A stretch of 64,000 nt of DNA from the NCBI RefSeq assembly GCF_000266945.1, contig NC_018025.1:5460001-5524000 (forward strand), given 5' to 3'. The position numbers were made by a program, and so were the translations under genes. Origin of the DNA: Desulfomonile tiedjei DSM 6799 (GTDB lineage: Bacteria > Desulfobacterota > Desulfomonilia > Desulfomonilales > Desulfomonilaceae). The notes under the pieces are model-generated. The model ran no database searches. It had not been told where the DNA came from and saw nothing but the letters and a program-made list of their open reading frames with translations. Within the stretch, counting starts at the first letter, position 1. The number at the start of each line of letters is the position of its first letter. This document shows positions 1-64,000 of this stretch, piece by piece.

Positions 1-222
1 GGGTCCGCTTGTATTTCTCGTTCGCTGAAGGTCTCTCATGTGATGTTGGCCATGGGAATCGATGCAGGAAATGCGCAGGGCTCGCTGCTGTTCACGTTGG
101 GCAAAGACAATACGAATGAAGACGTGGACGAAGTCGTACGAATCCTGCCGCCTATCGTGCAGAAATTGAGAGATATGTCGCCTCTGTACAAGAGAACAAC
201 CAAGTTCAAGGCGATAGGTTGA
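1..222 (+). CDS. nifS: Cysteine desulfurase NifS, C-terminal part
   Basis: This is the 3' end of a PLP-dependent cysteine desulfurase, which takes sulfur from cysteine to feed Fe-S cluster assembly. The reading frame is open from base 1. It begins with GSACIS, the active-site loop whose Cys carries the persulfide, and goes on through SHVMLAMG and VVRILPPIVQKLR to MSPLY, a typical NifS/IscS ending. Only about 73 residues are in the window and the gene begins upstream. The nifU scaffold gene follows 91 bp downstream on the same strand, which supports the assignment. The family call is firm; NifS rather than IscS rests on the MSPLY tail and the NifU neighbour. Confidence 0.9.
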   Translation, partial: GSACISRSLKVSHVMLAMGIDAGNAQGSLLFTLGKDNTNEDVDEVVRILPPIVQKLRDMSPLYKRTTKFKAIG

Positions 223-313
223 GCTACTACGGGTTCGGTTTCTCGCTGAGAACCGCAATCCGAACAAAAAAAATCCGGTTCTTATGGGCCGAAGCATCCA
301 GGGGGTGTGCGGT

Positions 314-802
314 ATGTATAGCGATGTGGTGATGGATCATTTCAAGAATCCTCGCAATGTGGGTGAGATTCCGGACGCGGATGGTGTCGGCGAAGTGGGA
401 AATCCAGCGTGCGGCGACATTATGGCATTCTATATCAAGGTAAATAATAACGTTTTGGAAGACGTGAAGTTCAAGACGTTCGGATGCGGCGCGGCTATCG
501 CCGTATCGAGCATGGTGAGCGAAATGGCCAAAGGCAAGACCCTTGACGAAGCGATGCAGATTTCTAACAAATCGGTTATCGACGCGCTCAACGGTCTTCC
601 CAAGAAAAAACACCATTGCTCGAATCTAGGAGCTGATGCCCTTCATCGCGCAATCGAGGATTACAGATCCAAGCAACAGGGAAAGATCGCAGAGAGACCG
701 CTTGACGGCCCCGAAGTGTGCTCCTGCCCGGTTTGCGACGTGAACGATCCGGAAGAAGCGCCGTACTGCAGCTCGGTTTGTGAACGAACCACGGGAAAAT
801 AA
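314..802 (+). CDS. nifU: NifU/IscU-type Fe-S scaffold with Cys-rich tail
   Basis: Scaffold on which Fe-S clusters are built with sulfur from the upstream desulfurase. The 162-residue product has the three conserved cluster cysteines: Cys33 in NPACGD, Cys58 in FGCGAA and Cys102 in HHCSNL. The ATG at 314 has a GGGGGTG Shine-Dalgarno (SD) sequence; an in-frame ATG at 284 would add ten residues that do not look like the family. The last 30 residues carry five more cysteines (136, 138, 141, 152, 156), a tail not found in classical IscU and possibly a second metal site. It lacks the NifU ferredoxin-like middle domain and the Nfu domain, so it is IscU-sized plus a tail. Confidence 0.92.
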   Translation: MYSDVVMDHFKNPRNVGEIPDADGVGEVGNPACGDIMAFYIKVNNNVLEDVKFKTFGCGAAIAVSSMVSEMAKGKTLDEAMQISNKSVIDALNGLPKKKHHCSNLGADALHRAIEDYRSKQQGKIAERPLDGPEVCSCPVCDVNDPEEAPYCSSVCERTTGK

Positions 803-1030
803 ACCTGTCATCCTGATTTCAAGTTGAGGAAGAGAATCGGAGAGGGATTTTTTTGTGATTCCGCGTTCTAGCGTGAACTCTCCGAATCCTCGCTTGTATG
901 TCAAGTCTGCTCATCGTACAGATTCGCAATCAAAGAGGTAAAACGGGGGAAAACACTTCTTTCAAGGAGGGTTTCCCTAGCTATTATACTGGCTTGCAGC
1001 AAGATATTTCTCATTGAGGCGTTGGACTGA

Positions 1031-1203
1031 TTGCCAAAAAATTCTGACGTTTATCTCACACGGTTCAATTCAACATATCGGTGGGGACCAGCGTCCCTGC
1101 CGGTCCATTCTATTGATTTAATTTATTATATTGAAGATGTGCCGGCACGGAGGCACGGCACCCACCAATATTTCTATTTTCAATCGGACACTAATTTTGG
1201 CAA
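1031..1203 (+). repeat. Family A MITE-like element, copy A1
   Basis: A 173-bp element bounded by inverted ends: TTGCCAAAAAATT on the left, AATTTTGGCAA on the right. Inside are two hairpins, one around GCGTCCCTGCCGG and one of the form GTGCCGG...GGCAC. It matches copies at 49609, 52726 and 59205, plus reversed copies near 9954 and 11428. It has no coding capacity, so it must be moved by enzymes encoded elsewhere, if it moves at all. It contains an unoccupied copy of the IS110 target core (1092-1103). Confidence 0.8.
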
Positions 1204-1204
1204 T

Positions 1205-1325
1205 TGCGGTACCACGGACCTACAGGGTAAGTCCGTGGTACCCAAGATTGACATTTGGGCCCGGATACAGGGGTGCCACTGACCTGCGGAGTCAGGTCAG
1301 TGCGGTTAGCATCTTGAATGCAAAA
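1205..1325 (+). repeat. Family C hairpin repeat, copy C1
   Basis: A run of short hairpins directly after element A1: an ACGGAC...GTCCGT stem, then the conserved GGATACAGGGGTGCCACTGA and a TGACC...GGTCA stem. Related copies lie at 11292-11424, 50152-50223 (reversed) and 51738-51849. A and C are adjacent here and again near 11424, so they may form a composite unit. Confidence 0.65.
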
Positions 1326-1373
1326 TGGTGATACTGCTTTTGAAAGCGCATTTGTATCAGTTCCTCTACACAA

Positions 1374-2738
1374 TTACCGAACTGATACTCCGCAATTCTT
1401 TGTCCATGCTTGAGCTGCCATCTGAATCGGATCCCAGGGGCTACTCAGAGGCGGAGTATAGCTCAAATCGAGATCGCTCAACTGCTCGACCGTCAAGTTA
1501 CTGAAAAGCGCTGCAGCAACTATATCAACTCGTTTAGATATCTCAGACTTGTAATGTCCGAGAATCTGAGCACCCAGCAGCCTGTGGGTGTTCCGATCGC
1601 CGGTAATGCGGATAATTATCTTCTCAGCACCGGGATAGTACACCTTGTGATCCCAGGTTTCGAAGTAATCGGTGAAGGGATCGAATCCTTCGTCTCGAGC
1701 TTCACTATCACGAAGCCCTGTGCGAGCCGCCACCAGATCGAATATTTTAACAGCCTGGGTGCCGAGAGAGCCAGCGAACTCACGATTGCCGCCCGCTGCG
1801 TTTTCACCTGCTATGCGCCCCTGTTTGTGAGCTGTAGTTCCCAGCGGAAGATACGTGTACTTCTTTAGAAGATTGTGCCAGGTTTCTACACAGTCCCCGG
1901 CTGCATAGATGTCCGGAACATTGGTTTCCATGCGCCGATTCACTTTAATAGCGCCCTTCAGCCCTGTTTCAATACCGGCTCCTGCAGCCAGTGTAGCGGA
2001 AGGTCTGCATCCTACCGCCACAAGCACCATATCGGCATTGGTGCTGAATCCTTTTGAGCCTTTCACGGTTAAGCTCTTTCCGCTGGCTTCGATGGACTCT
2101 ATTCCCACTCCGGTGGCGACATTTACTCCGTGCCGCTCCAATTCTGCAGCGACTTTTTCCCCCAATATCTCGTCCACGGTCGTGAGGACCGTACTTGCAA
2201 ACTCCACAACCGTCACGGATAGTCCTCGAAGAATCAGTGCATCAGCCATTTCCATGCCGATGTAACCGCCACCGACGACGAGTGCTGACTGCGGATGGTG
2301 TTCTGTCAGCCACGCATGGACTGCAAAGCTGTCGTCCATCCATCTCAGGAGAAAGACACCCGGTAAATCCATGCCTTTAATATTGGGTTTAATGGATTCC
2401 GCACCGGTCCCTATAACGAGCTTGTCGTAGTGCAGCTCTCTCGTTTTTCCATCAGTATCGACGACCTGAACAAGCTTCTTTTTCGGATCTATTGTCTCAG
2501 CCCGGTGATCCATAACGAGTCGAATTCCCGCCTGTTCGATTTCCTCTTTTGTTCTGTGGGCAAGATTTCGCCAATCAGTCACTTCTCCACTCAAGTAGAA
2601 GGGCAGACCGCAAATGCTGAAATTGGGATACCTGTCGGCAATAATGAGAGTCGGCTCGATTTCAGGGTCTATTTCGCGTGACCTGAGAGCCGCGCTGATT
2701 CCTGCATCGCTTCCACCAATGATGATGAGGTTTTTCAT
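1374..2738 (-). CDS. CoA-disulfide reductase/NADH oxidase-like flavoprotein
   Basis: FAD- and NAD(P)H-dependent oxidoreductase of the pyridine nucleotide-disulfide family, in the CoA-disulfide reductase/NADH oxidase/peroxidase branch. The product of about 454 residues begins MKNLIIIGGSDAG, an FAD-binding dinucleotide fold. FSICGLPFY holds the single redox cysteine typical of this branch, VVGGGYIGME is the NAD(P)H fold, and IYAAGDC is the second FAD motif. A C-terminal dimerisation domain follows. The ATG at 2738 has an AGAGGA SD; a longer frame from 2762 lacks one. The gene stands alone and converges with nifU. The substrate (CoA disulfide, O2, peroxide or polysulfide) cannot be told from sequence. 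Confidence 0.85.
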   Translation of the reverse strand: MKNLIIIGGSDAGISAALRSREIDPEIEPTLIIADRYPNFSICGLPFYLSGEVTDWRNLAHRTKEEIEQAGIRLVMDHRAETIDPKKKLVQVVDTDGKTRELHYDKLVIGTGAESIKPNIKGMDLPGVFLLRWMDDSFAVHAWLTEHHPQSALVVGGGYIGMEMADALILRGLSVTVVEFASTVLTTVDEILGEKVAAELERHGVNVATGVGIESIEASGKSLTVKGSKGFSTNADMVLVAVGCRPSATLAAGAGIETGLKGAIKVNRRMETNVPDIYAAGDCVETWHNLLKKYTYLPLGTTAHKQGRIAGENAAGGNREFAGSLGTQAVKIFDLVAARTGLRDSEARDEGFDPFTDYFETWDHKVYYPGAEKIIIRITGDRNTHRLLGAQILGHYKSEISKRVDIVAAALFSNLTVEQLSDLDLSYTPPLSSPWDPIQMAAQAWTKNCGVSVR

Positions 2739-3788
2739 TCTTTCCTCTTCTGATACTCTCAAATCCTCAAATCACCGAGAATGAAAGTCTTCGTCTGAGG
2801 CGCATATTCAATCATATAAGGATTAGCTTTTGGCTAATGCTCGCGCACTATGAAAAAACTTTGTCTCTGAATTTGAAAGGCACATTTACAGAACTTATTC
2901 AGACACGAAATTGGATGGACGGATCGAAACGTCGATCCGTTCAAGTCCTGCAATATATGAGATCCTAAATGTAGCACGGCTCAGCATTCAAAGAGATAAG
3001 ATCTGGAAAAACCGTCTTGCAACCCCGCGTCTGGGAGGCCAGAGCCTCCAGGAACCTTTCTTACAAATGGATTGTGCCCTTAAGCTCGGCTAGTATCTCA
3101 GCTTTGCATTTGACGCCAATCGGCTCAAGGCTCGGAAGTCCCGAAAGGGACGAACCATGAGTAGCCACGGGTGCAAGAAACTGTCTCAAAAGTCGAAATT
3201 TGTCCCAGATCGTGGCACGAAGTTCTCATCATTTTCACGGCCTGATTGTAGGGGCGCCCCTTGTGGGTGCCCGGTAGTGACCGGCCTCCGTGCCGGTCAT
3301 TGCGGGAGGGCAGGCACGAAACCTGCCCCTACAAGGATGATGAATCGTGGCACGATGTGTTGTGCATTCAAGATTTTTGAGACAGTTTCGCAAACCCGTG
3401 GGCAGCAGCGCCATATCATAAAGGATTGGACCCTGAAAGGGGCCCACCATTGGTCCCATCTGGGTTCAAATTGAATGATGGTAGACCCCACCAGGGTCTT
3501 CACCGTTTGGTTTTGCTATCTTTCTTTTCCATGGGTTGCACCCATGGCTACCATTTGGATCGTCCCGCTGGGGCTCCCGGTCGGCACGTCTCAGCAACAC
3601 GATAGTTGAGCTAAAGGAACAATCCTTTTACAAAAAAGGTTCCCGGATATTACTGCCTTGAATGGGAGTTGGCATGAAGCAGTATGGCAGGATACTATTG
3701 TGACCGCTTGCCTGACGTTCCATTCCAGAGTATTTTTTGCGAACGATCGGCGACCGCGAAAGATTGCATCGTCTCTTGGGAGGGCAAA
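2739..3788. other. 1-kb gene-free repeat region
   Basis: No supported gene. Bases 2739-3140 look unstructured, and a 60-residue frame at 2911 has no coding features. GTAGCCACGGGTGCAA (3161-3176) and TTGCACCCATGGCTAC (3537-3552), together with their GGGACGA flanks, form a diverged inverted pair 360 bp apart. Family B sits inside this pair, which suggests an older repeat split by a newer one. Bases 3590-3788 hold the presumed leader of the next gene. Confidence 0.5.
3178..3388. repeat. Family B MITE-like element
   Basis: A 211-bp element with perfect 14-bp inverted ends: AAACTGTCTCAAAA at 3178-3191 and its complement at 3375-3388. Inside are two further hairpins: TGTAGGGGC at 3249 against GCCCCTACA at 3324, and GACCGGC...GCCGGTC around 3279-3298. 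No open frame is credible. A fragment of its right end recurs at 10187-10230. The transposase that recognises these ends is not in the window. Confidence 0.8.
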
Positions 3789-4031
3789 ATGACTGAACCC
3801 AAATGGAATGTGGAAAAGATTCACAAGGAAGTCTATGACGCACGAACAAAGCTGTTCGTCATCTTGAAGGTGCTGGAGACAGGAAGCATCAATTTCAAAG
3901 AGCATGCGGAATGGGCTCTCGTTGTGCGGCCGCTGCTCAAAGAAATCTCTGAGTTTTCGGGAAAAATAGAAGAATTGATGGGTGACCAGGAATCCATGGT
4001 GGTGGAAACGGAGATTACCGAGACTCAATAG
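3789..4031 (+). CDS. Small helical protein of unknown function
   Basis: An 80-residue, charged, probably all-helical protein starting MTEPKWNVEKIHKEVYDARTK. I recognise no domain. The ATG at 3789 follows GGGAGG at a good distance; a frame from 3684 has no such signal and reads through what looks like leader. It has no signal peptide or membrane segment. The gene is single, converges with the Tyr/Gln-rich secreted-protein gene and is separated from it by a terminator hairpin. Confidence 0.55.
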   Translation: MTEPKWNVEKIHKEVYDARTKLFVILKVLETGSINFKEHAEWALVVRPLLKEISEFSGKIEELMGDQESMVVETEITETQ

Positions 4032-4044
4032 GGCTGGAGAACTG

Positions 4045-4072
4045 AAAAAGGGGAGCCATATTGGCCCCCCTT
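4045..4072 (-). terminator. Rho-independent terminator
   Basis: Stem AAGGGGAGCC/GGCCCCCCTT (9 of 10 pairs) with loop ATATT. Read on the minus strand it is followed by five Ts. It lies 24 bp beyond the stop codon of the Tyr/Gln-rich protein gene and should end that transcript. Confidence 0.8.
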
Positions 4073-4095
4073 ATGCATCCATTAAAACCGTGCTA

Positions 4096-5103
4096 TTACC
4101 TGCCCCATTGAAACTTCTTCTGGCCTGATTGGGACTCGGATTCAGCCTGGCTACTGATGGTCGGTCGGGTTGAGGATCCCTGGAACGAGCCCGGTTCCGC
4201 ACCGATAGATGCCGGTTTTTCCTGTTTTCCCCATTTCATGGCAGGTGTCTCTTCAGGTGCATCCTGTTTTCCCCATTTCATGGCGGGACGTTCAGCAGGA
4301 GCATTTCCTGAGCGCAGGTTTGCGCTGGATTCCTCTTTGCCCCACTTTATTCCTCGACGTTCAGGCGGGGGAGGAGTGGCTTCAGGAGACTGACGGACTA
4401 TATTGCGTTTCACTCTCTTGGGAGTTTGAATCGCCATAGATTGACCGCCATTGGGCGCTCTTCTTTCCTCTTGTACTCCGGGATTCATGGGAGCAGCAGC
4501 TCGAGGAGCAGGAGCCGGCGCCGCCTGTTGGGTTCGTGTCTCTTCCGGATAGCTTTCACTGCCATCCCAGTAGATCTCGCTTTTCACCAGTTCATTGTCA
4601 GAAGGCGTGATGGACGGCCGCGCGCTGGTTGTATACTGTCTGGAATTGACCTCAGGGGTGCCGTATTGGACCGCTTCAGCTCGGCCTCTCCGGGCGCCCG
4701 GTCGACCTTGGACTCCAGGGCGCGGAACAGCACTACCGTAAGAAGAATAATCAGGATAGGCTCCGTACTGGCCGTAATTCTGGTATGCCGCCTGATTCTG
4801 ATTGGCGGGTTGTCCGTACTGCTGTCCATACTGCTGACCGTAATACTGCTGTTGTTGAGGAGTGAGATACTGCTGCTGGCCGTATTCCTGTCCGTACTGC
4901 CCATATTGTCCGTATTGCTGTTGCCCGTACTGCTGTCCGTATTGACCATAGGAAGGTTGCGTCTGACCGTACTGTCCATAGGCGGCCTGTGGATTGTAAC
5001 CCTGCCCTGGATACGATGTGCCGTAATACCCTTGCCCAATAGCCGATCCAGTAAAGCCCGCGAGAAGAACCGCTATGGAGAGCGCGATAACCAAACCTTT
5101 CAT
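4096..5103 (-). CDS. Secreted Tyr/Gln-rich protein with WGK repeats
   Basis: A 335-residue protein with a Sec signal peptide (about residues 1-23). Residues 24-120 are a low-complexity run built on YGQ, QQY and GQ units, similar in composition to prion-like or sticky extracellular domains. A disordered Pro/Arg/Ala part follows. The motif KWGK then occurs three times (residues 253-256, 276-279 and 290-293, as IKWGK or MKWGK), and the protein ends FQWGR. The spaced Trp-Gly-Lys motifs suggest a repeated docking or processing signal, but no family is recognised. The start is fixed by the signal peptide. A bidirectional-looking hairpin terminator follows. The function is unknown; a cell-envelope or matrix role is inference. 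Confidence 0.7.
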   Translation of the reverse strand: MKGLVIALSIAVLLAGFTGSAIGQGYYGTSYPGQGYNPQAAYGQYGQTQPSYGQYGQQYGQQQYGQYGQYGQEYGQQQYLTPQQQQYYGQQYGQQYGQPANQNQAAYQNYGQYGAYPDYSSYGSAVPRPGVQGRPGARRGRAEAVQYGTPEVNSRQYTTSARPSITPSDNELVKSEIYWDGSESYPEETRTQQAAPAPAPRAAAPMNPGVQEERRAPNGGQSMAIQTPKRVKRNIVRQSPEATPPPPERRGIKWGKEESSANLRSGNAPAERPAMKWGKQDAPEETPAMKWGKQEKPASIGAEPGSFQGSSTRPTISSQAESESQSGQKKFQWGR

Positions 5104-5280
5104 TCTGACTCCTTTGCTCCATCCGCTACATTGGCGGAAAAAGTTGAGCTAAAACCATGATATGAAGAAACTTGGAGAATTTTCTTGAAATTTTAAAGAA
5201 TTCAGCCGAAAAAATCAAGCTGGAATTTTGAAAGCATTGCAGGATTGACTTATCCTGGTTTCGAGGTTAGGTTCGCCTCT

Positions 5281-6078
5281 ATGAAAATCGCGCATGTCTC
5301 GGACCTGCATTTCGGCCGAAGGACTTCCCTGGAGAAGCTCCAGTTCTTGCGACAAGATCTTCTTGAGCAATCGCCGGAACTGCTCGTACTTACCGGTGAT
5401 ATAACCGACAGAGGCACAATATCTCAGTTTCGTTGGGCTCACGATTTCTTGCAGTCACTGGAAATCCCTTATATCAGCATACCGGGGAATAGAGAAATCG
5501 GCATCTCTGCTGTGTGGGAATGGATGTTTCCATTTCTGGGCATGAGGCGCTATTCCAAATTTTTCGGTCCGGCAGATCGCGTAACGCACTTCAAGAACGA
5601 TCATAACATACTGTTTATAGGTATCAATTCCGTTCACTCGTTTCCTTCATGGCCCGGTAAAATAAACCGGGACACGCGATATTGGCTAAAGGCTTTTGCA
5701 GCGGAGCACGCGGATTATTTCAAGGTACTCTTCCTTCATCATCCGGTGATTCCTGTCATACGTGCTTCGTCTTTTTGGGCTCATGCGCTTTCGGATGCAG
5801 GGGAATTACTGAACATCAGTACTCAGGCCGGGATAGGATTAATTTTGCAGGGACACAAGCACAGATCCGCAGTAGTGGAACTTGGGTTTCCTCAGCGACA
5901 AGCAAAAGTCGTAGTCTCCTGCGGGGGAGCACCACTCATGTCACAATGGGACCCTTCATATCATCTCATAAATATACTAAACGGTTCACTGATAGTGCAT
6001 GTGCGGGAATGCACGGAGTCAGGATTCTCGGAATCGGGAGTGTATCACTTCAACATGAATGAGAATCCCGGTCTCTGA
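5281..6078 (+). CDS. Metallophosphoesterase (calcineurin-like)
   Basis: A 265-residue phosphoesterase of the calcineurin-like superfamily, which uses two metal ions. Metal-binding motifs appear in order: SDLHFG (Asp8, His10), LTGDITD (Asp40), GNRE (Asn70), FLHHP and GHKH. The usual GNHD/E motif reads GNRE, so the catalytic His next to Asn70 is an Arg. This may slow or change catalysis. The ATG at 5281 has a GAGG-type SD; an in-frame ATG at 5245 adds 12 residues ahead of the beta strand that normally begins the fold. There is no signal peptide, so it is cytoplasmic. The substrate is unknown. Its end overlaps the convergent tsaB gene by 29 bp. Confidence 0.85.
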   Translation: MKIAHVSDLHFGRRTSLEKLQFLRQDLLEQSPELLVLTGDITDRGTISQFRWAHDFLQSLEIPYISIPGNREIGISAVWEWMFPFLGMRRYSKFFGPADRVTHFKNDHNILFIGINSVHSFPSWPGKINRDTRYWLKAFAAEHADYFKVLFLHHPVIPVIRASSFWAHALSDAGELLNISTQAGIGLILQGHKHRSAVVELGFPQRQAKVVVSCGGAPLMSQWDPSYHLINILNGSLIVHVRECTESGFSESGVYHFNMNENPGL

Positions 6079-6751
6079 GCAAATCCCGTTTCTCTTCTGC
6101 ATCAGACCTCCGGATGTACACCGGGACGAGGGAATGGACCCGGTCCGCCTGTCCTCTTCGCAACCGTTCGCATGCAATGAGAGCACAGGCGGATGCCGAC
6201 GGATTAACGATTACATGCTGCGCATCCTTCCGGAGAAGGGCCATCAATCCAGCCGCAGCGGGTTCTCCCACGATCGCGGAAATGTTGGGTATTTCTGAGA
6301 TGAGTGTCTCCACTTCGGAAGACTTGATCAACGCCGGTCCGAAAATATATTCCAACAATTTGTTTTTCTTGTGAAATACGGCGACATACGTTTCGGCACG
6401 TCGTGCATCCAGCAAAGATATGCCCGTTTGATCTTCCTCCAAAACCTGCCATGCCTGAATTTCCAGGCTTGATACCCCCACAACGGGCATTTTCAGGACC
6501 GTGGCCATTCCCTTGATGCAGGCTATTCCGATGCGAATGCCTGAAAAGGAACCCGGGCCTGTGGCAACAGCCAAGCCGTCAAGCTGCCTGACGTCAATAT
6601 GTAAACGGTGCAGCAGGTCGCTGATTATGGGCACCAGGTTTTCCAGGTGCTCCCTTCCGGGAGGCAACACTACTTCTTCCAGGACGGAATCGCCCTGAGT
6701 TACGGCCACGCCCAGAGATGGGCTCGTGGAATGTACAGCCAGAATTCGCAC
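6050..6751 (-). CDS. tsaB: tRNA threonylcarbamoyladenosine protein TsaB
   Basis: Partner of TsaD and TsaE in making the t6A37 modification of ANN-decoding tRNAs. The 233-residue product begins MRILAVHSTSPSLGVAV, the ASKHA-type phosphate loop. It carries VATGPGSFSGIRIG, the family's hallmark, near residue 65. The length is normal. It lies 12 bp downstream of rseP on the same strand, so the two are probably co-transcribed. The 3' end overlaps the phosphoesterase gene tail to tail. Confidence 0.93.
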   Translation of the reverse strand: MRILAVHSTSPSLGVAVTQGDSVLEEVVLPPGREHLENLVPIISDLLHRLHIDVRQLDGLAVATGPGSFSGIRIGIACIKGMATVLKMPVVGVSSLEIQAWQVLEEDQTGISLLDARRAETYVAVFHKKNKLLEYIFGPALIKSSEVETLISEIPNISAIVGEPAAAGLMALLRKDAQHVIVNPSASACALIACERLRRGQADRVHSLVPVYIRRSDAEEKRDLLRDRDSHSC

Positions 6752-6763
6752 GTCAGCCGCCGG

Positions 6764-7837
6764 TTATGGTGCCAAAGTCCAGCCTTTGGTTATTATTCTG
6801 CTAATATCGTTATAGAAAACCAGCACCATGAGAAACACGATGAAAACCAGACCCACCTGGGTCGCGTATTCTCGCACTTTTCCTGTCACAGGGCGACGGA
6901 TCACGGCTTCAATAATGAAGAAGAAGAGGTGTCCCCCATCCAGAATGGGAATGGGAAGAAGATTGATGATTGCCAGGTTCACGCTGATGTAACTCAAAAG
7001 AAAGACAAAATTGAAAAACCCGGCCTTGAGACTTTCACCAGAAGCCTGGGCGATGGTTATGGGGCCGCTCAGCGCCTTTGCACTGATTTCACCTTTGACG
7101 AGCTTTACCAGCGTAATGCCCACCAGTTTGGTAAGATACCAGGTAAAGTACGCTCCCTCGGAAATAGACTCCAGAACCCCAAGTTTGGCGCTCGCGCCAG
7201 ATGGAGAAACGCCTATCTTCCCCGTGGGTTCTCCGAATAGGTCTTTTTGCTCGCCCAATGATGGCGTTACAGGAATCTCAAGTTCACGGTCACCTCGTTC
7301 CACGGTCAAGGTGACCTGTTTTCCGCCATTCTGCTCGATGATGGAGCGCATGTCGTCCCAGCGCCACACTTTTTCACCATTTATCGCCGTTACCTTGTCG
7401 CCTGTTTTGAGTCCGGCCTCCATAGCCGGGGTTCCCTCGATGACCTTGCCAACTTCGCTCAGGAGAACAGGCCATCCGGCCATATATCCGATACTGATCA
7501 GAACAAAGGCCAGGAGATAATTTGAAAGCGGACCTGCCAGGATTATCGCGGATCGTGCAAAGAGGGACTTGCTCGTGAAAGCTCTATTTTTTTCTTCAGG
7601 GGCAATTTCTTCCTCTTGTTCCGGATCTTCTCCAAGAAGCTTTACGTACCCGCCCAGAGGAATCCAGCTCAACATGTATTCCGTTTCGCCCCATTTCCGT
7701 TTTATGAGGGAAGGAGGAAAACCCAGCGAAAATTTCAGGACTTTAACCCCGGCCAGTTTGGCTATGATAAAGTGACCAAACTCGTGGACGAAAATCAACA
7801 CGCCGAGGAGTATGATGAATCCGAAGAAGTAGTACAA
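6764..7837 (-). CDS. rseP: Site-2 zinc metalloprotease RseP
   Basis: Intramembrane protease of the M50 family. In other bacteria it cuts anti-sigma factors and leftover signal peptides within the membrane. The 357-residue product has the zinc motif HEFGH (His18-His22) in the first membrane helix, one PDZ domain (about residues 115-205), and NLLPIPILDGGHL with the third zinc ligand in a late helix. Four membrane segments are visible. A single PDZ domain is common outside the Enterobacteria. tsaB follows closely, and no anti-sigma factor gene is nearby. Confidence 0.93.
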   Translation of the reverse strand: MYYFFGFIILLGVLIFVHEFGHFIIAKLAGVKVLKFSLGFPPSLIKRKWGETEYMLSWIPLGGYVKLLGEDPEQEEEIAPEEKNRAFTSKSLFARSAIILAGPLSNYLLAFVLISIGYMAGWPVLLSEVGKVIEGTPAMEAGLKTGDKVTAINGEKVWRWDDMRSIIEQNGGKQVTLTVERGDRELEIPVTPSLGEQKDLFGEPTGKIGVSPSGASAKLGVLESISEGAYFTWYLTKLVGITLVKLVKGEISAKALSGPITIAQASGESLKAGFFNFVFLLSYISVNLAIINLLPIPILDGGHLFFFIIEAVIRRPVTGKVREYATQVGLVFIVFLMVLVFYNDISRIITKGWTLAP

Positions 7838-7925
7838 TTGATGCCTCCGTGCCGGAATGTCATTAAGATTGAATTCCTAAGACAATTCCCTTTCCAAATC
7901 GTTCATATTCAATATAGAATCTTGT

Positions 7926-8615
7926 ATGGTGAAAACAAGCTCTTTCTTCCAAAAATCCGATATTCAAAGGGTCGGTATCCTGGGCGGCACATTCAATCCG
8001 CCACATCTCGGGCATCTCCGACTTGCAGAAGAAGTAGCGGAATTGCATGAATTATCCAGAATTTTATTCATGCCGAGTCTCATTCCGCCTCATAAGTACC
8101 ACCCCGAGATTGCATCACCGGAACACCGATTAGAGATGACCCGCCTGGCATGTCTCGGCAACGACCGCCTCGAGGTCTCGGACCTGGAAATCCGTCTCAA
8201 GGGACCTTCTTACACTATTAATACACTAAAGGCATTAAAGGAACAGAACCTGGAAACGTTTTTCATCATGGGGACGGACTCGTTGAAAGAAATTTCCACA
8301 TGGAAAGATTATCAGCAGCTTTTTGAACTATCTCATTTTCTTGTGGTAAAACGTCCGGGTACTGATTTCTTCTCAGCATGGAGGGAGACTCCGGAAAGCT
8401 TTAGGAATAAATTTACTCTATCCGGAGAATGCTTTGTGCACGAATCGTCCGGTATTCTCGTTCATTCGACGGTAGAAGGGCTCAATGTCTCGTCTACGAC
8501 TATCAGAAATCTGTTGAAACAGGGAAAGAGTATTCGTTATCTTGTTCCCGAATCTGTCAGATCATACATTTTAGAACATCGTTTGTATGAATCTCCAAAA
8601 ATAGGGGTTATATGA
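7926..8615 (+). CDS. nadD: Nicotinate-nucleotide adenylyltransferase
   Basis: Joins ATP with nicotinate mononucleotide to make deamido-NAD in NAD biosynthesis. The 229-residue product has the nucleotidyltransferase motif GGTFNPPHLGH near residue 20 and the second signature STTIRNLL near residue 195. The gene overlaps rsfS by an ATGA stop-start, a common pairing. It diverges from rseP with an 88-bp gap that should hold both promoters. Confidence 0.94.
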   Translation: MVKTSSFFQKSDIQRVGILGGTFNPPHLGHLRLAEEVAELHELSRILFMPSLIPPHKYHPEIASPEHRLEMTRLACLGNDRLEVSDLEIRLKGPSYTINTLKALKEQNLETFFIMGTDSLKEISTWKDYQQLFELSHFLVVKRPGTDFFSAWRETPESFRNKFTLSGECFVHESSGILVHSTVEGLNVSSTTIRNLLKQGKSIRYLVPESVRSYILEHRLYESPKIGVI

Positions 8616-9046
8616 CCACACACATTCCAGTTGGCGACTCGAAAGAAAAAGCTGAAACGCTTTTGCGCGCCGCCCTGTCCAAGAAAGCCGTCAATCCGGT
8701 GCTGATAAGACTCGCAGAATTGACTACCTTGACGGACTATTTTCTTATCGTTTCCGCAGGATCCGGAAGACAGGTCAAAGCAATTGCAGAAGCCATTCTA
8801 GAAGATGCGAAACACAAGGGGATCGACAGGTTCTCGGTCGAAGGTGTCCATCAGGGGAATTGGGCCCTCCTCGATTATGGAGACGTGATTGTCCACGTTT
8901 TTCAGAAGTCCGTTCGAGAGTTTTACGATCTCGAAGGGCTCTGGGCCGAAGCGCCTCGGGAGAAATTTCCCGACGATCTCACGCAAGAGATTGAAGCCGC
9001 AGCAGAACCCATAGCGGAAGAGGACGAAGAGTGGCCTGAACTGTAA
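8612..9046 (+). CDS. rsfS: Ribosomal silencing factor RsfS
   Basis: Iojap/RsfS family protein that binds ribosomal protein uL14 and stops the subunits joining when nutrients are short. The 144-residue product carries the core segment LTTLTDYFLIVSAGSGRQV and the family's EGVHQGNWALLDYGDVIVHVF, cited here only in part. An acidic tail rich in Glu (residues 128-144) extends past the usual domain. Translation is probably coupled to nadD through the ATGA overlap. Confidence 0.93.
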   Translation: MTTHIPVGDSKEKAETLLRAALSKKAVNPVLIRLAELTTLTDYFLIVSAGSGRQVKAIAEAILEDAKHKGIDRFSVEGVHQGNWALLDYGDVIVHVFQKSVREFYDLEGLWAEAPREKFPDDLTQEIEAAAEPIAEEDEEWPEL

Positions 9047-9063
9047 CTACTCGTTTCTCTTGA

Positions 9064-9357
9064 CTATTTCTTAAAAAGTGCCTCTAGCTTGCGCCGTGCT
9101 TCCGCAGCTTTGTCTGCGGACCTGGAAGAAGCGGGCCCTTCACGCAGGTTGAAATACTCGCAAAAGTTTCGTCTATCCTTAACGGACACTCTTTCCGCCT
9201 GTGACTCTCGACACTGATTGTGCGCAGATTCGTCATAATCCGAGCAGTTCAGACAGCAGTGAACATCGGAACCGCATTTCGGACATGTTTCGTTGCGAAA
9301 AACTCTCTCCGCATATTCCAGTGAATTCCCGCAGTGGTGACAAGCTCCTTTTTTCAT
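9064..9357 (-). CDS. Small zinc-ribbon protein
   Basis: A 97-residue protein starting MKKGACHHCGNSLEYAERVF. The pairs CHHC and CPKC form a classical zinc ribbon, followed by HCCLNCSDYD, a further Cys and a Cys in a short helix. The C-terminus is basic and helical. The ATG at 9357 has an AGAGG SD at five bases; a frame from 9438 lacks one. I know of similar short Cys-rich proteins in sulfate reducers but no tested function; nucleic-acid or protein binding is only a guess. It converges with rsfS. Confidence 0.7.
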   Translation of the reverse strand: MKKGACHHCGNSLEYAERVFRNETCPKCGSDVHCCLNCSDYDESAHNQCRESQAERVSVKDRRNFCEYFNLREGPASSRSADKAAEARRKLEALFKK

Positions 9358-9537
9358 GAATACCTCTTGCGTGATGTGCTCCGGGAGAGCTATCCTGCAC
9401 ATTACAATGTCCCGTCGCCCTCGTGCTTGTGGATTCAATTGCCGTACCGGATGTTAAACCGGATGAATTTAACATTTTAACATATTCGGTTTTGAGGGCA
9501 CAGGGGGTGAACGCAATAGACCGGAAGGAGATGAAAC

Positions 9538-9948
9538 ATGTCCGAGCCTTTTTTTGCTCGACTCCCAAAAGACGCCGACCTTCTTGACTCTATTACCGGT
9601 GCATTTAAAGAGCGGTCGATCAGCAAAGCTTCCTTCACCGTGATCGGCGCAGTTGAGGGAGCAGTCTTGGCATACTACGATCATCAGGAAAGAACATATA
9701 AGAGCAAAGAGTTTTCAGGTCTCATGGAGATAACTTCCTGTTCGGGAAACGTATCCTTCAAAGACGGGCAGATCTTCGTGCACGCCCACATCATTCTTGC
9801 CGGACACGATTTCCAGTGTTATGGCGGTCACTTGATGCAAGGTGCAAAGATCTTTGCCGCGGAGCTTCACGGCGTACCAATCCCTGGAGAGACTCCCGAG
9901 CGCAGGTTCGACGATCCCACCGGATTGTTCCTGTGGGCTGAAAAGTAG
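9538..9948 (+). CDS. PPC/DUF296 domain protein
   Basis: A 136-residue protein made almost entirely of one PPC (DUF296) domain, a trimer-forming fold also found in plant AT-hook proteins. The motif VHAHI...GGHL holds the conserved His residues, thought to bind metal in prokaryotic members. A strong GGAAGGAG SD precedes the ATG. It is monocistronic, with a repeat cluster just beyond it. A DNA-binding role is often assumed for this family but the sequence here does not show it. Confidence 0.85.
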   Translation: MSEPFFARLPKDADLLDSITGAFKERSISKASFTVIGAVEGAVLAYYDHQERTYKSKEFSGLMEITSCSGNVSFKDGQIFVHAHIILAGHDFQCYGGHLMQGAKIFAAELHGVPIPGETPERRFDDPTGLFLWAEK

Positions 9949-9953
9949 CGCAC

Positions 9954-10273
9954 GATTGCCAGGATTAATGTCCGATTGAAGATAGGACTATTGGTGGATG
10001 CCGGCCTCCGTGCCGGCACTTCTTCAATATAATTAATGATATCGATAGAATGTGCGGCAGCTCACGTAGGATGTGGTGAGCGAAGCGAACCGCATCGGTC
10101 GCGAAAGACCTCGACTGATGCGATTCCCGTCGGTCATCGCATCCTACATTGGCTACGCTGTCTGCCCAACAAAGATAGGAGAATTGTGGCACGATTTGTT
10201 CTGCATTCGAGAATTTTGAGACAGTCTCAGGACGCTCGAGATGCCGGTCCCCACTAATATCTTGTATTGGAGC
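9954..10273 (-). repeat. Nested repeats: reversed A2 split by other repeats
   Basis: This 320-bp gap holds family A in reverse orientation (9954-10050 and about 10240-10273), interrupted by about 185 bp. The insert contains an element with inverted ends GTAGGATG (10066-10073) and CATCCTAC (10140-10147) around a GTGAGCGAAGCGAACCGCATC-type unit. It also holds the right end of a family B element (10187-10230, ending TTTTGAGACAG). It looks like successive insertions into one place. No gene is present. Confidence 0.7.
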
Positions 10274-10301
10274 GCGGCGAATGGTTTCGGGAGCCTGAGA
10301 C

Positions 10302-11210
10302 TTGAAAGCAAGTGATTTCATCCTCTTTTTTGTAGTATTCGGGTCGATTGCGGTTGCGGTGTGTTGTCCCGGTCTGGGGACTATTTTTCAGCCGTATTTC
10401 ATGTACTGCATGATGCTGCTGCTCTTCTTGAGCTTTCTCAGAATCGATTTTCGTGCATTTGTGGACGCTTCCGCTTCTTCACTGCTCGGATTAACTGCTC
10501 TGATTCTCGTGAAATTAATCATCCTTCCTGGCGTGTTGTACTACGTGGCTTTACTTACACTTCCCGACTATGCCGTCCCCGTGCTGCTGCTTTCCGGAAT
10601 ATCCACAGGAGTAGTTGCACCGTTCATTGCCATGGTGGTTTCTGCCGATGTTGCCGCGGTGCTGAGAATGGTAGTGATCACATCCCTGATCGTGCCGTTT
10701 TCACTCCCGACTCTCGTTAAATTGCTGGCTGGAGCCGAGATTCATATTCCGCTCGGAACAATGGTGCAGTTACTTGCGATAGTGATTTTCATCCCCGTTT
10801 TCGCTGTCCTGGTACTACGTCGATTATGGCCGGCATTGCTGGAAGCGATTTCCCGCAGGCAATTTCCTTTGTCTCTGACTCTGTTTGCGCTTATCAATCT
10901 TGGGGTATTTTCGAAGTACTCATCGTTCTTTTTCCAGAATCCGGGAAGCATTCTCGTATCGACTATCGTGGCCTATATCCTGGCAATAATCTATTTCACG
11001 AGCGGATGGTTGGTTGCTGCGCGTTCGAACCCGGGGATGAAAGTCGCTGCCGGGATCAGTCTCGCGCTCATGAACAATGTTCTGGTAATCGTGTTTTCCT
11101 CGCAATTTTTCGGGCCCCTCTCTCCTATGCTTGCGGCCATGTACATGTTTCCGTTCTTTACGCTTATTGTACCGATGAAACTCATCGCAAACCGCCTGCA
11201 AGCCAGGTAG
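10302..11210 (+). CDS. BASS/SBF-family sodium-dependent transporter
   Basis: A 302-residue integral membrane protein with about nine or ten hydrophobic segments. It resembles the bile acid:sodium symporter (BASS/SBF) family, including a discontinuous helix region LLLSGISTGVVAPFIAMVV in the first half and a matching repeat near residue 245. Prokaryotic members carry organic anions such as pyruvate or pantoate; the substrate here is unknown. The start has only a weak SD, and the family A and B repeats end about 30 bp upstream. Tandem repeats (C2, A3, P1) follow the gene. Confidence 0.75.
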   Translation: MKASDFILFFVVFGSIAVAVCCPGLGTIFQPYFMYCMMLLLFLSFLRIDFRAFVDASASSLLGLTALILVKLIILPGVLYYVALLTLPDYAVPVLLLSGISTGVVAPFIAMVVSADVAAVLRMVVITSLIVPFSLPTLVKLLAGAEIHIPLGTMVQLLAIVIFIPVFAVLVLRRLWPALLEAISRRQFPLSLTLFALINLGVFSKYSSFFFQNPGSILVSTIVAYILAIIYFTSGWLVAARSNPGMKVAAGISLALMNNVLVIVFSSQFFGPLSPMLAAMYMFPFFTLIVPMKLIANRLQAR

Positions 11211-11291
11211 ATCCGCATTTCAGCAATTCTTCTTTGGATTATGGCATTGATTTCAGGCAGTTTTGTAGCCTTGCAGTTGGGCATTGTACGG

Positions 11292-11424
11292 AGTTGCGAT
11301 CAAGATAGATCTCATTTGTGACTACAGCACGGACCTGCAGGGCAGGTCCATGGCGCTCACAACCGTCATCGATCCTGGATGCAGGGGTGCCACAGACCTC
11401 CGCAGTCAGGTCAGTGCATTGAAT
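11292..11424 (+). repeat. Family C hairpin repeat, copy C2
   Basis: It contains TTGCGATCAAGATAG, then the GACCTGCAGGGCAGGTC hairpin, GGATGCAGGGGTGCCACAGA and a TGACC...GGTCA arm, in the same order as the other family C copies. It directly abuts a reversed family A remnant. No gene lies between 11211 and 11607. Confidence 0.65.
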
Positions 11425-11427
11425 ATT

Positions 11428-11511
11428 GGTAGGTGCCGTGCCTCCGTGCCGGCACATTTTTCAAATACAAATCAACCGGTAGGGGGTCGGCAGAGACGCC
11501 GACCCCCACCA
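11428..11511 (-). repeat. Diverged family A hairpins, copy A3
   Basis: Reversed and shortened family A. It keeps the GTGCCGTGCCTCCGTGCCGGCAC hairpin (cited in part) and a second 10-bp stem, GGGGGTCGGC/GCCGACCCCC at 11482-11507. The second stem carries paired changes relative to GGACCGGC/GCCGGTCC in the main family, and its loop, read in the family orientation, is GTCTCT rather than GTCCCT. A hairpin of this same variant lies at 59128-59150. Confidence 0.65.
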
Positions 11512-11551
11512 GGAAAGCTGGAAGTGGATGCTCTTATTTTAACGCTTATGC

Positions 11552-11610
11552 CTCTAACCCCCCTTCATTAAAGGGGGGAATGGGGGGATTTTGAATGCAA
11601 ATGGGTATCA
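11552..11610 (-). repeat. Family P palindrome, copy P1
   Basis: The stem CCCCCCTT...AAGGGGGG is followed by the family's outer end, ATTTTGAATGCAAATGGGTATCA. The last three bases are the stop codon of the kinase-WD40 gene read on the minus strand. The palindrome could terminate that transcript. Confidence 0.7.
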
Positions 11611-14600
11611 ACTCTGGTCTTCCAAAGAAACCGCCCACTCCAGTCCCCAGAGCCGAGCAGATCCCTCACTATCACCTGAAGCAATTAAAGAAAGATTCGA
11701 GAACAATGCCAGGGACCGCACAGAGGATGAATGTCCCTCCAAGACCGCGGAGCATTTCTCAGCAGGTACGTCCCAGAGTCTTATGGAGCAATCGTCCGAA
11801 GCAGTGATCCAAAGATTGCCTTCCGGATTTGACACGATAGTGCGTATGGCCGCGGCATGCCCTCTCAGAGTGGCGACATTGACCCCAGAGCCTCCGACAT
11901 AGACCGTCAGGTCGCCTGATTCCAGGCCGGCGACAATCTTATCCTCGTGAGTAGCAGGCAAAAGAGCGGTGATTCTTATTCCCAAATCCCGAAATGCTCC
12001 CTCATTACGGCCGGTGGCAAGCGACCATCTTTGAATTCTTGTGCTGTCCCGCAAACTGAACACGCTCTCCAGATTTTCGGAAAAACAGATGAATTCGGAC
12101 CCAGGAACAGCGGCGCCTTTGTAATGTATCTTGCCGGTGTTCAGATCGAGCAGTACCTGCATCTTCTCCGGACACATTGCAGTAATTTCGTGTCCTGAGG
12201 GCATCATCCTGAGAGGTGGTTCGAGTTTCGGGAATTCCTGCACCATTTTTCCGTCCTGATCCCACACACGAAGCACGCGATCCTGACTCAGCGTCACCAC
12301 ACCCTGCATCCGAGGCAAGAAGAACACTTCTCGAATGGGATTTCCCGCGACAAATTTTCGGATACAGCGCCCGGTAACCACATCCCAAATGGCTGCAGTG
12401 CCGTCAAGACTTCCGGTCAGGAGCAGCAAATTGTCCGGGCTTGCCTTCATGGCAACTACCCCATCCTTGTGACCATGAAATGCGCGAATAAAGGATGTGG
12501 ATTTCAGGCGTCCCCGAACAACCACATTATGCAGTACGTTCCTGATTAGCACCGCTTCCCTGGACCAACAAAACCCGGGAATCGCACGAATGCGCTCGAA
12601 AGCTTCCAATGCCTGCGTTTGATGAGCTTTCCGCCACGCACGGTTAAACTCTTCGACAGTAATCTTAAACAGAGCATGCAAGCCGGCCAGTTCTCTGAAC
12701 GTTCGCGGCCTGCAAAGAGCAGGTTCCAGATAATCCTGTGAGAACCACCCGGTATCGATGCTCCAAAGTCTTACGGAACCTTTGGAGGAACCGGTAAGCA
12801 ATCTTTTGCCATCCCTGGAAATAGCGCACCCGGTCAAGTCTTCTCCGGCTATCGTGATGGTTCGGTAACATCTCCCGCTGGAACCGTCCCATATCTTTAT
12901 ACATCCATCGGCAGAAACGGAGACAATGTATCTATCGTCCGGCAACACCGCTATTCCGGTCAATTCTTTTCGATGTCCGGTAAACCGAAGGACCTCCGAG
13001 CCGGATTGCGCTTCCCACAATTTCATCAGTTCATCATCACCGCCGGTGACGATGACTTCGCCATCCGACGTGGATTCAACTGCAGTAACAGCTCCCATGT
13101 GAGCGCCTGTTTTAAAGAGTTCCGTGCCGGAACGGAAATCCACCACAATCAGAGAACCATTTTCGCAACCAATGGCAATCCGTCCCGTGTTTCCCAGAAA
13201 AACCTGTGATGAAACCTTTGAGCCCAATTTCCGTGATTCCCACACAACCTCTCCAGAAGGGATTTCGAGAATGCGGACAGCGCCTTCCTGGTCGTAGCAC
13301 GAGAGGTACTGGGAATCCGGAGAAAACCTGACGCCAAAAATGCTCATGCCGGGGAATTTCTTGATCAGCCGGCCTTCGCGAAGGTCCCACAAATCCAACG
13401 TCTTAAAAGCCGTGCCGTAAGCCGTCGCTGCGAATTCATCATTCTGGGAGAAGGCTCCGGTAACGGGCATGAAGGTAAAAGTACGGAAATTTTTCAAACA
13501 TCTACCGCTATCCGTATCCCAGATTCTGATTGAACGATCTTCACCGACTGAATACGCTCGTCTGGCATCTGAAGAAATCGCGACGGAGCGGACACTCTTG
13601 ATGTGACCGGCATACGAGATCAACTCGCCGATTGTCGAGAACCCCAGAGAGTTCACAAAATTCTTTGGATCGTTATCATAGGCTTTCCAGCGATCCTGAT
13701 ACCATGAACCGTCATGACAGGCCTTTTTCAGAAATGATACAGCTCGAGCCGGATCTCCCCTTTGCAGCGAAAGCAACCCCATAAGGTACGAGTAATCGGG
13801 TGTTTCTCTGACCTCAATTTTGAGGGCCTCCATCCTCTGGATAGTCTCGCGGTCGGAACTTTCGGAGTTCTTCCAGCGCAGCATGTGAAGATTGTATACT
13901 GCTTCCAAATGGTCGGTATTTGCCGAATGAGCGTCCTCAAGAAGTCTTCTTGCGTCGTCGTATCTTTTCAAGTCCAGGAGTGACACAGCCTGGTTGTTCA
14001 GAGAATCCGCCTTGAGACCGACCAGGTTGGGGCGATTACGGGGTTTTCGATCGGGTCGCAATTCCCTGGAGAGCGACTCGAGAGCGTGACACACATCCTG
14101 AAAAGATTTGTATCGATTATCGGCCTTTTTCTGAAGACACGTTAGCATGATGTCGGCCAGGGATCCGGGAATATCGGGTCTCAGCGAACGAGGATCGATA
14201 ACCGGAGCTTTCAAATGGCTTCGCACTAACTCCGGGAGAGAATAGGTGAGAGGGAGCTTGAACGGCATTGAGTCGAGAACCAGCTCGTACAACATGACGC
14301 CGAACGAGTAAATGTCGGATCGAATATCCTCTTTCCCTTTTTCTCTGAATCTTTCAGGCGCCATATATCGCGGGGAGCCCATGACTCCGCCTTCAAGCAA
14401 AGTGACGCTAGCGTTCGAGATTCTGCCGCTGGAAGTTGTGTCCGCAATGTGTTCGTCATCAGGGCGGTTCATATGTGCGGGGTCATCCACTCGTTTTACT
14501 AAGCCGAAATCAGTGATCTTGACTATTTTGTCTCGCGTGATGAGGCAATTTGCGGGTTTAATGTCACGGTGAACCATGCCGTTTTCTTCCGCATACATCA

Positions 14601-15294
14601 TTCCGTGGCAGAACTGGAGCATGAGATCGGTCAGAAGTCGCAAATCATGCAAGAGGTTTTTCTCTGCCCATTCTTCGAGTGCGCCCCCATCAACGTATTC
14701 GATAAATAACCTGGGAAGTCCTCGTATCACGCGAGCGTAATAGCAGGTCGCAATATTCGGATGCAGCCCCAGTCCGACCCAGAGTTCCGCTTCTCTGAGA
14801 AATCTCAGCAGGTGTGTTTCGCTCTTTATTGCAACCTTTTGCGGCGTCTTTATCGCAATCATCATCTTCCAGAGACGATGGAATGCAAAATACACGGTTC
14901 CCATACCGCCGGAAGCCGAACCGTGCACTTCGTACAATCCTTCGATAAGATCGCCTTTTTTCCATTGGCTTTCGGCATCGGATTCAGCATAAGGCAGGCC
15001 GAATCCTGTCGCGCTTTTCCGAGGAAGACTGAGCAGCGCCCGATCGGTGACGTCGCTTTCGGCCAAACCCACTTCAACGGATAAGCCGTTTCTGCGAAAT
15101 ACCCCGATAAGCCGTTCAAGATCTCCGCCAAGGTGAACTTTTTTCAGTGTGATGGTGCCGATTTCGAGAGAAGCTCGCACGCTCGCTGGTGTACGTTTGA
15201 TCAGTTTTGCCAGCGCATCGAAAATCTTGGCCGGAACCTCATCGAGGTCCTGACAAGATATTGTGAGCGAAGCGTACGTTGACTGCGATTCCAT
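11608..15294 (-). CDS. Ser/Thr protein kinase with TPR and WD40 repeats
   Basis: A 1228-residue signalling protein. About 110 N-terminal residues of unknown fold are followed by a Hanks-type kinase domain (about 115-405). Its motifs include the glycine loop SGGMGTVYF, IKTP with the ATP-binding Lys, HRDIKPANC with the catalytic Asp, DFGLVKR, and MAPERF, so it should be active. TPR-like helices lie at about 425-540, and from 560 to the end is a long WD40 stretch of about 13 blades (SDARRAYSVGEDRSIRIWD, ITASDDCSIRLWD and similar), enough for two propellers. There is no membrane segment, unlike many such kinases. Its stop codon coincides with the edge of repeat P1. Targets are unknown; the WD40 part probably holds partners. 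Confidence 0.88.
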   Translation of the reverse strand: MESQSTYASLTISCQDLDEVPAKIFDALAKLIKRTPASVRASLEIGTITLKKVHLGGDLERLIGVFRRNGLSVEVGLAESDVTDRALLSLPRKSATGFGLPYAESDAESQWKKGDLIEGLYEVHGSASGGMGTVYFAFHRLWKMMIAIKTPQKVAIKSETHLLRFLREAELWVGLGLHPNIATCYYARVIRGLPRLFIEYVDGGALEEWAEKNLLHDLRLLTDLMLQFCHGMMYAEENGMVHRDIKPANCLITRDKIVKITDFGLVKRVDDPAHMNRPDDEHIADTTSSGRISNASVTLLEGGVMGSPRYMAPERFREKGKEDIRSDIYSFGVMLYELVLDSMPFKLPLTYSLPELVRSHLKAPVIDPRSLRPDIPGSLADIMLTCLQKKADNRYKSFQDVCHALESLSRELRPDRKPRNRPNLVGLKADSLNNQAVSLLDLKRYDDARRLLEDAHSANTDHLEAVYNLHMLRWKNSESSDRETIQRMEALKIEVRETPDYSYLMGLLSLQRGDPARAVSFLKKACHDGSWYQDRWKAYDNDPKNFVNSLGFSTIGELISYAGHIKSVRSVAISSDARRAYSVGEDRSIRIWDTDSGRCLKNFRTFTFMPVTGAFSQNDEFAATAYGTAFKTLDLWDLREGRLIKKFPGMSIFGVRFSPDSQYLSCYDQEGAVRILEIPSGEVVWESRKLGSKVSSQVFLGNTGRIAIGCENGSLIVVDFRSGTELFKTGAHMGAVTAVESTSDGEVIVTGGDDELMKLWEAQSGSEVLRFTGHRKELTGIAVLPDDRYIVSVSADGCIKIWDGSSGRCYRTITIAGEDLTGCAISRDGKRLLTGSSKGSVRLWSIDTGWFSQDYLEPALCRPRTFRELAGLHALFKITVEEFNRAWRKAHQTQALEAFERIRAIPGFCWSREAVLIRNVLHNVVVRGRLKSTSFIRAFHGHKDGVVAMKASPDNLLLLTGSLDGTAAIWDVVTGRCIRKFVAGNPIREVFFLPRMQGVVTLSQDRVLRVWDQDGKMVQEFPKLEPPLRMMPSGHEITAMCPEKMQVLLDLNTGKIHYKGAAVPGSEFICFSENLESVFSLRDSTRIQRWSLATGRNEGAFRDLGIRITALLPATHEDKIVAGLESGDLTVYVGGSGVNVATLRGHAAAIRTIVSNPEGNLWITASDDCSIRLWDVPAEKCSAVLEGHSSSVRSLALFSNLSLIASGDSEGSARLWGLEWAVSLEDQS

Positions 15295-15464
15295 TTCCGG
15301 GAAATTACCTGAATGGAGTTGTTAAGGGCAAGCCCCTCCAAAAAAGTGTACAGTCTGAATCTGGTTCTTGCATAGAAAAACCAGAATTTATACGAACGGA
15401 AGAAATTTTTCGAGGTGGGGTCGGGAAGCCCGTTAAAAACGGGATTGTCGGAACTCCCCGACTC

Positions 15465-17714
15465 TCATTGTCCTGCGACTTTCGCTTTGCATTCAGGACA
15501 CTGATAGAACTTGCCTTCTTTCTTGGAGATCTTTTCTTCCATGATAGGTGAGGAACAAGCCTCATTGGGGCAGCGGATGTCCACAGGTTTGTTCCATAGT
15601 GAAAAATCGCAGTCAGGGTATCTGCTGCAGGAATAAAAGATCTTTCCCTTCTTGGTCTTGCGTTGGGCAAGTTCGCCTTCTTTGCATTTGGGGCACTTGA
15701 TACCCATGGACAGGGGCCGGGTGGTCTTACACTCGGGGTACCGCGAACAGGAAAGAAACTGACCGGTACGGCCTTCCCGCATCACCATAGGCGCTCCACA
15801 TTCGGGACATTTTTCATCGGTCGGTACGGGTTCTTTGGTGGCGACAGCCTCTGTGGCAATCTTTCCGGTGTATCCGCACGCGGGATACGCGGAACACCCG
15901 ATGAACAAACCATAGCGCCCTGACCGAACAAGTAACGGTTCTCCGCATTCAGGGCACACCTCGCGGGTGGGGATACCTTCCCGCTTGATGTTCTTCATGT
16001 TCTTCTTGGCGGTATTGAGATCTGTCTCGAACGGTCCGTAGAAGCTGGTCAACGTTTCTTTCCAGGAAGCGCTGCCTTCCTCGATCAGGTCCAGGGACGA
16101 TTCCATTTGCGCGGTGAATTTCGTGTTCACCAGATCAGGAAAGCTGTCCACGAGCAATCGAGCTATTATTCTCCCCAGAAGCGTCGGGCTGAATTTCTTG
16201 TCCTGTAATTCCACATACTTCCGTTTCTGAATAGTGCTCACCGTTTCCGCGTACGTTGACGGACGGCCGATGCCCTGTTCTTCCAACTCCTTGATGAGCG
16301 ATGCTTCATTGAACGCGGGTGGAGGCTGCGTAAAATGCTGCCTCGGAAGCACTCGTCTCAGTTGGAGCTTGTCACCCGGTCGGAGGGACGGCAGTAGTCT
16401 GTCTGCGTCATCCTTGTCACCGTTGGATGAAGCCTGATCTTCTTCCTTGTCTTGCGAGTAAATCTTTGTGAAGCCGTCGAACTTCATGATGGAACCGGTG
16501 ACTCTGAACAATAAACGCCCTGCCTGAATATTTGCCGTGGTCATGTCAAAGACTGCTCCTGCAGTTTGACTCGCAACAAATCTATTCCAGATGAGCGTGT
16601 ACAGCGCAAGCTGCGCCTTATCGAGGAACTTTGCAACCTTTTCAGGGCTGAGTTCCATAGATGTGGGGCGGATGGCTTCGTGAGCTTCCTGAGCAGTTTT
16701 CCTGCCCTTGTACTCGTGCGGTCGGTCGGGCAGATACTTTCGTCCGTATTTCTGTTGAATGAAGTCTCTTACTGCTGACAGAGCTTCAGCGGAAATCCTC
16801 GGTGAATCCGTCCTCATGTAGGTGATGAGTCCTACTGCTCCCTGATTCCCCAGTTCTATACCTTCATACAACTGCTGAGCTATACGCATGGTACGGCTGC
16901 CTGAAAACCTGAGCTTGCGGGAAGCTTCCTGCTGGAGCGTCGATGTGATGAAGGGCGGAGCGGGTTTTCGAGTACGTTCCCGTCGTTTGACTTCCTTGAC
17001 GATGAATTCGGCGTCCTGAGCCTCTTTCACCAGCGCAGACGCGGTTGCTGTGTCCGGAACTTCGATTTTGGTTCCGTCCTTCTCCACCAGTTTGGCTTCA
17101 AAAGGCGGCGGGTCCATAGCTTCCAGGAGCACGGTCAGAGACCAGAATTCCTGCGGCACAAACGTATCGATGGCATTTTGTCTGTCAACGATGAGTCTTA
17201 ATGCTACGGACTGGACCCGACCCGCGCTCAGGCCGTACTGCACTTTGTCCCAGAGCAACGGGCTAAGCTGGTAACCGACGATTCGGTCCAGAATGCGGCG
17301 GGCCTGCTGCGCGTTGTACTTGTTTTCATCCAACCGTAACGGATGGGCCACCGCTTCTTTGATCGTCTTTTCCGTGAGCTCGTTGAAGAGAACACGAAAA
17401 ACCTTCTCCGGAGGCTTCTTCAATTCTTCCCGGATATGCCAGGCTATCGCTTCCCCTTCACGGTCGGGGTCTGTTGCAAGCAGTACTTTGTCAGCGTTCT
17501 TGGCAGCAGTACTGAGCTCCTTTACAATTTTCTCTTTGCCTTCAATTACTCTGTATTGTGGAGCAAACCCCTCGTGTACCGTGACCCCAAGCTCTTTTTG
17601 AGGAAGATCTTTTATATGGCCGATGGAGGCCTTGACTTCAAATCCCGAACCCAAATACTTTTTTATCGTCTTTGCTTTGGCCGGTGATTCAACGACTACC
17701 AGCGTTCTTTCCAT
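15465..17714 (-). CDS. topA: DNA topoisomerase I
   Basis: Type IA topoisomerase that relaxes negative supercoils. The 749-residue product starts MERTLVVVESPAKAKTIKKY, the Toprim domain, and carries DPDREGEAIAWH with the metal-binding acidic residues. The active Tyr is in GLITYMRTDSPR near residue 305. The C-terminus has four zinc-ribbon units (CPECG...C-x4-C type) from about residue 575. The ATG at 17714 has a GGGGTGAG SD; a longer frame from 17780 does not. dprA lies 96 bp upstream in the same direction, the usual dprA-topA order. The kinase gene follows after 170 bp, with a small CCCGTT/AACGGG hairpin between. Confidence 0.95.
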   Translation of the reverse strand: MERTLVVVESPAKAKTIKKYLGSGFEVKASIGHIKDLPQKELGVTVHEGFAPQYRVIEGKEKIVKELSTAAKNADKVLLATDPDREGEAIAWHIREELKKPPEKVFRVLFNELTEKTIKEAVAHPLRLDENKYNAQQARRILDRIVGYQLSPLLWDKVQYGLSAGRVQSVALRLIVDRQNAIDTFVPQEFWSLTVLLEAMDPPPFEAKLVEKDGTKIEVPDTATASALVKEAQDAEFIVKEVKRRERTRKPAPPFITSTLQQEASRKLRFSGSRTMRIAQQLYEGIELGNQGAVGLITYMRTDSPRISAEALSAVRDFIQQKYGRKYLPDRPHEYKGRKTAQEAHEAIRPTSMELSPEKVAKFLDKAQLALYTLIWNRFVASQTAGAVFDMTTANIQAGRLLFRVTGSIMKFDGFTKIYSQDKEEDQASSNGDKDDADRLLPSLRPGDKLQLRRVLPRQHFTQPPPAFNEASLIKELEEQGIGRPSTYAETVSTIQKRKYVELQDKKFSPTLLGRIIARLLVDSFPDLVNTKFTAQMESSLDLIEEGSASWKETLTSFYGPFETDLNTAKKNMKNIKREGIPTREVCPECGEPLLVRSGRYGLFIGCSAYPACGYTGKIATEAVATKEPVPTDEKCPECGAPMVMREGRTGQFLSCSRYPECKTTRPLSMGIKCPKCKEGELAQRKTKKGKIFYSCSRYPDCDFSLWNKPVDIRCPNEACSSPIMEEKISKKEGKFYQCPECKAKVAGQ

Positions 17715-17810
17715 ACAGTACTCACCCCTTCGCGGAATATCCGCTTGCAATAACATTGGTTCAGCCCAACAAAAAGTCAAGCGGTTCGGACCGCCTATGG
17801 TCGCGGGACA

Positions 17811-18938
17811 CTATTTCAGTATCCGTGAAAACATTTTTCCTGGATGCTGTTTCACCAGCCCTTGCAACTCGAGTTCCAGGAGTATCCCCGAGAGCTTGCC
17901 CGCTTCCAACCCAACACTTTCGCAAATGAGATCGATGGGCACAGGGTCTAGATCTATAGCTTCCAGGACAGTGAGAGATTCCGGGGCAACATCGTTCGAT
18001 TCGCGTGTGGCTTGGAACAATCCTTGCTGCTGCATGACAGGTTTTCCGCTCGTGGCAAAGAGCGCATGGAGGACGTCTTGCCCGGATTCCACGAGCGCTG
18101 CACCTTGCTTGATCAGATGATGAGGGCCGGAAGATTTGAGATTGCGAACGTTTCCGGGCACAGCGAGAACGTCTCGGTTTTGCTCCAGAGCATGATGAGC
18201 AGTGATGAGAGAACCACTACTCTTGGCTGCTTCTACAACGAGAACGCCTTTAGCCAAGCCCGAGATAATCCTGTTCCGCCGGTAAAAATTCGTCGGCAAC
18301 GGCTCTGTGCCAGGTCGAAATTCAGTGATCACAGCGCCCTGGTGAAGCATCTGTTCCATGAGTTCCCTGTTTTCGCGAGGATACGTCACATCTATGCCGC
18401 AACCGAGAACTCCGATGCTCCGCCCGCCAGCTTTATACGCCGCTTTGTGACAGGCTGTATCGATGCCTCGTGCCAGTCCGCTGATAATCGTTATCCCTTC
18501 TCGTATCAACTCTTTTGTGATCTGTTCCGCCATATCCAGACCGTAACGCGTCGGATTTCTGGTTCCTACAATACCCACCGCAGCTTTGTCTTCAGGAACG
18601 AAATTCCCGCGCACAAACAGGAGAGCTGGGGGATCATAGATCTCCAACAAATTCTGAGGATAATCGGCATCCCAGCGCGTAATAACTTGAACGTCCATTT
18701 CTTCGAGAATCTTTATATGCTTCAGGATGCTGTCGGCAGGAATGGAAAAGGTCGAGATTAAGGCGGCAATCTTCTCACCCAATCCTGTGCGCTTGCGAAT
18801 CTCCTGTGCTCCAGCATGCAGAACGGCTTCAGGCGTGCCGAATGCCTGTATGAGCCGAGCTATTGTGAGGGGACCGACGCGAGGAACTCTCTCCAGGGCA
18901 AGCCAGTAAAAAAGAACGTTGCTATCTTGTGAGGTCAT
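17811..18938 (-). CDS. dprA: DNA-processing protein DprA
   Basis: Loads RecA onto incoming single-stranded DNA during transformation; it is widespread even in bacteria not known to be competent. The product of about 375 residues has an N-terminal helix-hairpin-helix region (VPRVGPLTIARLI), the Rossmann core with VGIVGTRNPTRYG and SGLARGIDTACH, and a C-terminal winged-helix part (about 305-375). I prefer the ATG at 18938 (MTSQDSN); the longer frame from 19055 adds 39 residues unlike the family. Neither start has a good SD. The gene is followed by topA. Confidence 0.9.
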   Translation of the reverse strand: MTSQDSNVLFYWLALERVPRVGPLTIARLIQAFGTPEAVLHAGAQEIRKRTGLGEKIAALISTFSIPADSILKHIKILEEMDVQVITRWDADYPQNLLEIYDPPALLFVRGNFVPEDKAAVGIVGTRNPTRYGLDMAEQITKELIREGITIISGLARGIDTACHKAAYKAGGRSIGVLGCGIDVTYPRENRELMEQMLHQGAVITEFRPGTEPLPTNFYRRNRIISGLAKGVLVVEAAKSSGSLITAHHALEQNRDVLAVPGNVRNLKSSGPHHLIKQGAALVESGQDVLHALFATSGKPVMQQQGLFQATRESNDVAPESLTVLEAIDLDPVPIDLICESVGLEAGKLSGILLELELQGLVKQHPGKMFSRILK

Positions 18939-19289
18939 GGAGAGCCATGAGTATTTCGCACGAGATTGCGGGGGCCATTGTGTCGCGAAGCACTCCGACG
19001 ACAGACCGGTTTCCGCAATATCGAAAACGTTTGATAGTAAAATCGGCGCTTTCAACAGATCAGCCTGAATCTGAGCGGTTTATGAGATCCGGGCGGCTGT
19101 CAGATGGGCGCGAATCGCTGCTCAACTTAAAATAGCGATTCCAAAAGTGTCAAGGAGTTTCCTCGAGCTTGCGTGGATTCATAGGATTGCGAACTCGTAT
19201 TTAACAGGAATTCGCAATCAAAGAAGGAAAATCAAGGATGGCCATTGTTCACAGGAAAAGTCCCCCCAATTTCCTTTCTGAAATTGGCG

Positions 19290-19574
19290 TTAAAACATCC
19301 TCCACACGTGATCCAGAGCGCTTTCCGGATTGTAAGGGCTGCGAAGCGTTCGTTGATAATCCTGGTAATAGTTGTTAAATACCCACTCCTGATATTTTCG
19401 GGGTGTCGGGCCGATACGATACTGGTACGGACTCCGCGGAACCGGTCTCACATTCTGGGGTTGAGGATATGGTGCGTAGTTCGGATAATAGTAATACCCG
19501 TAGTACTGGGCATTGCATACTGCTGCTGCCGTTAAGAAAAGAAGAGTCAAGACAAGAACGATTGATTTCCTCAT
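19290..19574 (-). CDS. Small secreted Tyr/Pro-rich protein
   Basis: A 94-residue protein with a clear Sec signal peptide (MRKSIVLVLTLLFLTAAAVC, cleavage likely after NA at 22). The mature part begins QYYGYYYYPNY and is rich in Tyr, Pro and Asn. It ends in a short helical stretch, ESALDHVWRMF. No family is recognised. The aromatic low-complexity start recalls the larger Tyr/Gln-rich protein at 4096. It lies directly downstream of the tRNA-Leu gene on the same strand. Confidence 0.6.
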   Translation of the reverse strand: MRKSIVLVLTLLFLTAAAVCNAQYYGYYYYPNYAPYPQPQNVRPVPRSPYQYRIGPTPRKYQEWVFNNYYQDYQRTLRSPYNPESALDHVWRMF

Positions 19575-19613
19575 AAATGCTCCGTGGATTGTATTTCAAA
19601 TGTGCAGGTTGAT

Positions 19614-19698
19614 TGGTGCGAGAGGGGGGACTCGAACCCCCATGGGTTGCCCCGCCGGATCCTAAGTCCGGTGCGTCTGCCAATTCCGCCACTCTCGC
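19614..19698 (-). tRNA. tRNA-Leu (anticodon UAG)
   Basis: An 85-nt class II tRNA with CCA encoded (19614-19616). The acceptor stem GCGAGAG pairs with CTCTCGC. The anticodon stem CCGGA/TCCGG encloses loop CTTAGGA, giving anticodon UAG for CUA codons. The D-loop is present, a long variable arm follows, and the T-arm is GGGGGTTCGAGTCCCCC. These are standard leucine features. Confidence 0.97.
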
Positions 19699-19725
19699 GT
19701 CCGTGGATGACGGCTGATGGACGAT

Positions 19726-19754
19726 TCTCTAGTATAGCCGGGTAGAGTTGTCAA
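19726..19754 (-). promoter_or_regulatory. Probable sigma-70 promoter of tRNA-Leu
   Basis: Read on the minus strand: TTGACA (19754-19749), 17 bases, then TAGAGA (19731-19726). The predicted start lies about 20 bases before the tRNA. The -35 box is perfect and the -10 box is weak. Confidence 0.55.
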
Positions 19755-19765
19755 GTTAAGGTCTA

Positions 19766-19857
19766 ATACCAACTTGCTTTCAAAGTTGGACGAAAATCCC
19801 CTCTGACCCCCCTTTATAAAGGGGGGTCAGAGGGGATTTTGAATGCAACTTGGGCTA
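19766..19857. terminator. Family P palindrome P2, likely terminator
   Basis: Bases 19793-19840 form a perfect 48-bp palindrome (arms AAAATCCCCTCTGACCCC..., centre TTTATAAA). Outside it are the family's unequal ends, ACTTGCTTTCAAAG on one side and GAATGCAACTTGG on the other. It lies within 10 bp of the nuoN stop codon. Both strands end the stem in TTTT, so it can act as a terminator in both directions, here for the nuo operon. Confidence 0.75.
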
Positions 19858-19860
19858 AAG

Positions 19861-21294
19861 CTAAAAAACCGGAAAAGTAGCCTGAAGCAGCTTGATGAGC
19901 GGACCGGGATAGGTTCCCAGCCAGATCAGTGCAGCAGCGAGAACGGCAAAGACAATTCCGGAACCTGCATGCAGCGGCTTCGGAACATCAAAGTCCGGAG
20001 TTCGCGTCACAGGCTGAACGTACATGGCTGCCACAATGCGCAGATAGTAGAATAGTCCGATGACGCTGTTGACCACAAGCACAGTAACCAGCAGCCACAG
20101 GGCTGAACCTACTCCTGCAGCCATGACATAGAATTTTCCCAAAAAACCCGCAGTTAACGGAATTCCGGCAAGGGACAATAGCATGGCCGTGAAGAAGGCT
20201 GCCACCAGAGGTCTTCGCCAGATGAGACCCTGATACTGTTCGATTTCTCCTGCTTCATTCTCGCTCGTGGAAAGAACGCTCACTACGCCGAAGGCTCCCA
20301 ATGTCGTGACAAAATATGCCGTTAAATAGAAGCCTATTGCCAGGAATGCGCTTTCTTTCGCTGCCAGGAACGCAATCAGCAAATATCCGAGGTGTGCGAT
20401 GGAGGAATACGCGAGGATGCGCTTAACGTTCTTCTGTAATAACGCGAGGATATTCCCTGTAAACATGGAAGCGACCGAAACAGCACTGAACATCCAGAAC
20501 GCTGCACTCCCCTCCTGAATCTCTGCCTGCGCGAAATACCGGAACAAAAGTGCGAAAACAGCTCCTTTGGATACTGTTGCCAGAAACGCCGTAACCGGTG
20601 CCGGAGCTCCCTGGTACACATCCGCCACCCACATATGAAAGGGAACAACTCCCAACTTGAATCCTATGCCTACGAAGATAAGACCTGCACCAGCAAGCAG
20701 TAGAACCTGCGGGGCTTCGGTGCCGATCTCCCGGAGGGCGATGAAATTCATGATGCCTGTTTGGGCGAATACCAGCGCCATGCCGAAAAGCAGGAACGCG
20801 TCGGCAGTCGCAGTAAGAACAAGATATTTAAGTCCTGCTTCAACACCATCGCGAGTCAGTCGCTTGTAAGCAACCAGGGCATACAATGAGATACTCAGGA
20901 TTTCCAACCCCAGAAAGAATGAAGCAAAATGGCTGCTGCACGTAAGAACTGCTGCACCTAAACAACCCAGAAGCAGAAGCACGTAGAATTCTTCTTCAGG
21001 CTCGGTATATTCCTGAAAGTAACCGTGCGCGAGAACCGCAACCGCCAAGCCTGCGGCAAATATCAAACCCATGTAATATGACGCGAAGCCGTCCACAAGG
21101 AACAGAGGCGTAACCTGCCTGGGAATGGAATGGGACACGGCAACAACCGCCATGAGAGAAGCTGCCAGACCAGAACCCGCAATCACGGCCGAGATTACAT
21201 GGCTGCGGTGGAACGCAACAAAAAGCATGAGCAAGACTGCTGCTGCAGATAGGATCAGAAAAGGCAAAAGCATGAAAAGATCGAAAAGATTCAT
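19861..21294 (-). CDS. nuoN: NADH-quinone oxidoreductase subunit N
   Basis: Antiporter-like membrane subunit of complex I; one of three that couple electron flow to ion pumping. The 477-residue protein has about 14 helices and the usual core with conserved Lys and Glu residues (FKLGVVPFHMWVADVYQGAP, LAYSSIAHLGYLL). Its start codon overlaps the nuoM stop by one base. It is the last gene of the operon; the P2 palindrome follows at once. Confidence 0.95.
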   Translation of the reverse strand: MNLFDLFMLLPFLILSAAAVLLMLFVAFHRSHVISAVIAGSGLAASLMAVVAVSHSIPRQVTPLFLVDGFASYYMGLIFAAGLAVAVLAHGYFQEYTEPEEEFYVLLLLGCLGAAVLTCSSHFASFFLGLEILSISLYALVAYKRLTRDGVEAGLKYLVLTATADAFLLFGMALVFAQTGIMNFIALREIGTEAPQVLLLAGAGLIFVGIGFKLGVVPFHMWVADVYQGAPAPVTAFLATVSKGAVFALLFRYFAQAEIQEGSAAFWMFSAVSVASMFTGNILALLQKNVKRILAYSSIAHLGYLLIAFLAAKESAFLAIGFYLTAYFVTTLGAFGVVSVLSTSENEAGEIEQYQGLIWRRPLVAAFFTAMLLSLAGIPLTAGFLGKFYVMAAGVGSALWLLVTVLVVNSVIGLFYYLRIVAAMYVQPVTRTPDFDVPKPLHAGSGIVFAVLAAALIWLGTYPGPLIKLLQATFPVF

Positions 21295-22841
21295 TACCGA
21301 TTTCCGGATTCAAAAGCATTCGGAACGTTTGCTGACTTGATTTCAGAAGAGGAATCTTGCCGGGAAGCATCCCGACTCGCTTCCTCGCTTGCCTGGATTG
21401 CCTCGACTGCGGGGCGGGTAACACTCAGAAGTGGCTGGGGATGCAATCCTAACCACAGGAGCCCCACAATCATGCTTGCGGCCATTGCGGTTTCCCTGAG
21501 CGACAGATCGGGCAATTGCCATCGTTCATTGCTCTGCCCGTAAAATGCCTTTTGCACCAACCAGAGCGAATAGACTGCGGCAAATACAAGGCCGAAAACA
21601 GCGGGAACCGTATAAAAGGGATTCGCCTGATACACACCAACGAGTATTAAAAACTCTCCCACGAAATTTCCCAGCCCCGGCAAGCCGAGTGATGCCAGAG
21701 CAAAGAACAGGACCGCTCCACCCATTCTGGGCACTGAGGCCCACAATCCGCCCATACGGCTCATCTCACGAGAATGGATCCTTTCCTGCAAAGCGCCCAC
21801 GAGGACGAATAAGGCCCCTGTGCTGAGTCCGTGTGCGACCATCTGCACCACCGCCCCCTGGAGAGCCCATTGGTTGCAGGCAAAAACACCCAAGAGAACG
21901 AAACCGAGGTGGCTTACGCTAGTGTACGCTACCAGCCGCTTCAGGTCGGTCTGTGCGAAGGCCAAAACAGCACCGTACAGTATGCCCACCAGTCCCATTA
22001 TCATTGCCACCGGAGCGAATGAAGCAGAGGCTTCCGGAAACAGGGGCAAGATGAACCGCAAGAGACCGTACGCTCCTGTTTTCAGGAGAAGACCGGCAAG
22101 TATGACGCTTCCGGCTGTAGGCGCTTCAGTATGTGCATCAGGAAGCCATGTGTGGAACGGCACTGCCGGGAGTTTCACCGCAAAAGCGGCGAAGAACCCG
22201 AGCATTAACCAGAAAGAAAACGGTCCTGTCACAGGATTTTCAAGAAGCTGAAAGTAATCGAACGTGTATGTGCCGGTGCTGCCGCCATTCACAAAATACA
22301 GGCCCAGCATGGCAAAAAGCATGAGAAGTCCGCCGGCCTGGGTGAAAATGAAGAACTTAACTGCGGCATATATTCTGTTTTCATGGCCCCAAATTCCGAT
22401 GAGAAAGTACATGGGGACAAGCATAACTTCCCAGAAAAAATAGAAAAGAATCAAATCGAAGGCCAGAAACACGCCGAGAATTCCGCTCAGAACCGTCATC
22501 AGCAGAAAATGAAAAAAGCCCGCATTCTCCTGAATTTCCGTCCATGAGCACGCGACGGCGATGATGCCGAGAAAGAGCGTCAAAAAGACCAGGACAAGGC
22601 TCAGTCCATCCATCGCCAAATGGAAGCTTATGCCTAATTGAGGCATCCACTCTAACTGAATGTCCGCCAGCCACGTCCCCGGAGAAGACCACGCAATGAA
22701 CGCAAGATAGACGGCACCTGCCAGATCTATCGCGAGGGCTGCCAGAGAGATCCAACGAGACCATCGAACCTCTCTTCCCGCCAGTATCCAGGTGACGATA
22801 CCGCCGAGGAACGGAATCAAAATGAGCAGAACCAGAATCAT
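21294..22841 (-). CDS. nuoM: NADH-quinone oxidoreductase subunit M
   Basis: Second antiporter-like subunit, 515 residues. Typical segments are KLPAVPFHTWLPDAHTEAP and LVAYTSVSHLGFVLLG. The ATG at 22841 overlaps the nuoL stop as ATGA. A longer frame from 22946 runs inside nuoL and is not used. The C-terminal tail of about 30 residues after the last helix is Ser/Glu-rich. Confidence 0.95.
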   Translation of the reverse strand: MILVLLILIPFLGGIVTWILAGREVRWSRWISLAALAIDLAGAVYLAFIAWSSPGTWLADIQLEWMPQLGISFHLAMDGLSLVLVFLTLFLGIIAVACSWTEIQENAGFFHFLLMTVLSGILGVFLAFDLILFYFFWEVMLVPMYFLIGIWGHENRIYAAVKFFIFTQAGGLLMLFAMLGLYFVNGGSTGTYTFDYFQLLENPVTGPFSFWLMLGFFAAFAVKLPAVPFHTWLPDAHTEAPTAGSVILAGLLLKTGAYGLLRFILPLFPEASASFAPVAMIMGLVGILYGAVLAFAQTDLKRLVAYTSVSHLGFVLLGVFACNQWALQGAVVQMVAHGLSTGALFVLVGALQERIHSREMSRMGGLWASVPRMGGAVLFFALASLGLPGLGNFVGEFLILVGVYQANPFYTVPAVFGLVFAAVYSLWLVQKAFYGQSNERWQLPDLSLRETAMAASMIVGLLWLGLHPQPLLSVTRPAVEAIQASEEASRDASRQDSSSEIKSANVPNAFESGNR

Positions 22842-24730
22842 AGAAACACCATGAAAGCAGCAGCCAGGATTGCTCCGACAGCAATGCCGACTGCATAATG
22901 TCTCACGAGCCCTGTTTGGGTTCGACTCAAGACACCATTGAGCCATCCTGTCACTTTAGCAATTCCGGCGTACAGGGAGTCGACAATATCCGCTCGGTTT
23001 TTCGAGGAAATCCATACAAACGGCACGATGAAGACACGCCTGTAAAGCCAGTCAAACCCGAATCCCGCATACCAGTACTCGTGGATCACGGATCCGAATC
23101 GGGTAGCTGCGAGACGATCCAAAATTGCGGAGGGCTCTATATACAGGAAAAATCCCACAAGAACACCCGAGAGAGAAACAATCGCCGCAGCCAACGCCAG
23201 AACAGTCTCCGTGCTCATGCTCATGTGCTGACTCTTCACAGCAGGCAGAGCGGTCTGGAGAAAATCGGTGAACAGCGTGACATGACCCAAAACCCTGGGG
23301 GTCTCCAGAAATCCTGAGACAACGGACAAACCGGCCAATACCGCGAGAGGTATTACAATCGCAAGTCCGGGCTTTTTCGGAGATCCTGACTTCTCATGTC
23401 CGAAAAACACGAGGAAGACTACTCGAAAGATGTACAAGGACGTGATGAACGCTCCGAGAACTCCTCCCAGCCACAACAATGGATTCCCCTGTTCTGAAGA
23501 CCATGTGAAGAGCAGAATGGCATCTTTGCTGTAGAATCCCCCTGTGATGAGAGGAATGGCGGCCAGCGAACCCGATCCTATGAGAAAGGTCCAAAATGCC
23601 ACCGGTAGCTTTTTCCGCAGACCGCCCATTTTGAAGATATTCTGTTCATGATGCATGGCAGTAATGACCACACCCGCGGAAAGAAACAAAACAGACTTGA
23701 AAAATGCGTGGGTAAAGAAATGAAAAATAGCTGCGGACCATGCACCGACTCCCAGAGCCAGAAACATGTACCCTATCTGGCTCATGGTGGAGTATGCCAG
23801 GACCCGCTTTATATCCGTTTGGACCAGGGCGCTGAAACCGGCAATCAGAAGCGTAAGCAATCCGATGGTAGCCACCGTGGTCTGTACGGGCGGCGCAAGA
23901 GAGAACAGGACGTTTGTCCTCGCGATCAGATAGACTCCGGCAGTGACCATGGTAGCTGCGTGGATGAGGGCACTCACCGGTGTAGGACCTGCCATTGCAT
24001 CGGGAAGCCATGTTTGGAGTGGCAATTGAGCAGACTTGCCCAAGGCTCCGATCAGGATAAGGGTAGCTGCGAGCACGGCCGTTTGTGATCCGGGATACCA
24101 TGCGATCGAAGCACGTGTTATGATTTCCTGTATCTGAAGAGTGCCCAAGTGGGCGAAAAGGAAGAAGATGCCCAAAGCGAGAGCAGTATCCCCAATACGG
24201 GTTATGACAAAAGCTTTTATTGCAGCGTAACCGTTCTCCGGGTTCTTGTACCAGAAACCGATGAGAAGGTAGCTGCATATTCCCACTCCTTCCCAGCCAA
24301 GGTACAGAAGGAGCATGTTGTCAGCAAGAACCAGAACCAGCATGAATCCCACGAAGAGATTCATGTACGCAAAGAACTTCTGATAATCTTCTTCATCAAT
24401 CATGTACTCTGCAGAGTACAGATGAATGAAAAATCCGACCACCGTCACCACCATTGCCATGGTCAGCGAAAGCGCATCGAAGTAAAAACTGATCCTGGGT
24501 GCAAATCCGGCAACGTTGAACCATGACCCCACGGAATGTACGTAGAAGGTCTGCTTGGATAACGGAATCATGAACTCGAACATTGCAATGAGTGCGACAA
24601 TTGCGGAGACACCTACCGAACCCACGCCGATTGCGGCAATCACCCGTTTCTGAAGCCTCGATCCGGTGAGGGCGAGTATCAGGAATCCCAAAAACGGCAG
24701 AGCTGGAATGAGCCAAACTTTGGTAAACAT
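22838..24730 (-). CDS. nuoL: NADH-quinone oxidoreductase subunit L
   Basis: Largest antiporter-like subunit, 630 residues, with the long lateral helix expected near the C-terminus. Conserved stretches include LGWEGVGICSYLLIGFW, LPLQTWLPDAMAGPTPVSAL (both within the 20-residue limit) and HAATMVTAGVYL. The start lies directly after the nuoK stop (TAAATG), with an AGAGG SD inside nuoK. Confidence 0.95.
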   Translation of the reverse strand: MFTKVWLIPALPFLGFLILALTGSRLQKRVIAAIGVGSVGVSAIVALIAMFEFMIPLSKQTFYVHSVGSWFNVAGFAPRISFYFDALSLTMAMVVTVVGFFIHLYSAEYMIDEEDYQKFFAYMNLFVGFMLVLVLADNMLLLYLGWEGVGICSYLLIGFWYKNPENGYAAIKAFVITRIGDTALALGIFFLFAHLGTLQIQEIITRASIAWYPGSQTAVLAATLILIGALGKSAQLPLQTWLPDAMAGPTPVSALIHAATMVTAGVYLIARTNVLFSLAPPVQTTVATIGLLTLLIAGFSALVQTDIKRVLAYSTMSQIGYMFLALGVGAWSAAIFHFFTHAFFKSVLFLSAGVVITAMHHEQNIFKMGGLRKKLPVAFWTFLIGSGSLAAIPLITGGFYSKDAILLFTWSSEQGNPLLWLGGVLGAFITSLYIFRVVFLVFFGHEKSGSPKKPGLAIVIPLAVLAGLSVVSGFLETPRVLGHVTLFTDFLQTALPAVKSQHMSMSTETVLALAAAIVSLSGVLVGFFLYIEPSAILDRLAATRFGSVIHEYWYAGFGFDWLYRRVFIVPFVWISSKNRADIVDSLYAGIAKVTGWLNGVLSRTQTGLVRHYAVGIAVGAILAAAFMVFL

Positions 24731-25042
24731 TTATCCTCTCATGGTATCTGCCGCGTCAGTGTTCAGAGTTTTGAAACGATGATAGAACTGAACGACCAGA
24801 GTCAACCCTACAGCTACTTCAGCAGCCGCCATGGTCAGCACGAAAATAAACATCACCTGACCGTCCGGTTGTCCCCATCTTGCGCCTGCGATTACGAAAG
24901 CCAAACCTGCAGCATTGAGCATCACCTCAATTGACATGAGCATGAATATGATGTTTCTCCGCACGAGAAGACCGATCAAACCAAGCGAAAACAGTATTGC
25001 GCAGAGAATCAGCCCGTGCTCCATGGGTACGGAAGCAGTCAC
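24731..25042 (-). CDS. nuoK: NADH-quinone oxidoreductase subunit K
   Basis: Small membrane subunit, 103 residues, three helices. It contains the conserved Glu in MSIEVMLNA and a second acidic residue in AAAEVAVGL, both on the proton path. The GTG start at 25042 has a GGAGG SD and overlaps the nuoJ stop as GTGA. An internal ATG at 25024 is the alternative. Confidence 0.93.
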
Positions 25043-25545
25043 GATCTACCTCCTCCCGGCGACCTTCGACCGAGATGATACGCACCCACAAGTCCCGCCA
25101 GCAGCAGTATCGAAGCCAGTTCGACTCCCAGCACGTACGGACCGAACAGAGCTATTCCCACCTGTTTGGGACCCACTTCCTCAACGGCTGAAGGAATTCC
25201 TCGATTCTGAAGAAAGACGTATGCCAATTCCAAAAGGAGAATGGTCGCAAGTACGGAAGGCCCGATCCATGTCTTCGGGTTGAACAATTGCTTATAACGA
25301 TCCTCTTCCTCGGACCCGGGATTCAGCATCATGATCACAAATACGAAAAGCACCATTATCGCCCCGGCATACACGATTATCTCCAGTGCCGCAGCAAACG
25401 GTGCTCCAATGGTAAAAAAGACAAGAGCGACAGCGAGGAGTGAAAGAATCAGGTACAGGAGCGAATGTACCGGATTGCGCAACGTGATCACGAGCACGGT
25501 GGCCACAATCGCGACAAGTCCCGAAATATAGAACACAATATTCAA
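25039..25545 (-). CDS. nuoJ: NADH-quinone oxidoreductase subunit J
   Basis: Five-helix membrane subunit, 168 residues. Helix 3 contains the conserved [20 protein letters not shown] region (20 residues), the flexible hinge of complex I. The hydrophilic stretch after helix 4 is normal. It overlaps nuoK by four bases and lies 20 bp after nuoI. Confidence 0.93.
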
Positions 25546-25565
25546 TGCTATCTCCTCAATCGGAA

Positions 25566-26084
25566 CTAGAGCATCAGATCGTTTACATCAACCGGGGGTT
25601 TTTGATTCAGCGATTCTTCATCCTTTTCTTTTTTTCCCACGGCAAGCCCTGAAACTGCATAGAAATTGTAGTCCGGATATTTTCCCGGACCGTCAATGAG
25701 CAAGTGTTCTTTCTCATATACGAGATTGTGTCTCTCGTATTCCGACATTTCGAAGTCATTGGTCAGTTGTATCGCATATGTAGGGCACGCCTCCTCGCAA
25801 AATCCGCAAAAAATGCATCGCGAGAAGTTGATGCGAAAGAATTCAGGATATCTCCGTCCTTCCGGTGTCTGGGTTGCTTGAAGAGCAATACAATCTACCG
25901 GACAGGCTACAGCGCAAAGGTAACAGGCTACACAGCGCTCCTGGCCGTCAGGGTCTCTCGACAGGATGATTCGGCCGCGCCATCGAGGCGGAATATAAGG
26001 CTTTTCCTCAGGATAAAGGATAGTCTCACGCTTGCGAAACGAATGCATGAGAATAGTCCACATGCTTTTCAGAAAAGCGAACAT
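25566..26084 (-). CDS. nuoI: NADH-quinone oxidoreductase subunit I
   Basis: Ferredoxin-like subunit, 172 residues, carrying the two [4Fe-4S] clusters N6a and N6b. The motifs are [12 protein letters not shown] (Cys51, 54, 57, 61) and [12 protein letters not shown] (Cys90, 93, 96, 100). A GAGGT SD precedes the ATG. The 66-bp gap before it contains a fragment of a family P end (ACCAATGCGCTTTCAAAG). Confidence 0.95.
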
Positions 26085-26150
26085 CGCGTTACCTCATACC
26101 AATGCGCTTTCAAAGCAATAAAATCTTATTCTTTTGATTGCGAGCCGATT

Positions 26151-27107
26151 TCAAAACCCACCCGCGAGCACAATGCCGCCCAGCACAACGAGGTTGAGCA
26201 ATGAAATCGGCAGCATTACTTTCCAGCCGAAGGACATCAGTTGATCGTACCTCGGGCGAGGAAACGTAGCCCGGAACAGAATGAACAGTATAATGAACAC
26301 GAACGTTTTCAGAAAAAACCATATCACCGGCGGAAGAACAGGGCCGTGCCATCCGCCCAAAAAAAGAATCACCGTCAATGCCGAGATGAGGACGATGCCA
26401 AGGTACTCGCCCACAAAAAACATGCCGAATTTCATACCGGAATATTCTGTGTGAAAACCCGCAACCAACTCGTTTTCCGCCTCAGGGAGATCGAAAGGGA
26501 GACGCCTGGTTTCGGCCAGTCCGGCTATGACAAAAACTATAAATCCTGGAAATTGCGGAATAACGAACCAGAGATTCTGCTGAGCATCCACGATCTCACG
26601 CAGATTGAAACTGCCGGCCAGCATCACAACGCCCATGACTGACAGTCCCATGTAGATTTCATAACTCACCATCTGGGCCGCTGCTCTTACCGCTCCTATG
26701 AGCGAGTATTTGGCAGCCGACGACCAGCCGCCCAGAGCCACACTGTACACACCGAGGGATGACATGCCCAGTATGAACAGCAGCCCTATGTTTAGATCGG
26801 CAATGAAGATTCCCGGAGCAAAAGGCACCACTGCAAAGGAAACCAACACCGTGAACATGATGATTGTGGGTGCGATGACAAAAACCCATTTGTCCGAAAA
26901 TGGCGGGATCCAGTCTTCCTTGGTGAGGATTTTGACCATGTCCGCCAATACCTGAAGCAAACCGAACGGACCTGCCCGATTGGGGCCGTACCGATCCTGC
27001 CATAGCCCGAGGAGGCGACGTTCCACCCAGATCAGGCCTGCTGCTAGAGCCAGGAGAACAACGAGTACTGCCACTATGATCAGAATCGGTTTCAAAACGG
27101 CTTCCAT
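26151..27107 (-). CDS. nuoH: NADH-quinone oxidoreductase subunit H
   Basis: Membrane subunit forming the quinone-access chamber, 318 residues, eight helices. Motifs include [14 protein letters not shown], the acidic [16 protein letters not shown] loop and [13 protein letters not shown] place the start at the ATG at 27107. The frame extends to 27164, but the extra 19 residues are translated family P repeat and are probably not made. Confidence 0.93.
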
Positions 27108-27135
27108 ATTAGGTTCTATCTCTCTCGACTGCTCT

Positions 27136-27230
27136 GATACCAATTTGCATTCAAAATCCCCCACATTCCCCCCTTTATTAAAGGGGGGGTAGAGGGGATT
27201 TTTCGTCTAACTTTGAAAGCAAATCGGACT
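27136..27230. repeat. Family P element, copy P3
   Basis: Ends ACCAATTTGCATTCAAAATC and TTTGCTTTCAAAGT read inward surround the palindrome CCCCCCTTTATTAAAGGGGGG. It sits inside the nuo operon between nuoG and nuoH. It supplies the last codons and stop of nuoG and part of the nuoH leader. If it terminates transcription, it would lower expression of nuoH-N relative to nuoA-G. Confidence 0.75.
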
Positions 27231-29927
27231 GATCTCTCCCCAGGCCGGCAGATCTATTCCTTTCAAGCCGGGAAGTCCCACGGGTAGTCCGGCCACTCCC
27301 TGAGCCAGTCCGGGGATGATTCTTAACGGAAGCTCGTACACGCGATCGAGCTTCACCTCCATCAAATCTCCTTCGTCTGATCCAAACAAGGCCGCATCTT
27401 CCGGGGACAGCCCTACATAGGGTTTCGGTGATCGTTCCGCGATACCGGGACTGAGCACACTGAGTTCTTCAGATCCAAAAATGTGATACAGCGTCACGAA
27501 CTGCCAGGCATCGGGTCTGGACTCGAAGGACTGAGGCACATCGTTGAAATAGTCTCGAATCGGCTCAGTCCGAGGTTCGATGAGACGAACTCCCGGGTTT
27601 CCTCCCACGAGCGGACCGGCGATTTCACTCTGGAATTTGTTTAGAGACTGTATGGAATTCCAGCCCGGCCACCAGAACCGAGGAATGAGCGGCAAATCCG
27701 GTGTGCTTTGCGCCCCTTCCATGGAAAATTCCAAGGGAGAATCCGGATCGATCGGGGGCGGCGGTTCATGCATCGTAACATCTGCTGACATTGCGGTCCG
27801 ACCGCTGTATCTGTGGGGTTGTCGGGCAATCTTCATCCAGTGTTGCCTATATTCTGCAGGCGGCCCGGTATCTTTTACTCCTGCAAGTGCGGGTAGACTG
27901 TCTGTTAGTACATCCAGGACATCGTCAAGGCTGGAAAATCGGGTCGCATCCGATCCGGCCTGAACTGCCATTACGCGTCCAATCCATCTCCAGCTTTCGA
28001 GAATTTCGTCCTCAGGAACAAGCACTTGAATGAAACGCTGAGCTCGGCCCTCATTATTTATGAACGTGCCGTCGGATTCCGCAAAAGTCCCTGCAGGAAA
28101 AACGAGATGTGCCAGATCGGTTGTTTCTGACGTTATATGGTCCAGCACCACCACATTCCGAGCGGCTTTGAACAGGCGATCCGCCTCATCCCGCGACACT
28201 CGTGCAAAAAGGTCGTTTTCCAGTACGACAACCGTGTCAGCCTGTTTCATCTCCACTTGCGCGATAGCTTCATCCAGGCAACGTTCGCTCAACATTGCCA
28301 TTCCGAGACTGTTTGCTTCCGGAAGCACATAGGAAAGCTCCGCTTTTCGACCTGTGGAATCGAGTGCCCGGACTATATTGCCGGCCGCCTGAATCACAGC
28401 TTCAGACCCGCAACCTGTACCTGATATGACGAGAGGGCGTCGAGCTTTTCTGAGAAATTGGGCTATCACCGAGGCTCGGATTTGCACCTCCTCGGGTAAA
28501 TCGGCAACGGCTGGCGCTTTACCATCGATTTCGTTTGCAACGGCAAATCCCAATCGTGCTATGTCCTGAGGAGCTGCATAGTAAACGCTGGAAGCTATGT
28601 CATCCAGTCTGCCCGGACTCGGAGAAGCGATGGATAAGGGACCCAGTTTCTCCTGGATAAGTTGTCGAACAGCCAATTCGTTCCATACAGGGATACCTTG
28701 ACGGTGACACATTTCCATAGGCTGAACCTTGACTGCCTGCCGCATTGCCAAGGCCATCATGGGAGCCGAATTCGTGAGGTCCTCTCCGAGAATCAACACT
28801 GCGTCAGCCTGTTCCATGTCGTGGAGAGAAGGCGATCGTGCGAAACCGTTTGACAGCTCGCTGAGCACGGCACTGAGAAGCCGATTCTGCCTTTTCGACA
28901 CTCCTGAAAAAAATCGCTCGGGACCGACAAGGGTCCGAAGCATGAAATTGCTTTCAAGGGATGCCCGCGGTGAGCCAATCCCGATTACCCCCGAGCTTTC
29001 CGAAAGAATTTGGCGAAATCGGACCAGCGCTTCCTGGGTCGTGAGGAATTGGGGTTGTCCATTCCCGTTGGAACGGACAAAAGGTTTTCTGATACGTCTG
29101 TCGCTGTTTACAAATTCATACCCGTACCTGCCCCGGTCGCAGAGAAAATATCCGTTTACCTCGCGATTGTATCGATTTCTGATTCGCCTGAGCGTTTTAT
29201 ACCGCTCGCCGGGAATGGTGTTGCAGCCTACCGAACAATGTACGCACACGGACGGAGCGGTCTGAAGATCCCATTTTCGCGTATAGTGTTTGCGAAGCGT
29301 CTTGTCCGTGAAGACCCCTGTCGGGCACACTTCCACAAGATTGCCGCTGAACTCGCTTTCAAGCGGGCCGTCCTTGAATCGTCCAAAATAGATTCGCTGA
29401 TGGATTCCGAATACGTCGAGATCTCGTCCGCCCGCGTAATTGCGATAAAACCGTACACATCGATAACACTGGATACAGCGGTTCATCTCGTGTTCGAGAA
29501 ACGGACCGAGGTCCTGGCTGGTATAAGTCCGTTTCTTGAACCGAAATTGTCTTCGCGTATGACCGGTCATGACCGTCATGTCCTGTAAGTGACATTCTCC
29601 GCCTTCATCGCAGACCGGACAGTCGTGCGGATGATTCGTCATAAGCCACTGGATAATTCCTGCGCGAAACTGCTTCACTTCAGGATCGTTGATGGAAATG
29701 CGCATACCATCCAGAGCATCACTCACGCAGGACATGATTATCTGACCGCGAGTGTCTTTTTCGTCTCGAAACAGTTTTACCGCGCACTGCCTGCAAGCGC
29801 CTACGGAATGCATGGCAGGGTGCCAGCAAAAGTACGGAATATCGAAACCCAAGGAAAGGCAGGCGTTCAGAAGATTCTGACCGTCTTCAATCTCATAGGG
29901 TTTGTTGTCGATGTAAATGATCGCCAT
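27207..29927 (-). CDS. nuoG: NADH-quinone oxidoreductase subunit G
   Basis: Peripheral-arm subunit, 906 residues. In order: a [2Fe-2S] ferredoxin domain (Cys near 34, 45, 48 and 62), the His-Cys3 site HDCPVCDEGGEC for N5, and [4Fe-4S] motifs CIQCYRCVRF and CPTGVF. CVHCSVGC then gives an N7-like site of the molybdopterin-oxidoreductase fold, followed by that long domain without cofactor. The last residues, ICFQS and stop, are encoded by the adjoining family P repeat, so the native end was probably near AWGEISP. The ATG follows the nuoF stop with a GGAGATGAT SD. Confidence 0.94.
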   Translation of the reverse strand: MAIIYIDNKPYEIEDGQNLLNACLSLGFDIPYFCWHPAMHSVGACRQCAVKLFRDEKDTRGQIIMSCVSDALDGMRISINDPEVKQFRAGIIQWLMTNHPHDCPVCDEGGECHLQDMTVMTGHTRRQFRFKKRTYTSQDLGPFLEHEMNRCIQCYRCVRFYRNYAGGRDLDVFGIHQRIYFGRFKDGPLESEFSGNLVEVCPTGVFTDKTLRKHYTRKWDLQTAPSVCVHCSVGCNTIPGERYKTLRRIRNRYNREVNGYFLCDRGRYGYEFVNSDRRIRKPFVRSNGNGQPQFLTTQEALVRFRQILSESSGVIGIGSPRASLESNFMLRTLVGPERFFSGVSKRQNRLLSAVLSELSNGFARSPSLHDMEQADAVLILGEDLTNSAPMMALAMRQAVKVQPMEMCHRQGIPVWNELAVRQLIQEKLGPLSIASPSPGRLDDIASSVYYAAPQDIARLGFAVANEIDGKAPAVADLPEEVQIRASVIAQFLRKARRPLVISGTGCGSEAVIQAAGNIVRALDSTGRKAELSYVLPEANSLGMAMLSERCLDEAIAQVEMKQADTVVVLENDLFARVSRDEADRLFKAARNVVVLDHITSETTDLAHLVFPAGTFAESDGTFINNEGRAQRFIQVLVPEDEILESWRWIGRVMAVQAGSDATRFSSLDDVLDVLTDSLPALAGVKDTGPPAEYRQHWMKIARQPHRYSGRTAMSADVTMHEPPPPIDPDSPLEFSMEGAQSTPDLPLIPRFWWPGWNSIQSLNKFQSEIAGPLVGGNPGVRLIEPRTEPIRDYFNDVPQSFESRPDAWQFVTLYHIFGSEELSVLSPGIAERSPKPYVGLSPEDAALFGSDEGDLMEVKLDRVYELPLRIIPGLAQGVAGLPVGLPGLKGIDLPAWGEISPICFQS

Positions 29928-29928
29928 A

Positions 29929-31200
29929 TCATCTCCAGGGACAACGGCGTTCGGAAATGTGTCGTTCGAAATCTTCCCTGAAAAATTTCAGAGCGCTTCC
30001 AAGAGGTTCGACGGCTCCGGGCGCAAGTGCACAAAACGTTCGGCCCGGCCCGAGATGTTTTACGTGAAATTCGAGAGTCTCCAAGTCTTCAGGCTGGCCC
30101 TTGCCTTCCTCCATGTCCTTGAGAATGGAAGCCACCCAGGGCAGACCCTCGCGACAGGGAGTGCACCAGCCACACGATTCATGAGCAAAGAAATGTTCCA
30201 GATTATGAACCATTCCTACCGGGCATGTTTTGTCGTCCAGAACGATCATGGTCCCGGTGCCCATCCTGCTGCCTGCCTTCTGGACGGAATCAAAGTCCAT
30301 TCTTGTGTCGAGGTGTTCCTCCAGTAGAAAATCCGTGGAAGCTCCTCCGGGCAGAAGACCTTTTAATCTCAGACCTTCCTGCATGCCGCCCGCATGTTCA
30401 TAAAGAATTTCACGTATGGTAGTGCCCATGGGCAACTCCCAGAATCCGGGCTTCTTCACTTTGCCGCTGACGCCGTAAATCTTGCTGCCGCCATCCCTCG
30501 ACAGGCTCAGACTCTTGAACCAATCGGCTCCTCTATTGATGATATGCGACACGTTGCACAATGTTTCGACATTGTTCATGAGTGTAGGTCTTCCCCAGAG
30601 ACCTGACTGAGTCTGGCGGGGCACTTTTGAATGAGGGACAGCGCGACTGCCTTCCAGAGCGCTGGTGAGCGCGGTTCCTTCACCGCACATATATCTGCCT
30701 GCGCTCATATGCAGATGCATTTCAAGATTCAATCCGCTGCCGAGAATGTTCTTTCCCAGATATCCCGCTTGCTGAGCCTCAGCCAAAGCCGTCTTGAGTA
30801 TATCTCGGGCACGAGTGTACTCCCACCTGAGAAAGAGAAAAGCCGACTCGCACTCGTTCATCAGAGATCCGATGATCATGCCTTCGATCAATTGGTGAGG
30901 ATCGCCTTCCATGAGAATCCGATCCTTGAATGTTCCAGGCTCCATTTCATCGGCATCCGTAACGAAATAGCGAGGTCCGGGGTTATCCTGGAGCGAAGGC
31001 ATGGATTTCCACTTTGTTCCGGTCGGGAATCCTGCACCTCCTCTCCCTCGTAAACGGGCATCGGAAATCTCGTGGATTACAGCGTCCCTGCCCATTTTCA
31101 AGGCTTTGCGCAAAGCCTGGTACCCGCCGGCCTTTTCATACTCCTTCAAGGAAAGCGGTTCACCATGAGGTCTGAAATTGGCGGTGAGGGGCCGTTCCAT
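29929..31200 (-). CDS. nuoF: NADH-quinone oxidoreductase subunit F
   Basis: NADH-binding subunit, 423 residues, carrying FMN and the [4Fe-4S] cluster N3. The FMN/NADH loop is GRGGAGFPTGTKWKSM; the cluster motif is SCGWCTPCREG with a fourth Cys in FCALAP. The ATG at 31200 overlaps the nuoE stop (TGATG); a TTG just before it is less likely. With NuoE and NuoG it forms the NADH module, so the complex should accept NADH directly. Confidence 0.95.
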   Translation of the reverse strand: MERPLTANFRPHGEPLSLKEYEKAGGYQALRKALKMGRDAVIHEISDARLRGRGGAGFPTGTKWKSMPSLQDNPGPRYFVTDADEMEPGTFKDRILMEGDPHQLIEGMIIGSLMNECESAFLFLRWEYTRARDILKTALAEAQQAGYLGKNILGSGLNLEMHLHMSAGRYMCGEGTALTSALEGSRAVPHSKVPRQTQSGLWGRPTLMNNVETLCNVSHIINRGADWFKSLSLSRDGGSKIYGVSGKVKKPGFWELPMGTTIREILYEHAGGMQEGLRLKGLLPGGASTDFLLEEHLDTRMDFDSVQKAGSRMGTGTMIVLDDKTCPVGMVHNLEHFFAHESCGWCTPCREGLPWVASILKDMEEGKGQPEDLETLEFHVKHLGPGRTFCALAPGAVEPLGSALKFFREDFERHISERRCPWR

Positions 31201-31673
31201 CAAGCTCTCTCCCGATATTTCTCGAGTATTCTATCGAATGCATTCTCATCCAGATGCGTGTAAAGCTCCTCATCGATCATAAGCGCAGGGGCCTGCTCGC
31301 ACACACCGAGGCATTGGATCGGAAGAAGGGTGAACATTCCGTCCGCCGTTGTCTGCCCCATTTGTATGCCTAGACGCTGACAAATGTGATCGAGCAGTTT
31401 TTCGTATCCCATAATCCAACAAGTCACGCTGGCACATATCATGATTCTGTGCTTACCGACGGGTTTTCGATAGATATGATTGTAGAAGGAAGCAACTCCT
31501 TCCAGTTCCGCCGGAGTCATGTCGAGAAATTCTGCTATTTCCACGAGCACTTCGTCAGAAATCCATCCCAGATCCTGCTGCACTATCTGTATGGCCTCTA
31601 TACAACCGGCTTTTCTCGTGCCGCTTCTCTCGACTTCCTCCTGGATCTGTTTCTTCATTTCATCCGTCAACAT
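31200..31673 (-). CDS. nuoE: NADH-quinone oxidoreductase subunit E
   Basis: Thioredoxin-fold subunit, 157 residues, with the [2Fe-2S] cluster N1a. The ligands are CASVTC and CLGVC. I choose the ATG at 31673 (MLTDEMKK) with a GAGG SD; a GTG at 31688 overlaps the nuoCD stop but has no SD. Downstream it overlaps nuoF. Confidence 0.94.
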   Translation of the reverse strand: MLTDEMKKQIQEEVERSGTRKAGCIEAIQIVQQDLGWISDEVLVEIAEFLDMTPAELEGVASFYNHIYRKPVGKHRIMICASVTCWIMGYEKLLDHICQRLGIQMGQTTADGMFTLLPIQCLGVCEQAPALMIDEELYTHLDENAFDRILEKYRERA

Positions 31674-31684
31674 ACTGACTATCC

Positions 31685-33433
31685 TCACCGATCCACATCC
31701 GACATAACGAAATCGATACTCCCCAGATAAGCGACAAGATCGGAGACCGTCGCTCCTCGTATTACATCGGGTATCATCTGCAAGTGCAGAAACGAAGGAG
31801 TGCGTATACGGGTCCGGTACGACATGGTGTTTCCGTCACTGACAAGGTAATAGCCGTTTGCCCCTTTCGTCGCCTCGATGTTTACGAAAGATTCGCCCGG
31901 CGGAATGACCGGCCCCCAGCTCACGTGCAGAAAATGAGCGATCAATGTCTCTATATCGAGCAAGGTTCGATCTTTCGGAGGAGGCGTTGTCAAAGGATGG
32001 TCCGACTTATAAGGACCATCGGGCATGTTTCTGAGACATTGATCGATGATACGTAAGCTTTGACGCATTTCTTCCACGCGAACGAGACCTCTGTCGTAGC
32101 AATCACCGTTGTGGCCGATGGGGATTTCAAAATCCAGGTGCTCGTACCCTGAATATGGTTGCGCCTTCCGAAAATCCCAGGGCAGACCGCAAGCTCTCAA
32201 ACCGGGGCCTGTTACGCCCCATTCTATGGCTTCATCCAGGGTATATGAGGCGATACCTTTTGTCCGGCCCTTGAATATTGGGTTATCGAGCACCAGAAGC
32301 TGGTACTCGTCGAGCCTTGCGGGAAAATAATCGATGAAATCTTTTACCGGTTTTTCCCAACCGTGTGGCAGATCTTGAGCAACTCCTCCGATTCTGAACC
32401 AACTCGGGTGCATTCTGCCCCCGCAAATTGCCTCAACAATCTCAAATACCCGTTCCCGGTCGTTAAACATGTAAAACACCGGGGACATCATGCCCAGATC
32501 CTGGGCGAACGTGCCGTAGAAAACCAGGTGATTGGAGATCCGGAAAAACTCCGACATCATAATGCGTATCATCTTGGCCTTATCCGGGACGTTAATCCCT
32601 GCGAGTTGCTCCACAGCCAAAACGTACGGAAGATTGTTCATGACTCCGCCCAGGTAATCCACTCGGTCGGTATAAGGTATGAATGTATGCCATGACTGTC
32701 GTTCGGCCATTTTTTCGGCGGCTCGATGGTGATATCCGATGTCCAGCACGGTATCCACAATCTGTTCGCCATCCAAAGCCAGGATAAGCCTGAAAACTCC
32801 ATGCACGCTCGGATGTTGCGGTCCCATGTTCAAAAACATCAGATCCGAGTCGCCTCTCTGCCTGGGAATTCCCCAGTCATCCGGGTTGAATTGAAGAGCC
32901 CTTTCTTCCTCAACTGCTTTGGATTCCGGAAGCTGAAACACCCCTGCTTCCGTTGCGCGAGCGGGAAATTCCTTGCGAAGAGGATGCCCTATCCAGGTGG
33001 GGGGCAGGAGAATACGCCGGAGGTTGGGATGATCGTCAAATACGATGCCGAAAAGGTCCCACACCTCCCGTTCGTGCCAATTAGCGTTCCTCCATAATTT
33101 CGTAACAGTCGGGATGGAAGGTTGATCGCCTTTGAGCGGCACTTTGATGCGTATAAATGCATTTCGGTCAAAGGAAAGTAACGAGTAGAAAACCGTGAAA
33201 TCCGCGTCGGGCTGACCGTCACGGTGTGAACGAACTCGTTCGTCAATTGCCGAGATGTCGTAAAGCATGCGGTAAGGTCGTTCTATATCGGTTTTCAAAT
33301 AGCGGAGAACGTCGAGAAAGCCGTCTTTCTTCAACCATATGGTTGGAATCAAGTCCAGAGTGGATTGAAGACCCAAGACCGTGTCGGGAAACTTATCCTG
33401 GAGGTTCTGAAGAATGGCTGAATTATCACTCAT
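31685..33433 (-). CDS. nuoCD: Fused NADH-quinone oxidoreductase subunits C/D
   Basis: A single 582-residue chain. Residues 1-180 are NuoC (the 30-kDa subunit, with [20 protein letters not shown], 20 residues). From about 200 it is NuoD (the 49-kDa subunit, starting [15 protein letters not shown]), which lines the quinone pocket. NuoD ends VMSDVDR as expected. The fusion matches that in Enterobacteria and several delta-type bacteria. It lies 67 bp downstream of nuoB. Confidence 0.95.
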
Positions 33434-33500
33434 GAAAAGGGACGCCCTTATATTTCAATGCACATTGCAAAAGACAACCGTTTCACAGGTCATTCCAGGC

Positions 33501-34142
33501 TCAAACCTCGTCCGGAGACCGCAATCTACCCATCCGCATTCTTGACTCCTGTTTAGCATCCCGCATGGAGGGATGTACCGGCTTTATTACTCCTTGCGGT
33601 CCCACAACCCAACTGAGGGGCCTTCGTTCGGAGCCTACGAGCCCCTGCAAAAGTAACAGCCCTTCAAGCAGCGCCTCGGGCCGGGGGGGACATCCCGGCA
33701 CGTACACGTCCACGGGAAGGAACGTGTCCACCCCCTGCACCACGCTGTAGATGTCGTACATTCCGCCGGAATTGGCGCAGGATCCCATTGAAATAACCCA
33801 TCTGGGCTCCATCATTTGTTGGTACAATCGCCTGATTACCGGAGCCATCTTCATGAAGACCGTTCCGGCAATCACGATGAGATCGGATTCTCGAGGCGAT
33901 CCCCTGAGCACTTCGGCGCCGAATCGCGCAATATCGTACCTGCTCGTGAATGCTGCCGCCATTTCGACGTAACAACATGAGAGACCGAAGTTGAACGGCC
34001 ACATGGAATACTTACGACCCCAGGAAAGGAGATCCTGCAGCCGGGTGACGAGGACGTTTTGCCTCACCAACGTTTCTTCATGGGCCGCTCCGGAAGCTGA
34101 CTCGATCGTATAGGCGGATTGTTCACGCGAACCGAACATCAT
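33501..34142 (-). CDS. nuoB: NADH-quinone oxidoreductase subunit B
   Basis: Carries cluster N2, the last before quinone. The ligands are the tandem pair Cys56-Cys57 in GLSCCYVEM, Cys122 in MGSCANSGG and Cys151 in VPGCPPRPE. At 213 residues it has somewhat longer N- and C-termini than usual. The start overlaps the nuoA stop as ATGA, with an AAAGG SD. Confidence 0.95.
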
Positions 34143-34543
34143 TGTACCTTTCTATGACCATAGCTCGTTTTATCCACCAGTTCCAGTGCCCCGATCCTCC
34201 ACAGATAAACCAGCCCGGCCAAGAGCACTCCTATGAACACGAGTATTTCAATGTACCCCGGCCACCCTAATTCTCTCACTGCTACTGCCCATGAAAAGAT
34301 GAATACCGCCTCCAGATCGAAGATAACGAAGAACACTGCTATGAGATAGAATCGAACGTCAAAGAGGGTTCTCGCCGATCCTGTGATAACCATCCCGGAT
34401 TCGTACGGCTGGTCCGTTGCTCGTTCCCGGTGCCGTTGTCCCAAAAGAAACGATATCCCGATGATCAGCCCGATAAGACCGATTATCGCAAAAGTGTAGA
34501 CAATGAAAGGCCACAATGGTGATTCGGGTGTTACACTATTCAC
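34139..34543 (-). CDS. nuoA: NADH-quinone oxidoreductase subunit A
   Basis: First gene of the nuo operon; a three-helix membrane subunit with the conserved YESG and [14 protein letters not shown] motifs. A GTG at 34543 with a GGGAGG SD gives 134 residues; the frame extends to a TTG at 34582 without an SD. With this gene the operon has the order A-B-CD-E-F-G-H-I-J-K-L-M-N and every subunit is present. Confidence 0.92.
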
Positions 34544-34992
34544 GAAGCAATTCCTCCCGAGGTACTCTTCAAATAATGCCAAATCGAATCAAAATATGCA
34601 TGTATAAACCAACGTCACAGTTCAGAACTCTTTAGAGAATTGTTTGTATCCAGCCAGAACTTTTAAACAACCGCATTAACGAATTCAATGCCTTTGCCGA
34701 AGGACCGGCTCCAATTACCTATTAACTTGGGTTAGACAATCGTCTCCTTAGTTTCTCTCCGGAAAACTTGTTTACTATAATACATTCTTCCTGATTGATC
34801 TCTTCATGGTGGATTGAGGAGGGAGTTTGCCGAATTCGATGTTGCCTCGCAAATGAAATGGTTCCGCATGCTTTCGTTTCTTTTACGTGAAATTGAAGGT
34901 ATCATGTGCCCGTTCGTCCTCACGGAAGATTCGCGATCAGAATCCAAGGGAAACGCTTGGTACGCGTTGGAGTCGAAAAGACAGTGCATACG
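34544..34992. other. Divergent gap, nuo and CYTH promoters expected
   Basis: About 450 bp between the nuo operon and the divergent CYTH gene. A TATAAT at 34776-34781 on the plus strand has no good -35 box. On the minus strand I see only weak sigma-70 matches. No repeat or extra gene is present. Confidence 0.4.
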
Positions 34993-35745
34993 ATGGAACA
35001 CGAGATCACTTTAATCATATGCTCGGAAAACCCGGACGCGGTGATGGACAGTATCGAGTTTATGGGAAGTTTTGGGGAGTATCGCCTTGTCCCCTCCAGC
35101 GCCAGTCTCATTGAAGATCGCTATTTCGATACGCGAGCCCGCGTTCTGAGATCCGCTCATTGGGCTCTTCGACTGCGAAAGACTCAGGGCAACCATCTCT
35201 TGACACTGAAAGGGCCTTCCAGAACTATCGGAAATGGCATCCATGAGCGATTCGAGCTTGAATTGAGCTGGTCTCGCAAAGCCCTTGAAAAGGTTCTCAC
35301 GGAAATAGTGAGGAATGGACTGGCTTCACCGGATTTGTCACGAATAACGTCGGATCCGGTTCAGGCTATGGAGGCGGCCGGGTTCGAAATAGTGCAGACT
35401 CGTGAGACTTCGCGACGCATCCTTAATGTGCGGAAAAGCGCAGATTCCGAAGTGCTGGCGGAGTTGGTGCTGGACAAAGTCCTGTACCAGTTTGAAATAG
35501 GAACTATCCTGCACCATGAGATGGAATTAGAATCCAAATCCGAATCGGGTATCCTCGTGATAGGCACCATCATGACCCATCTGACAAAAATCTTTCGCAG
35601 AGAAATACGCGAGTGGCCCCACAGCAAACTGGCCACAGGATGGGCCTATGAGAAGCTTCTGAAACAGGAACCGTTTGCTCCTGCACGTCTTAGCCCCGCC
35701 GAACGATGTGACAAATTAGATGCTACGCTCCGGTTGAATACGTAA
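34993..35745 (+). CDS. CYTH-domain protein
   Basis: A 250-residue member of the CYTH superfamily (class IV adenylate cyclase/thiamine triphosphatase-like), whose barrel binds triphosphates. Visible signature elements are the N-terminal MEHEIT, YFDT, LRLRKT, LTLKGP, ERFELEL and ELVLDKV. The first signature is normally ExExK; here the Lys position is Thr, so activity may differ. I start at the ATG at 34993, which places the signature at the N-terminus as in other members; the upstream extension to 34906 does not match the family. The SD is weak. The biological substrate is unknown. Confidence 0.75.
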   Translation: MEHEITLIICSENPDAVMDSIEFMGSFGEYRLVPSSASLIEDRYFDTRARVLRSAHWALRLRKTQGNHLLTLKGPSRTIGNGIHERFELELSWSRKALEKVLTEIVRNGLASPDLSRITSDPVQAMEAAGFEIVQTRETSRRILNVRKSADSEVLAELVLDKVLYQFEIGTILHHEMELESKSESGILVIGTIMTHLTKIFRREIREWPHSKLATGWAYEKLLKQEPFAPARLSPAERCDKLDATLRLNT

Positions 35746-35844
35746 TCTCCTTGTTCAGGAGCGGCATTCTCATAGAATCGATTTTTAAAATGCTGCATCT
35801 TCATATTTAAGTATGACGGATACGTCTGGAGAAAGGTCAAAACA

Positions 35845-36009
35845 ATGCTAGGTTTAGCTGTGACATTATTGATAATAGCTTTGATTGCCGGACTGCTCGG
35901 TTTTACCGGAATTGCCGGTGCCGCCGCCGGTATTGCGAAACTCTTATTTCTGATTTTTCTGGTACTGTTCGTTGTCTCACTTATTTTCGGACGACGCACT
36001 GTTCTCTAG
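35845..36009 (+). CDS. Small DUF1328-like membrane protein
   Basis: A 54-residue, almost wholly hydrophobic protein with two helices, starting [20 protein letters not shown]. The Gly/Ala-rich loop [11 protein letters not shown] and the ending FGRR match the DUF1328/UPF0391 family of tiny inner-membrane proteins. A GGAGAAAGG SD lies upstream. The function of the family is unknown; some members are stress-induced. Confidence 0.8.
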
Positions 36010-36017
36010 CTCTCTTT

Positions 36018-36043
36018 CCAAGCCTTGGAACTCCGAGGCTTGG
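36018..36043 (+). terminator. Hairpin after small membrane protein gene
   Basis: Perfect 8-bp stem CCAAGCCT/AGGCTTGG with a 10-base loop, starting nine bases after the stop codon. There is no T-run, so termination is only likely by position. Confidence 0.45.
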
Positions 36044-36090
36044 ATCGAGGCTCTATGCTCAGGGCTTCACTGCTACGTCTCCCAGCGAGC

Positions 36091-36771
36091 TCACAGCATG
36101 CCGAAATAGGCCATTATATCTTCTTGGGCTTCGAGGTGCTCCGGATTATTTGAATCAAGAGGTCCTGGAAACAATTCGATAAGGACCCCTTCACAGAATC
36201 TTACAACGCGCCAAGCCGGAGCTTGCAAGCAGTATTCAATTCCTCCAATGGATTCAGCCATTTCCTCGTCAAGATAGTGGAACCCTCTTATGATGGCAGG
36301 TTTGGAGAATCCTGGAAGAGCCTGTTGGCGATTGAATGCATCAAGTCTAGATTCGTTTTCAGTTTCAGCAAGAAATGCTTCGAATGGTCGAAATATTTCG
36401 ATGGATTTTTCAAAATAATCGAAATCCGGAAGCTTTTTCTTGTCGTCCATTGAAATATTGTAAGTGTCAATGAAGGGCTCGCCGGGATGAGTCCCGGTGT
36501 GAATCTCAGCAGCAACTGTGTTATCGTCCCGCTTTCGCGGCGGAATCGTATAGAAATACTTTGTCGCTCCTGTGCGCGGGAACAGTTTATCAACTCTCTT
36601 CTGAAAAGTTCTCCGAAGTCCTTCTTCGGTCAAATCCATGGGTCGGTTATGGGAGTCGTACAGAGTAGAGCATCGAAACGCTACCTGCACTAGATCGAGA
36701 AATTCCACGATTTGCTGAATTCTGAAATCGCCTCGGGCTCGACAACGTTGTCGGAAGATGTAACCGCTCAT
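36091..36771 (-). CDS. Possible immunity protein
   Basis: A 226-residue soluble protein I cannot assign to a named family. The C-terminal part contains PAIIRGFHYLDEEMAESIGG, then PAWRVVRFCEGVLIELFP, and the protein ends MAYFGML. An AAGGGAG SD precedes the ATG. It lies 15 bp after a short frame that looks like the end of a nuclease-type toxin, in the usual toxin-then-immunity order. That context, rather than any motif, is why I suggest immunity. It has no signal peptide and no membrane segment. Confidence 0.5.
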   Translation of the reverse strand: MSGYIFRQRCRARGDFRIQQIVEFLDLVQVAFRCSTLYDSHNRPMDLTEEGLRRTFQKRVDKLFPRTGATKYFYTIPPRKRDDNTVAAEIHTGTHPGEPFIDTYNISMDDKKKLPDFDYFEKSIEIFRPFEAFLAETENESRLDAFNRQQALPGFSKPAIIRGFHYLDEEMAESIGGIEYCLQAPAWRVVRFCEGVLIELFPGPLDSNNPEHLEAQEDIMAYFGML

Positions 36772-36785
36772 TCAAAAATCTCCCT

Positions 36786-37004
36786 TCACGGAATAATGAT
36801 TAATCCCTTGATATCACCTACAGCTTTCTCGAAAGCCTTTACTTGGTCTGCTCCCACCTTCCAGACCACAGGAATCCAAGGTCGTTGCGAAGAGGCTAAC
36901 AACGTGGCAATCTCTAATTGAAATTGTACAGTAACCAATGTGCAGTAACCAAGAATGAGGTCCTCTCGAATGCGTAGTATAGCGATAATGCTCTTTCTCG
37001 CCAC
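36786..37004 (-). pseudogene. Possible remnant of toxin C-terminus
   Basis: A frame of up to 72 residues whose last 50 look protein-like: VQFQLEIATLLASSQRPWIP, then VVWKVGADQVKAFEKAVGD, ending GLIIIP. The pattern (Gln/Ala-rich helix, P-V-x-W strand, helix, short hydrophobic end) resembles the C-terminal end of restriction-endonuclease-type polymorphic toxins (Tox-REase-5-like). I infer this from memory of the family. No start codon with an SD is visible and the upstream part is lost; the ankyrin gene begins in the opposite direction over its 5' end. It could instead be a small gene or a chance frame. Confidence 0.3.
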
Positions 37005-37428
37005 CTTCGCTATGATGATGAACTCGGAGATTCGGGCTCAAGCACTGGATCAAGAGCTGCTGGAAGCTGCTGAGAAAGGTAATCTGAAGACTGTCACGGA
37101 TCTTCTCCAATCCGGTGCTTCTCCGAATGCCAAACGGCAAAATGAGGGTTCGTCCGCGTTGATTTTGGCCTGCGGCAAAGGCCACAAGGAAGTAGCAAAG
37201 GCGCTCATCGAAAAAGGCGCGGACGTGAATGCAGCAAGCCAGAACGGTTGGACAGCACTCATGGGAGCTGCGTCATCCGGTCATCTGGATATCGTCAAAC
37301 TTCTTGTGGAGCGAGGAGCCGATGTGAACGCGAAGCATGCATACGGACATACAGCGCTCAAATTGGCAAAAGGCAAGAACCATAAACAGATTGCGGAATT
37401 TCTCGTGAAAAGCGGTGCAGTGCGTTAG
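36970..37428 (+). CDS. Secreted ankyrin-repeat protein
   Basis: A 152-residue protein with a signal peptide (MRSIAIMLFLATFAMMMNSE, cleavage likely after AQA) followed by about four ankyrin repeats. Typical units are GSSALILACGKGHKEVAKAL and GWTALMGAASSGHLDIVKLL. The ATG at 36970 follows GAGG at nine bases; the ATG at 36955 is less well placed. A small periplasmic ankyrin protein probably binds another protein. AnkB-type partners of catalases are known elsewhere, but no such gene is here. Confidence 0.82.
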   Translation: MRSIAIMLFLATFAMMMNSEIRAQALDQELLEAAEKGNLKTVTDLLQSGASPNAKRQNEGSSALILACGKGHKEVAKALIEKGADVNAASQNGWTALMGAASSGHLDIVKLLVERGADVNAKHAYGHTALKLAKGKNHKQIAEFLVKSGAVR

Positions 37429-37477
37429 TCACCAAGTGCTTTCACAATTAATAATCACAGCATGTTGTTACTATTTC

Positions 37478-37506
37478 TTGCGCAATTCACGAATTGAGAA
37501 TATAAT
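37478..37506 (+). promoter_or_regulatory. Sigma-70 promoter of a leaderless gene
   Basis: TTGCGC (37478-37483), 17 bases, TATAAT (37501-37506). The predicted start point, seven bases on, is the A of the next gene's ATG at 37513, and there is no SD. The mRNA should therefore be leaderless. Confidence 0.75.
37483..37496. promoter_or_regulatory. Operator-like palindrome in promoter spacer
   Basis: Perfect inverted repeat CAATTC-AC-GAATTG lying between the -35 and -10 boxes. A dimeric repressor bound here would block RNA polymerase. The HTH protein encoded just downstream is the obvious candidate. Confidence 0.6.
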
Positions 37507-37512
37507 TCCCTT

Positions 37513-38085
37513 ATGAGCCTAAAAGAACTTGATATTGTAGTCATTCTAAAACTTGTCGCCATTGGTGAGCGTAGATGGTCTTATCCGGTTCTCGCCGAAG
37601 AACTCTTTCTGAGTCCGTCGGGTGTACACGGTAGCGTAAAAAGAGCTGTCGAATGCAAACTTCTTGATCGTGAGAAGAAAAAGCCCCGACGAACTGCATT
37701 GGAAGAGTTTCTTATCCACGGAATTAAATATGTCTTTCCTCCGAAACGCGGCAGTCTAACTCGTGGAATGCCCACCGGTTACGCTACTCCTCCCTTGAAC
37801 ACCCTCATTGTCCAGTCGACCGAGCATCCTCCTGTGTGGCCTTACGCCAAAGGCACCATCCGGGGGTATGCCTTCTCACCATTACACGAATCAGTTCCCC
37901 TATCTGCCCAAAGAGATGCATTCCTGTACGAACTATTGGCTCTTGTGGATGCTATCCGAGGAGGACGGGCCCGAGAAGTCTCTATTGCTGTCCAAGAGAT
38001 CAGGACTCGGTTGGGGCCACGCAAGAAGCCGGGGAGTTTCGCTGAAATGGCTCGGCAGATTCTGAAAGGCCATGAGAACTCCTAA
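37513..38085 (+). CDS. HTH protein of a two-gene module
   Basis: A 190-residue protein. The N-terminus (about 1-60) is a winged-helix-like DNA-binding domain: WSYPVLAEELFLSPSGVHGS and VKRAVECKLL. The middle contains KYVFPPKRGSLTRGMPTGYA and the later part LYELLALVDAIRGGRAREVS. I recall proteins of this type paired with a nucleotidyltransferase-like partner in toxin-antitoxin-like modules, from general knowledge rather than a search. It has a strong promoter, an operator-like palindrome and a leaderless start. The partner reading frame begins inside its end but stops after 26 codons. Confidence 0.6.
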   Translation: MSLKELDIVVILKLVAIGERRWSYPVLAEELFLSPSGVHGSVKRAVECKLLDREKKKPRRTALEEFLIHGIKYVFPPKRGSLTRGMPTGYATPPLNTLIVQSTEHPPVWPYAKGTIRGYAFSPLHESVPLSAQRDAFLYELLALVDAIRGGRAREVSIAVQEIRTRLGPRKKPGSFAEMARQILKGHENS

Positions 38086-38152
38086 CTCAGTTAATCTCGG
38101 AATGCTGATACACGTAGCGAAGCGACTGGACCAACTGCATGATGCTTCTTAA
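38072..38152 (+). pseudogene. Truncated partner gene of the HTH module
   Basis: A 26-codon frame, MRTPNSVNLGMLIHVAKRLD and a few more, overlapping the HTH gene by 14 bases as in a translationally coupled operon. The start resembles the N-terminal helix of nucleotidyltransferase-like partners. It then hits TAA and nothing coding follows to 38220, so the partner seems deleted. It is very short, so it may be chance. Confidence 0.35.
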
Positions 38153-38220
38153 GCGGGTTCGTGCTATCGCTTCAATAGAGATCGAAAATCTGTAATTTCA
38201 GTAGGACACCTTCAGCTTAA

Positions 38221-38255
38221 CGAAAAATGCTGACCCACAGTTGCAGGTCAGCATT
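38221..38255 (-). terminator. Rho-independent terminator of FecR-like gene
   Basis: Perfect 10-bp stem AATGCTGACC/GGTCAGCATT with a 10-base loop, followed on the minus strand by five Ts. It lies 20 bp after the stop codon of the 810-residue secreted protein. Confidence 0.88.
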
Positions 38256-38275
38256 GCGAAATCAGAAGAGCTCTA

Positions 38276-40708
38276 TTAATTCCTTTGCCTTCCTGCGAGG
38301 GGGCCGCCCCCGCCTCTGGGAGCGCCTCCTCCCACGCGTGGACTGGAAGGCATTCGTGGTGCAGACATCCGGGGGCTAGACTGCATCCGCGGCGCGGACA
38401 TCCTCGGTGCTGATTGCATTCGAGGCGCAGACATCCTCGGTACACTCTGTCTTTGAGAAAAGCTGGGTGTACTCGGACGAGAAAAACTCCGTGTTTGTGG
38501 CTGAGATCGTTGAAACGATGGCTGCTGAAAAGACCGTTGTCTGAATTGCTGTTGTGACCTCTGTTGCGGCTGTATCCGCGGGGTCTGAGGTCTGGCAGAC
38601 TCAAACTGTCTTCTCATACGTTCAGAGCTTGCACGGTTCTCTCTTTGACTTCTGAGCTCTCTCTGCTGTTGCTGCGATTCTCTCTGCCTCGCTGCTTCCT
38701 GCGATTGACGCCTTAGTTGCTGCTCCATCCGGGCTTCAGGTCTCTGTTGCTCTCTCAGAGCGCGGGGGGCTCGGGTATCGCTGCTCGGTCTTTGGATCTG
38801 GGGCTCGGTCCTCCGTTCGAGTTGTCTACCCGGTTCCTGTGCCCTTCTTCTCAATTCCTGTCCCGGACGCGGTTGAATTCGCTGCTCCTGAACTGCAGGC
38901 GGTCTTTCTGCGGACCGTCTTTCAGTGGGAGTTTGAACTCCTGGAGCCGCTCTCCTGTCAAGGGGCGTGAGAGGAGTTCCCGGTCTGCCTATATCTGCAG
39001 AGCGGGTGCGTTCCAGAAGGTTGGATTCGCGCTGCTGTGGAGATCTGATCTGTCGCTGAAGCTGAGAAATCTCGTTGGAAAGATCACGTCTTAACGACGG
39101 ATTGTTCAGCCTGCCTATTTCGGAGCGAAGTGAACTCAGTTCTTGCCGCTCGGAAGGTCTCGCATCTCTTGCATCCGCGGTAGCCCTGTCCAGTCTATTC
39201 ATCAACTGGGACTGGATTTCCCTTCGCTGCGAAACATCCTCAGTCTGAGACATGCGTTGAGCAAGTTGAGAAATCTGTCCCTGTTGTGGACCGACCGGGA
39301 TTCTTCCCTGCATGAGATTCTGCCTGAGAATAGCAGCTTCATTCCTCAGTGCCAGTCGCTGAGAAGGGTCTCTCACACTGCTCAATCTTTCAGTGAATTG
39401 ATTGACCTGATTTTGTCCGAGGTTGGAAAGCCGATTCTCCATGCGCGATTGATTTAACAGTTGATTTTCAAAGTTTCGAGCCACCTCGGTATTGCGGTTC
39501 GATCTGAACGATGCGTCGAGAGTCCTGCCAAGATCGGACCCTCGCGGCAATTGCCGGTTGAATCTTTCGGCAGCGGACTGCACATTGCCCAATCTGTCCT
39601 GCATGCGGCCCAATGTCCGGTTTGCAAGTCTTTCCTGTACCCGAAGCGCATCCAGTTGATTCTGTGTCCGTGCGAGAGTCCTCAAATCTCCCGCCCTGCC
39701 GCTCACGTCCATCAGACGTCTCAAATGGTGGCGGCGATCCCGTAGGTCGGCCAAGTGATGTTCGTGAAATCGAATTCCTTTTCTGTAGAGATAATTACCG
39801 ATGTAAATCTTCAATATGGCCGGACTGATAGGATAGTAGTACGGAATGAACCACGATCCTATGCCCGGAAAGAGGGCCACGTATCCGCCGGATTCATAAG
39901 GAAGCACGCTGAAATCATCATACGGAAACCAATCGTAGTAGATATTCTCGATATATTGAGGAGCATAGCTCCGCAATTCGGTTATCACCGATTCTCTCGG
40001 TTGTGTTTCCTGAGCTACTGCAACGGGACACGTGCCTGTGAACGGCAAGGTTCCCGCTATGGTGGTCATTGCTACAAGATTCTCTGCGTCTCCTGCATAG
40101 ATGCTTGATGTGTCGGTTTTCTTGTCTTTGGTCAGGTAAACAGTCCTGCAGGAATCGTACGTTGCTGTTGTTGCTGAATCTCCCGTTCGAGACTCTATTT
40201 CGACCCGGCCGGACAAGATAGATACGATCGTTGTCGTCGGACTGTATATTTCCACAATGTAATCAATAGGCTGATTGGGATCGACGGGCCGTACTGTAGC
40301 CAGGGGAGTACTCAACACGTGGTCTGATTCGCTGTTCGAATGGAGTCCCGAGTTCGTGATTCTCGCTAATCCTTCGATCAGTTGTACATGAGGAACAGCT
40401 TTTCGATCCTGGAAATCGAATGATAGGGAAGAGTATTCAGCCAACGAGGCGTACAATCGGTCGGTCCACAACAGGAGCACTTTGCTGTCTTTGTTCGTGC
40501 TTATGATATCTGAAGGTTTAACCCGAGCGCCTTGCTCCAGTTTTGCGCTCTCCTGAAAATCCGCCGGAAGCGCTTCAGCCTGTCCTTGAACAGCCTGCAC
40601 CACGGCTGGTGCTTCCTGGCCGAAACTTAAACCGGGAAGAAAGATCACGGAGCACAAGATTGCAAGTCTCCCAAGGAACCTTATTCCTGAAAAGATTCGT
40701 TCTCTCAT
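38276..40708 (-). CDS. FecR-like secreted protein with Gln/Arg-rich tail
   Basis: An 810-residue exported protein. After a signal peptide (about 1-30, ending LSFGQ) comes a FecR-like beta domain (about 35-230; for example VLLLWTDRLYASLAEYSSLS). Then comes a segment with YYDWFPYDD and GSWFIPYYYP, coiled-coil and Arg/Gln/Asn-rich helices (about 310-560), and a disordered region packed with Arg, Gln, Pro and Ser. The end has repeats of the type RMSAPRMQS and a Gly-rich tail. The ATG at 40708 has an AGGA SD; a longer frame starts at 40756. There is no sigma/TonB system nearby, so a structural or nucleic-acid- or polysaccharide-binding envelope role is more likely than signalling. Confidence 0.7.
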   Translation of the reverse strand: MRERIFSGIRFLGRLAILCSVIFLPGLSFGQEAPAVVQAVQGQAEALPADFQESAKLEQGARVKPSDIISTNKDSKVLLLWTDRLYASLAEYSSLSFDFQDRKAVPHVQLIEGLARITNSGLHSNSESDHVLSTPLATVRPVDPNQPIDYIVEIYSPTTTIVSILSGRVEIESRTGDSATTATYDSCRTVYLTKDKKTDTSSIYAGDAENLVAMTTIAGTLPFTGTCPVAVAQETQPRESVITELRSYAPQYIENIYYDWFPYDDFSVLPYESGGYVALFPGIGSWFIPYYYPISPAILKIYIGNYLYRKGIRFHEHHLADLRDRRHHLRRLMDVSGRAGDLRTLARTQNQLDALRVQERLANRTLGRMQDRLGNVQSAAERFNRQLPRGSDLGRTLDASFRSNRNTEVARNFENQLLNQSRMENRLSNLGQNQVNQFTERLSSVRDPSQRLALRNEAAILRQNLMQGRIPVGPQQGQISQLAQRMSQTEDVSQRREIQSQLMNRLDRATADARDARPSERQELSSLRSEIGRLNNPSLRRDLSNEISQLQRQIRSPQQRESNLLERTRSADIGRPGTPLTPLDRRAAPGVQTPTERRSAERPPAVQEQRIQPRPGQELRRRAQEPGRQLERRTEPQIQRPSSDTRAPRALREQQRPEARMEQQLRRQSQEAARQRESQQQQRELRSQRENRASSERMRRQFESARPQTPRIQPQQRSQQQFRQRSFQQPSFQRSQPQTRSFSRPSTPSFSQRQSVPRMSAPRMQSAPRMSAPRMQSSPRMSAPRMPSSPRVGGGAPRGGGGPLAGRQRN

Positions 40709-40994
40709 CGTATATCCTGTTTTCCACACAAGGTGCGTTTGATGAGCGCCTTTCACTGAGAATTACATGTTGCACAGATGACCGTTAAGTATAGCTACTA
40801 AAGAAATTAGACTGAATCGACCTGTAACAGTTCCATTTTTTGCGCTTGTAAAGCAGGAACACAGCGTGATCGTTTCTGTATTGTACTTCGTGGTGCCGAT
40901 TTCGTTCTGACATGCTTCACTCAAAATTAATACTTTTCCCGAATTCCAGGATTTGGATGAGGCAAGAAAAATGGAAGAACGTTCAAAAAATGTT

Positions 40995-41026
40995 TTGACA
41001 CATCTAGAGGACTATGACACTATAAG
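40995..41026 (+). promoter_or_regulatory. Weak candidate promoter of methyltransferase island
   Basis: A perfect TTGACA (40995-41000) and TATAAG (41021-41026), but 20 bases apart, which is too long for a strong promoter. Its position, about 45 bases before the chosen start at 41076, fits. The gap 40709-40994 holds nothing else I recognise. Confidence 0.3.
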
Positions 41027-41075
41027 ACTACATCACTTGAAGGCGGCGGCAACTCACCCGGGGAGGCTAAAACCA

Positions 41076-41888
41076 ATGATCGTTATTGGAGAAAAAATAA
41101 ACGGAACGCGAAAACAAGTCGCGCTGGCAATCCAGGAAAGGAACAGCGCTTTCATAGCAGATCTGGCTCGAAGACAGTTTGAAGAAGGGGCGAAATATCT
41201 TGATGTAAACGCCGGAACCCTGCCTTCAAGGGAGCCCGAAGACATGGCATGGCTGGTGGGTGTCGTTCAGGATGCCGTGCCGGAGGCTGTTGTGTGCCTT
41301 GATAGCGCTAACCATCGCGCTCTACGCGCAGGCATAGAGAAAGCCGTGAGAGTCCCCATGCTCAATTCTTTGAGCGGGGAAAAATTTCGAATCGACGGCG
41401 TGTTGCCTCTGGCATGTGAGTTTCAAACAGAGCTCATCGTCCTTGCCCTGGATGACAAAGGAATTCCGAAAACCAGTGAAGGGAGGCTCGATATCGTGCG
41501 TCGCCTCCTGGAGATGACCCGCAGTGGAGGCTTGCCGGACGAAAAACTCTACATCGATCCTCTGGTGATGGCTATTTCAACGGGAACGGAGAACGGGAAC
41601 GTTACATTGGAGACGTGCCGCAAGATTTTGGAAGAGTTCCCCAAGGTCCATCTCACCTGCGGCTTGTCGAATATTTCTTTCGGGATGCCGCTGCGTTCTA
41701 TTCTTAACCAGGCTTTTACGGTCTTGCTCGTACAAGCAGGAATGGACAGTGCAATTATCAACCCCGAAGAAAGAGAACTTCGAGGGGTCATGCTGGCTGC
41801 GGAAACACTTCTGGGTAAAGACCGTCACTGTCTCAATTTCAACCGAGCCTTTCGGGCCGGGAAAATAGGGCCGAAAACGGCTTTCTGA
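41076..41888 (+). CDS. Methyl-tetrahydrofolate corrinoid methyltransferase
   Basis: A 270-residue TIM-barrel protein of the pterin-binding (DHPS-like) family that includes AcsE, MtvA and MtrH. It moves methyl groups between a corrinoid protein and tetrahydrofolate. Supporting motifs are MIVIGEKINGTRKQVA, the pterin-binding YLDVNAGTLPSREPED and LNSLSGEKFR, and the conserved GLSNISFGMP. The length equals AcsE/MtvA. The ATG at 41076 has GGGGAGG upstream; the 41-residue extension from 40953 is not family-like. Followed by a corrinoid protein and UroD-type methyltransferases, it fits the 'methyltransferase II' of a demethylase system. Confidence 0.88.
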   Translation: MIVIGEKINGTRKQVALAIQERNSAFIADLARRQFEEGAKYLDVNAGTLPSREPEDMAWLVGVVQDAVPEAVVCLDSANHRALRAGIEKAVRVPMLNSLSGEKFRIDGVLPLACEFQTELIVLALDDKGIPKTSEGRLDIVRRLLEMTRSGGLPDEKLYIDPLVMAISTGTENGNVTLETCRKILEEFPKVHLTCGLSNISFGMPLRSILNQAFTVLLVQAGMDSAIINPEERELRGVMLAAETLLGKDRHCLNFNRAFRAGKIGPKTAF

Positions 41889-41939
41889 TGGAACTTCGCA
41901 GAAACTAGGATGAGAACAGCCCATAAAGGAGGCAGCATT

Positions 41940-42581
41940 ATGCAGGATCTTGTGAATGCGATAGCAGACATGATGGAAAACGAGGCTATGGCTCTCACGA
42001 AAAAATACTTGGAAGACGGAGCATCTCCCCTGAAGGTTTTCGATGCGTACAAGGATGCTCTGATAATCATCGGAAAACGTTTCGAGCAGGGGACTTACTT
42101 TGTACCCGAGTTGATTTTGTCGGGAGAGATGATGAAGCAGGCCTCGGAGATCATCAAACCGTACATGACGGGCATCCAGGAAACTAACGAAAAACCGAAA
42201 ATTGGCAAGTTTCTTCTCGGGACGGTCGAAGGGGATATCCACGACATAGGCAAGGACATGGTCCATATGCTCATGGAAATCAATGGGTTCGAAGTGAGAG
42301 ATCTCGGTGTCGATGTTCCGGCACAGCGTTTTTGGGATGAATACAAGGAATTCCAGCCGGACATTATCGGAATGAGCGGTCTGCTGACACTGGCATACGA
42401 TTCCATGAAAGTAGTGGTAGACGGGCTAAAAGACATGGGCGTACGGGATCGGGTCAAGGTGATCATTGGTGGCGGCCAAGTGGATGAGCACGCCGGGAAA
42501 TACGTGGAGGCAGACGCTTGGGTCACAGACGCCGTGGCCGGTGTAAACTACGCTCTCAAGTGGGTACAAGCCGAATCATAG
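41940..42581 (+). CDS. Corrinoid (B12-binding) methyl-carrier protein
   Basis: A 213-residue two-domain corrinoid carrier of the MtaC/MtbC/MtvC type. A helical N-terminal domain (1-85) is followed by a Rossmann B12 domain with the base-off ligand motif D99-I-H101-D-I-G104, GMSGLL and IIGGGQVDEHAG. It would take a methyl group from a methyltransferase I and hand it to the methyl-H4folate enzyme encoded just upstream. The ATG at 41940 has an AAGGAGG SD. Confidence 0.93.
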   Translation: MQDLVNAIADMMENEAMALTKKYLEDGASPLKVFDAYKDALIIIGKRFEQGTYFVPELILSGEMMKQASEIIKPYMTGIQETNEKPKIGKFLLGTVEGDIHDIGKDMVHMLMEINGFEVRDLGVDVPAQRFWDEYKEFQPDIIGMSGLLTLAYDSMKVVVDGLKDMGVRDRVKVIIGGGQVDEHAGKYVEADAWVTDAVAGVNYALKWVQAES

Positions 42582-42596
42582 GGAAGGAGGAGAGTC

Positions 42597-43931
42597 ATGG
42601 ATGCAGCTTGGGAGAAGATGTCCTCAAGTCAAAGACAGGAAGCCTTCCTGGCAAAATGGGCTTCTGGAGAGGGAATAGAGTTCGTCAGCGATGAGGCCAA
42701 GGCTTCATACCAGTATCGTGCCGGACTCATCAAGGATGCCGTCACGCTAAAAAAGACTCCAGATAGAGTCCCAATAGTGCCGCTGGCCACTTTTGCGCCG
42801 GTCAAGCTGTATGGTTATTCTGCAAAACAGGCCATGTACGATCCCCATATCCTCGGAAAGGTTTGTCTTGCTTACAGCAAGGACTACGACGTTGACGCGA
42901 CGATGATTCCGCCCATGGTAATGCACGGCCCAGCCTTAGAGGCGCTGAACTACAATCTCTACAAATGGCCGGGACACGGTATCACCGACGAGCAGGGCTA
43001 CCAGTTCCTTGAAAAGGAATACATGAAAGCCGAGGAATACGATCACCTCATCGCAGACCCTACGGACTACTGGTTGCGCGTTTGGTTGCCTCGGACCCAC
43101 AACTCTTTGAAACCCTTCGCCGAATTGCCACCGCTGTACGGTACCATGGAACTGCCTATGGCCGGACCGTGGCTTTGCACTCTGGGTGCTCCTCCAATCC
43201 AAGAAGCATTCAAATCACTTTTAGAGGCAGGCAGAATCAGCTTTGAGTGGATTCAGGCATTGGGGCCGTATCTTGGCCAGATATTGGGCTCAGGTTATCC
43301 GATGTACGCCGGTGGCGCCACCAAGGCTCCTTTTGACGTGCTGGGCGACTCCTTTAGAGGCACTGCGCAGTTGATGATGGATCTATACCGAAGGCCTGAG
43401 AAAGTGCTGGAGGCGGTAGACAGGATTGTGCCCCTGATGATCACTATGGGCGTGGGAGGAGCCTTGGCGAACAACAATCCGTTGATTTTTATCCCTCTGC
43501 ACAAAGGGGCCGATGGCTTTATGTCGAACGAACAGTTCAAGAAGTTCTATTGGCCGAGTCTGAAAAAGGTAATTATTGGTTTGGCTGAAAACGGATGTGT
43601 GCCCTGCTGCTTCGTGGAGGGAGCATATAACCAGCGGTTGGAATATTTGGCCGAGGTTCCAGAGGGCCAATGCGTCTTTCTCTTTGACAGAACCGATATG
43701 GCCAAGACCAGAGAAGTGTTGGGTGGGAAATCATGCATCGGAGGAGGGTTCCCGGTTTCTCTGATCATCGCCGGGAATGCGCAACAGGTGGAAGACGAGA
43801 CCAAGAGATTGCTGGATGTGGCCGCTGGTGACGGAGGTTACATTCTCAGCATCGGGTGCGCCATGGACGAGGCCCGAGAACACACACTCAAAGCGTTTAT
43901 TCAGACTGGAAAGAGATACGGCAAGTATTAG
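42597..43931 (+). CDS. UroD-family methyltransferase (first copy)
   Basis: A 444-residue protein of the uroporphyrinogen decarboxylase superfamily, in the large branch of corrinoid-dependent methyltransferases that includes MtvB and MtaA. The barrel is evident (RVPIVPLATFAPVKLYGYSA, IPLHKGADGFMS, CIGGGFPVSLI). These enzymes bind zinc; here a Cys cluster (CVPCC near 330) and CIGGG near 380 could serve, but the classical His-x-Cys of MtaA is not evident. The SD GGAAGGAGG is strong. It lies right after the corrinoid gene, so it is probably the substrate-demethylating enzyme. The substrate is unknown. Confidence 0.85.
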   Translation: MDAAWEKMSSSQRQEAFLAKWASGEGIEFVSDEAKASYQYRAGLIKDAVTLKKTPDRVPIVPLATFAPVKLYGYSAKQAMYDPHILGKVCLAYSKDYDVDATMIPPMVMHGPALEALNYNLYKWPGHGITDEQGYQFLEKEYMKAEEYDHLIADPTDYWLRVWLPRTHNSLKPFAELPPLYGTMELPMAGPWLCTLGAPPIQEAFKSLLEAGRISFEWIQALGPYLGQILGSGYPMYAGGATKAPFDVLGDSFRGTAQLMMDLYRRPEKVLEAVDRIVPLMITMGVGGALANNNPLIFIPLHKGADGFMSNEQFKKFYWPSLKKVIIGLAENGCVPCCFVEGAYNQRLEYLAEVPEGQCVFLFDRTDMAKTREVLGGKSCIGGGFPVSLIIAGNAQQVEDETKRLLDVAAGDGGYILSIGCAMDEAREHTLKAFIQTGKRYGKY

Positions 43932-43984
43932 GATTTGCCTCGTGTTCGCCTGTCTACCGATGGAACAGGAGAAAATGCAGTGAT

Positions 43985-44045
43985 CTCCTGCAGTGCGTTC
44001 GACTGCAGGAGACTGTTGGAGAGAAACGCTCAAATACTCTCCAAC
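43985..44045 (+). promoter_or_regulatory. Two hairpins in inter-gene leader
   Basis: In the 246-bp gap between the two methyltransferase genes are two stems in a row. The first is CTCCTGCAGT/ACTGCAGGAG (43985-43994 and 44002-44011). The second is GTTGGAGAG/CTCTCCAAC (44015-44023 and 44037-44045). Neither has a T-run. They may stabilise mRNA ends or control the second gene. Confidence 0.45.
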
Positions 44046-44177
44046 GTGCCGAGCGGACCGACAAGTGCCTGGCATGCTTACACAAATGTTGGGCCTCAGC
44101 CCTGGAAACCGACACATTTCATCGGCGTGAAGCACGCCCCCCAATGGATGGAGAAATACTCGGAGAGGGAACTTGAG

Positions 44178-45422
44178 ATGAATAACCCACAACAGTTGTT
44201 GCAAGAGCGGGAAAAACGCATCCAAGACGCGACTGCTCTCAAAAAAACCGATCAGGTCCCAATTGCCTGCATGTGGGACTTTTTCCCGGCAAAGTGGAAG
44301 GGTGTCACCGTGAAAGAGGTGATGTACAACCCACAGCTCATGTTCGATTTGTGGGTGGAATGCATGGAACACTTCAAGCCCGATCAAGGCGACAACCCGT
44401 ATGCCCTTCGCGGTTTTGGCAGAGTGCTGGATATACTGGATTTTCAACATCTCAAATGGGCCGGGCACGGCGTAGGAGAGAACCAGTCCTATCAGTTTGT
44501 AGAGCTGGAGGCTATGAAAGCGGACGAGTACGATCATTTCCTTTTCGATCCCTCAGATTTCATGGTGCGACGATTCTGGCCGAGAGTCTACAAAGCTTTT
44601 GCTCCTTTTGAAAAACTGCCCCCACTAAATCAGGTAATTTCGTACTTTTGGGGCCTCTACAATGGCGTCTTTCTTCTCTCCCCGGAGATGGAAGAAGCCC
44701 GAACGGCCATGATCGAAGCCGGGAAAGCGTCTGCTGAATTACTGAAATGGATGACCGCCTATGGCAAGAAAATGGCGGAGTTGGGTTTTCCTCCTTCTTC
44801 CGGTGGATACAGCCAGGTGCCGTTCGATACATTGGGCGATGTCTTCCGGGGGACCAAAGGCGTCATGATGGATTTGTACAGGCGTCCGGACAAAGTGATG
44901 GCCGCATGCGAAAAGCTGCTGCCCATCATGATTGATTCGGCCATTGCCTCCGTGAAACGTTCCGGAGTGCCAAGAGTCTTTATCCCTTTGCATAAGGGTC
45001 TCGATGGCTTTTTGTCTCCCCAACAATTCAACAAGTTCTATTGGCCGCATATGAAAGAACTTCTCGAGGCACTCATCCGGGAAGGCATTACTCCATGGGT
45101 TCTCGCCGAGGGCGTGTGTAATACCAGGCTTGATGCTTTTCGCGATGTCACCCCGGGCAAGGTAATCTACCATTTTGAAGGGACAGACATGTTCAAAGCC
45201 AAGGAGATGATGCGGGACCGTTGTTGCATCCGTGGCAACGTGCCGGCAAGCGTTCTGGCGGTAGGCACCCCGGATGACGTTAGATCTTACTGCAAAAAGC
45301 TTCTTGATGTGTGCGCACCCGATGGCGGCTTTATCATGGATGCATCATGCCCTCTGGCCGAGGCAAAGCCCGAAAATGTTCAAGCCATGTACGATTTCAC
45401 TCGTGAATACACGGGCAATTGA
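44178..45422 (+). CDS. UroD-family methyltransferase (second copy)
   Basis: A 414-residue paralogue of the preceding gene; long stretches line up (KWAGHGVGENQSYQFVELEA against KWPGHGITDEQGYQFLEKEY). The core IPLHKGLDGFLSPQQFNKFY is shared. The potential zinc Cys residues differ: EGVCNTR and RCCIRGNVPA remain, while the CVPCC cluster is absent. This suggests a different substrate or a subunit role. I choose the ATG at 44178 with an AGAGGG SD; an in-frame ATG at 44148 is the alternative. The frame extends to 43935, but that part lies in the hairpin leader. Confidence 0.83.
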   Translation: MNNPQQLLQEREKRIQDATALKKTDQVPIACMWDFFPAKWKGVTVKEVMYNPQLMFDLWVECMEHFKPDQGDNPYALRGFGRVLDILDFQHLKWAGHGVGENQSYQFVELEAMKADEYDHFLFDPSDFMVRRFWPRVYKAFAPFEKLPPLNQVISYFWGLYNGVFLLSPEMEEARTAMIEAGKASAELLKWMTAYGKKMAELGFPPSSGGYSQVPFDTLGDVFRGTKGVMMDLYRRPDKVMAACEKLLPIMIDSAIASVKRSGVPRVFIPLHKGLDGFLSPQQFNKFYWPHMKELLEALIREGITPWVLAEGVCNTRLDAFRDVTPGKVIYHFEGTDMFKAKEMMRDRCCIRGNVPASVLAVGTPDDVRSYCKKLLDVCAPDGGFIMDASCPLAEAKPENVQAMYDFTREYTGN

Positions 45423-45523
45423 CTCTTTAGCGCGGCGGAGCGCGTGAGTCGTGATGCCGCCTGAAGAATATTCCTGTTTCCTTTCCAGTGCCGGGAAGAC
45501 GTTAACCGTTTGGCACGCAACGC

Positions 45524-45544
45524 TTTACCGTTTCAAACAGTAAA
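45524..45544. promoter_or_regulatory. Operator-like palindrome before MFS gene
   Basis: Inverted repeat TTTACCGTTT-C-AAACAGTAAA with a single mismatch, 140 bp upstream of the transporter gene. It has the size expected for a GntR-type dimer, and a GntR regulator is encoded 1.4 kb downstream. The link is inference. Confidence 0.4.
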
Positions 45545-45685
45545 CCGCACGTGAGATGGTTCAGCCGGCTCAGACTTGTGCTCGAGCCGTTCGATTGAGA
45601 AACGCCGAAAGGCTGACGAATCGTTCGGTCGGAGCTATGGGAGGCGTTCCTCCAATAGTGGAGTAAATCTGAAAGGATGGAGTGC

Positions 45686-46912
45686 ATGACTGACGATCTG
45701 CTACGAAAGCGAAAGCTTTACCTGATAATCGGTTTCCTCATGTCGCTGGTAATGGGTCTGGTTTACGCATGGTCGATTTTCGTGCTTCCCCTCGAGAAGC
45801 AATTCGGCTGGACAAGGGCCCAGACCCAGCTCACGTTTACTCTTGCTATTATGAGTTTCTGCGTGGGGATGATCTTCGGGGGCCGTCTCGCAGACCGCTT
45901 TGGCCCTCGAATCGTAGCAAGCGTAGGCGCCATTTTGTCGACAATAGGCTTCTTTTTGGCGTCGTACACAGAATCCCTGGGGATGCTCTATTTCTCCTAT
46001 GGGATCCTAGTAGGTTTGGGAATCGGAATCGCGGATATCGTTGTGCTGTCCGCCGCGGCCCGGTGGTATCCGGACAAAAGAGGTTTAGCCATCGGAGCTA
46101 TGGCGATGGGGTTCGGGCTGGCCGGTTTCTTCTTTGGCGGTCTGATGGGGCAATTCATTGGCTCTCTCGGTTGGCAATGGGCCTTCCGCACGCTTGCGTT
46201 GGCCAGCCTGGTGGTGCTCGTCGGTGGTGGACTCCTGATGCTCTACCCACCTACAGGGTGGGCTCCACCTCTGCCGGGCGGATCAACCGGAGGCGTTGCT
46301 CCTGCGCCGCTGAGGAACTTCGAGTGGTACGAAATGTTCAGGACTGCTCCATGGTGGCTGTGGTGGGTTTGGGACTTGGTTCTTTGTATCGCAGGAATGA
46401 TGGTGCTCGCTCATGTGGTGCCTCTTGCCGTTGAAAAAGGCCTGGACAAGGCTCGAGCCGCATGGGCCATGGGGCTTTTCGCTCTCTTCAACGGTCTGGG
46501 GCGACTCCTCTTCGGTTGGCTATATGACCAATTGGGGCGCAACAAGACTATGGTTCTCAGCGCTGCGGTCATGGCATTCGGCGTGTTCGGGATACGTTAT
46601 CTTACTCAGTTTATGGGATTTCCAGGTCTTTTCGTCTCCATCATGTGCACCGGTCTAGCATACGGGGGACTTCCGGTGATCAACAGCACGTTCATTGTGG
46701 GCTCCTACGGTCCTAAAAACGCGGGTCTCCACATTGGATTGGCTACTACTCCGCTGATGGTCGCAGTGTTCATCGGACCATACTTGGGTAGTTTCGTACA
46801 AATGTCTTTCGGCTATGATTTGACAATTGTTCTCGGAGGATTGGTGGCAGTACTCGGTGTCATTGTTGCCTTCTTTATCGGGGATGCCCAAAAGTTGTAT
46901 CAGAAATCATGA
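45686..46912 (+). CDS. MFS transporter, oxalate/formate antiporter-like
   Basis: A 408-residue carrier with 12 predicted helices. The N-terminal segment YAWSIFVLPLEKQFGWTRAQ is characteristic of the OFA (oxalate:formate antiporter-like) group, and GGRLADRFGPR is the MFS loop 2-3 motif. The ATG at 45686 is better spaced from AAAGG than the ATG at 45677. Set among methyltransferase genes, it may import the methylated substrate or export the demethylated acid. The exact cargo is unknown. Confidence 0.85.
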   Translation: MTDDLLRKRKLYLIIGFLMSLVMGLVYAWSIFVLPLEKQFGWTRAQTQLTFTLAIMSFCVGMIFGGRLADRFGPRIVASVGAILSTIGFFLASYTESLGMLYFSYGILVGLGIGIADIVVLSAAARWYPDKRGLAIGAMAMGFGLAGFFFGGLMGQFIGSLGWQWAFRTLALASLVVLVGGGLLMLYPPTGWAPPLPGGSTGGVAPAPLRNFEWYEMFRTAPWWLWWVWDLVLCIAGMMVLAHVVPLAVEKGLDKARAAWAMGLFALFNGLGRLLFGWLYDQLGRNKTMVLSAAVMAFGVFGIRYLTQFMGFPGLFVSIMCTGLAYGGLPVINSTFIVGSYGPKNAGLHIGLATTPLMVAVFIGPYLGSFVQMSFGYDLTIVLGGLVAVLGVIVAFFIGDAQKLYQKS

Positions 46913-46941
46913 TGTCTCACCCTTCGCGGCGTCTCCGTCAC

Positions 46942-46963
46942 GGCCGGGCTGTTGGGCCCGGCC
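46942..46963 (+). terminator. GC-rich hairpin after MFS gene
   Basis: Perfect 8-bp stem GGCCGGGC/GCCCGGCC with a six-base loop, 30 bp after the stop codon. It is followed by CTTGCCTATT, a poor T-run. Confidence 0.5.
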
Positions 46964-47039
46964 CTTGCCTATTGCATGAGCCGGTCTTACGTGTAATGAT
47001 TGGTTATCCAAGGGCTTTCAGAATCGAGTTTGAATAGTC

Positions 47040-47777
47040 ATGCGTCAGCGAATTGATAAACACCGCTTTGAACCGGCGTACGCCCAGTTGGCATCAATCC
47101 TTCGCAACCAGATTGCAGAAGGTGTATATCCGCCGGGAGAGAAAATACCTTCCGAGTCCACTATCAGCAAGGAATACGGAGTCTCTCCAATGACAGTGCG
47201 CCAGGCTATCGGCGTATTGACCGAGCAGGGACTGCTGGACCGAATTCAGGGCTCCGGAACGTTTGTCAAGAAATTGAGCATTACCGAATCCCGCTTTGAA
47301 TTGAACAGTCTTCGAGAGATCTTTCAGGATTCCGCGGGAACCCAGATTAAAGTTCTGCAACTCTCCCTCGGGAGAGCCGATGCGAGAACAGCGGAAAAGC
47401 TGGACCTGTCCGTGGGACAACGCGTTATTTTGATCCGCCGTATCCTGCTGCGTGCCGGTCGTCCGGTGATGTTCCACGAAGGGAACGTCCGATGCGATCC
47501 CACTCGGCCGGTGGTAGAGGCGGAACTGAGCATCGGACCTCTTTCAGAATTGTTTACAGGACACTGTGACGGTTCTGTGAAAAAAGGTGAACTGGAGTTG
47601 ATCCCGACAGTCCTGGGTGAGACGGAAGCCGGCCTCCTGGGACATGCTCCGGGTACACCGGCTTTTCGTCTCGAGTATGTGGTGTATGACTTTGATAACG
47701 CTCCGTTTGGTTGGGGATGGTTTGTGGCCCCGCCGGAAGTTTTCAGGTTAAAGACGCATCTAGGGTTATGGGAATGA
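47040..47777 (+). CDS. GntR-family regulator with UTRA domain
   Basis: A 245-residue transcription factor. The N-terminal winged helix (residues 10-75) has the signature PSESTISKEYGVSPMTVRQA. From about 95 it has the ligand-binding UTRA domain of the HutC/FarR branch (RILLRAGRPVMFHEGNVRCD). The gene overlaps the second corrinoid gene by ATGA, so it should be co-transcribed with its likely target genes. The effector is probably a substrate or product of the methyltransferase island. Confidence 0.9.
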   Translation: MRQRIDKHRFEPAYAQLASILRNQIAEGVYPPGEKIPSESTISKEYGVSPMTVRQAIGVLTEQGLLDRIQGSGTFVKKLSITESRFELNSLREIFQDSAGTQIKVLQLSLGRADARTAEKLDLSVGQRVILIRRILLRAGRPVMFHEGNVRCDPTRPVVEAELSIGPLSELFTGHCDGSVKKGELELIPTVLGETEAGLLGHAPGTPAFRLEYVVYDFDNAPFGWGWFVAPPEVFRLKTHLGLWE

Positions 47778-48469
47778 TGTCGAAAGGCTGTGACGCTATG
47801 GTAAGCGAAAAAATTGAAGAGCCTTTGGCCCCGGAAATGGAAGAGCTGGCAACCCTCGTGGCGGAACTGAGAGAGCAGGAAGCCTTGTCTTCTATCGAGA
47901 GTTATCTCTCTGCAAACACTTCTCCCGAAGAGATATTGTCAGCGTGCGAGAAAGGTATGCGTTTGGTGGGATTGATGCACGAGGAGGGGCAGTATTTTAT
48001 TTCCGGTCTCATTATGGCAGGCGAGATCATGCGCCAGGCCGTTGACCTTTTGCGACCCGTGATGATTAAAGAACGATCCGGAAGAAATCGTGGGCGAGTG
48101 CTGTTGGGAACCATCGAAGGAGACATCCATGACATCGGCAAGAATCTTTTCCGGGATCTTCTGGAGTGTCACGGTTTCACAGTCCTTGACCTGGGAGTAG
48201 ATGTGTCGCCAGAGGAATTTCTTCGCGCAAAGGACGAATTCAAACCTCATCTGGTTGCCGTGTCCGTGCTCATCACCGACAGCTTTCCTCATTTGCAGAA
48301 ACTGATCGGATTGTTCAAGGAAAGGTCTCTCGCCAGCCAGGACAGACCGGTAATCCTTATTGGCGGAGGCCAGGTAGACGAGATGGTCTTCAATATCACA
48401 GGGTCAGATTATTGGGCATCGGATGCATTTTCCGGGGTCTGCCTGTGCCAGAAGCTTATTCCGGAGTGA
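47774..48469 (+). CDS. Second corrinoid methyl-carrier protein
   Basis: A 231-residue corrinoid protein of the same type as that at 41940, with helical domain then B12 domain. The ligand motif is D117-I-H119-D-I-G, with LIGGGQVDEM later. The identity is partial, so it likely serves a different methyltransferase. The ATG at 47774 overlaps the GntR stop; an ATG at 47798 with AAAGG upstream is also possible. Family P repeat P4 begins about 15 bp after the stop codon. Confidence 0.9.
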   Translation: MMSKGCDAMVSEKIEEPLAPEMEELATLVAELREQEALSSIESYLSANTSPEEILSACEKGMRLVGLMHEEGQYFISGLIMAGEIMRQAVDLLRPVMIKERSGRNRGRVLLGTIEGDIHDIGKNLFRDLLECHGFTVLDLGVDVSPEEFLRAKDEFKPHLVAVSVLITDSFPHLQKLIGLFKERSLASQDRPVILIGGGQVDEMVFNITGSDYWASDAFSGVCLCQKLIPE

Positions 48470-48485
48470 ACACGTGGACTATGAT

Positions 48486-48617
48486 GATGCCGATTTGCAT
48501 TCAAAATCCCCCCATTCCCCCCTTTACGAAAGGGAGGTAAGAGGCAACATCTTGATTCCCCCCTTATTAAAGGGGGGTCAGGGGGGATTTTCGTTTGATT
48601 TGAAAGCAGATTGATAT
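48486..48617. repeat. Family P element, copy P4
   Basis: Ends GATTTGCATTCAAAATCCCC and TTTGATTTGAAAGCAGATTG flank two half-palindromes (CCCCCCTTTACGAAAGGGAGG and CCCCCCTTATTAAAGGGGGG, each cited in part). It looks like an element whose centre was duplicated. It is a likely terminator for the corrinoid gene. Confidence 0.7.
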
Positions 48618-48715
48618 GAGGCTTCTGGAGAGCCTAGCAGCCTCTCGAACAGAATTGAGGATTCCCGGAGCTTCAGCTCGCAATTCTGAACAAAAGTACG
48701 AGAAAGGGTCCGAGT

Positions 48716-49411
48716 ATGCAAACAGTCGTGCTCGCATGTCATACCATTCATGACGAGCTTGAAAAGGCCGCGCGTGAAACGAACTGCCATTATCCTTTTA
48801 TCTGGGTGGAGTCAGGTCTTCATCTCAGGACTGAAGTGTTGCGCCGTCGACTGCAGGAGGAATTGGACAAGATCGATGGAGTGGATAGGGTCCTGTTTGG
48901 CTTCGGCTTCTGTGGGAACTCGGTTGTCGGTCTTACTCCAAGAAATTTCGAGCTCATTTTCCCCAAAGTCGATGACTGCATTACCTTGCTGCTGGGATCT
49001 TACGAAATGAGAAAACGATATACAGAACAGGGAGGCGTTTATTTTCTTACAAAAGGATGGCTTGAAGGGGAACTCAACATCTGGAAGGAATATCAGTCAG
49101 TCCTGGAAAGATTCGGGCCTGAAAAAACAGAAAGAATATTCCGGATCATGCTGTCTCATTACCGCTCGCTCGGACTCATTGACACCGGAGCGTACGATCT
49201 GGCCGGCCTTGTCCCCCATGTGGAGGAAATTGCAGCGACGCTCAATTTGGAGCACAGGATTTTGCCCGGTACTATCGACCGTCTCAAAAGCTTCCTTTCA
49301 GGCCCGTGGAATGAAGAGGATTACGTAATTATTCCACCTTTCACCACTATCGAGATATCTCATGTATGCACTGGTTCCACAGCCCCCATGCTCCAGGGTC
49401 TCACGTCATAG
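48716..49411 (+). CDS. DUF1638 protein
   Basis: A 231-residue protein of the DUF1638 family, which is commonly encoded beside corrinoid methyltransferases. Features are the opening VVLACHTIHDEL, GFGFCGNSVVG with a conserved Cys, DDCITLLLGS, and a late FTTIEISHVC. Several conserved Cys/His residues suggest a metal or corrinoid-handling role, but none has been shown to my knowledge. It starts at an ATG with a GGGTCCGAG-type weak SD. It is the last recognisable member of the methyltransferase island. Confidence 0.85.
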   Translation: MQTVVLACHTIHDELEKAARETNCHYPFIWVESGLHLRTEVLRRRLQEELDKIDGVDRVLFGFGFCGNSVVGLTPRNFELIFPKVDDCITLLLGSYEMRKRYTEQGGVYFLTKGWLEGELNIWKEYQSVLERFGPEKTERIFRIMLSHYRSLGLIDTGAYDLAGLVPHVEEIAATLNLEHRILPGTIDRLKSFLSGPWNEEDYVIIPPFTTIEISHVCTGSTAPMLQGLTS

Positions 49412-49608
49412 ACATGTTCTTTCTCGGAACCGCTCTTCGTAATCAGCGATTACTTTGGGGAGTCAGTAAACAAACCTGGTGGCCCAAAGCGAGACCTCCC
49501 GTTCCGGCTCATGGATGAGCTCGGCGTCGCTTTAGGGCCATCCTTTTTTATTTATATATAGCAGATTGACACAATTTCTGTCCTTGAACACTCTACTATT
49601 TATCGCGA

Positions 49609-49775
49609 TTGCCGAAAATTTTGACGTTTATCCCATGCTCCAACACAAGATACTGGTGGGGACCGGCGTCCCTGCCGGTCCATTCTATCGATATCATTGA
49701 TCATATTGAAGATGTGCCGGCACGGAGGCACGGCACCCACCGATTTTCGAGAACCGCTTTTCGCAATCGGACAAC
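49609..49775 (+). repeat. Family A element, copy A4 (right end decayed)
   Basis: Left end TTGCCGAAAATTTTGACG and both internal hairpins are kept (GACCGGC-GTCCCT-GCCGGTC and GTGCCGG...CGGCAC). The right inverted end is no longer recognisable. An unoccupied IS110 target core lies at 49667-49678. Confidence 0.75.
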
Positions 49776-50151
49776 CGACATTTACTAATATCCGTCGAAA
49801 TAGCAGCAACGCTGCATTGCGTGAATGCGTTTCTAGAGCTTTTCAGAAAGCAGCATCGGGAGGGCTTGGTTTGCTACTACCGCGGTCACGTTTCTTCGTT
49901 GAAAAAGAGCGGCGACAAAAGTTATTTGCTATTGGCAAAGGGGAGTCTGGAAGATGCCTTATGAGGCATAAAAGAACTTCATGATAGTTACTTGCATACA
50001 ATTTTCTGGAATAGCCCGTAAGCATGCGGGTAGTATCGGTTTTCTTTTTGGGGAAATGTGTCAGCGAAGTCAGGCTGCGCCGTCCGTAGCGGAGGAGATC
50101 CAACGGAGCCGGCAATCGATCGGCTTCCCGATCCTATAGGATTTTGCGTTC

Positions 50152-50223
50152 AAGATGCTAACTTCACTGACCTGCCCTGCAGGTCCGTGCTTTCGCCTTA
50201 ATGAGAACTATCTTGATCGCAGT
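50152..50223 (-). repeat. Family C repeat, copy C3 (reversed)
   Basis: Reversed family C: CACTGACCTGCCCTGCAGGT, then GCTTTCGCCTTAATGAGAAC and ATCTTGATCGCA. It faces copy C4 across the transporter gene, so the gene lies between inverted repeats. Confidence 0.65.
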
Positions 50224-50324
50224 CCTTATTACTCGTATGAAAGCGCATTGGTGTCAGCCATCCCTGGTAAACGTTTTGATGCAGGCTCTATCTGTTTTCA
50301 TGGACTACTCTTAGGGAGAAGAAC

Positions 50325-51725
50325 GTGGACATAAAACTAATCGGGACCGTTGTCTTTGCAGTGATTGGATTGCTTGTCGGCCTGTTAGAGCCCATTGCCG
50401 CGCTGGCCCGCACTGGCAATCTGGTTGCTGCGACAATCATCATTTCCCTCGGATTATGGATTTTCCGACCGGGCAATATCCCTTACGCGGCCGGTTGTGC
50501 TGTTTTTCTCGCCGGATGTCTCATAGCCGGGTTGAAATATCCTGTGGTTATGAATGGGTACAGCAGTTCGGCCATCTGGGTTCTTATTCCTGCCCTGTTC
50601 TTCGGTTACGCCCTTCAGAAGACCGGGCTGGCGAAGCGGATAGTATATTGGACCCTCAAAAGCATCAAACCTACATACCTGACAATAATTTTGGCGTGGG
50701 TATTCGCAGGTGTAGTCCTATCACTTCTTACGCCTTCGGCCACGCTGCGCATACTAACTATGACACCCATCGCTTTGGGCACGGTCGAAGCATGCGGACT
50801 CAAATTCAGAAGTCGTGGAGGGAGCCTTATTTGTTTGACCGCTTTCGGGATGGCTCTTCTCCCGGGGACCGGCTGGTACACGGGCAGCTTGTGGGGACCG
50901 ATCTTCATCGGTATGTTTCCTGCCGAGTTAAAAGTACTTGGAACTCCTGGTGCCTGGCTTCAAGCCAATGCTCCGTATTGGGCTGTCGTAACGTTGCTAT
51001 ACATTGTAGTGCTCAACATTTTGCTGAAACCGGAACAACCGTTAAAACTCGAACGCCATACATTCAGAGCGCAGTACGACGAGTTGGGTGGCATGTCTCG
51101 TGATGAACGGATAGTCATGGTTGTTCTGGTCGCAGCTTTCGCAATGTTTTTTACGGAAAACATCCACCACATACCAACTGTGCCTATCGCTTTGGCAGGT
51201 TTTTTCCTTCTAATAGCATTTGGTGTGATTAAAGCGCCCGACATCAACATTGGGGTAAACTGGGACATGATCCTTTTCTTGGGCGCACTTATCAGTCTTC
51301 CGGCAATTTCTGTAGAGTCCGGCATTGCGAAATGGATGGCCGGATTCCTGGATCCTTTCATATCTGCCTGGGCTGGAAGTCCGGTACTATTCCTGATTGT
51401 GTTCGCATTGATTTACTGGTTGATCCGTTTTGTCGATGTAAGCTGGGGACTTGCCACTGCAGCCTTGATGGCACCGATAATGGTTCCTCTGTACAATGAT
51501 TTCGGGATACATCCGGTGATAATGGGCTTATTGTTTACCGTTGCAGGGGACAGTTTCTTCTTTTCCTATCAGCAGCCTTTTGTCGTGATGTCGGAATCGG
51601 TGACCAAAGGAGACGTGTGGAGTCCCCAGAATCTCAGCAAGGGAGGTCTTGCGTACGCTGCAGCTTGCCTTGCAGCGCTCTTGATTGTTGCACCGTACTG
51701 GAAAGCAATAAAATTTATCCCTTAG
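50325..51725 (+). CDS. DASS/SLC13-family anion transporter
   Basis: A 466-residue membrane protein with about 12 hydrophobic segments, similar to sodium:dicarboxylate/sulfate symporters. The two half-repeats are visible: LLTPSATLRILTMTPIALGT in the first half and NWDMILFLGALISLPAISVE leading to SWGLATAALMAPIMVPLYND in the second. The start is GTG at 50325, preceded by an AGGGAGA SD. Possible cargoes are dicarboxylates, sulfate or other small anions. The gene is monocistronic and flanked by inverted family C copies. Confidence 0.82.
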   Translation: MDIKLIGTVVFAVIGLLVGLLEPIAALARTGNLVAATIIISLGLWIFRPGNIPYAAGCAVFLAGCLIAGLKYPVVMNGYSSSAIWVLIPALFFGYALQKTGLAKRIVYWTLKSIKPTYLTIILAWVFAGVVLSLLTPSATLRILTMTPIALGTVEACGLKFRSRGGSLICLTAFGMALLPGTGWYTGSLWGPIFIGMFPAELKVLGTPGAWLQANAPYWAVVTLLYIVVLNILLKPEQPLKLERHTFRAQYDELGGMSRDERIVMVVLVAAFAMFFTENIHHIPTVPIALAGFFLLIAFGVIKAPDINIGVNWDMILFLGALISLPAISVESGIAKWMAGFLDPFISAWAGSPVLFLIVFALIYWLIRFVDVSWGLATAALMAPIMVPLYNDFGIHPVIMGLLFTVAGDSFFFSYQQPFVVMSESVTKGDVWSPQNLSKGGLAYAAACLAALLIVAPYWKAIKFIP

Positions 51726-51737
51726 GAATACTGTTTG

Positions 51738-51849
51738 ATACGGACTTGCGATCGAGATAGTTCTCATTAAGGCGAAAGCACGGACCTGCAGAGCAGGTCT
51801 GAGGCACCCAGAACCGCCATCAATCCCGGATACAGGGAGTGCCACTGAC
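51738..51849 (+). repeat. Family C repeat, copy C4
   Basis: Begins CTTGCGATCGAGATAGTTCT and has the hairpin GACCTGCAGAGCAGGTC (one mismatch at the centre) and GGATACAGGGAGTGCCACTG. It is the mirror partner of copy C3 on the other side of the transporter gene. Confidence 0.65.
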
Positions 51850-51933
51850 CAGCGCAAACAACCCCTGACTTCAAAGACAGGCGAAAATTGTCTAAAATTT
51901 TAGACTCGTGGGCAGAATTCGCGGAGCTAGCTT

Positions 51934-52656
51934 ATGGAAACGAACGGATCAACAGGGGTCTTTTTCGGAATAGTGCTAATCGCCTTGTTCGCTATAAGCT
52001 TCCTCGCAGGAGATATCGCTGGAATCATAATAGAACGGCATTCTGCCCGAAAATGGCGAATCGCCGCCGAAAAAATGGGATTTGAGTTCGATGGCCGAAA
52101 GAGAAAGGCTCATTCTCTGTCCGAGATTTTTCTTCCGAAATTGCTCTTCCCGGAGGCTCAAGAAACAGCCTTTTCATTTTGCCAGATAATGAAATCCCTG
52201 AGCGGCCGATCGCAGAGGTTTAACATTTCCATCAACGATCTTACAGTCTGGGATTACCATACCAGAGGTCCGATAATTTATCGGTCTGTCGTCTGCATGA
52301 TCAAGGGTTACGATTTCGAGATCATCGGCCCGATAGGACTCGTGAGAATCGGAAGCATCTTGTCTTATGGATTCGGTCAGGACAAGACCCTTAAAGAGTA
52401 TACTCTGTCTGAAGAAGATGACTTTTCAACAACGTATAGAGTCTTTGGGCGCGGAGGTTCGTCGCTTTCGATTTTCACACAAGACCTTAGGCGATTCTGT
52501 ATGGAACACAGGCGCGCAATTGACTGCCTCCTGATTAACGCAGAGGAGATGATTCTCGTGTGGACCAGCGACAGCCCCGAATATTTCCCTCACCTAGTCG
52601 ATCTTGCCATGGGAATTGTCTCGCGGGTTTTGGGGCCGGCTCAACAGATTAACTAA
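51934..52656 (+). CDS. Membrane-anchored protein of unknown function
   Basis: A 240-residue protein with one N-terminal helix (about 8-33, FFGIVLIALFAISFLAGDIA) and a soluble domain. The soluble part contains alternating beta strands such as SVVCMIKGYDFEIIGPIGLV and a C-terminal helix with LVDLAMGIVSRVLG. The layout (anchor, then alpha/beta domain beginning KWRIAAEKMGFEFDGRKRK) recalls DUF3137-type proteins, but I cannot confirm that. The SD is weak. A family A element follows. Confidence 0.6.
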   Translation: METNGSTGVFFGIVLIALFAISFLAGDIAGIIIERHSARKWRIAAEKMGFEFDGRKRKAHSLSEIFLPKLLFPEAQETAFSFCQIMKSLSGRSQRFNISINDLTVWDYHTRGPIIYRSVVCMIKGYDFEIIGPIGLVRIGSILSYGFGQDKTLKEYTLSEEDDFSTTYRVFGRGGSSLSIFTQDLRRFCMEHRRAIDCLLINAEEMILVWTSDSPEYFPHLVDLAMGIVSRVLGPAQQIN

Positions 52657-52725
52657 CAAGGCATCAGCCTGGCGACAAGTACGAAAGAGAGACCGCAAGA
52701 AAAAGACCTGCTAAGAAATTATAGT

Positions 52726-52903
52726 CAGTGCCAAAAATTCTGTCGTTTATCCCTCGTGTGAATTACAGGATATTGGTAGGGGCCGGCGTCCCTGCCGGTC
52801 CATTCTAGCGATATCATTGATCATATTGAAGATGTGCCGGCACGGAGGCACGGCACCCACCAATATTCCTAAATCTTCAATCGGACACTAATTTTGGCAA
52901 CTG
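52726..52903 (+). repeat. Family A element, copy A5 (intact)
   Basis: The best-kept copy, 178 bp. The left end is CAGTGCCAAAAATT and the right end AATTTTGGCAACTG, imperfect inverted repeats. TTATAGT precedes the left end, as it does in copy A6. Hairpins GGCCGGC-GTCCCT-GCCGGTC (a G-T pair in the stem) and GTGCCGGCAC...GGCAC are intact. The unoccupied IS110 target core is at 52787-52798. The gap 52657-53146 has no gene. Confidence 0.85.
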
Positions 52904-53146
52904 TTATGCGTTTTTGCTGCTTAATAAAAGCTGAGGTTATGGCCAAAAGCCACTGTCTCCGGAGACACGGATTTTCCCGAGGCAAAATCGTTCTATGACA
53001 GACTGCAAATTCGGCGGTTGCCCTGGAATAGTTTGGCAGGGCATTTCCAGGATGCTTCCCAGGGCAACCGCGTCATCAGCGTGCCTTGAACTGCCGCACA
53101 GCGGATCGGCAAATTGGAGATATCGTGCGGCTGTTGCCGATCAGAG

Positions 53147-53320
53147 CTATTTGAAGACGCCAAAAGCGAATATAAATACGATGAGTAAGGCAACTCCCAA
53201 TGCTAGTGAATAAGTGATCAGCTTCTTTTCTACAGGCAGGAGGTCGAACCATTCTTCCTCTAAACCCGATTGTTGCGTGGGAGATGTCGTCGACATCTGA
53301 GAGTCCTTTGTCTGTGACAT
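53147..53320 (-). CDS. Small membrane protein downstream of exporter
   Basis: A 57-residue protein: a polar Ser/Thr/Gln-rich start (MSQTKDSQMSTTSPTQQSGL), a short amphipathic part LEEEWFDLLPVEKKLI, and one helix ending AFGVFK. A GGAG SD lies at a good distance. It follows the YeiH-type gene by 36 bp on the same strand, so it is probably a small subunit or partner of that transporter. No family name is known to me. Confidence 0.7.
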   Translation of the reverse strand: MSQTKDSQMSTTSPTQQSGLEEEWFDLLPVEKKLITYSLALGVALLIVFIFAFGVFK

Positions 53321-53356
53321 TGTTGTCTCCTTTTCACAGAATCCGTTATATCGACA

Positions 53357-54844
53357 TTATTGGGCTAGTGGCGGTGTTATGCCGTGGTAGAAGAGCCAGG
53401 AAATGAAAAGACCGACCCAGAGGATAAAGGCAAAGAGAGCAATCGCGTAAACCCACACGATACGCCCCATACCCTCTGCCCACAATTTGCGGACATTGGT
53501 GATCAAACCTATGGAGAAGAAACAGAGAGCAAAGAATAGGGTCCTCAACAAGTTGGCGTGACCGGCTCCGGTTTTAGCAGCTTTTACCGCACCGGGATAA
53601 GCTAAGCCGATTACCAGCAGTATCAGGAGCGTTGCAGCGAATCCGATGACAAACTTGGGAAAGCGATGCCAAATCTCTATTGCGGAAACGGGCGCGCACG
53701 CCTCGCCATCGACCGCAGGTCTTCGAGTGTCGAGTCCGCAAACCGTCCATATCACGGCAAGAATGAATGCCCATACCCCAATGAAAATGTCGATGAAAAC
53801 CTTGGTTGTCGTAGCCGCCATCAACATCCAGCCCTTTTCCCATTTGATGCCCAGCTCAATAGCGGCTTTATTGAGGATCAAGGAGTCTACCAATTGCCCG
53901 CTCGCGACTGCACCGCCGTCACTTTTAACCGCCAATCCCATCCAGGCGCCGGCTACCATCGGTTCGTTGTACAGAAGTTGAGTGGCCAACGGTGGCAGCA
54001 AGAGCAGTTCTACTGCCACAAAAACAATGATAACTGCAGACAAGATAACGGGAACCACGGGGCGAGCGCGAATGGCTCCGCCCGTCGCAATTGCAGCGGA
54101 CACTCCACAAATGGATATGCCGGATGCCAAAGGAGCAGCCCATTCGGGCGTGAATTTGAACCATTTTCGAGAGATGAAATACACAACCGGCCAGTAAATC
54201 AGATAGGCTTCCACAACCGCACAGATCCCGCGGACAATGACCGTTCCTGCCAATCCAGCGGCTTCAACGGTTTTTATACCGATGGCTGCTCCTAGAATGA
54301 CAATACCGGTCTTGATGAACCATTCGGGTTTGGCCGCTTCTTCCAGGAATTTGGCTAAAGGTAGGACAAAATTCCCGATCACGAGACCGAGAATCATGGC
54401 GAGAATAAACCCCATTTCCCCCAATCCCAGTGACCATGCAATTTTGAATGCAGCTCTCTTGTCCGGAGTAGCTGCAATGTAAGCGTTATTCCCCAGGATC
54501 ATGCAAAAAAATACAATCCAGTAAATGATGGTAAATCCGATAATGTACTTTTTCACATTGCCGCCCATCCCAATAACGCCGACGGTAGTAATAGCCAATA
54601 TGAAAAAGAAGGTCAGCAAACTCGATGTGAGACCGGACATTCCTTTGTATCCGGCTGAGACCGGGGCCGCAGATTTGGCAAAATCTATCCAGACCGGGGT
54701 TTTGACCACCCATCCCAGGATATCCAGGTTGACAATCGGCCCCAGTCCCAGCAGGAACACAAAGCCGCCTAACCAGACCGCCCACCAGTCCTCACTTTTC
54801 ATGACGCTTTTCTGTTGATAGAGAGCACTCCCTTGTTCAACCAT
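53357..54844 (-). CDS. YeiH-type putative sulfate exporter family protein
   Basis: A 495-residue membrane protein with about 12 helices. The C-terminal two-thirds match the PSE/YeiH family (PF03601): FIKTGIVILGAAIGIKTVEA and PLASGISICGVSAAIATGGA are diagnostic. An N-terminal extension of about 100 residues with extra helices makes it longer than YeiH (about 350). The ATG at 54844 lies six bases after AAGGAG; the TTG two codons upstream overlaps the SD. A sigma-54 type promoter lies upstream and an NtrC-type regulator gene just beyond, so regulation by that pair is likely. The transported anion is not shown by sequence. Confidence 0.85.
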   Translation of the reverse strand: MVEQGSALYQQKSVMKSEDWWAVWLGGFVFLLGLGPIVNLDILGWVVKTPVWIDFAKSAAPVSAGYKGMSGLTSSLLTFFFILAITTVGVIGMGGNVKKYIIGFTIIYWIVFFCMILGNNAYIAATPDKRAAFKIAWSLGLGEMGFILAMILGLVIGNFVLPLAKFLEEAAKPEWFIKTGIVILGAAIGIKTVEAAGLAGTVIVRGICAVVEAYLIYWPVVYFISRKWFKFTPEWAAPLASGISICGVSAAIATGGAIRARPVVPVILSAVIIVFVAVELLLLPPLATQLLYNEPMVAGAWMGLAVKSDGGAVASGQLVDSLILNKAAIELGIKWEKGWMLMAATTTKVFIDIFIGVWAFILAVIWTVCGLDTRRPAVDGEACAPVSAIEIWHRFPKFVIGFAATLLILLVIGLAYPGAVKAAKTGAGHANLLRTLFFALCFFSIGLITNVRKLWAEGMGRIVWVYAIALFAFILWVGLFISWLFYHGITPPLAQ

Positions 54845-55331
54845 GTCCAACTCCTTTTATTTCCAATAAGAAAAATACGAGTCGCTTTTTCGGCTACTCG
54901 GAGAGCCTGCTTTGAAAGATTCTTAGTGTCCGGAACAAATGCTGAGATTCTCGAAAGTTTTCATGCCACCGGTCTGCACGTGATACCGATGTGTGTCCAA
55001 AGAAGTGACATTGGATGAAGCCAGCCCTGGCAGATCTCCGAAACGAAGTCAGGCTGCGCCGTTCGTAGCGGAGGAGATTTGCCGGGACCGGCAAATAACA
55101 GGTTTCTCAATATTCCCTCTATGAAAGCACATCGGTATGAGTCGTCACTGTTCGAGAGCTGCAAAGTGCATTGCGAGACACTTTCGAGCTCAGTAGCATT
55201 GATTGTGCCAAAACGTGCTTAGATGAAGTATGTGTAATTACTGAGGATTAAATCGAAGCAGGAGAGTCTGTTGGCGAGGAAATCAAAATCTTGTCGGGCT
55301 CAAACCAGTGAGGAGCTTGTTTTTCCGCTAT
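54845..55331. other. Gene-free gap with promoter and repeat F
   Basis: Between the regulator and exporter genes. It contains a family F unit (55041-55095, CGAAGTCAGGCTGCGCCGTT, shared with 50063) and, beyond it, a sigma-54 type promoter at 55196. The exporter leader would be about 340 bases. I see no gene. Confidence 0.55.
55196..55210 (-). promoter_or_regulatory. Sigma-54 (-24/-12) promoter
   Basis: On the minus strand TGGCAC-AATCA-ATGC. GG and GC are ten bases apart, and only one base differs from TGGCAC-N5-TTGC. It faces the exporter gene and lies just beyond the gene for a sigma-54 activator. Confidence 0.6.
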
Positions 55332-56801
55332 TCATTCAATTTCCCTGAACTGCAATCCAGAGTTGCACTGCAACTCCTGGTTGCACTCAGTTCGAAATAC
55401 GTCCGGCTTTACATTACATTTTCTCATGAGCTTCTGGAAGTGTTGGCGTTCGAGACCGCTTTCTCGAGCAGCCGCTGAGACATTCCCGTGATTTCGTGTT
55501 AGCGCGTCTACCAAATAGCGTCTGGTAAAATCTTCCAGAAGTTCGTCTCTCGCGACCCGAAACGGCTGACGGACCCCCGACGTATCCAGATGAGGGGTAT
55601 TCACTTTTCCTTGTTCATCAAGAAAATCACTGAGTTGGAGCACATCCCCTTTGCAGAAAATCATCGCCTTTTGCATGGCATTGCGAAGCTGTCGGATATT
55701 TCCCGGCCACGGCTGAGTCATCAGGTGGTGCATTGCCTCTTCAGAAATAGATTTCGGCGGAATCCCGTATTCCAAAGCTGCTTGTTGTACGAACCTTTGG
55801 GCCAGTATAGGAATGTGCTGGGGAAATTCTCTCAAAGACGGCATAAAAACGGTCACAACGTTCAGTCTGTAAAAGAGGTCTTCTCGAAAAGATCCCTCAG
55901 CCATTTTTGCTTCGAGATCGCGATTTGTGGAAGCAATAATGCGTACGTCCACCAACTTTGAATGAGGGCTTCCCAGTGGCTTTATCTCTCGTTCCTGAAT
56001 CAGCCTGAGGAGTTTGGTTTGCATTGCAGGAGTAATGTCACCGATTTCGTCAAGAAACAGCGTAGTGCCGTCGGCTTCATGAATCAGTCCTTCTTTATTT
56101 GTGCTTGCGCCGGTAAAAGCGCCCTTTGCGTATCCGAATAACTCGGATTCGAGCAAAGATTCGGGCACCGTGGGGCAATTCACGGTGACCATAGGGCGCT
56201 CTCCCCTCGGACTCAACATATGGATAGCCCGAGCAGCGAGTTCCTTCCCTGTGCCGGATTCACCTCTGATCAAGACTGTAACGTCAATTGCCGCTACTGT
56301 TCGAATTGTCCGGAGCACATGGGTCATTCCGGGATGGTCGGAAAGGAACGACTCGAGATCGGGCATACCCGTGAGCCGGCTCCGAAGACGAATATTTTCT
56401 CGAATAAGACTGTTTCGTTCCAAGGCTTTTTTGAGAATTCTGTTTATCTCATCAGGTTTAAACGGCTTTTGAACAAAATCGTAAGCCCCTTTCCTGATCG
56501 CATCCACAGCTATGTCGATAGATCCATATGCAGTCATAATTACTACGGTAACCCACGGATCCCTCGATTTTATCTCATCGAGCAGTTCAATGCCGTTCAT
56601 GTCGGGCATCCGAATGTCCGTAAGAACCAGCTCGACAGGGTTCGTTTCCATCAGAGAGAGAGCATCGGCAGCTCGCCTGGCAGTGAGAACACGGCACGAG
56701 ATCTCTTTGGGTATACTCCTGGCCAATCCCCTGAGAAAATCAGGTTCATCGTCAACGATGAGCAATGTGGGCGAGTCATTCATGAACGTCACATCGGTCA
56801 T
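55332..56801 (-). CDS. NtrC-family sigma-54 response regulator
   Basis: A 489-residue activator. The receiver domain (10-125) has phospho-acceptor Asp62 in LTDIRMPDM. The AAA+ domain (about 150-385) has Walker A GESGTGKE (180-187), the sigma-54 contact loop GAFTGA (227-232) and LFLDEIGDI. A Fis-type HTH lies near the C-terminus (YLVDALTRNHGNVSAAARES). About 35 further residues follow the HTH. The ATG at 56801 with an AGGAAGGGA SD overlaps the kinase gene by 26 bp. It probably activates the sigma-54 promoter at 55196. Confidence 0.93.
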   Translation of the reverse strand: MTDVTFMNDSPTLLIVDDEPDFLRGLARSIPKEISCRVLTARRAADALSLMETNPVELVLTDIRMPDMNGIELLDEIKSRDPWVTVVIMTAYGSIDIAVDAIRKGAYDFVQKPFKPDEINRILKKALERNSLIRENIRLRSRLTGMPDLESFLSDHPGMTHVLRTIRTVAAIDVTVLIRGESGTGKELAARAIHMLSPRGERPMVTVNCPTVPESLLESELFGYAKGAFTGASTNKEGLIHEADGTTLFLDEIGDITPAMQTKLLRLIQEREIKPLGSPHSKLVDVRIIASTNRDLEAKMAEGSFREDLFYRLNVVTVFMPSLREFPQHIPILAQRFVQQAALEYGIPPKSISEEAMHHLMTQPWPGNIRQLRNAMQKAMIFCKGDVLQLSDFLDEQGKVNTPHLDTSGVRQPFRVARDELLEDFTRRYLVDALTRNHGNVSAAARESGLERQHFQKLMRKCNVKPDVFRTECNQELQCNSGLQFREIE

Positions 56802-58794
56802 CGTATTCAAATCCCTTCCTCTTCTCCGGCATTGATACCTCGAATGTCGAACCTTCAGAGAGCTTACTCCGGACGGTAATGTCTCCTCCATGTTCTCTTA
56901 TAATTCCATAACTTACCGACAGGCCGAGACCGGTACCTTCTCCCACTTTTTTTGTGGTGAAGAAAGGATCGAAGATCTTGTGAACGATTTCCGGGGGCAT
57001 GCCTTCTCCGTTGTCTGCAATTGTCACGTACACAATGCCTTTTGCTTCATCCCGTGTTGTGGTCACCGAAATCAGACCTTTTCCATTCTTGAGAGACTGT
57101 TTGGCGTTTAACAGGAGATTCATCCAGACCTGCTGCAATTTACTCTCGTCAAAGTGAATCATGGGCAAGTCGGGATCGAAGGATTTTTCCAACTGAATTC
57201 CTTCTTTCGTGAACTGCTTTTCGAGAACTGAGATCACCCTTGCAATATTGTCATTGAGGTGACCGCGCACTCGCACGGTCTCTACGTTTCTTGAAAACGC
57301 TAGCAAGTCTTGTACCACTGACCTGCAGGTTTCGGCATGTCTTTCAATGACTTCAACATCGGTGCGGTGCTCGGATGTCGGAGGAAGGTCGTTTTTCAAG
57401 AGCTCTACATAAAAGAGTATCAGTCCGAGGGGATTGTTCAGTTCATGAGCGACCCCTGCCACCAATTGACCGAGAGAAGCGAGCTTTTCCGCCTGCATCA
57501 TGTGCTGTTCCATCCGTTTGGTTTCCGTAATGGATTTGCAGTAGTGAACGACATTTTCCACATTACCCGTATTTTTGTTCAAAATAGGGTAGAAATGGGC
57601 GAGATACGTTTCGCCCTCCGGCAAAGATAGCTCTCCGAAAATCGGGATTTTCTCTCGAAGCGTCTTATCCAACAGGCAGCCTTTACATGGAGTATCCATA
57701 CCGTGGATCAGCTCATAACATCGCGCTTCTGCCGAGGAAGCTCGTCGGCCGCTCATTGACGCAGAATTTGCCATAAGAACCTTAAGGTCGGGAGTTATAA
57801 GCATAAGTTTATCCGTAATGCCGTCGAAAATGGATCGCATCTTTTCGCGCTGCGAGATGGAATCCAAAAGAAGATCGCTCCTCTCTCGCATGAGATCGTT
57901 CAGTTTGTCTGCCATTTTATTAAAAGCTCGACAGACAGCTCCGATCTCATCCTGCTGCACATCGTTGATTCTGCGGCTCAGATCGCTCCCGTGGGAAACG
58001 AACTCGGAAAAGAATGTCTTGAGCAAAGCGATTCTGTTCACAACGAGTCTTCTGAAAAACGCCATAACCAGGAACAAGGCTACCATCATGGCGACTATTG
58101 CCGGTCCGACAATAGCGATGGCTCGCTGTCTCATCTGATTCATTGCGCTTTCCACAGGGAAAGACAATACATCCATCCCGGCTACATCCCCGACGTTTCT
58201 CCCGAATCCGCCATCTGCCCCATAAAGATCGAGGAGCCTTGCAGGAGCGTTATGATGTTGTCCATGACACCGGAGACATGCCGCTTCCATACGAATGGGA
58301 ACCATTCGGACGAAGAACCGCTCGTTTTTGCGATTCGTGACCAAGCCTTGCCAATCCGTCAGGCTGGGGTCTTGTTGGAACCGCGACAGAATCTCAGCTT
58401 CAAATTTGTCGGCTTGATTCAAATGAGCGCGCGGCCTCACCGCCGCTCTTTTGTAATGGAATTCGGGGAAGGTCTTTTCGAACCGCTCCATTATTTGCCG
58501 AGACACATAACTAGTTGACATTGCTTCTAGTACAAATTCATCCCCGGGAATCAATGAAGAGACTTTGGGCCTCAGTATATCGGCAACGTACTTACGGGTG
58601 GCTTCAAGCTCGGCAAGAATGACTTCCGATTTCTCGTACACATTCCTGATGAGAGATGCTTCAAGCTGCTTATACAATCCGTACGAGAGCAAACCAGTGA
58701 ATAGTCCCATTATTATGATGATGCCGACACCGAACTTGGTCTGCAAAGAAAAGCCGCGTGCGGTGGCTCCAAGAGGCTCGTCTTGAGCATTCAT
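56776..58794 (-). CDS. Haem-binding sensor histidine kinase
   Basis: A 672-residue membrane kinase. TM1 (21-41) and TM2 (about 225-247) bracket a periplasmic DUF3365/Tll0287-like domain carrying a c-type haem motif, C173-L-R-C176-H177. A HAMP linker (about 250-305) and a PAS-like domain (about 315-425) follow. The PAS part contains Cys370-x-x-Cys373 in DTPCKGC, plus Cys359, a possible redox or metal site. The kinase core has His450 in GVAHELNNP and an ATPase domain with DNGEGMPPE and GEGTGLGLS. It should sense redox state or a small ligand outside the membrane and pass the signal to the adjacent regulator. Confidence 0.92.
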   Translation of the reverse strand: MNAQDEPLGATARGFSLQTKFGVGIIIIMGLFTGLLSYGLYKQLEASLIRNVYEKSEVILAELEATRKYVADILRPKVSSLIPGDEFVLEAMSTSYVSRQIMERFEKTFPEFHYKRAAVRPRAHLNQADKFEAEILSRFQQDPSLTDWQGLVTNRKNERFFVRMVPIRMEAACLRCHGQHHNAPARLLDLYGADGGFGRNVGDVAGMDVLSFPVESAMNQMRQRAIAIVGPAIVAMMVALFLVMAFFRRLVVNRIALLKTFFSEFVSHGSDLSRRINDVQQDEIGAVCRAFNKMADKLNDLMRERSDLLLDSISQREKMRSIFDGITDKLMLITPDLKVLMANSASMSGRRASSAEARCYELIHGMDTPCKGCLLDKTLREKIPIFGELSLPEGETYLAHFYPILNKNTGNVENVVHYCKSITETKRMEQHMMQAEKLASLGQLVAGVAHELNNPLGLILFYVELLKNDLPPTSEHRTDVEVIERHAETCRSVVQDLLAFSRNVETVRVRGHLNDNIARVISVLEKQFTKEGIQLEKSFDPDLPMIHFDESKLQQVWMNLLLNAKQSLKNGKGLISVTTTRDEAKGIVYVTIADNGEGMPPEIVHKIFDPFFTTKKVGEGTGLGLSVSYGIIREHGGDITVRSKLSEGSTFEVSMPEKRKGFEYDDRCDVHE

Positions 58795-59204
58795 GGCTTC
58801 TCATCCTTCAAATCGCGGTAAAAGCTTTCTTTGCTTGTACCATGTTGAGATGGATTTGTAACCAGGCAGGCGGCCCAAGCGCGGATTCGTAAACGACTCG
58901 ATCAAGATATGGTATTCGTTAAGACTTATGGTCCCGCCGGGCATGAGAAAATGCGTTTTTTCAAATGGCCCACCCGGATAAAATGTTGGAAGTCGAAAAG
59001 CGGGGATGTGTTGAAGTAGTGCAAGTCCGCAACCTTGATCCGAGCATTGTTGCTAACCCCCCTTTATAAAGGGGGAAATGGGGCATAAGCGTTAGAATGA
59101 GAGCATCCACTCTCAACGTTCCTGGTGGGGGTCGGCGTCTCTGCCGACCCATGTTGATGGAAAATGCTCGCGAACAGCTAGGAATCCACTATTCAGCAAC
59201 TAGC
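58795..59204. other. Gap with diverged P and A hairpins
   Basis: No supported gene. It holds a family P core, AACCCCCCTTTATAAAGGGG (59056 onward), then GCATAAGCGTTAGAATGAGA, which recurs reversed near 11530. The stem GGGTCGGC-GTCTCT-GCCGACCC (59128-59150) belongs to the variant family A seen at 11482. The unit at 59050-59155 is therefore the inverse of 11482-11590. Confidence 0.55.
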
Positions 59205-59374
59205 TTATAGTCAGTGCCAAAAATTCTGTCGTTTATCCCTCGTGTGAATTACAGGATATTGGTAGGGACCGGCGTCCCTTGTATGTTTCTGTCCATGAAG
59301 TACTGAATCTCTGGAACCGGTACCGAGCTGAGGGGAGGGGCTGATACTGGATCAATGATACGAGGTACTTCAAA

Positions 59375-59597
59375 AAATAGGACTCTTGGTTGCCAAGATA
59401 TAAGAGTCCTGATAGAGGGGGGATGCACGTCTGTCAGACTCTCTGCAGGAGTCGGGCAGAGGCACCGGTAGATCGTTCGTCCCTTGGTCCTCTGAGACTG
59501 CCCGGCAGCTGGATCACCGGAGGCCTTCGTGTAAAAAGCCCGAACAGTCGCCTGGACTCGTTGAGAAGTCCGTATCCACAAGGGTGGGATGTTACAC
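59375..59597 (+). ncRNA. IS110 bridge RNA (predicted)
   Basis: Structure in order. A 5' stem is AGGACTCTT/AAGAGTCCT (59379-59387 and 59402-59410). Next is stem CTCTGC/GCAGAG (59441-59446 and 59456-59461). The target loop is closed by CCGGTAGATC/GATCACCGG (59465-59474 and 59512-59520) and holds CGTCCCT (59478-59484) and CCGGCAG (59502-59508) around a small GGTC/GACT stem. The donor loop is closed by GTGTAA/TTACAC (59529-59534 and 59592-59597) and holds ACAGTCG (59544-59550) and ACAAG (59578-59582) around GGACT/AGTCC. The target-loop guides equal the left target and the complement of the right target of this very insertion. The donor-loop guides do the same for the element's ends. Exact RNA ends are not determined. 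Confidence 0.85.
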
Positions 59598-60539
59598 ATG
59601 CATGAAGAAGTTTTTGTTGGCATAGATATCTCTAAAGATCAGTTGGATGCGCATGTGCTGCCAAAAGGCATGCACACCACCGTCAAGAATGACACTCAAG
59701 GCATCGACTCGCTGATTGAGATCCTCCACGCAGAGACCCCCATGGTAATCGTGATGGAAGCCACCGGAGGCTACGAGATAACCGTTGCGGCCCAGTTAGG
59801 TCTCGCCGGCCTGCCGATCGCTGTCGTCAACCCTGGTCAGGTGCGGGACTTTGCTAAAGGCATCGGAAAACTCGCCAAGACAGACGCCATCGATGCTTAT
59901 GTGCTGGCACGCTTTGCCCAAACGGTTAGGCCCATACCGAAGCCGCTGCCAACGGAGGACGAAAAGCAAATCAAGGAACTCGTAACACGTCGAAAGCAGC
60001 TTGTTGATTTGCGTGCATCAGAAAAGAATCGCCTCCATCGAGCCCGTTCCAATCGCGTGCAGCGCAGCATTCAAACGGTCATAGCAGCCCTAGATAAGGA
60101 AATCGAAGACATCGATAAAGATGTCGATGACCTTATCAGGAAATCGCCTCTGTGGCGTGAAACAGAGGAACTCCTCCGAACCTTCAAAGGCGTGGGCCCC
60201 ATAACTGCCAGAGTGCTCATGGCAAAACTGCCCGAACTGGGACATGTCAGCCGTCATGAAATCAGTCGCCTCGTCGGCCTGGCGCCTCTCAACAAAGACA
60301 GCGGAAAGAAGAAAGGCAAGCGCGAGATTTCGGGTGGACGGGCGGATGTACGCTCAACCCTGTATATGGCTGCAGTCGCGGCCATAACGTCCAATGTAGT
60401 CATCAAGCCTTTCTATCAACGCCTCATTGAGGCTGGAAAACCTTTCAAGGTTGCCATCACGGCTTGTATGCGTAAGATGATCGTCATCCTAAACGCAATG
60501 CTCAAGAAAAAACAGCCTTTCCAGGTAGTTTTTCCTTGA
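59589..60539 (+). CDS. IS110-family transposase (bridge recombinase)
   Basis: A 316-residue recombinase. The N-terminal RuvC-like domain has the DEDD set Asp13 (VGIDISK), Glu57 (VMEATGG), Asp99 and Asp102 (AKTDAIDAYV). A coiled-coil part (about 130-185) leads to the C-terminal Tnp domain with LVGLAPLNKDSGKKKG, where Ser238 is the likely nucleophile, and GGRADVRSTLYMAAV. All catalytic residues are present and the frame is intact, so the element may still be active. The ATG at 59598 is an alternative start that would avoid overlap with the bridge RNA's closing stem. Confidence 0.94.
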   Translation: MLHMHEEVFVGIDISKDQLDAHVLPKGMHTTVKNDTQGIDSLIEILHAETPMVIVMEATGGYEITVAAQLGLAGLPIAVVNPGQVRDFAKGIGKLAKTDAIDAYVLARFAQTVRPIPKPLPTEDEKQIKELVTRRKQLVDLRASEKNRLHRARSNRVQRSIQTVIAALDKEIEDIDKDVDDLIRKSPLWRETEELLRTFKGVGPITARVLMAKLPELGHVSRHEISRLVGLAPLNKDSGKKKGKREISGGRADVRSTLYMAAVAAITSNVVIKPFYQRLIEAGKPFKVAITACMRKMIVILNAMLKKKQPFQVVFP

Positions 60540-60731
60540 CAAGAAACACAGTCGCTGCCGGTCCATTCTATCGATATCATTGACCATATTTAAGATGTGC
60601 CGGCACGGAGGCACGGCACCTACCAATCTTCTTAATCTTCAATCGGTCACTAATTTTGGCAACTGATATAATCCTTGTCATTGCGAGGAGTGCAGCGACG
60701 TGACACGAAACCGGGAAACTGATAAGTGGTC

Positions 60732-61790
60732 TCAATTGCCGTTGTTTGTGACGAAAGCGTCATGCAATAAGCGCATGTTCTCTTCCATGACGGCCACGTA
60801 ACTGACGTTCGCGGGTTCTGTGTCGTCGGCCATTGAAGAATCCATAGGATTCAGGACTACAAGATGGGCTCCGGCTGCATGAATTGCATCGAGGATGTTC
60901 TTGGCAGGCCTCCACTTGTGAATGACAACGCCGATCTTTCTGTCGCGGAGAAGACGGGTCAATTCCTGACAGTCCACGTCAGACCAATAAATTTCCGGTT
61001 TTGGTTCATAATCGAGAACATCGATCTGAAACTCGCCTGTGAGATAGATGAAATCCGGGCAAAGAGTCACCGCCTCCAGGACCTGCAATTCAGCAAATTT
61101 CGCGTTATAGGTGGAGCGAATCGAGAACAACGCGCGCTTCAGGCGTGCAAGGTTCTCATTGATCTTTGCTGATTCATCCGGTGCAATGCGAATCAGATCT
61201 TCGCTGATGATTTCTGCCATCCGAGTGGCGTTCGCAAGACTCAGCCATACGTAGGGAATCGATTTGGCGTCAGTGTTTTCGGATGTCTTCCTGGAAACAT
61301 CGATGAGAGCTACACTTCGACGCTCAGGCTCCACGGGACAGCAAGCGTCGATCTCAACAAGGCGGATGTTCTGAGCCCGAAGTGCCGCAAATAAAGGGTC
61401 CTTCGACCAGACACTGCGGATCGTAATTGCTGCGGCCGATTGACTCGCTATCCGTTTAATTACAGGCGTATTCTCGCCCAAGTAGCGGGTTTGTGCGAAC
61501 ATCGGAACTCTCTCCGGAAAGACGGAAACCACTCTTATCTCGGTTCCTTTGCAGAGTTCGCAAGTGATGGAATATGTTGCCTGCAGTCCGGTCAAGACCT
61601 GTATGGGCCGGGTGTTTTCAGGAGGAGCAGTCGGTTTTTCGGTACAGACGTGAGCACGTGTACGCAGGTCGTCCTCTGGCGAAAAGCTCGTAAGCGACGA
61701 AGCCGGCATGCCCAACAAGACTGCCGCGAACACGCCACCGGTGAACAGGACCATGAGGAAGATGACGTGTGCAGAAATGCTTCTCAACAA
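60732..61790 (-). CDS. Divergent metal-ABC substrate-binding protein
   Basis: A 352-residue exported protein, probably a diverged ZnuA-like (cluster A-I) binding protein. The signs are its place in the operon, the long helix ESAKINENLARLKRALFSIR, and the second-lobe pattern TRLLRDRKIGVVIHKWRPAK. The metal-binding His residues of the family are not evident. Instead there are Cys pairs (CELC at about 78-81, ACC near 148) and VDCQEL, so it may bind another metal or none. The start is TTG (61790 or 61787, the latter spaced six bases from AAGGG). The N-terminal helix may be an anchor rather than a cleaved signal. Confidence 0.6.
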   Translation of the reverse strand: MLRSISAHVIFLMVLFTGGVFAAVLLGMPASSLTSFSPEDDLRTRAHVCTEKPTAPPENTRPIQVLTGLQATYSITCELCKGTEIRVVSVFPERVPMFAQTRYLGENTPVIKRIASQSAAAITIRSVWSKDPLFAALRAQNIRLVEIDACCPVEPERRSVALIDVSRKTSENTDAKSIPYVWLSLANATRMAEIISEDLIRIAPDESAKINENLARLKRALFSIRSTYNAKFAELQVLEAVTLCPDFIYLTGEFQIDVLDYEPKPEIYWSDVDCQELTRLLRDRKIGVVIHKWRPAKNILDAIHAAGAHLVVLNPMDSSMADDTEPANVSYVAVMEENMRLLHDAFVTNNGN

Positions 61791-61796
61791 TATCCC

Positions 61797-62690
61797 TTAA
61801 TCGATTTTCGCCAGAAGCGGTTGAATGGCAGCAGAAATAAGGAAGAATACTGCCCCCACGATTATGATCGCACCGCCTGAAGGAACAGGAAGCCGCAATT
61901 GCATTGGAAGAAAAATGCCGATCAGACAACTCAGAGTGGCTATAACAACACTGCTGAAGAAAAAGCCCCTGACCGATCCGCTTATATTTCTCGCCGCAGC
62001 CGCAGGGATGAGGAGAAGGGCCTCGACGAGGACCGCTCCGATGATCTTCACCGACGCCACGGTAATTATCGTTATCATGAAGATGAACACGTAATCGAGG
62101 AACACTGGATGAACATTCCGCACTCTGGCGAGGCTCGGGTTGAAACTCACCAGAAGCATTCGGTTGTAACTCCGGAATCCGAGGAGTACACACAGAACTG
62201 AGATGACTACCAGGATTGCCATATCCACATTATCAACGGTCAGGATTGACCCGAACAGGACTTGATCGAGCACGTGCATGTTGACCTTGCCGGTCACGAA
62301 GAGCAAGAGACAGGCGCCCACTGCTATCGATATGGAGAGATAGACCCCGATCAACGTGTCACTGGCTATCTTCGTTCGATTACGTGTGAAGTTCATGACC
62401 AGTCCGAAGAGTATGCAAAACCCGAAGAGAGATACGTATGGCGACGTGTACGGTTCACCAAGCAAGATTCCGAGTGCAACACCGGTAAGCGCTGCCTGTC
62501 CCACGGCTTGCGAGAAGAAAGCTAATCGTTTGATGACGACAATGGTTCCAATGCCCCCTAGCAGCGGACCGATCAACATTGCACAAAGAAGAGCGTTCAC
62601 CACGAACGCGTATTTAAGCGATTCGGGAAGCCATCCCGCCTCTGCCGCTTGGGCACAGGCCGCTCGCAATATCTCCAGCCATTCGATCAT
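61797..62690 (-). CDS. znuB: Metal ABC transporter permease
   Basis: A 297-residue inner-membrane permease of the ABC-3 (ZnuB/MntB/TroC) family, with eight or nine helices. It contains the conserved segment KIIGAVLVEALLLIPAAAAR, which contacts the ATPase. The start overlaps the ATPase stop as ATGA. Zn2+ or Mn2+ uptake is the expected function; the gene symbol is by family only. Confidence 0.88.
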   Translation of the reverse strand: MIEWLEILRAACAQAAEAGWLPESLKYAFVVNALLCAMLIGPLLGGIGTIVVIKRLAFFSQAVGQAALTGVALGILLGEPYTSPYVSLFGFCILFGLVMNFTRNRTKIASDTLIGVYLSISIAVGACLLLFVTGKVNMHVLDQVLFGSILTVDNVDMAILVVISVLCVLLGFRSYNRMLLVSFNPSLARVRNVHPVFLDYVFIFMITIITVASVKIIGAVLVEALLLIPAAAARNISGSVRGFFFSSVVIATLSCLIGIFLPMQLRLPVPSGGAIIIVGAVFFLISAAIQPLLAKID

Positions 62691-63403
62691 ACCGGGGTCT
62701 CCGTTGCAGAGTGAGCCGAGAAAACGTCGAGTATGCGTTCCTCGGTCAGCACTTCCGCAGGCTTACCGGAGAATATGGAGCGACGATTTACACACGTGAC
62801 CCAGTCGGCTGTTTCTCGCACTTCTCTGAGATTGTGGTGCACCCACACAATGGTAACGCCCTGTTCTTTCAGCTCGCGCACAATGCGTTGAAATATCTCC
62901 GCACCGGTCTTGTCCATTCCCGAAGTCGGCTCATCAAGTATGAGAAGATTCGGGGCAGGCAGAAGAGCCTGCGCCAGTATTACCCGTTGGCGTTCACCAC
63001 CGGAGAGTTCCCCCATGAGGCGATTGCGTTTCTCACCCATTCCCACTCGGTCAAGCAATGGTGCAAATGCATTGCGCATGGCTCTTCCCGCTCCGAGAAA
63101 CGCTGGTCGATCCTGGCACAGGATAGCCATCAGATCGTTTACCGTAATGGGCAAGTTCTGGTCGAAATCTAACATTTGGGGGACGTACCCGATGGTTCTT
63201 CCTTCTCCCCAATGAATCTCTATGCAGCCTGTGTGCGTAGTTTCACCCAGGAGCGATTTGATCGTGGAAGTCTTGCCTCCGCCATTGGGGCCGATCAAAG
63301 CATGGAGAGTCCCCGGTGCAACTGTGAAGTTCAGATCCGAAAGCACTTCAGTGTTGCCGTACCGCAAGGAGACATTATGAAAGACGATTGACGGACCGCT
63401 CAT
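62687..63403 (-). CDS. znuC: Metal ABC transporter ATPase
   Basis: A 238-residue ATP-binding subunit. Walker A is GPNGGGKTS near residue 38, the signature LSGGERQR near 134, Walker B LLILDEPTSGMD, and the switch His is in WVHHN. It lies between the binding-protein and permease genes and overlaps the latter. The partner permease is of the Zn/Mn type. Confidence 0.92.
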   Translation of the reverse strand: MSGPSIVFHNVSLRYGNTEVLSDLNFTVAPGTLHALIGPNGGGKTSTIKSLLGETTHTGCIEIHWGEGRTIGYVPQMLDFDQNLPITVNDLMAILCQDRPAFLGAGRAMRNAFAPLLDRVGMGEKRNRLMGELSGGERQRVILAQALLPAPNLLILDEPTSGMDKTGAEIFQRIVRELKEQGVTIVWVHHNLREVRETADWVTCVNRRSIFSGKPAEVLTEERILDVFSAHSATETPV

Positions 63404-63409
63404 GTGCTC

Positions 63410-64000
63410 TCACCGTTGGTCAATGATGTGCTCCTTGCCGTGCGCCTCGAGTAAGGCGTTTGTCAGGTTTTCCAGGTTTCGGCGCATTCCCTTTTCGAAT
63501 GCATCCGGTTCATATTCCCCTGCGGTGAGGTGGGAAAGGTAACGTACGCGGATCCCTGTTTCCTTCTGGATGGTCTCGATCACCTTGTCAGGAAAATCCA
63601 TCTCCGTGAAAACGACATTGATGTGATGCTCTTTGATCTCGGCAATAGTCTCCGCAAGTTCGATGGCGGTGGGTTTGAGACCGTGCTTTGGTTCTATTAC
63701 TGCCGCGACCTGGAGTCCAAAATCCTGGAGCAGATAATCGTAACCTCCGTGCAGAGTTGCGCAACGGAATTCCAGGTCGGGCAGATTTGCCAGTCTCTTC
63801 ATGTAATCTGCTTTCATCTTTCTCAAGCGATGTGCATAAGCACGGGCATTATTTCGATAGAATGCTGCATTTGCGGGATCGATATTGCCCAGTTCTTTTG
63901 CGATATTGTAGACTTGCTCGATGGATGCAGTTATGCTCACGAAGGTATGGGGATTGACAATCTTTTCGCGTTCGTTTGAACCCGCGATGGGGATCATTGC
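63410..64000 (-). CDS. znuA: ZnuA-like binding protein, C-terminal part
   Basis: The frame is open to the window edge, so only the last 197 residues are seen. NPHTFVSITASIEQVYNIAK matches the DPHxWLxP region of ZnuA-type proteins, with its His ligand. CATLHGGYDYLLQDFGLQVA carries another His. TEMDFPDKVIETIQKETGIR corresponds to the second-lobe ligand region. The gene continues beyond base 64000. It is first in the operon, followed by ATPase, permease and the divergent second binding protein. Confidence 0.85.
   Translation of the reverse strand, partial: AMIPIAGSNEREKIVNPHTFVSITASIEQVYNIAKELGNIDPANAAFYRNNARAYAHRLRKMKADYMKRLANLPDLEFRCATLHGGYDYLLQDFGLQVAAVIEPKHGLKPTAIELAETIAEIKEHHINVVFTEMDFPDKVIETIQKETGIRVRYLSHLTAGEYEPDAFEKGMRRNLENLTNALLEAHGKEHIIDQR

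What the first reader, a model, noticed from the sequence alone, without database searches (positions are those of the whole stretch)
52726..52903. Family A: a structured 178-bp inverted-end element with paired stem changes
At least six copies in 64 kb share ends (CAGTTGCCAAAATT type) and two hairpins. Between copies the first stem changes in pairs: GGACCGGC/GCCGGTCC, GGGCCGGC/GCCGGTCC (G-T pair), GGGTCGGC/GCCGACCC. The structure is kept while the sequence drifts, which suggests that the hairpin itself matters, as DNA or RNA.
Basis: seen in the sequence. Interest (0 to 1): 0.6.

Follow-up and report, generated by a model that had tools for sequence, protein, structure and literature searches.

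The report
Transposon ends carrying a hairpin pair
The repeat is a small piece of mobile DNA with transposon ends around a pair of hairpins of a known bacterial repeat class (REP); it has spread to many dozens of places in this genome, and relatives use similar ends to carry other hairpins.

Summary
Real, but the covariation reading mostly fails. The element (best limits 52722-52906) is one of 71 uninterrupted copies among the genome stretches I fetched, plus copies split by later insertions. Two things are nested. Outside is a miniature IS630-type transposon: it inserts at TA (empty paralogous sites) and its ends match an IS630 element in a Deltaproteobacteria MAG. Two searches found no IS630 transposase in this genome. 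Inside is a pair of inverted GTAG/GTGG-footed hairpins, a REP dimer. The genome has 750 matches to the REP core (reversed-pattern control 26), and one gene over the RAYT model's cut-off lies among eight of them. Within the family, stem 1 shows 20 one-sided, 3 two-sided and 21 broken cells of 559. An IS110 element sits in the first hairpin's loop at the same base in six copies, one in this window (59278-60556), with guide-like matches to that loop. In a sibling genome similar ends enclose a CGTC-tagged REP dimer in 9 of 12 loci examined.

The parts
52722..52906 (+). Family A element: IS630-type miniature element with a REP dimer inside
   Evidence: Alignment of 71 copies; ends set by TA duplication in paralogous filled and empty sites
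52720..52721 (.). left target TA
   Evidence: Filled/empty comparison; read directly
52907..52908 (.). right target copy, TG in this copy, read as a decayed TA
   Evidence: Many other copies have TATA here
52722..52740 (+). left terminal inverted repeat
   Evidence: 75 matches genome-wide with up to 3 mismatches, reversed-pattern control 0
52888..52906 (-). right terminal inverted repeat
   Evidence: 68 matches genome-wide with up to 3 mismatches, reversed-pattern control 0
52772..52863 (+). REP dimer (REPIN-like cargo) ATTGGTAG...CCACCAAT
   Evidence: Hairpins with the same loops and GTAG/GTGG feet lie around the RAYT gene; short core matches in other genera
52776..52779 (+). GTAG foot of REP 1
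   Evidence: Sequence; GTAG tag as described in PMC3733652 (abstract, sections 7 and 16)
52780..52801 (+). REP 1 hairpin GGGCCGGC-GTCCCT-GCCGGTCC
52834..52856 (-). REP 2 hairpin (inverted), GTGCCG...CGGCAC
52857..52860 (-). GTGG foot of REP 2
   Evidence: Sequence
1029..1209 (+). older full copy, 86.5% identical to the query copy
49605..49775 (+). copy with decayed ends
59205..59279 (+). left part of a copy split by an IS110 element
60555..60670 (+). right part of the same split copy
59278..60556 (+). IS110 element inserted in the REP 1 loop, dinucleotide CT at both borders
   Evidence: NCBIfam NF033542, 240.5 bits; PF01548 and PF02371; limits
59565..60536 (+). open frame of the IS110 transposase
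59478..59508 (+). candidate bridge-RNA target loop: CGTCCCT (as target top strand) and CCGGCAG (complement of CTGCCGG)
   Evidence: pairing rule from PMC11208160 (passages). Inferred, no RNA data
9956..10060 (-). right-hand fragment of the family
11421..11511 (-). related REP dimer without Family A ends (one source of the GGGTCGGC/GCCGACCC stem)

Best explanation
Family A is a non-autonomous IS630-type (TA-inserting) miniature transposon that once took in a REP dimer and was then copied many dozens of times as a unit by an IS630 transposase that this genome seems to have lost. The hairpins are REPs, hairpins of the kind handled as single-strand DNA by REP-associated tyrosine transposases (RAYTs), and such a gene is still present. 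Shown here: the copies, the TA target, ends shared with IS630 elements elsewhere, REP loops shared with the surroundings of the RAYT gene, and no IS630 found in the genome by two searches. Inferred: that an IS630 transposase moved the unit, that the RAYT made or moved the REP pair before capture, and that the loss of IS630 left the copies to decay. Secondarily, the REP 1 loop is a landing site for an IS110 element that probably finds it with a bridge RNA.
For: 71 uninterrupted copies, 70 distinct rows, same architecture. TA duplication: filled L007 and L009 (CAAGATGCTA-element-TAACTGCACTGACC) against empty paralogues in the window (minus strand, about 1280-1320), L046 and L019. An IS630 of 1118 bp with left end TATAGCAGTTGCCAAAAG in a Deltaproteobacteria MAG (L111); its two transposase pieces score 46.2 bits (below the cut-off of 100) and 147 bits with NF033545. 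The same start in sibling G001 at contig ends, and a related IS630 in G004 (131.5 bits). REP core: 750 matches against 26 for the reversed pattern, up to 2 mismatches. RAYT: NF047646 80.4 bits against a cut-off of 80, only PDB match 4er8 TnpArep at E 0.0007, with eight REP cores within the 3.2-kb locus, on both sides of the gene. Of the other six loci with PF01797 matches, four have none, one has one that lies in a Family A copy, and one has one. IS110: six copies at one site. Against the window copy's IS it differs by 0 bases in L046, L048 and L062 and by 3 in L047; L049 is 2 bp shorter and was not counted. In the five copies compared, both flank halves of L046, L048, L049 and L050 match some uninterrupted copy better than any other split copy; L047 ties.
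Against: No IS630 in the genome itself: 0 hits for PF13358 and 0 for the L111 C-terminal piece, so movement by it cannot be seen here. The L111 gene has a stop codon inside, its right end differs from the left at several bases, and the sibling copies break at contig ends, so no intact IS630 gene with these ends was read. The RAYT score is barely above its cut-off; a second RAYT-like gene (L097, 68.3 bits, below cut-off) has a single REP core about 250 bp upstream, so which gene, if either, served these REPs is open. The two ends of Family A are not identical to each other. Only two filled sites had an identifiable empty paralogue. The REP dimer could belong functionally to the miniature element rather than be captured.
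Confidence: 0.84

Rival explanations
1. The whole 185-bp unit is a large REPIN moved by the RAYT; the outer arms are part of the REPIN and not transposon ends.
For: A RAYT gene among REPs with the same loops is present; an IS630 was not found. The REP dimer sits in the middle and the whole folds as one hairpin.
Against: TA duplication at insertion and ends shared with IS630 elements elsewhere. The same kind of ends enclose other hairpins in sibling genomes. The REPs next to the RAYT gene lack these arms; a full Family A copy lies further off in that locus.
Confidence: 0.08
2. A structured RNA: the hairpin is transcribed and acts as a regulator, terminator or mRNA stabiliser, so selection keeps the fold.
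For: Very stable fold, z = -6.28. The abstract of PMC3733652 says many REPs are plausibly transcribed. REP 2 diverges least of all parts (1.6% against 4.6% in REP 1, 7.0% in the spacer and 11-14% in the arms). Stem 1 pairs marginally more than shuffles.
Against: No Rfam match at the element at gathering scores. No compensatory excess in stem 2, a marginal one in stem 1. At least 18 copies have REP 1 split by an insertion in or near its loop. Transcription was not testable.
Confidence: 0.05
3. REPs in this lineage arose from the insides of such miniature elements rather than being captured by them.
For: In this genome two other miniature families (ends GAAAnTGTCTCAAAA and TATACCGATTCTCGAAAG) also contain REP-like hairpins.
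Against: In G002 (7 matches) and G008 (10 matches), other genera of the family, the listed matches are all short and confined to the REP part of the query; I did not inspect their flanks for other ends. The RAYT gene lies among REPs.
Confidence: 0.05

Closest known systems
REPIN / GTAG-tagged REP dimers with RAYT (PMC3116915 passages; PMC3733652 abstract, sections 7 and 16)
   Same: Two inverted hairpins with GTAG/GTGG feet, hundreds of REPs in the genome, RAYT gene among such REPs, paired changes between variants (a passage of PMC3116915 calls compensatory changes common)
   Different: Here the dimer lies inside transposon ends and was multiplied with them; copies are about 185 bp with outer arms of about 40-50 bp
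GTAG-15 dimers of Anabaena variabilis inside TATAGGA...TCCTATA palindromes (PMC3733652, section 7)
   Same: REP dimers regularly enclosed by inverted arms that begin TATAG and end CTATA
   Different: The section does not name the arms as transposon ends; other arm sequence, other phylum; no change of cargo described there
IS630-family miniature elements (MITEs)
   Same: TA target, inverted ends shared with an IS630, no coding capacity (family traits recalled; TA and ends tested here)
   Different: Interior is a REP dimer; transposase not found in the same genome
IS110 elements that insert in REPs (PMC11208160, passages; PMC8450116, start of abstract in a listing)
   Same: IS110 with CT at its borders, inserted into a REP at one fixed base, guide-like matches in the left end
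   Different: Target is a REP loop inside a miniature transposon; no RNA shown

Membership tests
IS630-type miniature element (MITE) | duplicates TA on insertion | tested here: met
   2 filled sites (L007, L009) against 3 empty paralogues
IS630-type miniature element (MITE) | ends shared with an IS630 element | tested here: met
   First 17 bases (TATAGCAGTTGCCAAAA) of right ends such as those at G000:C1:4890742 and 3792114 equal the left end of L111 and of the G001 contig-end copies; transposase by NF033545
IS630-type miniature element (MITE) | transposase in the same cell (needed for current movement, not for descent) | tested here: not met
   0 hits in the genome; filed as a stranded member only
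GTAG REP dimer / REPIN | hairpin with GTAG-type foot, two in inverted order | tested here: met
   GTAG at 52776-52779 and GTGG at 52857-52860
GTAG REP dimer / REPIN | RAYT gene in the genome flanked by the same REPs | tested here: met
   L098, NF047646 80.4 bits at cut-off 80, REP cores on both sides
GTAG REP dimer / REPIN | moved by the RAYT | not testable with these tools
   needs an assay or population sequencing
structured RNA family (Rfam) | match to a covariance model | tested here: not met
   one match in the window, a tRNA elsewhere
structure under selection within Family A | excess of compensatory over single changes | tested here: inconclusive
   stem 1: 3 two-sided, 20 one-sided, 21 broken; stem 2: 0, 2, 10; shuffles reaching the paired count: 3 of 2000 and 2000 of 2000
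IS110 with bridge RNA aimed at REPs | left end holds guides for both sides of the target, core included | tested here: inconclusive
   CGTCCCT and CCGGCAG, 7 nt each, in order; a single 7-mer match is weak, no shuffle control was run

The most novel reading that the evidence does not exclude
IS630-type ends act as interchangeable carriers of hairpin pairs: within one genus much the same ends enclose a GTAG REP dimer (this genome), a CGTC REP dimer (sibling G001) and a long hairpin (isolate M47). REPs of both super-families, including CGTC REPs for which no transposase is known, could thus spread by a DDE transposase without a RAYT.
Probability: 0.45. Interest if true: 0.62.

Novelty: new variant of a known kind. 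Interest (0 to 1): 0.45.

Why it matters
[quoted passage not shown] In a sibling genome 9 of 12 examined loci hold a CGTC dimer between IS630-type ends, and in this genome a GTAG dimer is copied in the same way. If that holds, part of the REP load of such genomes is spread as passenger of ordinary transposons. REP counts would then not measure RAYT activity, and REP stem covariation would have to be tested between families, not between copies. It also warns that a stable, many-copy hairpin need not be under structural selection.

Tried and rejected
Rfam for the window: one match, a tRNA. PF13358 in the own genome: none. Structured-RNA reading: hardly supported by pair counts. Stem GGGTCGGC as a Family A variant: rejected. 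The pattern scan of genome contigs gave 51 loci, eight of them outside Desulfomonile: L111 holds the IS630. I took the other seven (Bacteroidetes MAG, Mesonia, Muricauda, a Spirochaetales MAG, Cellulophaga, an Ignavibacteria MAG, Microcoleus) for chance or unrelated elements from the printed sequence only. Plasmid search to name the organism: no match, own records may be left out. Paper searches without a direct hit.

Limits of counts. One search scored 40 of 485 first-look candidates. The 71 copies come from stretches chosen around matches and ends with up to 3 mismatches, so the true number is a lower bound. Of 74 full hits, 3 reverse self-matches were dropped; 71 rows gave 70 distinct. One search listed 100 of 750 matches; I used the 68 distinct ones, all with zero mismatches and uneven in position. 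In one search the fourth position beside the core pairs in only 7 of 68, and there the slid partners pair more often (50 and 48), so the stem ends after three free positions. For G001, 12 of 38 end matches were examined. M47 has 22 end matches in 21 loci; 15 show an opposite end about 120-145 bases on with at most 2 mismatches, 6 run off the stretch held, and in 1 it was not found. NCBIfam was run on five of the seven PF01797 matches (L093, L095, L096, L097, L098). L094 shows the same open frame as L093 and L099 has a stop.

Full report
What is there. The element at 52726-52903 is real and folds far better than shuffles (z = -6.28). A genome search listed 40 long matches, the window copy among them and the others 89-97% identical, and 5 short ones. 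I fetched stretches around matches to the two ends (75 left, 68 right, control 0) and aligned 71 uninterrupted copies, 69.7-100% identical to the query copy. Other copies are split: 6 by an IS110 element, 12 by a second miniature element in or near the loop of REP 1 and 4 by a third one, one of these also holding the IS110. The full limits are 52722-52906, with TA at 52720-52721 and TG at 52907-52908.

Outer layer. Two copies sit in another repeat whose empty form is known elsewhere in the genome: CAAGATGCTA-[element]-TAACTGCACTGACC in L007 and L009, against CAAGATGCTAGCTGCACTGACC in L046 and close forms in the window and L019. TA is duplicated, as in IS630/Tc1-mariner elements (recalled). The ends match an IS630 element of 1118 bp in a Deltaproteobacteria MAG, L111. 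Its transposase is broken by a stop; the two pieces score 46.2 and 147 bits with NF033545, cut-off 100 for the whole protein. The sibling genome G001 has several copies of an element with the same end, cut off at contig ends. G004 has a related IS630 with a somewhat different end (131.5 bits). The own genome has no IS630 by two searches, so Family A looks stranded.

Inner layer. Between the arms lie two inverted hairpins with feet GTAG and GTGG. Their core (CCGGC, loop GTCCCT or CTCCGT, GCCGG) occurs 750 times in the genome (371 and 379 on the two strands, up to 2 mismatches) against 26 for the reversed pattern. A gene over the RAYT model's cut-off (80.4 bits, cut-off 80; PF01797; PDB 4er8 at E 0.0007) lies at about G000:C1:934,300-934,740, with REPs on both sides. 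Eight REP cores lie in that 3.2-kb locus. Of the six other loci with PF01797 matches, L093, L095, L096 and L099 have none, L094 has one inside a Family A copy, and L097 has one. L093, L095 and L096 score as IS200 transposases. L097 is a second RAYT-like gene at 68.3 bits, below cut-off. In the family, 6 genomes besides the own one match the element (7 of 60, own included). In G002 and G008 all listed matches are short and within the REP part; G004, G006 and G011 also have longer ones. So the interior is a REP dimer, REPIN-like.

Covariation. Within Family A (70 distinct rows) stem 1 has 559 cells: 20 one-sided, 3 two-sided, 21 broken. Stem 2 has 420: 2, 0, 10. The outer helix has 699: 51, 3, 108. 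Shuffles: stem 1 pairs 538 against 533.7, 3 of 2000 reach it; stem 2 pairs 410 against 410.06, 2000 of 2000 reach it. The three two-sided cells are in three single rows. Across REPs of the genome (68 distinct rows of the 100 listed), the three free positions next to the core pair in 65, 65 and 47 of 68. With the partner slid by one the numbers are 4, 26 and 27, or 13, 32 and 6; a fourth position does not pair (7 of 68). Over 30 distinct stems 77 of 120 cells pair against a mean of 50.4, 0 of 5000 shuffles. Paired changes are therefore a property of REPs over long times, not clearly of Family A copies.

IS110 in the hairpin. In six copies an IS110 element lies in the loop of REP 1 at the same base and in the same orientation, with CT at both borders. 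Against the window copy the 1275-bp element differs by 0 bases in L046, L048 and L062 and by 3 in L047; L049 is 2 bp shorter. In the five copies compared, both flanking halves of L046, L048, L049 and L050 match some uninterrupted copy better than another split copy, and L047 ties, so the insertions were most likely repeated. The left end holds CGTCCCT and CCGGCAG, the two halves of the target in the arrangement described for bridge RNAs (PMC11208160, passages). This is an inference. IS110 insertion into REPs is known.

Exchange of cargo. In G001, 9 of 12 examined loci hold a 134-142 bp element with much the same outer end and a CGTC-tagged dimer inside; of the other three, L071 has the hairpins but no convincing far end, and L060 and L072 gave no pair. 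In isolate M47, 15 of 22 end matches have the opposite end close by with a long hairpin between. In G004 one locus (L091) has a GTAG-type hairpin between such ends. A precedent is the GTAG-15 dimers of Anabaena variabilis inside TATAGGA...TCCTATA arms (PMC3733652, section 7). That paper leaves open how CGTC REPs move.

Organism. Contig lengths 6,500,104 and 26,923 fit Desulfomonile tiedjei as I recall it. The plasmid search gave nothing.

Papers seen: PMC3733652 (abstract, sections 7 and 16, passages), PMC3116915 (passages), PMC11208160 (passages), PMC10969869 (passages, both in its reference list); PMC8450116 and PMC2817692 (start of abstract in a listing). Searches on REP dimers inside miniature elements or in this genus.

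Changes on checking: the IS110 comparison, the M47 count (15, not 14), the RAYT statement (a second, weaker gene) and the IS4 name were mended. Confidence was lowered from 0.85 to 0.84 for the second RAYT-like gene.

Noticed in passing
window 3165-3401; also inside Family A copies, e.g. L044, L045, L081: A second miniature family with ends like GAAAnTGTCTCAAAA...TTTTGAGACAnTTTC, several copies with REP-like hairpins inside. It lies in or near the REP 1 loop of 12 Family A copies. Whether this was repeated targeting or joint copying is open.
   Followed up: partly
L257 from base 93; L043, L047, L054, L189: A third family with ends TATACCGATTCTCGAAAG...CTTTCGATAACAGCTATA, 67 left-end matches; the intact copy in L257 carries a REP dimer. 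Three of four insertions into Family A sit at different TA sites whose empty form is known from other copies.
   Followed up: partly
L254, L255, L256: A roughly 1.5-kb IS4-family element (NF033592, 168.1 bits on the L254 frame), ends CAATGCTGTTGA, inserted in the type-2 REP of the third family, in both orientations.
   Followed up: partly
L098 1438-1887 (minus); L097 1456-2133 (plus): RAYT gene in a dense cluster of REPs with a third-family element and a Family A copy nearby; and a second RAYT-like gene below the model's cut-off with one REP core upstream.
   Followed up: partly
window 52834-52856 and the same columns in 70 distinct rows: REP 2 diverges much less (1.6%) than REP 1 (4.6%), the spacer (7.0%) and the arms (11-14%), without covariation. 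Selection, gene conversion from other REPs or a composite history could explain it.
   Followed up: no
window 19793-19840, 48503-48591, 27153-27203: Palindromes of the type AAAATCCCC...CCCCCCTTTA and its complement, the first a perfect 24-bp inverted repeat with no spacer, about 100 bp from a tRNA at 19617-19698.
   Followed up: no
Desulfomonile sp. M47, 21 of the 51 loci (between L101 and L150): The same ends enclose a long hairpin GGTGGGTGTCGGGAGGTCCCG..., with its inner part flipped in some copies (L126, L128, L131).
   Followed up: partly
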